The notes: a model not told the origin generated them from the sequence alone. A DNA stretch of 32,658 nucleotides from Planctomycetota bacterium (GCA_017853435.1 JAFMJN010000006.1:1-32658), one strand, 5' to 3'. Numbered from the stretch's first letter, positions 1 through 32,658 are shown. Program-made: numbers and translations.

Positions 1-1491
1 TGGCGGGCACGGCTCGACGCGGTCGACGCGGCCTCCGGACGCTTCGACGCCGCCGCGCGGCGTACAGCCGATGCCTGGCGCACCCGCTGGGATCGCAGTT
101 GGATCTTCGTCGAGCCCGCCTCGGCGACACCGGGGACGACGAGCCTGTCGGCCGCATGGGCGTTGCAGCGCTACGCCACGGCCGCCGCGACGCGCGGCGA
201 GTTCCCCATGAAGTTCAACGGATCCATCTTCACGGTCGCGCCCAAGTTCGTGAACGGCGCGACGTGGAACGAGGACTTCCGCAACTGGGGCGGTGATTTT
301 TGGTGGCAGAACACGCGCCTTCCGTACCACGGAATGTTGGAGCGCGGCGACGGTGATCTCGCCGCGTCGCTCTTCGATTTCTACACCCGGGTCGCCGAAG
401 GATGTCGCGCCCGCGCGAAGGTGTACGAGGGCGTCGACGGGATCTACTTCCCGGAAACGATGTCGACCTTCGGCACCTACGCGAACGACGATTACGGTTG
501 GGACCGCACCGGGCGGAAACCGAACGACATCGCCTGCGAATACTGGAAGTGGGCGTGGAATCAGGGTCCTGAATTGGTCGCCCTGATGCTCGATCACTAC
601 GACATGACCCGAGATGTCACGCTCCTGCGTACGAAGACGCTTCCGATGGCCGACGGGGTGCTCGCGTGGTTCGACGGTCGCTTTCCCCGGACTTCCGACG
701 GCCGTCTGAGCATCACGCCGACGCAGAGCGTCGAGACCTATTGGCGCGACGTCGTCAACGACTTGCCGTGCGTCGTCGGTTTGCACGAGATTCTCGGACG
801 CCTGCGTGCTTTGCCTCGCGACGACGTGGGTGACGTGGGAAATCGTGCGCTGTGGGATCGCCTCGCCGCTGCCTTGCCGCCCGTACCGACGCGCGCCACG
901 GAAACCGGCGAGACCGTGTTCGCGCCTGCGGCCTCGTTCTCTCCGCAGCGATTCAATTGCGAGAACCCGGAGCTTTGGGCGGTGTGGCCGTTCCGTTGGT
1001 CGGGCGTCGGTCGCGACACGCTCGACGTCGGCCGCGCGACCTACCGCACCCGCATCGAGAAGATGACCCACGGGTGGACGCAGGACGGACAGCAGGCGGC
1101 GCGACTCGGCCTCGCCGCCGAAGCCGCGGCGAATCTCGACGCCAAGTTGCGCAACACCCACAAGAACTTCCGCTTTCCGACGTTCTGGGGGCCCAACTTC
1201 GACTGGCTTCCCGACCAATGCCACGGGTCGAATTTGATGACCACGTTCCAGGAGATGCTCCTGCAGTCCGTCGGCGACACCATCGTGGTGTGTCCGGCGT
1301 TGCCCCGCGATTGGAGCGGAACCTTCCGACTGTGGGCCTCCGGAAAGACGCGCGTTACGGTGACGCTCGAGACGGGGCGCGTGACGTCGCTCGACGTTTA
1401 CCCCGAGCATCGGAAGGCGGACGTCGTCCTCGGCGAAGGTTGGCGGTTGGATGAAACTCCGCCGCCCGGCCCCCGCTTCAAGCGGCTGTGA
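1..1491 (+). CDS. DUF5703 / GH95-like glycosidase-family protein, C-terminal part (5' truncated by window edge)
   Basis: Frame 1 is open from base 1 to TGA at 1491. The protein has GVDGIYFPETMSTFGTYANDDYGWDR and YWKWAWNQGPELVALMLDHY, an alpha/alpha-toroid glycosidase-like pattern, and a C-terminal beta domain (VVCPALPRDWSGTFRLWASGKTRVTVTLETGRV). Confidence 0.75.
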   Translation, partial: WRARLDAVDAASGRFDAAARRTADAWRTRWDRSWIFVEPASATPGTTSLSAAWALQRYATAAATRGEFPMKFNGSIFTVAPKFVNGATWNEDFRNWGGDFWWQNTRLPYHGMLERGDGDLAASLFDFYTRVAEGCRARAKVYEGVDGIYFPETMSTFGTYANDDYGWDRTGRKPNDIACEYWKWAWNQGPELVALMLDHYDMTRDVTLLRTKTLPMADGVLAWFDGRFPRTSDGRLSITPTQSVETYWRDVVNDLPCVVGLHEILGRLRALPRDDVGDVGNRALWDRLAAALPPVPTRATETGETVFAPAASFSPQRFNCENPELWAVWPFRWSGVGRDTLDVGRATYRTRIEKMTHGWTQDGQQAARLGLAAEAAANLDAKLRNTHKNFRFPTFWGPNFDWLPDQCHGSNLMTTFQEMLLQSVGDTIVVCPALPRDWSGTFRLWASGKTRVTVTLETGRVTSLDVYPEHRKADVVLGEGWRLDETPPPGPRFKRL

Positions 1492-1512
1492 TCTCGCGAA
1501 AGGAAAACGGAC

Positions 1513-2055
1513 ATGGCGCGTGAAGTCGCGGTGCTCGGTGGAGGATGTTTTTGGTGCCTCGAAGCGGTGTTTCTCCGCGTGAGGGGCGTCGAATCCGTGC
1601 GATCGGGTTATTGCGGCGGAGACCCGGCGTCGGCCAATTACCGCGACGTGTGTTCGGGACGCACCCGCCATGCGGAGGTGGTCGAGATCGTCTTCGACCC
1701 GACCCTCGTGACGTTTTCGGATTTGCTCGACGTGTTCTTCGTCATCCATGATCCGACGACGCGCGACCGACAGGGCGCGGACGTCGGGCCTCAGTATCGA
1801 TCCGTCGTGTTCGCCCGCACCGCGGAACAGGCCGACGCCGCGCGTTCCGCCGTCTCCACGCGCGAATCGTCGCGGACGTTCGGGGCGCCGATCGTGACCG
1901 AGGTCGTCGATCCTCCGGGTCCGCCTTTCCACGTGGCCGAGGCCTACCATCAGGACTATTTCGCGCTGAATCCGATGCAGCCCTACTGCCGCGCCGTCGT
2001 CGATCCGAAGGTGCGAAAGTTTCTGACGACGTTCCCCGACCGCGCCGTTCGCTGA
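1513..2055 (+). CDS. msrA: Peptide-methionine (S)-S-oxide reductase MsrA
   Basis: GGCFWCLEAVF catalytic motif, GYCGG, HAEVVEIVFDP and HQDYF-type C-terminal region; Shine-Dalgarno-like AAAGGAAAA upstream of ATG. Confidence 0.95.
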   Translation: MAREVAVLGGGCFWCLEAVFLRVRGVESVRSGYCGGDPASANYRDVCSGRTRHAEVVEIVFDPTLVTFSDLLDVFFVIHDPTTRDRQGADVGPQYRSVVFARTAEQADAARSAVSTRESSRTFGAPIVTEVVDPPGPPFHVAEAYHQDYFALNPMQPYCRAVVDPKVRKFLTTFPDRAVR

Positions 2056-2243
2056 CCGACGCCGTCGCCGTGCGGTGCGGCGATCGGGCCGGTTTTTCCC
2101 AAATAAGATCGGAATTTGGGGGGCGGGACGATGTTCCTTCGAACGATTCCGTCGTCTCGGTGCCTTTTCGGTGAACGCGGTTATGATTCGCCACCCCGGT
2201 ACGGCGGCCGGAAAAGCAACAAACAACACGCCGGGATCCTCAC

Positions 2244-3116
2244 ATGCCTCCAGCTCCGAAGAAGGCCGCCTCGGCGAAGTCCGACAAGGTGGTCGATGCC
2301 ACGGTCGAAACGGTGTTCCCCGGTGTTTCCGGGATGCTCGAAGTCAAGCAGGCCCTGCTCGACCGGGTGTATTTGCCTTTGGTCAACCCCGGCCTCGCGT
2401 CGAAGTACGGTCTCTTCCCGCTGCCCGGCATGCTCCTTTGGGGGGCCACCGGAAACGGCAAGTCCGTCGTCGTGCAAGCCATGGCGGCGTCGGGAGACGT
2501 CTCCGTGTTGCGCGTGACGCCGGGCTCGCTCGCGGAAACCTCGACCGACGAGACGCAGGAGCGTGTGGCGACGGCGCTTTCGAAGGCGAAGGCCGATGCT
2601 CCGCTCATCCTTTTCCTCGACGGCTGCGATCGGTTCCTCATGCGGACCGAACGCGTCTTGGAAATGCTCGACGGCATCGAACGCAGTGAACACGTCGCCG
2701 TCGTCGCGACGGCGTTCCGTCCGGATCGCGTCGACTTCGAGGTCCGCAAGGTGCTCAACTTCGTGAACGATCTCGAAGTGCGTGCCCCGGCCGAATCCGA
2801 CCGTCTCGATCTCGCCCAGCACCAGTTCGAAGTGCTCGACCGTCCGCGCGCCGATCAACTGGATCTGCCGGGATTCGTGCGCGAAACGGCGGGCGCGTCG
2901 CGTGCCGAGATCATCCAAATGTGCGGCGACGCCGCGCGCTATGCGTTCCTCCGTCGCGTGCGCGGTGGCGAAAACGTGGCCATCACCACCAGCGATTTGG
3001 TCGACGCCGTCAACCAATGGCGCAGCCGTCGCCCGGCGCCGCCGATGAACCGCGAAGCGCCGATGCACGACGGCCCGCCGTCGCCGCCTCCCTTCCGGCA
3101 TCATCGCCGCGGCTGA
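2244..3116 (+). CDS. AAA-family (FtsH/ARC-like) ATPase domain protein, probably catalytically degenerate
   Basis: Walker A GATGNGKS is intact. The Walker B position reads LILFLDGCD and the sensor-1 region reads VVATAFRPDRVD, with an AAA lid-like C-terminus. Confidence 0.8.
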   Translation: MPPAPKKAASAKSDKVVDATVETVFPGVSGMLEVKQALLDRVYLPLVNPGLASKYGLFPLPGMLLWGATGNGKSVVVQAMAASGDVSVLRVTPGSLAETSTDETQERVATALSKAKADAPLILFLDGCDRFLMRTERVLEMLDGIERSEHVAVVATAFRPDRVDFEVRKVLNFVNDLEVRAPAESDRLDLAQHQFEVLDRPRADQLDLPGFVRETAGASRAEIIQMCGDAARYAFLRRVRGGENVAITTSDLVDAVNQWRSRRPAPPMNREAPMHDGPPSPPPFRHHRRG

Positions 3117-3137
3117 TTCGAGGTCGCCATTCCATGA

Positions 3138-3174
3138 AAAAACCCGCCGCTTCCAACGAAGCGCGCGGGTTTCT
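3138..3174. terminator. Bidirectional intrinsic terminator between convergent genes
   Basis: AAACCCGC-CGCTTC-caac-GAAGCG-c-GCGGGTTT stem-loop, with A-tract on the left and T-rich tract (ttcttcttt) on the right, between convergent stops at 3116 and 3195. Confidence 0.85.
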
Positions 3175-3194
3175 TCTTTGTTTCGGGTTGGCCG

Positions 3195-4406
3195 TCAGTC
3201 CGGAAGGCGGCGCAGCAGGATCAGGTGTTCGCGGCGGGGGAGGCCGTGGAACAGGTCGATCAAGTACGGGTCGGCGGGCGGGCGATCCTGCGACGCCATC
3301 GCGACGCGGGTGAGCGGCGTCGACTTGATCGCGTTCAAGATTCCCGAGAGCGCATTTTCCGGAGCCCCGCCGACGACGCCGTCGCCGACGATGACGAAGG
3401 CGAATGCGCCCGGCTTCAGAACGCGGGCCATGGCCTTCAGATAGGCGATGCGGTCGCGTTCCCAGTCCATCGGCATCGGACCGCTGCCGTCTCCGCGCGC
3501 GCCCATCTGTTTGCGTTCGAAGTCTTCACGGTGGAGGCGCAGCATGACGAAGCGCGCGGCGTGGGCCTCGGCGTAGTCGTAGACACCCGCGTAGGGCGGC
3601 GACGTCACGATGGCGTCCACGGAGGCGTCTTCGATGCGGTCGAGCAAGCGGGCATCGCCGGTTTCGATCCGTGCCGGAGGGGTCCCTTCCGGAACGACGT
3701 CCGCGAGTTCCGCCAATCCGCGCGCGAGTTCGGCCGCCTTGTCGCCGAACCACTTCGACGGGAACCCGCGAGCCACGTGGCGATCGCTGGGCTCTTCACC
3801 CTCTTCCGGCTTGCGTTCGACCACCTTCGACAGGATGGCGCTGAACGTCATGCGCAGCGGAAGCGAGATGGGATCTTCGTCGGGGATGCGGCCGATTTCG
3901 GCGCGCAGCCCGAAAAGTTCGAGCGCGATGTGCGGCGGGAAAAACTCGAGAGCTTCACGCGACCACATCGGCATCGGGGGCTTCACGCGTTCGATGGCGC
4001 GTTCGGCCGACACCGCCGCGATGGCGGCGGCCGTTTCGACGAGGCGCGTGCGCGTCGCTTCGTCGGTGATCATCGTGCGGACGCGCGCGATGCGACGGGC
4101 GAGGGGGGAAAGATCGCGCCCGACGGCGGCGCATCCGCGACGCATCGCTTCAACGACCACGGTGCCGCCACCCGCGAAGGGGTCGAGCACCAACTGCCCC
4201 GGCTTCGCGAGTTTCTCCACCGCGCGGCGCGCGACGAACGGAGGCATGCGCCCCGCGTAGGCGTGAAAGCCGTGAGTCAGCGACCGATCGAGGGATCCGT
4301 CGTCGTCTTCGAAAAGCGAAACGAGCCACCCCGCGGCCGCGTCGTCGCCTTCGCGGTGCACACGTCCGTGCCAAGTGGAAAACGCCTGCTTGCGTCGGTC
4401 GTTCAT
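3195..4406 (-). CDS. SAM-dependent DNA/RNA methyltransferase (N6A/N4C type, TSPPY motif)
   Basis: Starts MNDRRKQAFSTWHGRVHREG. Motif I LDPFAGGGTVVVEAMRRG, motif IV IVTSPPYAGVYDYAE, then VLKPGAFAFVIVGDG. ATG overlaps the upstream stop (ATGA). Confidence 0.85.
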   Translation of the reverse strand: MNDRRKQAFSTWHGRVHREGDDAAAGWLVSLFEDDDGSLDRSLTHGFHAYAGRMPPFVARRAVEKLAKPGQLVLDPFAGGGTVVVEAMRRGCAAVGRDLSPLARRIARVRTMITDEATRTRLVETAAAIAAVSAERAIERVKPPMPMWSREALEFFPPHIALELFGLRAEIGRIPDEDPISLPLRMTFSAILSKVVERKPEEGEEPSDRHVARGFPSKWFGDKAAELARGLAELADVVPEGTPPARIETGDARLLDRIEDASVDAIVTSPPYAGVYDYAEAHAARFVMLRLHREDFERKQMGARGDGSGPMPMDWERDRIAYLKAMARVLKPGAFAFVIVGDGVVGGAPENALSGILNAIKSTPLTRVAMASQDRPPADPYLIDLFHGLPRREHLILLRRLPD

Positions 4407-5650
4407 GAAGGCTCGCGAGAGTCGCCGGCGTCGATGCCGGGCAAGGTATCCGTGCCGTCGTCGAACGCGTCGCTGCTCTTGCGGCGCCAGCGGCTGCGCT
4501 TCAGGGTTTCGAGGGGCGGCGGATCCTTGGTGATCGCCAAGATGTCCTCGGCGTAACGGGCGATGCGGTCGTCTCCGAGCCACGGGATTTCCCGAAGCCC
4601 TTCGGTATCGACGGGACGCGCCGCCGCGATGCGATCGATCGCGTGATTCGGAAGGATGGCGAGCGGTGTCCGGCGATCGGTTTCCGAGCGTTGGCGGCGC
4701 CAAGCGCGGAGCGCTTCGCCGATGGCGACTTGCCAGTCGGGGAGACGCGGGCCGAGCGGAAGACGCAGCGGAACCATGTGAGCGTTCTTTTCGCCCGTGC
4801 GGATCGCCTGAATGAGGCGCGCTCCGATGCGATCGAAGACGTGCGCGGGCACGTTCGCCGTGCGATGGATGATCGCCGGGTCGATGGGGCGCTGATGGGA
4901 CAGCGCGATCAGGGCGTCGTTGCCGAGGACCTTGAACGGCGGGCGGTCCGATTCCGAGGCGAGGGATTCGCGGAGGTGCCACACTTCGCGAAGGACCGAC
5001 AAGCCGACTTGATCGAGGTCGCGCGCACCCTTTACGCGGCGGAACCCCTCGGGGTCGAGGGATTCTTCGACCATCGGCACCTGCGCCATGCGGTCGAATT
5101 CGATCCGGGCGACTTCATGCAGGGCTTCCGCCTGAAGATCGCGCTCGATGCGGCGGCGAAGTTCGGAGAGGTACCGCACGTCGCTCGACAGATAGTCGAG
5201 ATGTTCGCGATAGAGAGGACGCTTGCCCCAGTCGAAGCGCTGGTACGTCTTGTCCAACGTGACGCCGAAGTTGTCCGACACGAGGGCCGCGAGCCCGAGA
5301 GCCTCGCGTCCGAGGAATTGCGACGCCACCATCGTGTCGAAGATGTTGGCGAACCGGAATCCCGCCTTGCGCTTGAGGATCATCAAGTCGAAGTCGGCGC
5401 CGTGGAAGACCTTCGTCACGGACGGGTCTTCCATGAACGACGCGATGGGGGCGAGTTCGGGAACCGCGAGGGCGTCGACGAGGAAGATCCGACCGCCCGC
5501 TTCGATCTGCAGGAAGCAGAGGCGCGCGCGGTAGCGGTACATGCTGTCCGCTTCCGTGTCGAGGCAGATCTCCGAAACGCCGGACAGAACGTCCGCCAGT
5601 TTCTTGACCGCGGCGGCATTGTCGATCCAGACGATATCGGACGAAGACAT
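4403..5650 (-). CDS. rnd: Ribonuclease D-like 3'-5' exonuclease with HRDC domain(s)
   Basis: ICLDTEADSMYRYRARLCFLQI (Exo I), FHGADFDLMIL (Exo II), YLSSDVRYL (Exo III), HRDC-like C-terminus (ESDRPPFKVLGNDALIALSHQRP). Confidence 0.9.
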   Translation of the reverse strand: MSSSDIVWIDNAAAVKKLADVLSGVSEICLDTEADSMYRYRARLCFLQIEAGGRIFLVDALAVPELAPIASFMEDPSVTKVFHGADFDLMILKRKAGFRFANIFDTMVASQFLGREALGLAALVSDNFGVTLDKTYQRFDWGKRPLYREHLDYLSSDVRYLSELRRRIERDLQAEALHEVARIEFDRMAQVPMVEESLDPEGFRRVKGARDLDQVGLSVLREVWHLRESLASESDRPPFKVLGNDALIALSHQRPIDPAIIHRTANVPAHVFDRIGARLIQAIRTGEKNAHMVPLRLPLGPRLPDWQVAIGEALRAWRRQRSETDRRTPLAILPNHAIDRIAAARPVDTEGLREIPWLGDDRIARYAEDILAITKDPPPLETLKRSRWRRKSSDAFDDGTDTLPGIDAGDSREPS

Positions 5651-5796
5651 AGGGGAGGGAAGGTAGGGGTTTCGGCCCCTCCCCGCAAGCCGACCCCGCC
5701 CACCGGGCCGACCGATGGTGCGGCCCGCCGCGATCCCAAAGCGCATGGGTGAAAGCGCTTCGGGCTCGGTGGGTATTCGCGGGGAATCCCGTCCTC

Positions 5797-5834
5797 GGGG
5801 ATCGGAAGCCGCGAAGCCGCGTCTCCCGATCCCG
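5797..5834 (-). terminator. Possible hairpin/terminator downstream of the Hsp20 gene
   Basis: GGGATCGG (5798-5805) and CCGATCCC (5826-5833) are perfect inverted arms, but there is no strong T-tract. Confidence 0.35.
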
Positions 5835-5844
5835 TCGATGCGGA

Positions 5845-6270
5845 TCAATTGATGGCGATCTTGCGGGACTTGCTCTGCGCCGATTTCGGCAGCGTCACGG
5901 TGAGGACGCCGTCTTTCATCTCCGCGCCGACCTTCGACGTATCGACGTCGCTCGGGAAGCGCAGCGACCGCGCGAACGACCCGTGACTGCGTTCGATGAC
6001 GTGCCAGCGACCGTCCTTCGTCGATTCCTCCCGCTTGCGTTCACCGGAGACGGTAAGCACGCCTTCGGCGAAGGCGACGTTGACTTCGTCTTTGGCGACG
6101 CCGGGGAGATCGAGCATGACCTTGTAGCCGTCGTTCGACTCGATCACGTTCATGTTCGGCGCGAAGGCCGGTGCCGTGATGCGGTTCGTCGTCGGAAGCC
6201 AGTCCTCGAAGAAGGTCCGAAAGGGGTCGGTGGCGTTGGCGAGTTGGGTCTGAAGTTGGGATGGAGTCAT
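5845..6270 (-). CDS. Hsp20/alpha-crystallin family small heat-shock protein
   Basis: NVIESNDGYKVMLDLPGVAKDEVNVAFAEGVLTVSGERK...SFARSLRFPSDVD...AEMKDGVLTVTLPK. An in-frame upstream ATG (MLKKFLGKAVAETRG...) is an alternative start. Confidence 0.93.
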   Translation of the reverse strand: MTPSQLQTQLANATDPFRTFFEDWLPTTNRITAPAFAPNMNVIESNDGYKVMLDLPGVAKDEVNVAFAEGVLTVSGERKREESTKDGRWHVIERSHGSFARSLRFPSDVDTSKVGAEMKDGVLTVTLPKSAQSKSRKIAIN

Positions 6271-6470
6271 GGTGGTTTCTCGTTGGCATCGTCCGCGTGT
6301 TTCGGCGACGGCCTTGCCGAGGAACTTCTTCAGCATGGTGCGTGCCGCCGCCTTCGAACCACGATGAAACGGCCTATGCGGCGTTTGTGCGAGCGCGTTC
6401 GGACGAAATGGCGTCAGGAGGCGGTCAAAGCGGCACACGCCGTGCGGAAGCGTCCGCGTCGCGAAGACTC

Positions 6471-6830
6471 TCAGGGGGATCGGCGTGGAAAAACCCGCAT
6501 CACATCGTCGATTTCGGAAACGACGGTGCGCCGGTCGGTTCCTTCGGGCGGGTGCGCCGCGTGCATGACGAGTGGGCGCAACGTTCCGCGTGCGATGGGA
6601 TAGGCGTCGAACTCGGAGCGGGCGAGCAGAGCGACCAGATCACGTGCGAGGGCTTCCGTTTCGGGCTCGTAGGGAGGAAGTGCCGCGAGTCTGGCGACAC
6701 CCGCACGGAAGGCCGAGATCGGATCCTTCGCGTCGCGCGCGATCGCGTTGGTGAAACCTTCGGCGGGGGCGTCCGTCTGGGCGCACGCGAACAGAAGCAC
6801 GACGCACGTCGATGCGATGCGTGGGTTCAT
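6471..6830 (-). CDS. Small putative lipoprotein/secreted protein of unknown function
   Basis: N-terminus MNPRIASTCVVLLFACAQTD has a lipobox-like LFAC. Start overlaps the stop of the upstream vWA gene (ATGA). Confidence 0.65.
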   Translation of the reverse strand: MNPRIASTCVVLLFACAQTDAPAEGFTNAIARDAKDPISAFRAGVARLAALPPYEPETEALARDLVALLARSEFDAYPIARGTLRPLVMHAAHPPEGTDRRTVVSEIDDVMRVFPRRSP

Positions 6831-9139
6831 CGTGCGACGTAGGTGCCGCCGGTCAGTCGCGCGAGCCGCTTCATGAACTCCGCATCGTGATCCTTGCCGA
6901 CACCGACGCAGTGGATTTTCACCTTCTTGAGGTCGTTCATCCGCTGCATCTCCGACACGATCTGCCGAGGTTCGACGAGGCGACCACGATTCGGCTGTCC
7001 GTCCGACATGAGGAAAATGGTGTCGAGCGTCACCGTGTAGCGTTTGTCGAACGTCCCGCGGCCCGCCATCTCGAAGGCCTTTTCGAGCGGGTCGAAGATG
7101 TTCGTCGGTCCCGTCGCCTTGATGCCTTCGATGAACTTCACGGCATCGGCACGATTCTCCTTCGCGTTCGCCATCTTCGGCTTCCACACGGTGAAGTCGT
7201 GGTTGAAGAAGATCATGCCGAACATCGCGTCGTCGGGAAGCGAGCGGAGGGAAGCGATCATCTCGCGTTTCGCGATGTTGAGACGCGACTGCGCTCCGGT
7301 GGCCGCGTCGGCCTCGTTCATGCTCCCCGAGATGTCGAGGATGTACATGATGCGCTTCGAGCGGGTTTCGATGCCGTAGAAGGTGGTGCCGCTGCCCTTC
7401 TTCGCGCCGTCTTCACCCTTCGCGGTCTCGTCGTCCTTCTTCTTCTCGATGAGGGTCGGAAGTTTGCGGCCCGTTTCGAGCCACCAAGCATTCCACGCGT
7501 CACGTGTCGTGCCGATGTCTTTCCCGGCGAGATCCTTGAGCGCGGCGACGGCGGCCGTGCCGACCTTGCCCTTTTCGTCGACTACCGACACGAGCGATGG
7601 AACGCCGTCCTTGCGGCGGAGGCGGCCGAGCGCCGTGCATGCGGCGGCACGGACGTCCGAAGACGCTTTCACTTGGACTTCGGCGATGATCGCCTGGAGA
7701 GGAAGGACCGCCGAATCGTCGTCCTGATGACCGAGGGACTCGACGGCGGCGAGGCGTCGGGCCTCCTCGTCCTTTTCCTGAGGTCCGAAGGGCGCTTCGA
7801 GGGCGAGGCGGTTGAGCGCGGAACGCACCGCTTCATGCTTCACGGGACCCGCCGCTTTGGTGTAGCGAATCGCCCGCGGGAAGTCCTTCGTCGCGTTCGC
7901 GCGTGCGAGCGGTTCCGCGATGAGACGCGCCGCAGCGCGTTCGGCGATGAGTTTCGGTCGGGAAGAGATCGCCTTTCCGACGGCCGCGCGCCGCGCTTCC
8001 GCGAAGTCCGCGTCGTCGACGGCGACTCCCGCGGCGCCGCCCGCGGCTTTCGCGACTTCCGGGGGCGGACCTTTCAGTCGGCGCCGCCCGTCGACCGCGG
8101 GGACCATGCCGTCGACGGCGAGCAGCCGACGGACTCCCGCGAGCAGACCTTTGTCACCGACGGACGTGATCGCGGTCCCGCGCGTCAGCGGGTCGCTCGC
8201 ATCGATGTCCGCCACGATCTTCTTCAGATTCGCCGCTTCACGACCGACGAAGTCCTTCCAAAGGGTCGCGTTGTCGAAGAAGGTGATTCCGGTCAGGTCT
8301 TCGAGCGCCTCGACGATTTCGTCGAGGACGCGACCTTCTTTACCGGGTAGCGCGTCTGCGAGAGGCGCGAGGGCGTCGAGCGAACCGATATCGGCGAGTG
8401 CGCGGGCCGCGCTGACCTGAACGCTCCACGTTTCGTCGTTCAACGCCTTGCCGAGAACTGACATCGCGGAGGCGTCGCCGAGGCGACCGAGTCCGTCGCA
8501 TGCGGCGGCGCGCACCGCGGGTTCCTGCGAGCGCACGACGAGTTCGAGAAGCGAGGCCCGCGCTTCGGCCGTGGGCGTCGCACCGAGGACTTTCACGAAC
8601 AGGACTTTGTCGTCGACTTTGGATTGCCGTTCGACGGCGTCGGCGATGTCGATGATGGATTTCGCTCGGAGCAATCCGTCGAGACCGGCGAGCAGGCGCC
8701 CCGCGCCGTCGAGACAGAGGGCGGTCACGGTTTCCGCGTCGACGAGCTCGGCGTCGAGCTGAGCCATCTTCGCTTCGAGTTCCTTCGCCTTCTTTTCGAT
8801 GGGTGCAGCGGTGCCGACGGTGACGGCTCGTCCCTTCGACAGCTGATCGTCGATCTGTTTCCAAAGCTCTTTGACTTGTTTCCCGAGGGAAGCGATCTCG
8901 GAGCGATTCTTGTCGATCTTCGCGTCGGCCGTGCGGATGGCGGCGAGGAACTCCGGGACGAGCGTCGGATCCTTCGTGGCGACCGCCGCTTCGACCGTCG
9001 CCGTGCGCGCCTCGGTGCCCTTCTCGCGGGCGATGTCGCGGACCTTGCCCTTCAGGGCGGCCACGTCCGCTCCTTGGGCGCCGAGGTCGGCGAGGAAGAG
9101 GAGCAGCACGGCCAAGAGTCGGAGCGTGGAGAGCTTCAT
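6827..9139 (-). CDS. Secreted HEAT-repeat protein with C-terminal von Willebrand factor A domain
   Basis: Signal peptide MKLSTLRLLAVLLLFLADLGAQG. HEAT-like repeats (VRAAACDGLGRLGDASAMSVLGKALND, VRAAACTALGRLRRKDGVPSLVSVV). MIDAS motif IMYILDISGSMNE. Confidence 0.85.
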   Translation of the reverse strand: MKLSTLRLLAVLLLFLADLGAQGADVAALKGKVRDIAREKGTEARTATVEAAVATKDPTLVPEFLAAIRTADAKIDKNRSEIASLGKQVKELWKQIDDQLSKGRAVTVGTAAPIEKKAKELEAKMAQLDAELVDAETVTALCLDGAGRLLAGLDGLLRAKSIIDIADAVERQSKVDDKVLFVKVLGATPTAEARASLLELVVRSQEPAVRAAACDGLGRLGDASAMSVLGKALNDETWSVQVSAARALADIGSLDALAPLADALPGKEGRVLDEIVEALEDLTGITFFDNATLWKDFVGREAANLKKIVADIDASDPLTRGTAITSVGDKGLLAGVRRLLAVDGMVPAVDGRRRLKGPPPEVAKAAGGAAGVAVDDADFAEARRAAVGKAISSRPKLIAERAAARLIAEPLARANATKDFPRAIRYTKAAGPVKHEAVRSALNRLALEAPFGPQEKDEEARRLAAVESLGHQDDDSAVLPLQAIIAEVQVKASSDVRAAACTALGRLRRKDGVPSLVSVVDEKGKVGTAAVAALKDLAGKDIGTTRDAWNAWWLETGRKLPTLIEKKKDDETAKGEDGAKKGSGTTFYGIETRSKRIMYILDISGSMNEADAATGAQSRLNIAKREMIASLRSLPDDAMFGMIFFNHDFTVWKPKMANAKENRADAVKFIEGIKATGPTNIFDPLEKAFEMAGRGTFDKRYTVTLDTIFLMSDGQPNRGRLVEPRQIVSEMQRMNDLKKVKIHCVGVGKDHDAEFMKRLARLTGGTYVAR

Positions 9140-9283
9140 GTCGTGAAATTCCGGGCGCACCCGGCCGACGCCACTTTACACCCCGGGGCCGTACGGAAGG
9201 CGGTTCAGCGGCCTCCCACCGCGACGAACGATTCGAACGTCGTGGGTGCCGCGCTCCCGCGGCGCCGGGCCTATCATGAGCCC

Positions 9284-11281
9284 ATGTCGCTTCGAAAAAC
9301 CGTGGTTTGGGGTTGGCTCGCGTTCGCCGCGTTCCTGTGCGTCGGTTGCGGAGGCGACGACGACGTTTGGATCGAGGTCGACGAGCCGGGCTGGGTCGTC
9401 GCGAATCCGCAATCGCATCGCACCTACGAAGACACGTTCCGACCGATCGCCTTGCCGAGCCCGAACGCTCAGCGCACCGCGAGCGGAGCCCCCGGCCGTG
9501 CCTACTGGCAGCAGCGGGCCGATTACGCGATCGACGTCGAACTCGACGCCGCGCGGAACGAGATTCGCGGGACTGCCACGGTCACGTACACGAACCAGTC
9601 TCCGGATCCGTTGCCGTACGTGTGGCTTCACTTGGAGCAGAATCTGTTTCGGAAAGGGTCGCTCGGATCCGTGGCGCACCGCGGATCCGGTCGATTCAAC
9701 ACCACGGGTTCATCGTCGCTCGGCTACGACATCGAAGCCGTGACCACCGCCGCGGGCGAACCGCTGTCGCTGGCCGTCTACGACACGGTCGGTCGACTCG
9801 ATCTCCCGAGTCCCGTCGCGCCGGACGGCGGCAAGCTCGTCTTCAAGATCGGATGGCGCTTCCGGATTCCGGAAGACGAAGTGATGCGCTTCGGCATGGA
9901 GCAGGTTCAGGACGGCGTCATTTGGGAGTTGGCGCAATGGTTCCCGGCCGTCGCGGTCTACGACGATGCGCATGGTTGGAACACGCTTCCGTATCTCGGA
10001 AACGGCGAGTTCTACACGAACTTCGGAACCTACGACGTCGCCATCACGGTGCCGAGCGATCATCTCGTCGCCGCGACGGGCGTGCTCCTCAACCCGGAAG
10101 ACGTGTTGACGCCGATTCAACGTGAGCGGTTGGATGCGGCGCGGCGGACGACGTCGACCGTCACCATTCGCGGAATGAACGAAGTGCGCGATCCCGGATC
10201 GCGTCCGAAGGCCGGCAAGAAGGCCACGTGGAAGTTCCGGGCGGACGACGTCCGCACGTTCGCGTGGGCGTCGTCGCCCGCGTTCATTTGGGACGCGTGC
10301 TCGACCGGCGGTGTGTTGGTGCAGTCGTTCTATCCGAGAGAAGGCGCAAGGACGTGGGCGAAGGCCACCGACGATCTCCGCTTTTCCATCGAGCACTACT
10401 CGAAGACGTGGTTCCCGTATCCGTACCCCGTTGCGACGAACGTCAACGGTCGCGAAGGCGGCATGGAGTACCCGATGATCGTCTTCTGCTCCGAGCGCGA
10501 AGACCCGTACGACCTCTGGTACGTCACGACGCACGAGATCGGGCACAACTGGTTCCCGATGATGGTCAACAACGACGAGCGTCGGCACGCGTGGATGGAC
10601 GAAGGTCTCAACACGTTCATCAACTGGTATGCGTCGATCGCCCGTTATCCGGGTCGCCCATGGCCCGGGCGGTGGCGCGGAGTCGAACCCTCCGCCCGAT
10701 TCCCCGACTACGGCGACGTGATTCGCGACCCTCGACGTCAACCGATCGAAACGGTCCCCGATCGAATCGAAGATCCGCAGATCGGAACGACGCAGTACCG
10801 CACCGTCGCGGTCGGTCTCGTCGTGCTTCGCGAGAAGATTCTCGGACCTGAACGATTCGACGCCGCCTTCCGCGAATACATCCGTCGTTGGGCGTTCAAG
10901 TCGCCGCGTCCCGCCGATTTCTTCCGCACCATGGAGGATGCCGCGGGTTGCGATCTCGCGTGGTGGTGGCGCGGATGGTTCCTCTCGACCGACACTCTCG
11001 ATCACGCGCTCGAATCCGTCCGTTCCATGCCCGATCAGCGCGGAACGATGGTGACGGAGATCGTCGTGAAATCCGTGGGTCGCATGGTTTGCCCCGCGGA
11101 ATTCGAAATCCGCTGGGACGACGGAACGACGAGCCTTCATCGAATCCCGGTCGAGGCGTGGGCGACGACGGATCGCTACGTCTTCACGTTGCAGGATCGG
11201 CGGCGTGCCGCCGCCGTGCGGTTGAATCCCGACGGCGGATGGCCCGACGTCAATCCCGCGAACGATCAGTGGGTTCGCTGA
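9284..11281 (+). CDS. M1-family (gluzincin) aminopeptidase-like lipoprotein
   Basis: Lipoprotein signal ending LCVGCG. GGMEYPMIVF (GAMEN-like) and HEIGHNWFPMMVNNDERRHAWMDEGLNTF (HExxH-x18-E). Confidence 0.92.
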   Translation: MSLRKTVVWGWLAFAAFLCVGCGGDDDVWIEVDEPGWVVANPQSHRTYEDTFRPIALPSPNAQRTASGAPGRAYWQQRADYAIDVELDAARNEIRGTATVTYTNQSPDPLPYVWLHLEQNLFRKGSLGSVAHRGSGRFNTTGSSSLGYDIEAVTTAAGEPLSLAVYDTVGRLDLPSPVAPDGGKLVFKIGWRFRIPEDEVMRFGMEQVQDGVIWELAQWFPAVAVYDDAHGWNTLPYLGNGEFYTNFGTYDVAITVPSDHLVAATGVLLNPEDVLTPIQRERLDAARRTTSTVTIRGMNEVRDPGSRPKAGKKATWKFRADDVRTFAWASSPAFIWDACSTGGVLVQSFYPREGARTWAKATDDLRFSIEHYSKTWFPYPYPVATNVNGREGGMEYPMIVFCSEREDPYDLWYVTTHEIGHNWFPMMVNNDERRHAWMDEGLNTFINWYASIARYPGRPWPGRWRGVEPSARFPDYGDVIRDPRRQPIETVPDRIEDPQIGTTQYRTVAVGLVVLREKILGPERFDAAFREYIRRWAFKSPRPADFFRTMEDAAGCDLAWWWRGWFLSTDTLDHALESVRSMPDQRGTMVTEIVVKSVGRMVCPAEFEIRWDDGTTSLHRIPVEAWATTDRYVFTLQDRRRAAAVRLNPDGGWPDVNPANDQWVR

Positions 11282-11420
11282 AAATCCGCGGAGGGACACA
11301 AGCGCGCCGCCGTTTCTGCCGATGAAGCATGGGTGCGGTTCGCCGCACTTCAGGCAAGAGAGTGAAGCGCCCGGTACGAGGGGCGCCGCGACATACGATC
11401 CTGTCCGCTTTATGTTGATT

Positions 11421-11456
11421 GAAGCCCGCATCCCCGGCGACGGAGATGCGGGCTTC
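11421..11456 (+). terminator. Strong intrinsic terminator-like hairpin downstream of the M1 peptidase gene
   Basis: GAAGCCCGCATC-(cccggcgacgga)-GATGCGGGCTTC, perfect 12-bp arms, followed by gcttctttct. Confidence 0.75.
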
Positions 11457-11603
11457 GCTTCTTTCTCCGTGTCATAGCGCGTCGACGTTCGTCGGTCGGA
11501 GGCTATGGTGTTCAAGCGGGGATGACGAAGTTTCCGCAGTCGCCGATTTACGACCACTTGCAGGGCGACCCACAAATCCTGCTAAAGCGTCGGTGCCGTT
11601 TCC

Positions 11604-11639
11604 CGTCCGGGCGGTTCCGCGCATGCGGAGCCCCGGACG
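11604..11639 (+). promoter_or_regulatory. Hairpin immediately upstream of the MoxR-like gene
   Basis: CGTCCGGG (11604-11611) pairs with CCCGGACG (11632-11639), with an inner CCGC-gcat-GCGG stem. Lies 12 nt before the GTG start at 11652. Confidence 0.5.
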
Positions 11640-11651
11640 CGGACAACGCTC

Positions 11652-13124
11652 GTGCCGAAAAAAACGCCGACCGCAGAACCTTCAGCCACCGACGCCGTTC
11701 CGGATACGCCGCTCCATCCGCCCGAAGTCTTGAAGCCTCCGGGTGCGTTGAGACGCTTGGGCCTCTTCGGCCTCGATGCGATCGAAGCGCCGGTGCTCGC
11801 CGCCGTCGCGTTGCGAGCGCCACTCCTTCTCGTCGGCTCGCACGGCACCGCCAAGACGTTGTTGCTCTTGCGCATCTCGGAGGCCCTCGGACTCGAGTGC
11901 CGCCATTACAACGCCAGCCTCCTGAATTTCGACGACCTGATCGGCTTTCCCGTCCCGACCGCCGACGGGTCGTTGAGCTACGCGAAGACGCCCGCCGCGA
12001 TCTGGGGCGCGGGAGCCGTGATCTTCGACGAGATCAGTCGTTGCCGTCCGGAGGTGCAGAACAAACTGTTTCCGATCGTCCACGAACGAAAAGTCCAAGG
12101 ACTTCCGCTCGAATCGTTGGAGCACCGCTGGGCCGCGATGAATCCGCCGTGCGGCGATGGGTGTGAGGACGGTTGGAGCGGCAGCGAGCCGTTGGACGCC
12201 GCGTTGGCCGACCGCTTCGCGTTCGTCGTTCGCATGCCCGCATGGTCCACGTTTTCGATCGACGAGCGCCGTGCGGTGATCGCCGCGGAGGAGAGACCGT
12301 TGGGGGCTTCGGATTGCGCGGCGTTCGCGCGTCGGATCGAAGGAGTACGCGCGGCACTCGGTGCTTGTGAAACCGCGTGGGGGACGGCGATCACCGACTA
12401 CATACGGATCGTCGTCGATCTGCTCGCGACGTCGGAGATCGACCTCTCTCCGCGTCGCGCGAACTACCTGCGTCGCAATATCCTCGCGGTGCATGCGGTG
12501 TTCGCGTCCGCCGGCGTGACGTGGGATCCGTCCGAAGCGACGTTGCTCGCTCTCGCCGCATCCATCCCGCAACAGGCTCAGGGTCGCGACGTGCCCGTCA
12601 TGAAGCTGAAAACCGCGCATCGCGAGGCGATGAAGATCGCCACGCTCGACCCGGCGGATCCGCTTCGGCTCGTGCTCGCCACCACGGATCCTCTGCGGCG
12701 TCTCGAAGTCGCCTGCGGCGCGTCGTGGGAGTCGCGAGCGACCGAATTTTCCAACGTGGTGATCGACGTGTTGGCGGAACTGCGGCCCGGAGCCCGGGAC
12801 GCGGCGGCGGCTTACATCGTCGAATCGGGGCACCTCGGACGATTGAATTCGGCCGTCGCTTCGCAGGTCGGAGAGATCTATCGCCGCCTCGCGGTCACGC
12901 AGAAGGTGGACGATCCCGTCCATACGTCTTCGAAGGCATGGAAGACGTGGGGTCGGATGAAGGAAGTGCTGGCGACACTCGACCCCGAGTCGGCGCGGGA
13001 TCGTCGGTGTGCGAACGCGCTCGTCGCGTTGTTCGTCGAGAGCACCCTGAAGACTCCCGAAGACGTCGATGCCGCGCACCGCCGTTTTTTGACCGTGAGC
13101 GAAGTCCTCGGAGCGGTCGCGTGA
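11652..13124 (+). CDS. MoxR/RavA-like AAA ATPase (AAA_5 type)
   Basis: Walker A LLLVGSHGTAKTLLL, Walker B GAGAVIFDEISRCRPEVQNKLFPIVHERKVQG. GTG start. Confidence 0.88.
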   Translation: MPKKTPTAEPSATDAVPDTPLHPPEVLKPPGALRRLGLFGLDAIEAPVLAAVALRAPLLLVGSHGTAKTLLLLRISEALGLECRHYNASLLNFDDLIGFPVPTADGSLSYAKTPAAIWGAGAVIFDEISRCRPEVQNKLFPIVHERKVQGLPLESLEHRWAAMNPPCGDGCEDGWSGSEPLDAALADRFAFVVRMPAWSTFSIDERRAVIAAEERPLGASDCAAFARRIEGVRAALGACETAWGTAITDYIRIVVDLLATSEIDLSPRRANYLRRNILAVHAVFASAGVTWDPSEATLLALAASIPQQAQGRDVPVMKLKTAHREAMKIATLDPADPLRLVLATTDPLRRLEVACGASWESRATEFSNVVIDVLAELRPGARDAAAAYIVESGHLGRLNSAVASQVGEIYRRLAVTQKVDDPVHTSSKAWKTWGRMKEVLATLDPESARDRRCANALVALFVESTLKTPEDVDAAHRRFLTVSEVLGAVA

Positions 13125-13188
13125 AGGTCTTCGCCGTGTGCATGGCGTCGAGCCCGGCTAAAGATCCACCGAGCGACGAGGGGGCTCC

Positions 13189-13632
13189 ATGCGCGTGACA
13201 CCCGACACGGTCATCCGGTGGGACGGCCTCGCGCCGCCGAACGGCACGACCTCGCCCGACGAACTGCACGGTCTTGCCCTTCGTGTCGAATGGGCGGGGT
13301 ATCCGCACGACGACGGACTGATCGGGCTCGCGCGGATGTTCGGAATCGGCGACGTCGATGCGGAGTCGGTCGAGGCGTGCCTCCGCGACGCGATCGATCG
13401 TCGAACGCGTGAGTTGCGATTGCCGAGCGGATGCGTCGTCGTCCCTCCCGACGATCGACATCGTCCGTTCGGTGGCGACGCGTTCACCGCCTTCGCGCTC
13501 GCGTCACGCGCGAATCAAGCGGTGTGGATCGCGTGCAAATACCCGGTGCTCCACGGTTCCCTCGGAGCGAGGCGGTTTTCTCTTCTGATCCCATGGGGAT
13601 GGGTCCGTTCCCATCCGGAGGTTTTCGTATGA
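13189..13632 (+). CDS. Hypothetical 147-aa protein
   Basis: Complete ORF with SD-like GAGGGGG upstream. Stop overlaps the next start (ATGA), supporting genuine expression. No recognised motif. Confidence 0.75.
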   Translation: MRVTPDTVIRWDGLAPPNGTTSPDELHGLALRVEWAGYPHDDGLIGLARMFGIGDVDAESVEACLRDAIDRRTRELRLPSGCVVVPPDDRHRPFGGDAFTAFALASRANQAVWIACKYPVLHGSLGARRFSLLIPWGWVRSHPEVFV

Positions 13633-14996
13633 CTCTTTGTACGTCGATGGCCGATCGTCTGCTCGACGCGTTTCCGAGCGGCTCCTACACGACGGTCGGG
13701 TTGTTGCGGGTCTTCGACATCGTCGAATCACGCGATGTTCCGACGGCCTGTGTCGAGTGTCGCGTCGCTCCGTGCATCAAGGTGAATCCGGACTTCGTGG
13801 CGAAGCACGCCAAGACACCCGAGCACCTTCTCATGTTGGTGTTGCATGAAGTCCACCACGTGATCTTGGGGCATACCCGCATGTTCGATGGCCCGGGACG
13901 CCTCATGAACTTCGTGTTCGACGTCGTGATCAACGGAATGCTGTGCCGAGCGTTCAACGGCGAAGCCTACACGTCGTTCTTCACGTCGTACTACGACGAG
14001 GGGAATTTCCCTCTTTGTCTGCTGCGGCCACCGCCGGGTTGGCCGAAACGCAGCGACGGCGTGGCCTCCGGGCTGAACGCGCTCGCGCCGAATTTCCGTT
14101 CGGTCGTCGCGGAAATTCACCAGCAGATCTATCGATTCGGAGCGTCGTACGAAGAGGTCATGTCCGTGCTGAAGTACTGCACGCCGAAGTTGCCGGACTT
14201 GGAGGCGGCGCTCATGGCGGCGCTTCTCGGCACTCACGACGAGGAGACGGGTCCGGCGCCGAACCTCGCAGGTGAGTTGACGGCGGCGACTCCCGAACTT
14301 TCCTCCGCGTGGCGGTCGATTCCTTGGCCTTTCCAAGATCGATGGGACTTCGAAGTACGACGGACGACGGTCGCTCCACGCCGCCACCGTTCTCCGCGTG
14401 AGGTGCTCATCGGATTGATGAAGCGTGTCGCACGGCGGGGAGCGTCGGGAAGAGCGCCGCGAAAGAGCATGGGGGCGGGCGTCACCGTAGGAGCGATTCC
14501 GACGTGGGGTCGGCGCGAGCGTTGCCTGAAGTCGCTCGGAGTGACTCCGGTCTTACATACGAACGCGACTTCGCGACCGACGGTCGTTCGAGATGTGGAC
14601 CGTGTGCACGTCTACGTCGACGTCTCGGGAAGTGTGAATACGGTGATCGGCGCGCTTTACGGAGCGGTCCTCGCATGTTCGGAGTTCGTCCATCCGCGGG
14701 TCCATCTGTTTTCGACGGAAGTCACGGACGTGTCCTTCCGGGAACTCGCCGCCGGCGTCGTCCGAACGACGGGAGGAACGTCGATCGAATGCATCCTCGC
14801 GCACATGCGTCGACACGATGTGCGGCGTGCGGTGTGGATCACGGACGGATGGGTCGGTGTTCCGTCGAAGTCCGACGAAGCGTGGTTGAAGCAGCGACGG
14901 ATCGCCGTCGCCTATGTCGGACCTAGTCCGAACAGTCTATCGATCGAATCGTTCGTCGTCGCCGAGGCGGTACTGCCGACGGGAGGTGGATCGTGA
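13629..14996 (+). CDS. DUF2201-family protein: putative metallopeptidase domain plus VWA-like domain
   Basis: HEVHHVILGH zinc-protease-like motif near the N-terminus; VHVYVDVSGSVNTVIGALYGAVLAC MIDAS-like motif near the C-terminus. ATG overlaps upstream TGA. Confidence 0.85.
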   Translation: MTLCTSMADRLLDAFPSGSYTTVGLLRVFDIVESRDVPTACVECRVAPCIKVNPDFVAKHAKTPEHLLMLVLHEVHHVILGHTRMFDGPGRLMNFVFDVVINGMLCRAFNGEAYTSFFTSYYDEGNFPLCLLRPPPGWPKRSDGVASGLNALAPNFRSVVAEIHQQIYRFGASYEEVMSVLKYCTPKLPDLEAALMAALLGTHDEETGPAPNLAGELTAATPELSSAWRSIPWPFQDRWDFEVRRTTVAPRRHRSPREVLIGLMKRVARRGASGRAPRKSMGAGVTVGAIPTWGRRERCLKSLGVTPVLHTNATSRPTVVRDVDRVHVYVDVSGSVNTVIGALYGAVLACSEFVHPRVHLFSTEVTDVSFRELAAGVVRTTGGTSIECILAHMRRHDVRRAVWITDGWVGVPSKSDEAWLKQRRIAVAYVGPSPNSLSIESFVVAEAVLPTGGGS

Positions 14997-16117
14997 ATCC
15001 AGTCATGAAGGCGGCGGAATGGGTGTTTCCGGGACATCCCGACAAGTTGTGCGACGCCATCGCGGACGCGGTGGTCGAAGAAGCGGTGCGACGCGATCCG
15101 TTCGCGCTCGTCGGCGTCGAAGCGGCGGTGCATCGGCGATCGGTGCATGTGACGGGACGCGTTGCGGGAGTCGGGGCCGAGACGATTCCCGTCGACGCTC
15201 TCGTACGCGCCGTGTATGCAAGTGCGGGCTTCGACGCCCGCTTCGGGCCCGCCCCGGAAGATCTCGTCGTCGATGGCGACTTGGTGCTCGAGGCGCCGCT
15301 CGAAGGCGAAGCCGAGATTCGCGGCATCGCCGTGGACCAGGCGGTGTGCATCGGTTGGGCCAACGATCTCCCCGGAGCGCACCATGTACCGGTCGAGCAT
15401 GCGTTGGCGCGAGCGGTGGCTCGCGGCCTTCACGCCTTGCGCCGAGAAGCCCCCGAACTCGCACTCGGTCCGGATGGAAAGGTGCTTGTCGTGCTTGCCG
15501 AGACGTCGGTCGGCGGCGCGACGGTCCGGCAGCTCGATGCGCTGCACGTGTCGCTGCAGCAGGGCTCTTCGGGGGATGCCGTCGCCCTTCATCGTGCCGT
15601 GCGGAGGCGGGTCGAGGAAGTTTTGAAGCACGAAGCGGGACGTATCCCCGGGCTCTCTCCGAAGTCCCCCGACCGCCTTTCGGTCGTCGGGGCGGGGATC
15701 TTCGAAGTCGGAGGACCTCATGGCGACAACGGTTTGACGGGCAAGAAGACGGTGGTCGACGCCTATGGGCCCCGGGTGGCGATCGGGGGCGGGGCGCTTT
15801 CCGGCAAGGACTTCTTCAAGGTCGATCGTGCGGGGGCGCTCCACGCCCGTCGTTTGGCGAAATGCGCGGTGGCGTTGGGCGTCGCTTCCGAAGTACGGGT
15901 GGAACTCGGTTGGTTTCCCGGCGATCGCGAGGCGCGTTTGCTCGGTGCGTACGGACCATCGGACGTGCCGCTCGATCTTCGTGCCTTGGCGGCGCGTACC
16001 GACCTGTCTCTCGCGCGCTCCGGCGAAAGCTTCTTCACCGGGGGCCTCGTCGAACGAACGCGGTGGGGGGCCTTCTTCGACGTCGAGGCTCCTTGGGAGG
16101 TCCTTCCACGTTGGTGA
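14993..16117 (+). CDS. metK: Divergent S-adenosylmethionine synthetase (MetK-like)
   Basis: GHPDKLCDAIADAVVEEAVRRDP, GGPHGDNGLTGKKTVVDAYGP, GGGALSGKDFFKVDR and terminal PWE all match MetK signatures. The central GAGDQG-type motif is altered (AVDQA). GTG start overlaps upstream TGA. Confidence 0.85.
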   Translation: MNPVMKAAEWVFPGHPDKLCDAIADAVVEEAVRRDPFALVGVEAAVHRRSVHVTGRVAGVGAETIPVDALVRAVYASAGFDARFGPAPEDLVVDGDLVLEAPLEGEAEIRGIAVDQAVCIGWANDLPGAHHVPVEHALARAVARGLHALRREAPELALGPDGKVLVVLAETSVGGATVRQLDALHVSLQQGSSGDAVALHRAVRRRVEEVLKHEAGRIPGLSPKSPDRLSVVGAGIFEVGGPHGDNGLTGKKTVVDAYGPRVAIGGGALSGKDFFKVDRAGALHARRLAKCAVALGVASEVRVELGWFPGDREARLLGAYGPSDVPLDLRALAARTDLSLARSGESFFTGGLVERTRWGAFFDVEAPWEVLPRW

Positions 16118-16221
16118 TGCGCCCGGTTGCCGGACCGGGGACGGGAATCGCGACCGCGTGCGACGCCTGTGCCGACGTCGCGTGTCGGCCCTTCGATGGG
16201 CGGACGGGCTAGACTCGGGAC

Positions 16222-16878
16222 ATGTCGGAAACCGCGACGCCCGTCACCCCCGCCCATCTCGAATACATCCGCGCCCGCACCGACGCCGAAGGACCGTTTC
16301 TCGAATCGCTGCGCCGGGCCGCGGTTGGCGCGGGCATCCCCTCGATTGCGATCGCCGTCGAGCAGGGGAGTTTTCTCTCCACCCTCGTCCGCGTCTCGCG
16401 TGCCCGCGACATCGTCGAAGTCGGGACCCTCGCGGGGTATTCCGCCTTGTGGATGGCGCGCGGACTCCCCGACGGCGGGCGGATCGTGACCATCGAGAAG
16501 AGTCCGCATCACGCCGCGTTCGCCCGTGAATGGGCGGGAAAATCCCCATGGACGGACAAGGTCACCGTCGTCGAGGGGGCCGGGGGCGACGTGCTGCCGA
16601 CGCTTTCGTCCTCCGCGTTCGACGGTGTGTTCCTCGACGCCGACAAGGCGGGCTACGCGGCCTACGTCGACGAAGCGCATCGACTGTTGCGCCCGGGCGG
16701 CTGGATCGTGGTCGACAACGCATTCGCATTCGGTGAACTGTTCGTGGAGGCCCCGAAGGATCGGGAGACCCCGGCGGTGAAGGCGTTCAACGACCGATTC
16801 GCGAGCGACCGTCGCTTTTCCGGCCTCATCGTCCCCATGGGCGATGGTTTCTGGATGGCGACCAAGGTCGCCCCCTAG
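16222..16878 (+). CDS. O-methyltransferase (caffeoyl-CoA OMT / family 3 type)
   Basis: IVEVGTLAGYSALWMARGLPDGGRIVTIE, DGVFLDADKAGYAAYVDEAHRLLRPGGWIVVDNAF. Confidence 0.92.
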   Translation: MSETATPVTPAHLEYIRARTDAEGPFLESLRRAAVGAGIPSIAIAVEQGSFLSTLVRVSRARDIVEVGTLAGYSALWMARGLPDGGRIVTIEKSPHHAAFAREWAGKSPWTDKVTVVEGAGGDVLPTLSSSAFDGVFLDADKAGYAAYVDEAHRLLRPGGWIVVDNAFAFGELFVEAPKDRETPAVKAFNDRFASDRRFSGLIVPMGDGFWMATKVAP

Positions 16879-16916
16879 CGCGGCTCCTGTCGGGACGGGT
16901 ATCCTTTCGCCCGCAT

Positions 16917-16935
16917 GACGGAGTGACACTCCGTC
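16917..16935 (+). promoter_or_regulatory. Perfect 19-nt palindrome in the POT transporter leader
   Basis: GACGGAGTG-a-CACTCCGTC directly abuts the SD-like GAGGA (16936-16940) before ATG 16945. Confidence 0.6.
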
Positions 16936-16944
16936 GAGGATTCC

Positions 16945-18693
16945 ATGTCCAACCCCAGCACCCCGACCAACGAACGGACCCTCTTCGGCCATCCGATCGG
17001 TCTGTTCACGCTCTTCGTCACCGAGATGTGGGAGCGTTTCAGCTACTACGGCATGCGCGCCATCTTCACCCTCTTCATGGTGAAGGCGCTCGCGTTCGAC
17101 AAGGAGCAGGCGTCGCGCGTGTACGGCAACTACACGGGTCTCGTCTACCTCACGCCGCTCCTCGGTGGCTACGTGGCGGATCGTTTCTGGGGAAATCGCA
17201 AGTCGATCATGTTCGGCGGCTTCCTCATGGCCGTCGGGCAGTTCCTCATGTTCGGTGCGGGCACGGTGTACAAGGCGCAGCCGGAACTGGCTCCGACGCT
17301 CATGTACGCCGGACTCGGATGCCTCATCTTCGGCAACGGGTTCTTCAAGCCGAACATCTCGACGATGGTGGGTCAGCTTTATCCGCAGGGCGACAAGCGC
17401 GTCGACTCGGCGTTCACCATCTTCTACATGGGCATCAACCTCGGCGCCTTCATCGCGCCGCTCGTGTGCGGCTACCTCGGCGATACGGGCAACGCGGAAG
17501 ACTTCCGCTGGGGCTTCCTCGCCGCGGGCATCGGCATGGTGCTGAGTCTCGTGTGCCTCGCCGCCTTCGGCGACCGCACGCTCGTTTCGCCCACGGGCGG
17601 CGACGTCGGCAAGGCTCCGAATACCGCACGTCAGACCGAGACGGCTGCTTCGTCGGAAGCGAAAGCCTCTCCGATGTCGCTCGTCGTTTGGGTCGGCGCC
17701 TTCATCGGTCTCTACGTCCTCTTCTCGAAGACGTGGTGCGAGGGTGACGTGATCGGCTCGGCCATCTACGCCCTCACCATCGCGGCACCGGGCTACATCA
17801 TCTCCGATCCGTCGCTGTCGAAGATCGAACGGACCCGCATTTGGGTCATCTACATCATCGCGTTCTTCGTCATCTTCTTCTGGTCGGCGTTCGAGCAGGC
17901 GGGCGCTTCGCTCACCTACTTCGCGGAAGAGCAGACCAACCGCACCGTCGGATCGACGGTCGTTCCGGCGTCCTACTTCCAAGCCATCAACGCGGTGGCC
18001 ATCGTCCTCCTCGCTCCGGTCTTCGTCAGCCTTTGGACGCTGCTCGGCAAGCTCAACAAGGAACCCGCGTCGCCCTACAAGCAGGCGATCGGATTGGGTC
18101 TCCTCGCGGTGGGCTACTGGGTCATCGCGGTCGGCGTGAAGGACTTGGCCCCGGGCACGAAGGTGTCGATGTTCTGGCTCGTCGCTCTCTACACCATCCA
18201 CACGCTCGGCGAACTCTGCCTGTCGCCGATCGGTCTTTCCATGGTGAACAAGTTGGCACCCGTGAAGGTCGCCTCGCTTCTCATGGGTGTGTGGTTCTTG
18301 TCGACGTCGGCGGCGAACAAGTTCGCCGGAACGCTTTCCGAGTACTACCCGGAGCCGGTCGTCGCCGTGACCGCGGTCGAGAACGCCGGCAAGGCGCAGA
18401 ACGCGGATCTTTTCCCGGCGAATTACGTCAAGGAAAAGAGGAAGGTCAACGGCGTCAACGTGATCGCGCTCGAGAGCATCAAGTTCGGCGAGATCAAGGA
18501 TGAAGGCGCCCGCGCTTCCGCGCGCACCGCGCTCGAGCGCGACTTGGTGGACAACGCGAAGACGTTCGCGGGTATGAAGATCGCGAACCTCTACGACTTC
18601 TTCATGCTCTTCGTCTACATGTCGGGAGCGTCCGCCGTCTTGCTCTTCGTGCTGTGTCCGATGCTGCTCAAGATGATGCACGGCGTCAGATAG
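16945..18693 (+). CDS. POT/PTR-family proton-dependent oligopeptide transporter
   Basis: EMWERFSYYGMRAIFTLFM (ExxER motif), FFKPNISTMVGQLYPQGDKRVDSAFTIFYMGINLGAF, multiple TM segments. Confidence 0.95.
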   Translation: MSNPSTPTNERTLFGHPIGLFTLFVTEMWERFSYYGMRAIFTLFMVKALAFDKEQASRVYGNYTGLVYLTPLLGGYVADRFWGNRKSIMFGGFLMAVGQFLMFGAGTVYKAQPELAPTLMYAGLGCLIFGNGFFKPNISTMVGQLYPQGDKRVDSAFTIFYMGINLGAFIAPLVCGYLGDTGNAEDFRWGFLAAGIGMVLSLVCLAAFGDRTLVSPTGGDVGKAPNTARQTETAASSEAKASPMSLVVWVGAFIGLYVLFSKTWCEGDVIGSAIYALTIAAPGYIISDPSLSKIERTRIWVIYIIAFFVIFFWSAFEQAGASLTYFAEEQTNRTVGSTVVPASYFQAINAVAIVLLAPVFVSLWTLLGKLNKEPASPYKQAIGLGLLAVGYWVIAVGVKDLAPGTKVSMFWLVALYTIHTLGELCLSPIGLSMVNKLAPVKVASLLMGVWFLSTSAANKFAGTLSEYYPEPVVAVTAVENAGKAQNADLFPANYVKEKRKVNGVNVIALESIKFGEIKDEGARASARTALERDLVDNAKTFAGMKIANLYDFFMLFVYMSGASAVLLFVLCPMLLKMMHGVR

Positions 18694-18712
18694 CGCCTTC
18701 GCGGCACGCTCG

Positions 18713-18743
18713 CGGCGGAGTTCCGATCTTCGGAACTCCGCCG
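18713..18743. terminator. Bidirectional intrinsic terminator between convergent POT and ahpD genes
   Basis: CGGCGGAGTTCCGA-tct-TCGGAACTCCGCCG, perfect 14-bp arms. Confidence 0.8.
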
Positions 18744-18765
18744 TCGTCGTTTCGGGAGGTGCTCG

Positions 18766-19302
18766 TCAGCCCGTGAACGCCGCCGTCGCGTGGACGACGG
18801 AGGCCATGCGCACGGCATCGTGAATGGTCGCGACGTCGACGCCGTGGTCGCGCAACTTGCGGTCGTGGGCCTTCACGCAGAACTCGCAGTTGTTGACCGC
18901 GGAAACCGCGAGCGCGAACAGTTCCATGTCGGTTGCGTCGGCTTTCGGCGCCGCAAGCCGCTGCATGCGCAGACGCGGCGCCATCGACCCGTACACCGGA
19001 TCGCCGACGAGGTGGCGGAATCGATAGTAGACGTTGGTCATCCCCATGATCGCGGCGGCGGCCTTCGCGTCGGCGATCGAGCCGTCGCCGACACCCGCCG
19101 CGCGCGCCTCGGATTCGATCGTGCCCGCGAGGGTGCGCGCACCGAGGGCGGTCGCAACCGCGACGGCCGTTCCCCAACGTCGTTCGGGTGTCGTGCCGGC
19201 GTCGTCGAGAAGGCTGCGGAGATTCAGCCGCAGATCCTTCGCGTCGTCGGGAAGTGTCGCGAGAAGTTGGTCCATGGTCATCGTCGTGTCGATGGGGTTC
19301 AC
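18766..19302 (-). CDS. ahpD: AhpD-like alkylhydroperoxidase (carboxymuconolactone decarboxylase family)
   Basis: NNCEFCVKAHDRKLRDHG CxxC-x3-H motif. GTG start overlaps the ahpC stop (GTGA). Confidence 0.88.
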   Translation of the reverse strand: MNPIDTTMTMDQLLATLPDDAKDLRLNLRSLLDDAGTTPERRWGTAVAVATALGARTLAGTIESEARAAGVGDGSIADAKAAAAIMGMTNVYYRFRHLVGDPVYGSMAPRLRMQRLAAPKADATDMELFALAVSAVNNCEFCVKAHDRKLRDHGVDVATIHDAVRMASVVHATAAFTG

Positions 19303-19841
19303 TTGGCGGTCTCCAAGGTGGGGGTGCCGGGTTTCCAGTTGCAGGGGCAGAGTTCGTCGGTTTGCAGCGCATCGAGGATGCGCAGCACTTCGGGTACGGA
19401 GCGACCGACTTTCAGGTCGTTCACCGAGACCCAGCGGATGACGCCCTGTGGATCCACGATGAACGTCGCGCGGAGCGGAACACCGTCTTGCTTGTGCAGG
19501 ATCCCGAGAGCTCCGCAGAGCTCGCGCTTCGTGTCGGCGAGCATCGGGAACGGCAGGTCGCGCAGGTCCTTGTGGTCCTTGCGCCACGCCAGATGCACGA
19601 AGTGCGAATCGAGACTCAGGCCGAGCACTTGGGCGTCGCGATCCGCGAACCGACCGTGAGCCTTGCCGAACTCCGCGATTTCGGTGGGGCATACGAACGT
19701 GAAGTCCAAAGGCCACGCGAAGAGCACGAGCCACTTGCCCGGAAAGGCGTCGTGCGTGAGCCTCGCGAATTCATGACCCGCGTCGAGACCGACGCAGGCT
19801 TCGAGGGAGAAGGGGGGAAGGGTGTCACCGATGGTCAACAT
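19299..19841 (-). CDS. ahpC: Alkyl hydroperoxide reductase AhpC-type peroxiredoxin
   Basis: [13 protein letters not shown] peroxidatic Cys motif. C-terminal [15 protein letters not shown] resembles mycobacterial AhpC (CxCNW). Confidence 0.93.
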
Positions 19842-19968
19842 GGGAGGGGTACCTTCGTGTCGGTTGGGGACTGGAGGAGCGCTTGCGGTTCGGAAGACGC
19901 ATCGGCCGCGATTCCGCCACCGATTTCGGTGGGGTGTCGCCGCTCGGGGCGCTTCCGACCATCGTCGA

Positions 19969-19984
19969 TGCACCAACCGTGCCG
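19969..19984 (-). promoter_or_regulatory. Candidate sigma54 (-24/-12) promoter for ahpC-ahpD
   Basis: Minus strand CGGCACGGTTGGTGCA against consensus TGGCACGnnnnTTGCW: GG(-24) and GC(-12) present with correct spacing. The two mismatches are T1->C and T12->G. Confidence 0.5.
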
Positions 19985-20094
19985 GAGCACGGTGCCGCCG
20001 CCGTCGACCGGGCAGAAATGGTTCTCCAGTCGAGACTTGTGACGTTTTCTCGCGCGCGCCGCGTGTCGCCGAATCCCAAAGAGGGGGTGCGATG

Positions 20095-20110
20095 TACCGA
20101 AAGATCGGTA
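20095..20110. promoter_or_regulatory. Candidate activator-binding palindrome (UAS)
   Basis: TACCGA-aaga-TCGGTA, perfect 6-bp arms, in the ahpC/activator divergent intergenic region. Confidence 0.45.
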
Positions 20111-20126
20111 GGATGGCACCGGAGCC

Positions 20127-20141
20127 TCGGTGAATCACCGA
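20127..20141. promoter_or_regulatory. Candidate activator-binding palindrome (UAS)
   Basis: TCGGTGA-a-TCACCGA, perfect 7-bp arms, 17 nt upstream of the activator ATG (20159). Confidence 0.45.
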
Positions 20142-20158
20142 CCTCCGCCGGACGCCCC

Positions 20159-21838
20159 ATGAAGAAGCCGACCAAACCCGATCCCGCCCCGACGTCGTCC
20201 GCGAAGCCCGCGTTGCCTCCGAGTCTGGCGAAACCGGGGCGCGTGTCGGCCCTCGAACGCGCGCTCGAAAAAGTCGCGCGACCGAAGACGGCGGCCCCTG
20301 CCCCGGCGACGCCGCTCTCCGGCGCGGCGATGACGGCGAACATGGAAGGTCTCGTCACGGTGACGGGCCGCGCGACCGACGTCGACGCTCTGCTCGCGGG
20401 GGGCCTCGGTTGGCTCGAAGGCATCGCTCCCTACGACATCGCGGCGGTCTTCATCCGCGAAGGGGATGCCTTGGTGCTGCGCGCCGCGCGCGGGCCGCTC
20501 GCCAAGGCGGAGCACTTGGGACATCGGCTTCCGCTGTCGGCGTTCCCCGGGATCGCGCGGACGATGGTGACCGGACGCGCGCAGGGATTCGATGCGCGCG
20601 TTCATGGAACCGAAGGCGACCCGTTCGACGCGCTGCTCGGCTTCGAGCCGGGGCACGCGTGCCTCGTCGCGCCGCTGAAAGCGGGTGAAGCGACTCTCGG
20701 AATCCTCACGCTCGATCGATCGGTGTGTTCGCCGTACGCCGACGGAACGGTGCAGCTCGTCCAGATGTACGCGGGTCTTCTCGGCCTCGCGATCGATCGC
20801 GCCGCGAAGGCCGCCGAATTGGAACGCCTGAAAGGTCATGCGGAAGCGCGCGCGGAGTGGCTCGAACGCGAAGTCGCCCCGCGTCCGACGACCGATGCGA
20901 AGAAACCCTCGAGTCGCGGATTGCGCGAAGCCCACGAACGCGCGCGTCAAGTCGCGCCCGCGTCGACTCCGGTGCTCATTCTCGGAGAGACCGGTACGGG
21001 GAAGGAGCGCATGGCGCGCCTCATCCACGGACTTTCTCCGCGTGCGAACGGACCGTTCGTCAAGATCAACTGTGCGGCGATTCCCGCGGGTCTTCTCGAG
21101 AGCGAACTCTTCGGTCACGTGAAGGGCGCCTTCACGGGAGCCGTGCGCGACCGACCGGGCCGATTCGCGGCGGCGGATGGTGGAACGCTTCTTCTCGACG
21201 AGATCGGCGATCTTCCGCTTGATCTTCAGTCGAAGTTGCTGCGCGTTCTTCAAGAGTCGACGTTCGAACCCGTCGGCGGCGACCGCACGGTGCGGGCGGA
21301 CGTCCGCGTGCTCGCCGCGACGCACGTCGATCTACCCGCGGCGATCGCGGCGGGACGGTTCCGCGAAGATCTCTACTATCGTCTCGCCGTGTTCCCGGTG
21401 ACGCTGCCGCCGCTCCGTGAGCGGCTCGACGATCTTCCGGAGCTCGCGGCGGAACTTCTCGTCGACGTCGCGGCGCGTGCGGGTCGCCGCGGGCTCTCGC
21501 TCGGCGCCGACGCGATCGACCGCCTCGCGGAACACGGATGGCCCGGCAACGTGCGCGAACTCGCCAACGTGCTCGAGCGCGCGGCGATTCTCTGCACGGG
21601 GACCGTGATCGGCGCCGCGCACGTGGAAATCCCCGGTGCGAAGTCGTCCGCGTCGACGATCACCGACGCCGCCGAACCGGTCACGATGGCGGAGGCGTCG
21701 AAGGTGCACATCGCCCGCGCCCTCGAACTTTCGAAGGGGCGCATCTACGGACCGAAGGGAGCCGCGGCTCGGCTCGGCCTCAAACCGTCGACCCTTCAGA
21801 GCCGCATGAAGAAGTTGGGGATGCGCTACGTCGATTGA
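20159..21838 (+). CDS. Sigma54-dependent transcriptional activator with GAF domain and Fis-type HTH
   Basis: GAF-like N-terminal region, GETGTGKE Walker [19 protein letters not shown] (GAFTGA loop), [37 protein letters not shown]-type motif, C-terminal [23 protein letters not shown]. Confidence 0.95.
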
Positions 21839-21854
21839 CGTGGCGCACCGGAAC

Positions 21855-23357
21855 TCACCACGCGAGTCGCGCGGTGTTCGATCGGCCGACGAAGGTGAGT
21901 CCGGGGCCGACGAGAACCCCGACGATGTCCCACGTGCTGCCCGCGAGGCTCGAAAGCGCCCCCGGCGGCAGAACGATGGCGGTGTCCGGGAAGACGCCGC
22001 CGATTCCCGTCGGGAAATGCAGCGGATTTCCGGGAAGCATCGGCTGACTGATCAGGGTCGACCACGTGAACGCGTCGGGCCACAGCCCGAAGAACGGTCC
22101 CGTGCCGAGAGCGTGGGTCGCGTCGGTGGAGACGAGACACCACCCTTCCGTCGCGAGCGGGTCGATCAGACCGAGCGACAGATAAAGATCCCCGGTGCCC
22201 GCACCCGTCGTCGTCGCGGTCAACAGGTTGTTGATGGTGGCTTCGTCGGCACCGATATCGAACGGTGCGACGCGCGGCTGTCCGTCGTGGTCGTCGACGA
22301 GCCACGGCGAATTTTGACCGGCGCTGAGGCAGGGTGATACCGCGGTGAGGTGGAGATCACCCGTCGCTTGATTGACGTAGAGCGGGTCGCCTTGGATCGA
22401 GTTGACGTCGTAGCCCGTCGCTTGCCACCCGGCGAGCGTGAGATTCGCGCCGCCGTAGACCACTCCTAGGCCGTTCACCGGATTGAAGCAGTTCCCGTTC
22501 ATGATCGTCGGACGCAACGTCCCCGAACACCACATGTTCACTCCGGTCCCCGGCGTGCCGAAGATCTCGTGGAAGATGTTGTCGACGACTTCCGTGTTCA
22601 ACGTCGTCGCGCCGTACCAGCGCACCGCGCAGTACTGCGAGGACGACGTCGGATGGTTCACGTAGAACGAGTTGCCGATGATGCGGCCGTTCGTGGCGGC
22701 GGCACCGACGCGGAGGCCGTAGTAGGCGGCCGCGGTCACGAAGTTGTTGCGGAAGGTGCAGTTCGCGGCTTCCATACGTCCGATCCAGTAGCCGCCGCCC
22801 GCGATCTTGCAGCGTTCGACGATGACATCCGTGCCGCCCGTGTGGGCGAAGGCTTCGTAACCGCCGCCGAAGGTCGATTGCGAGATCGTGATGAAGCTGC
22901 CGCCCGTGATTTGGAACGCCGACGGAATCGGCGACGCGGTCGCGGTCGTCGTCGGGATCGTCGCGGTGCATCCGGTGAACGTGATGTTGGACGCCGTGCC
23001 GCCGATCGCGACGAGATTGACCGAAGTGGTGGCGGCGATCGTCGTGCCGTTGAACGTGAGATGGCTTCCGCCCGTCACGTTGATCGCCGGGTACACGGTG
23101 GAGGTGATCGTCCCGCCCGTGATGGTGACGGGCGCGGCCAATCCTTGACCCGGCCAACCCGTGAAGGTGAACGGGCCGGTTTCGGTACCGGACAACGAGA
23201 ATGTGACCGGACCCGACGCGCCGACGGCGGTGAGGGCCGCGATGGCCGCGCCGAGGTTGGGATACGCGCCGCCCGTTCCGATGGTGTAGTTGCCCGCGAG
23301 CGACTGGGCCGGAAGGGCGAAACAGAGAGTGAGGATCGCGAAGAGGAATCGGCGCAT
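21855..23357 (-). CDS. Secreted right-handed beta-helix (pectate-lyase-like fold) protein
   Basis: Signal peptide MRRFLFAILTLCFALPAQSLAG. Repetitive Thr/Asn/Gly-rich strands (HLTFNGTTIAATTSVNLVAIGGTASNITFTGCTA; NCTFRNNFVTAAAYYGLRVGAAATNGRIIGNSFYVN). Confidence 0.8.
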   Translation of the reverse strand: MRRFLFAILTLCFALPAQSLAGNYTIGTGGAYPNLGAAIAALTAVGASGPVTFSLSGTETGPFTFTGWPGQGLAAPVTITGGTITSTVYPAINVTGGSHLTFNGTTIAATTSVNLVAIGGTASNITFTGCTATIPTTTATASPIPSAFQITGGSFITISQSTFGGGYEAFAHTGGTDVIVERCKIAGGGYWIGRMEAANCTFRNNFVTAAAYYGLRVGAAATNGRIIGNSFYVNHPTSSSQYCAVRWYGATTLNTEVVDNIFHEIFGTPGTGVNMWCSGTLRPTIMNGNCFNPVNGLGVVYGGANLTLAGWQATGYDVNSIQGDPLYVNQATGDLHLTAVSPCLSAGQNSPWLVDDHDGQPRVAPFDIGADEATINNLLTATTTGAGTGDLYLSLGLIDPLATEGWCLVSTDATHALGTGPFFGLWPDAFTWSTLISQPMLPGNPLHFPTGIGGVFPDTAIVLPPGALSSLAGSTWDIVGVLVGPGLTFVGRSNTARLAW

Positions 23358-23455
23358 CGGAATCTCCTTGCGTGGCCGACACAGCGTAGGGGGAAAGGCG
23401 CGCTTTCGGCAGTCCCTCGGGGAAAAGGGACGGTTTTCGAGTAGGATCGAGGGCC

Positions 23456-24610
23456 ATGCAGGAACGCAAATGGGGAAAGAACGTGCGCATCGACCAACGT
23501 CGTCGGGTGGCCGCACGCGAGGCGCTCGAACACGAGTTCGACGAACTCGTCCTCATCGACGATGCATGGGAGACGTTGGTTACGGGTGAAGGCGCGAGGG
23601 CCGAACCGTTGCACCGATGGTTGCCCTACCGTCAGCAGTTCTCGCCGGAACTCGTCCGTAAGTTCTTCGCCGACGCCGGGTTGGTCCCGGGCATCGTGGT
23701 CGATCCGTTCAGCGGGTCCGGCACGACGGTGATCGAAGCGGCGCGTCTCGGGCAAGCTGCCGTCGGGACCGAGGCGCTGCCCGTTCTCGGATGGTTGGCG
23801 AACGCCCGCGGATTGCGCGAGGCCCCCGAACCCGTGACGCCGCCCGAACCCGAGAACTGGCGTTCGTGGTGGGTGTCGCAGTCCCATCCGGCCCAAAAAG
23901 CGATGATCCTTTGCGCGGCCGCGCGCACCGTCACCGGGGAAGGCAAGCGCAAGGTGGCCGCCCCGCCGTGGGAACTCATCCGCGACGCCCACATCATGGT
24001 GGCCGAGGATTTGGCCCGTCCTTTGAAGCGGCCGAATCGCGTGGTGACGGGAGACGCCCGGCGAATGCCTCTCGCCGACCGTATCGCGGGGGGCATGGTG
24101 ACGTCGCCTCCGTACCTGTCTCGATACGACTACACCCGCGTAACGTCGTTCATCGAAGCCCTCCATCGCAACACGCCGCTCGAGGAATCCCGCAAGGTGC
24201 AAGTGACGGCCGCCGTCAAACAAGGCATCAAGCCGCCGAAGGCGACGGACACGCATCTGTTGCCCGAAGCGGTGCATGAAATCCTCCGCGGTCTCGAAGG
24301 TGCGGGGCATCGCGCCGACGCCGCCATCGTGCGCAACTACTTCAGCGACATGCGCAAGGTGCTCGTCGAAAGCCTCCGCGTCCTGCGTCCGGGGGCGCCC
24401 GCCTGGTTCGTCATCGGTGGCGCCGACATCGAACACGAGTACATCCCTTCGGATCTCATCTGCGCCGCGATGGGCCGCGACGTCGGCTTCACCGTCGACG
24501 GCATCATCGAAGCCCGACGCCTGCGTCTCGGCCAGCGGCAGCTGGGGTTCCTCACCGGAATTTCGCCGCGGGAGAGCATCGTGCGCTTCCGCGTCCCCGA
24601 TGAAGACTGA
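23456..24610 (+). CDS. SAM-dependent DNA/RNA methyltransferase (TSPPY motif)
   Basis: VDPFSGSGTTVIEAARLG motif I, GGMVTSPPYLSRYDYTRVTSF motif IV, LVESLRVLRPGAPAWFVIGG. Confidence 0.87.
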   Translation: MQERKWGKNVRIDQRRRVAAREALEHEFDELVLIDDAWETLVTGEGARAEPLHRWLPYRQQFSPELVRKFFADAGLVPGIVVDPFSGSGTTVIEAARLGQAAVGTEALPVLGWLANARGLREAPEPVTPPEPENWRSWWVSQSHPAQKAMILCAAARTVTGEGKRKVAAPPWELIRDAHIMVAEDLARPLKRPNRVVTGDARRMPLADRIAGGMVTSPPYLSRYDYTRVTSFIEALHRNTPLEESRKVQVTAAVKQGIKPPKATDTHLLPEAVHEILRGLEGAGHRADAAIVRNYFSDMRKVLVESLRVLRPGAPAWFVIGGADIEHEYIPSDLICAAMGRDVGFTVDGIIEARRLRLGQRQLGFLTGISPRESIVRFRVPDED

Positions 24611-25220
24611 ACACGTCATCCTCGCGATCGAAACCTCGGGCGACGTCGCCTCGGTGGCGTTGTTGGTCGACGGCGTCGTCGTGTGGTCGCGCGAGTTTCC
24701 GGAAGCCGTGAAGGGCGGAGCCGCGGTGGCGCCGGGCGTCGCCGAAGCGCTCGCGCTCGGTCACGTTCCGACGGCGGTGGCGGTCGGCGCGGGTCCCGGT
24801 TCCTACACGGGCGCGCGGATCGGCATGACGTGGGCGAAGGTGTTCGCCTTCGCACGCGGGCTTCCTTTGTATCCGGTCCCCGGTCCCGAAGCGCTCGCGC
24901 GCGCCCACGCCGACGGATCACGACGGGTCGCCGTTTCGATTCCCGCTCATACGGGTGTGGTGTACGCCGCCGTCTACGACCCCTCGACGTCGCCGCCCGG
25001 CGTGATCGTCGCACCGTGCCTTCTGTCCGCGTCCGCTCTCGACGAAGCCGCGGGCCCCGACGCCGTACGCATCGCGGTACCGACCGTTCGCGTCGCCGCC
25101 GCCTTCGTCGGTCGCGTCGCCTACGAACACATTTCGGCGGGACGCGCACCCGCCTCCGGCGACGCCGAAGAACCGCTCTATCTGCAGGCGTCCGCTCCGG
25201 AGCGGAAGATCGCCCCATGA
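24600..25220 (+). CDS. tsaB: TsaB-like tRNA threonylcarbamoyladenosine biosynthesis protein
   Basis: ILAIETSGDVASVALL and AVGAGPGSYTGARIGMTWAKVFAFARGLPLYPV. ATG lies inside the methyltransferase gene (11-bp overlap). Confidence 0.85.
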   Translation: MKTEHVILAIETSGDVASVALLVDGVVVWSREFPEAVKGGAAVAPGVAEALALGHVPTAVAVGAGPGSYTGARIGMTWAKVFAFARGLPLYPVPGPEALARAHADGSRRVAVSIPAHTGVVYAAVYDPSTSPPGVIVAPCLLSASALDEAAGPDAVRIAVPTVRVAAAFVGRVAYEHISAGRAPASGDAEEPLYLQASAPERKIAP

Positions 25221-28200
25221 GTCGTCTTCGGGCGCTCGTGCTCGGGGTCCTCGTCTTCCTGACGGCCTCCCTCGCGGGAACCGTGTGGTTGCTGAATTCC
25301 GACAAGCTCGCGTCGATGGCGCGTTACGCGGCCGCGTTCGCCTTCGAATCCGACGTGCGTTGGGAAGAGATCTCGAGCGACGGTTGGGACACGATCGTCG
25401 TCAAAGAACTCCAACTCATGCGGCCGGGAGAGCCGGACACGATCTACGGAACGATCGACGAAGTCCGCGTCTCGATTCGTCCGTGGCGCATTCCGTTCCG
25501 CGACGCGTCCATCGTGAAGGACGTCGAACTGCGCAACGCGCGCGGCACCGTGCGATGGGATCCGAAGACCGGATTGCTCGATATGCCGTCTCCCATCAAG
25601 GAGGAGTACGGCGAAACGAAAGGCGGGTCGCTCGGCGACATCCCCGTCATCCGTCTCGAAGGCTTGTTCGTCACGCTCGAACACGCGCCGTACGTTCTGA
25701 AGACGCGCCAAGAATTGGCGTTTCCCGGTCTGAAGATCGACGTGATGCCCGACGGTTCCGAGCGTTGGCTCTACCGTTTCGGCGCGACCCTGAAGGACAA
25801 CCCGATCCTCGGCACCTTCGACATCGGCGGCAAATTCAACGCTCAGACGATCCAGCTGTCGATCCATCGCCCCGGAGATCTCGTCGGGGAACAACTTCGC
25901 GAAATTCTCCGCGAGCCGGAGGACAAGCGCACCGCGGAACTCCTCGCCGGACTATCTGTGAAGGGGGACATCGGACTCGGTCTCGACGTCTTCGGCCGCG
26001 CGGGTGATTCGACGACGTCGATCGGCGGCACCATCCGTCTCGACGGCGCGAGCATTTCGCATCGGACCATTCCCGTGCGGCTCGACGACATTCAAGGCCG
26101 CGTTTCCTTGAACGACGGCGTGCTGTCGACCAAGTCGCTCACCGCGCGCTTCGAAAACGCGGATCTGAACCTCTCGGCGAACGTCGATCTTCGGCCGCAA
26201 GCCGAGCGCCTCGTAATGGCCGACGTCGATCTCGTCGGTCTCGATCTCGGTGGAGGATTCGCCGATCGCCTCTCGCATCTCGGGGGCGCCACGCTCAAAG
26301 TGAAGGAGCAGGTCGACGCGTGGCAGCCGCGCGGCTTCGCGAACCTGAAGGGACGTCTCGCGGTGCCGGGTCCCGCAGCGCGTGTTCCCACCACTCCCGA
26401 GCCGTGGTTGTTCATCGACCTCGATCTGCGCAAGAGCGTCGCGATCAATTACCGGGGATCCGTTCAGGAAGATGGTCTTCGACACGGATTCCCGTATCTA
26501 CTTTCCGACGTCTCCGGCGTCGTGCGCTTCACCGACCTCGACATGCGATTCGATCGTGTGACGGCGAGCCATGGATCGGCGTTCATCGAAGCCCGCGGTT
26601 TGATCGGCTACGAGCGGGCCGACGACGAGACTTACGACGTCGATATCGTCGCGCAGGGAATCCCCATCGACGATGCGTTGAACGACGCTCTTGAAGAGGA
26701 AGGCCGCGCCTTGCTGAGCGCGCTCGACGCCGAAGGCGTCGTCGATCTTCTCATCGGAGTGAAACGGACGCGTCGTGACCCTCCGGGTGCTCCGATCATC
26801 GCCGACGTCGATCTTCGGGGCGTTCGTTTGCGCCCGAAGCAGTTTCCACTGCTCGCCGACGATGCACGCGGTCGTGTTCACATCGAGGGTTCGACGATCC
26901 GCATCGACGGTGTCCGTGCGCGGCATCGTGGCGGCGACGTGATGGTGTCGGGACGCATCGGCACCGGCACCGAGTCGGGCGTCGTCGATTTGAAGGCGGA
27001 ATTCCAACGTCTTCCGGTCGAAGCACCGCTGCTCGACGCGCTCGACGTTCCGTCGCCGGAGGCGGCGGACGAACTGCGCAGCCTAGCCGTCTTCGGGCGC
27101 GTCGGTGGAACGGTCACTCTGAAAGCCGACCGCGAGCGGCCCCTCGACGTGAAGGGGATCTTCGATCTCGACGGTGTCGGCCTGACGTTGAATACGCCGA
27201 AGTTGCCGATCGAGAACGTCGAAGGTCCGGTCGCGTTCGAAAACGGACGGATCACGATCCGTGACGGGGTCCGCGCCACCTTCGTCGGCGAACGCTTCGC
27301 CGCCCGCGGCACGATCGATCCGCAAAAAGGACTCGATCTGACGATCGAGGCGGACCGTTTCAAACTCGACGAGCGGTTCTTGAGCGCGCTCGCACCCGCG
27401 ATCCCGGGATACATGCTGATGGAGGATCGTCCGATCCTCGACGGTGTCGCGTCCGCGGTGGTCCGCGTGAAGGGACCCCGCGATGCGGTCGTCGTCGACG
27501 CCGACGTGACCGCACAGGGTATCGACGTCGCTTTCACCAACGGGCTACGCCTCGCGCGCGTCGAAGGCCGCGTGGCGTTCGCACCGGACGGTGCCGCGGT
27601 CGGAAGCGAGATTTCCGCCGAGTTGCCCGTCGCTCGAGCGGGTGCCGATGTGCGACCCGACGATGCGATGGCGCCGCAGCGACGCACCTCGTTGACGGCG
27701 AACACGGCGACATGGACCCCCGCGCGGCCCGCCTCCGGTCGGCGCCCCGCGACGGAAGCGCGCTTGTCGATCGAAGGCGCGATGCTCCGCGACGCTCCGT
27801 TGGGGGCCGACTTCTTCAAAGCGTTGGCGCTTCCGGGAAACGTCGAGTCCGCTCTTTGTGAGCTCGAACTTTCCGGGCGATTGGACGCGACGTGCCGCGG
27901 TGTTTCGTGGACGCGCGAGGCGGGTTGGCAGATCGGTGCTTCGGACGCGACGTTCACCGATATGGCGCTCGGTGCCGACCGACGCGTCGAAGCACGCCTC
28001 TTGAAGGTGAGCCGCGGCGTATTCGGGGACGAGCCCGACGGACGTGTGTATCGCGGCCGACTGGAAGGGACATCGGTCAGGGCGTTCGGCGTCGCGATGC
28101 CTCGCATCGCGGCCGACCTCGCCTGCAACGCTCGTGCGTTGGAACTCGGTCGTATTTCGGCGACGCTCTTCGAAGAAGCGACGAAGGCGCAGCGCGAGGG

Positions 28201-28870
28201 TGAAACGGATCGACCCGCGGGTGGTCGACTCGAAAACGAGTCGACGAAACTCAAGGTGCATTTCCCGGACGGAACGTTCGCGCTGGACGTCGTCGCGACC
28301 GATGTTTCCATTCCGGATCTCGTACGCGTGTTCGAGGCGGATCCCGGCGACGTTTGGGGCCGCCTCCGGTGCGAAGTCGCCGTCGTGGGTCCGATGACGG
28401 ATCGTCCGCGTTGGATCGGTCGTGCCCGCACGGCGGCGAACGTCCACAACGTCGTGGAGCTGCCGCTGTTCGCGAAGCTCTTCGGCATCTTCGACATCAC
28501 GAAGTTGTTCCAAGGACGCAATCCCGGAGCGATGGTCGATGCCGACGCCGAAATTCGCGACGGGGGATTCCACCTCTCGCGCGTGCGCGTCGCGGCGCCC
28601 GACGTTTCGCTCGACGGGAAGGGTTGGCTCGGCTTCGATGGTCGTATCCGAGCGAACTTCGACGCCACCTACCGAGCCGGGATCGACCCCTTGTCGTTGC
28701 TCGGACTCATGTTGAAGGGCCTCGCGGCCTCGAAGATCGGCGTGGTCGGAACGTTGGGGACGCCGGATGTTTCTCTGAGCGAGATCGACGCGACGCCGCC
28801 CGGTCCGGAGTCGGCACCCGCGAGTCGGCCGACGCCCACGTCCGCACCCGCGGCCGCGGATTCGCGCTGA
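25217..28870 (+). CDS. Large AsmA/DUF3971-like membrane-anchored protein (1217 aa)
   Basis: N-terminal TM MSRLRALVLGVLVFLTASLAGTVWLL, long beta-rich repeats, C-terminal ELPLFAKLFGIFDITKLFQGRNPGAMVDADAEIRDG typical of AsmA-type C-termini. ATGA overlap with tsaB. Upstream extension of the ORF (24683) is out-of-frame shadow. Confidence 0.75.
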   Translation: MSRLRALVLGVLVFLTASLAGTVWLLNSDKLASMARYAAAFAFESDVRWEEISSDGWDTIVVKELQLMRPGEPDTIYGTIDEVRVSIRPWRIPFRDASIVKDVELRNARGTVRWDPKTGLLDMPSPIKEEYGETKGGSLGDIPVIRLEGLFVTLEHAPYVLKTRQELAFPGLKIDVMPDGSERWLYRFGATLKDNPILGTFDIGGKFNAQTIQLSIHRPGDLVGEQLREILREPEDKRTAELLAGLSVKGDIGLGLDVFGRAGDSTTSIGGTIRLDGASISHRTIPVRLDDIQGRVSLNDGVLSTKSLTARFENADLNLSANVDLRPQAERLVMADVDLVGLDLGGGFADRLSHLGGATLKVKEQVDAWQPRGFANLKGRLAVPGPAARVPTTPEPWLFIDLDLRKSVAINYRGSVQEDGLRHGFPYLLSDVSGVVRFTDLDMRFDRVTASHGSAFIEARGLIGYERADDETYDVDIVAQGIPIDDALNDALEEEGRALLSALDAEGVVDLLIGVKRTRRDPPGAPIIADVDLRGVRLRPKQFPLLADDARGRVHIEGSTIRIDGVRARHRGGDVMVSGRIGTGTESGVVDLKAEFQRLPVEAPLLDALDVPSPEAADELRSLAVFGRVGGTVTLKADRERPLDVKGIFDLDGVGLTLNTPKLPIENVEGPVAFENGRITIRDGVRATFVGERFAARGTIDPQKGLDLTIEADRFKLDERFLSALAPAIPGYMLMEDRPILDGVASAVVRVKGPRDAVVVDADVTAQGIDVAFTNGLRLARVEGRVAFAPDGAAVGSEISAELPVARAGADVRPDDAMAPQRRTSLTANTATWTPARPASGRRPATEARLSIEGAMLRDAPLGADFFKALALPGNVESALCELELSGRLDATCRGVSWTREAGWQIGASDATFTDMALGADRRVEARLLKVSRGVFGDEPDGRVYRGRLEGTSVRAFGVAMPRIAADLACNARALELGRISATLFEEATKAQREGETDRPAGGRLENESTKLKVHFPDGTFALDVVATDVSIPDLVRVFEADPGDVWGRLRCEVAVVGPMTDRPRWIGRARTAANVHNVVELPLFAKLFGIFDITKLFQGRNPGAMVDADAEIRDGGFHLSRVRVAAPDVSLDGKGWLGFDGRIRANFDATYRAGIDPLSLLGLMLKGLAASKIGVVGTLGTPDVSLSEIDATPPGPESAPASRPTPTSAPAAADSR

Positions 28871-28898
28871 TCGTCGACCCGCGGTGCGTTCCCGACGT

Positions 28899-29483
28899 TT
28901 AGGTCGGGATCCCCTCGTTGCGCGCTTCGAGCAAGAGACGCCGCCGCGTCACGAGATGCAGCACGATCGCCCCCGCGGGGAGTCCGATCGCGACGATCCA
29001 AAAGGGAAAACTCTCGAGCCGTCCGTCGGGAGAGAGTGCGGCGCGGCCCGTCGCGTCCAAGGCTCGGCGAAAGGTCTCGGCGATCACGAGCGCGGTTACC
29101 GAAAGGAAGACCCGCGTCGGTCGAAGGATGCGCGCCCGTGCGGCCGGGGAAAGGGCGGCGAACACTTCCGGTTTCGGAACGTTGATTCCGTTCGGCTTGA
29201 CGGCGGCGCGTCGCACGACGGTTCCGCCGAGAAAGACGAGAAGAATCGGCACCAGCGTCCCGATGACGGGCAGGACCCACCACGAATCTTTCGAATCCCA
29301 ACGGTTGGGGGTGCCGTCCCAATCGAAATGCATGGGAACGCGTTCGGGGAGTCGCGGCCACCAAGTCGTCGCCGTGATCCAAACCCCCATGACCGCCGCG
29401 AAGGCGGCCGCGGGCAGGATGCGATCCGTCCATATGTTCGGAGGTGCGGGATCGTCGTCGGTGGACGGGTTTGCGGGCGGCAT
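28899..29483 (-). CDS. DUF1648-containing membrane protein
   Basis: PERVPMHFDWDGTPNRWDSKDSWWVLPVIGTLVPILLVFL plus further TM segments. Confidence 0.8.
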   Translation of the reverse strand: MPPANPSTDDDPAPPNIWTDRILPAAAFAAVMGVWITATTWWPRLPERVPMHFDWDGTPNRWDSKDSWWVLPVIGTLVPILLVFLGGTVVRRAAVKPNGINVPKPEVFAALSPAARARILRPTRVFLSVTALVIAETFRRALDATGRAALSPDGRLESFPFWIVAIGLPAGAIVLHLVTRRRLLLEARNEGIPT

Positions 29484-29500
29484 GCTGATACCATCATGAC

Positions 29501-30574
29501 ATGGATTCCAAGCGTCTCGTGGCCGTGATCATGGCCGGTGGCAGCGGTACCCGATTCTGGCCCCGCAGCCGTCGCAACCGACCGAAGCAGTTTCTCTCCT
29601 TCACGGGCGAAGACTCTCTGCTGACGTCCACGGTCAAGCGCCTCGAGGGGCTCGTCGCACCGGAACAGACGTTCGTGATCACCGGCGCGGTCCACGCGAA
29701 ACTCGCGCGTGAGCACACCGGACTTCCGCCCGCGTCGATCATCGCCGAACCGGAGCGTCGCGACACGGCGGCGTGCATCGGTCTCGGCGCCATGCTCGCG
29801 CAGTCCGTCCGCGAAGATGCCGTGATGGTGGTCCTCTCGGCCGACCATCTCATCGAGCCCGCCGCTTCGTTCCGCGATACGTTGATGCGGGCGGCCGAGC
29901 TCGCCGACGCGCACGACGCGCTCGTCAGCATCGGACAGCGGCCGACCCGGCCCGCGACGGGGTTCGGCTACATCGAACTCGGGAAACGCATCGACGATCG
30001 CACTCCCGTCGGATTCAACGTCACCTCGTTCCGCGAAAAGCCGGACGCCGAAAAGGCGCGCCGTTTCCTTCAGGCGGGGAACTTCCTTTGGAACTGCGGG
30101 ATCTTCGCGTTCACCGCCCGCGGCATTCTGAAGGCGATGCGTCAGCACCTGCCCGAACTCGCGCAGGGATTGGACAACATCACCGACCCGCGGGATCCCG
30201 CGTGCATCGAACGCGCGTGGACGGCGCTGCCGAAGATCTCGATCGACTACGGTGTGTTTGAAAAGGCCACCAATCGGCTCGTCGTCGAATCGACGTTCCG
30301 TTGGGACGACGTCGGCACCTTCGAAGCGATCGCCCGCTACCGCACACCCGATGCGTCGGGCAACGTCGCACGCGGAGACGCCGCGTTCCTCGAAGGCACG
30401 AAGAACTGCCTCGTCGACAACGACGCGGGGGGGCTCGTCGTGATCTCCGGCGTGAGCGACGTGGCGGTCGTCCGATCGGGCGACGTCGTGATGGTCGTTC
30501 CGCGTCGCGATCTCGAGAGCGTTCGCAACGTGGTGGACCGTCTCGCCAAGGACGGACGGCACGAGGTGCTGTGA
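29501..30574 (+). CDS. manC: Mannose-1-phosphate guanylyltransferase
   Basis: AVIMAGGSGTRFWPRSRRNRPKQFLSF nucleotidyltransferase signature, FREKPDAEKARRFLQAGNFLWNCGIFAF, FRWDDVGTFEA. Confidence 0.92.
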   Translation: MDSKRLVAVIMAGGSGTRFWPRSRRNRPKQFLSFTGEDSLLTSTVKRLEGLVAPEQTFVITGAVHAKLAREHTGLPPASIIAEPERRDTAACIGLGAMLAQSVREDAVMVVLSADHLIEPAASFRDTLMRAAELADAHDALVSIGQRPTRPATGFGYIELGKRIDDRTPVGFNVTSFREKPDAEKARRFLQAGNFLWNCGIFAFTARGILKAMRQHLPELAQGLDNITDPRDPACIERAWTALPKISIDYGVFEKATNRLVVESTFRWDDVGTFEAIARYRTPDASGNVARGDAAFLEGTKNCLVDNDAGGLVVISGVSDVAVVRSGDVVMVVPRRDLESVRNVVDRLAKDGRHEVL

Positions 30575-31020
30575 CCTCCGGAAACCCCGTGGACGACGGC
30601 CGCGGAGCCGTGATGGCGCTCGACGTCGGAAACCGTCGTATCGGAGTCGCGGTGACCGACGCGCGCCGCCAGTTCGTGTTGCCGCGCGAGACGCTCGAAC
30701 GGGTTTCCGCCGATGCGGATGCTCGGGCGTTGAAGAAGATCGTGGAGGAAGACGGCGTGCGCTGGATCGCCGTCGGATTGCCGATCAACGTGGACGGCAC
30801 TGAAGGTCCGCAGGCGCATGCATCGCGTGCGTTCGCGGCGGACCTGACCGCTCGGACGGGACTTCCATGCCTCTTCGTCGACGAGCGTTACACGTCGATC
30901 GAGGCCGACGAGGCGCTGCGCGAACGATTCCGCGATTGGCGCGATCGGAAGGCCCGCGTCGATCGTGGCGCGGCGGCGCTCATCCTACGTACGTACCTCG
31001 AACACGGCCCGATGCCCTGA
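30571..31020 (+). CDS. ruvX: Holliday junction resolvase-like RuvX (YqgF family)
   Basis: MALDVGNRRIGVAVTDARRQF, WIAVGLPINVDGTEGPQA, LFVDERYTSIEADEAL. GTG start overlaps the manC TGA. Confidence 0.9.
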   Translation: MTSGNPVDDGRGAVMALDVGNRRIGVAVTDARRQFVLPRETLERVSADADARALKKIVEEDGVRWIAVGLPINVDGTEGPQAHASRAFAADLTARTGLPCLFVDERYTSIEADEALRERFRDWRDRKARVDRGAAALILRTYLEHGPMP

Positions 31021-32451
31021 TCAACGGCGCCCCAGCGCGACGCGTACCGCTTCGCGCCGCGGCGAAGCATCACGGAGGACGACGACCGCGCCGTCGTTGC
31101 CCGCGTACAGCGGGATCCAACCGAAACGTTCGGCGTTCTTCGGGAGGAAGGCCGTCGGGATCACGAGCATGTCGACGGCGTATTTCTTCGCGACCGCTTC
31201 GAGCAGAGCCGGATCGTCGACGCGAGACCATTCGGCCGCGAGCGCGGCGCCGAAGCGGGTGACGCGACCGTCGGTCGCGGTGCGGCAGTTCGGTCCGAGC
31301 ATCGAGGCGAGATAGCCACCCCACGCCGGAGGATGCGCGAGGTTCAGCGGAACTCCCAACGTACGGATCCACGTCGCGGCGGCGACCGGATAGCCGCGCC
31401 CCGCGGAGGCTTCTCCGAAAAGTCGATCTTCGCCGAAGGCGGCGACGGCACGCGCCTCTTCCGCGAGATGCAGGACGGGGACGGTCAGGAAAGCCGCCGC
31501 GCTCAGCGCAACGGCCGCGCCGAAGCGACGGACGCGTTCCGGTCCCCACGCCGCCAAGAGGGAGGCCGCCGCGAGATGAAGCCCGAAGACGAAGCGGACT
31601 CCCGTCCATGTCGTCAAAAGTGCAACCGCCGCGTCTCCCGGTCGGCATGCGACGAATCCCTTTCCGTCGCGACGTCGGACGAACTCCGCGAGCGTCGGGA
31701 GTGCCGCGAGCGCCACGGCGGCGAGCGCCGCCCACGCGGCCGGAAAGTCGCGCACGGGAAAGTCGGCGAGTCGACGCCATTCCGGAATGAGAGGTCGAAG
31801 CGGAGTCGTGTCGGCGGCGTACGCGAGTAGGGCGGACGGACCGTCGGGGTGGATCGCGAGTCCGACGACGGACGCCGCGAACGTCGCGACGGCGGCCTTC
31901 GGATTCGGGCCGATCAGGCGACCACCCGCGAGAAGCGGGGCGAAGATCGCGCCGGGGTGGAGGTTGGTCCAAAGCGCCGTGAGGCCGAAGACGCGAAGGG
32001 TGCGCCCGGGGGACTCGCGGTCGAGGAGGTCCGCCATCACCGGAACGAGGGCGAGGGTGATCAGGTCCGGACGAAGTCGGAAGCGATCGTCGCCGAGCGC
32101 CATCCACATCGCCGCGACGAGGAGACCCGCGAGCGGGGTGCCGCCGCGCCGTGCGCCGAGCCGAAACGCCGCCGAGGCCCCCAAGGCGCCGAGGGCCGCC
32201 GCCGCGATCCGAAGTCCGCCGACACCGAAATATCGGTGTATGGCCGCCATGAGCGTGTCGGAGAGCCAAGCCTGATGGTCGGGGGCCGTCGGCAGGGGCA
32301 AATGCGAGAACGGCTCGACGGTGGGCCAGGCGCCGTGTTCGAGGGCCAGCTGCCCGAGACGCAGATGCCAGTGGAAATCCATGTCCATGACGGCCGTGAA
32401 CCCGAGAAGGGCCCCGACGAGCATCACGAACGCATGAAAACCCCGCGACAT
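31021..32451 (-). CDS. Polytopic membrane protein of unknown function (glycosyltransferase-C-like topology)
   Basis: 476-aa ORF with many hydrophobic segments (FHAFVMLVGALLGFTAVM; DAAVALLTTWTGVRFVFGLHLAAASLLAAW) and an N-terminal MDMDFHWHLRLGQLALEHGAWPTVEPFSH pattern. Confidence 0.75.
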   Translation of the reverse strand: MSRGFHAFVMLVGALLGFTAVMDMDFHWHLRLGQLALEHGAWPTVEPFSHLPLPTAPDHQAWLSDTLMAAIHRYFGVGGLRIAAAALGALGASAAFRLGARRGGTPLAGLLVAAMWMALGDDRFRLRPDLITLALVPVMADLLDRESPGRTLRVFGLTALWTNLHPGAIFAPLLAGGRLIGPNPKAAVATFAASVVGLAIHPDGPSALLAYAADTTPLRPLIPEWRRLADFPVRDFPAAWAALAAVALAALPTLAEFVRRRDGKGFVACRPGDAAVALLTTWTGVRFVFGLHLAAASLLAAWGPERVRRFGAAVALSAAAFLTVPVLHLAEEARAVAAFGEDRLFGEASAGRGYPVAAATWIRTLGVPLNLAHPPAWGGYLASMLGPNCRTATDGRVTRFGAALAAEWSRVDDPALLEAVAKKYAVDMLVIPTAFLPKNAERFGWIPLYAGNDGAVVVLRDASPRREAVRVALGRR

Positions 32452-32658
32452 GACGTGACGTTATCCGAAGCGTCGGCCCGGCGGTCTTGAACGGGCGGAA
32501 CGGGGGATTCCGGCCCGGGTGCGGATGCGGCGAGGGGCGGGGTGTCGGTTGGGGAAGTCCCCCCGGTGGGTTAGCGTGTGCCTTGGATAGGTCCAACCCT
32601 GTGGGGGTTGCCACCCGAAGGCCGTACACGTCGCCCCCGTCGACGAAGGGCTCTCGCA

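Follow-up and report, generated by a model that had tools for sequence, protein, structure and literature searches.

What function unites a MoxR-type AAA+ ATPase, a small protein, a metallopeptidase/vWA protein and a divergent relative of the SAM synthetase MetK in one compact run of genes? The question is raised by a locus within the window, that is, the whole 32,658-nucleotide stretch of DNA that was analysed, which constitutes an entire contig (C322) of a 2.9 Mb Planctomycetota assembly in 331 contigs. The genes concerned are as follows.

11652..13124, + strand: gene 1, MoxR-type AAA+ ATPase (AAA_5); 490 aa, GTG start, with AAA_5 and AAA+ motifs
13189..13632, + strand: X, a cassette-specific small protein; 147 aa, with a homologous gene in the same slot elsewhere
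13629..14996, + strand: DUF2201_N zincin-like protein with a C-terminal vWA domain; 455 aa, with HExxH and MIDAS motifs
14993..16117, + strand: MetK-like protein; 374 aa, GTG start, with a TIGR01034 match below cut-off

The original prediction described four packed same-strand genes with 4-nt overlaps at 13629 and 14993, and the ORF coordinates match this description exactly: ATGA at 13629 forms the X/vWA overlap and GTGA at 14993 the vWA/MetK-like overlap. The ATPase gene is separated from X by a gap of 64 bp, hence the overlaps are limited to the last three genes. A scan of positions 11200-16400 found no sigma-70-type promoter, and the terminator-like elements counted in the same interval equalled those in shuffled sequences.

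The four genes recur as a unit

Homologues were searched for first with the vWA protein (P0003) as query and then with MetK-like profiles, the latter independently of linkage. The MetK-like clade was found at 32 loci in 30 genomes, which represent four or more classes of a single phylum, probably Planctomycetota. Six-frame profile searches of 31 of these loci revealed a single-strand gene order of MoxR, X, vWA and MetK-like, in which the vWA gene lies directly upstream of the MetK-like gene in 31/31; the MoxR gene is present in 24, and the remaining seven loci end at contig ends. An X homologue occupies the same slot in 24 loci, which are all those where the slot is covered. The 32nd locus, in G716, agrees with the others in carrying a partial MetK-like gene directly downstream of vWA. 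A 4-nt overlap of the vWA stop codon with an ATG or GTG start of the MetK-like gene is possible at 22 of the 31 junctions, the spacing at the rest ranging from -14 to +63 nt. Order is kept even in the most distant loci, where the proteins are only about 30-45% identical to those of the window. Genes flanking the cassettes are mostly singletons that differ from locus to locus, and the unit thus consists of these four genes; a conserved fifth gene was ruled out on the same ground. An O-methyltransferase gene 105 bp downstream is found only in the same genus.

The association holds when presence and absence are considered across the phylum. Among 393 genomes spread evenly over it, the MetK-like profile recovered five members at 344-641 bits, the next matches being canonical MetKs at 175 bits. 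A profile of the vWA subclade, applied to the same draw, recovered five genomes at 645-798 bits, with the next match at 151. The two sets are identical, a coincidence with a chance probability of about 1e-11, although the effective number is lower, two of these genomes being congeneric. Within family f88, to which G378 belongs, the MetK-like clade occurs in 25/181 genomes, two of which have two copies. The reverse search found the vWA protein in 30/180 genomes of this family, including all 25 with the MetK-like protein; of the other five, one is G716 with its partial MetK-like gene, and in the remaining four a contig end interrupts the locus. The finding that could have told against the association, a MetK homologue rarely adjacent to MoxR and DUF2201 genes in related genomes, is therefore excluded within the phylum, where adjacency is obligate in every testable locus.

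The four genes have also diverged together. Pairwise distances of the proteins correlate with r of 0.88-0.93, a value reached in 0/2000 permutations. Between G000 and G001 the cassette proteins are 89-93% identical, as against 100% for canonical MetK, and dN/dS is 0.09-0.25 across all four genes (about 0.09-0.10 for the MetK-like gene); the cassette evolves faster than the housekeeping metK, yet under constraint. Searches of one literature library yielded no report of MetK together with MoxR/vWA, and the unchanged recurrence in 30 genomes indicates a real, apparently undescribed module.

A probable motor, a putative zincin/vWA adaptor and a diverging small protein

The first gene had been described as a MoxR-like ATPase. 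This stands insofar as the protein is a MoxR-type AAA+ ATPase, but it is not MoxR proper: AAA_3 scores 20.4 bits, under its cut-off of 27, whereas AAA_5 passes at 36.7 bits (E 5e-9, cut-off 22), and the protein is thus better read as an AAA_5 (midasin/NorQ/CbbQ-like) member of the MoxR type. The Walker A motif GxHGTAKS/T, the Walker B residues DE, and the motifs AMNPP and ALADRF vary little or not at all across up to 24 cassette loci.

The third protein had been described as a DUF2201/vWA protein. In the window protein the Pfam scores fall just below cut-off, at 20.4 for DUF2201_N (PF13203; cut-off 23.2) and 21.8 for VWA_CoxE (cut-off 26.4), the threshold for DUF2201_N being exceeded by its orthologues from G227 (23.5) and G378 (23.9). 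The HExxH zinc motif (H73, E74, H77) is invariant in the 28/28 loci covering it, and H82 of the zincin-like domain and the MIDAS residues D331-S333-S335, T381 and D406 do not vary across the vWA family; T384 is threonine in 26 members and asparagine in five.

Thought to be an orphan, X belongs instead to a diverging, cassette-specific family with pairwise identities of 12-99% and a C-terminal pattern VLxRCxxxVFIRxxxP. An HMM built without the window and G001 sequences picked out the window's X as the top hit of 333 window ORFs (E 7e-4). The family has no Pfam relative, and the closest match in the PDB is no better than chance. Single-sequence AlphaFold models (pLDDT 42 for X, 39 for the MetK-like protein) were left out of the analysis.

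In MoxR-vWA pairs such as CbbQO and NorQD the target is a partner enzyme: the vWA MIDAS takes hold of it, and force comes from the AAA+ ring (PMC4660213, PMC9976466). CbbO binds rubisco through its vWA MIDAS, with CbbQ as the motor (PMC4660213), and NorD performs the same role for NOR (PMC9976466). The cassette shares with these systems a Walker A/B AAA+ motor adjoining a vWA protein with an intact MIDAS (DxSxS-T-D), in an order fixed in all testable loci, beside the gene for a putative client enzyme. It differs from them in the N-terminal zincin-like domain of the adaptor, the MetK fold of the putative client, and the extra subunit X. The same two-protein architecture, in which the vWA protein also has a metallopeptidase domain at its N terminus, occurs in group 2.2 jumbo phages, where a role in virion assembly has been proposed; neither X nor MetK is mentioned for the phage pair (PMC7824862), and P0003 had no match in a tblastn search of a phage collection.

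More distant MoxR-type and DUF2201/vWA pairs without MetK were seen at L023, L024, L025, L027 and L028 (genomes G140, G168, G033 and G028), and this type of machine thus does not always need a MetK-like client. Several of these pairs have an unrelated-looking gene for a protein of 318-369 aa in the X slot, and at L023 a 472-aa protein of no assigned kind follows directly after the vWA gene. Another MoxR and DUF2201/vWA pair, recalling that of the jumbo phages, lies in an AT-rich island that is possibly a prophage (L026, about 300-6500 of contig C104 in G248).

The MetK-like protein keeps its ATP site and lacks the canonical methionine site

Few enzymes are as well conserved across life as MAT, whose bacterial forms show next to no variation around the active site. 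The MetK-like protein is homologous to canonical MetK (TIGR01034; PF00438/PF02772/PF02773) over about 300 residues at 30-34% identity. Its N- and C-terminal Pfam domains score above their cut-offs (S-AdoMet_synt_N 52.4, S-AdoMet_synt_C 79.9), the middle domain falls below (S-AdoMet_synt_M 23.1, cut-off 29), and the equivalog model TIGR01034 is matched at 148.8 bits, short of 309.4. A long stem separates the clade, a single branch with 100/100 support, from canonical MetK; the branches within the clade are long too, so that its inner branching order is unsure.

We compared the clade, whose members diverge to 38% identity, with 27 canonical sequences, namely the E. coli enzyme and 26 from the phylum; positions are numbered as in the E. 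coli structure. The residues that handle ATP, ribose, phosphate and Mg (H14, D16, D118, D163, K165, D238, K245, K265 and D271) are invariant in 30-31 of 31 loci, counts below 31 reflecting truncated sequences. E42, F230 and K269 are nearly invariant, F230 and K269 varying in a few members. Conversely, the canonical methionine-site pattern of E55, Q98, I102, the flexible loop and R244 is absent from the clade. The canonical sequences conserve these positions; in the clade, E55 is arginine in 31/31 (the G716 fragment has cysteine); the Q98/S99 segment of the flexible loop is deleted in 31/31, its exact register depending on the alignment; R244 is lysine and H257 isoleucine, each in 30/30; and the C-terminal region is divergent. 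MAT structures show that E55, Q98 and I102 contact SAM from one (the second) subunit, and H14, D163, R229, F230 and D238 from the other (PMC8727953; also PMC3853416, PMC1282579). Read against these assignments, the pocket has kept most of its adenosine-phosphate half and lost its trans methionine half.

A canonical metK gene is found elsewhere in 19/19 cassette genomes tested, and the MetK-like protein is hence probably not a second housekeeping SAM synthetase. Use of ATP is likely, whereas use of methionine in a homodimer is unlikely. A clade in which ATP chemistry appears to be kept and the methionine site replaced looks like a case of natural neofunctionalisation.

A proposed remodelling machine dedicated to an altered enzyme

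The reading that we favor, with a probability of roughly 45%, is that the four genes form one functional unit in which a remodelling machine of the CbbQO/NorQD type is dedicated to a neofunctionalised, ATP-using enzyme of the MetK fold. The AAA+ ring would be the motor, and the vWA protein its adaptor, gripping the client through the MIDAS. By analogy with CbbQO and NorQD, the MetK-like protein would be the dedicated client or partner enzyme, remodelled or activated by the machine, and X may be an accessory subunit particular to the cassette. Cleavage of the client or of another protein may fall to the N-terminal zincin-like domain; indeed, the presence of this domain suggests proteolysis more than pure remodelling, which argues against the proposal as framed. 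Furthermore, to our knowledge MAT enzymes do not need an activase.

The MetK-fold enzyme is expected to bind and very probably cleave ATP in the manner of MAT. With the methionine-recognition half of the pocket lost, the adenosyl group would most likely be moved to an acceptor other than methionine, or ATP would be hydrolysed. It is tempting to speculate, as a tentative possibility, that this is a new adenosyltransferase retaining the MAT mechanism (attack on C5' of ATP and release of tripolyphosphate), that it acts on an acceptor that might be an acidic metabolite or else a protein, and that it is switched by its dedicated AAA+/zincin-vWA machine. We know of no other MAT-fold enzyme with a different acceptor, and this would be the first.

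The inference originally drawn from the locus, of a remodelling or metal-loading machine that matures the MetK-like enzyme or uses SAM or a SAM-derived product as a signal, survives in part. The module is real, the association of MetK-like, MoxR and DUF2201/vWA proteins is obligate in every testable locus, and action of the machine on the MetK-like protein is still the leading, if provisional, reading. Use of a SAM signal is unsupported, because the methionine-site residues are lost throughout the clade and a separate metK is present in every genome tested. Nothing that we found speaks for metal loading or against it. The obligate tie to a MoxR/zincin-vWA machine provides a rare case in which the likely client can be named from genomics.

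Alternative explanations

Could the cassette serve in conflict, as a defence or self-limiting system? The MoxR and zincin/vWA proteins would then act as a threshold switch, and the MetK-like protein as an effector consuming ATP or making a nucleotide-derived signal. Such a role would fit the scattered distribution (5/393 genomes across the phylum, 25/181 within one family), the two divergent copies in G604 and G620, and the divergence between G000 and G001 relative to canonical MetK; however, the cassette was absent from the viral-contig, phage and plasmid collections scanned. Neighbours vary by locus, one cassette adjoining a HEC-01-like ATPase and one a SoFic-like Fic protein, but most are ordinary genes, among them those for a katG-like peroxidase, MFS and EAL/GGDEF proteins. 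MoxR-vWA ternary conflict systems, which occur in planctomycetes, likewise combine the pair with a conserved third component, namely VMAP, iSTAND, FtsH or a beta-propeller (PMC7159879). None of these domains was detected by Pfam in the four cassette proteins or the X family, the cassette has no recognised effector, and bpMoxR scores 14 bits against a cut-off of 27. The sole PADLOC match to the four proteins is weak (CARF9, E 0.026, on the vWA protein). We regard a conflict system of this kind as unlikely.

Another protein, be it canonical MetK, X or the vWA protein, could contribute the trans half that the methionine pocket of the MetK-like protein lacks, the latter then forming part of a specialised or regulated SAM synthetase. 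The losses fall exactly on the second-subunit contacts E55, Q98 and I102, while the cis residues H14, D163, F230 and D238 stay (PMC8727953), and a canonical MetK is available as partner in every genome tested. Nevertheless, the changes of R244 and H257 and of the C-terminal region also depart from MAT, and the fixation of arginine at position 55 points to a new contact and not to mere loss. No heteromeric bacterial MAT is known to us, and we consider this reading quite improbable.

Loss of the substrate-site residues, together with obligate coupling to an ATP-driven machine, would also be compatible with a MetK-like protein that catalyses nothing itself and instead senses ATP for the MoxR-protease machine or regulates it. 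We think this still harder to credit, since 30-31 sequences, at identities down to 38%, share without exception the phosphate, Mg and catalytic residues, among them H14, K165, K265 and D271. Invariant catalytic residues at such divergence are unusual for a pseudoenzyme.

Chance adjacency of an ordinary metK paralogue to a MoxR operon, which has nothing in its favor beyond the single window, is refuted by the order conserved in 32 loci with unrelated flanks, by the matching phyletic sets and by the constraint (dN/dS 0.09-0.25) on all four genes.

Neighbouring genes and additional copies

A simple defence-island explanation was rejected, only two defence-like neighbours having been seen. The HEC-01-like protein is an AAA_21 ATPase whose gene, accompanied by another, immediately follows the cassette of G082 (L021:7536-9163), and the SoFic-like protein is encoded after that of G698 (L091:5133-6179). 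PSD/PSCyt domains occur beside one cassette and point to Planctomycetota as the phylum. A katG-like heme peroxidase of about 700 aa is encoded near the cassette at L096, L098, L104 and L089, loci of four genomes that belong to a single genus or family. The double copies are L087 and L101 in G604, and L089 and L103 in G620, where they lie about 20 kb apart on one contig. The window itself encodes, on the minus strand, a second and unrelated vWA protein of 777 aa with HEAT repeats (6827-9160) and an overlapping pair of genes for an AhpC-type peroxiredoxin and an AhpD-like (CMD) protein (18766-19841).
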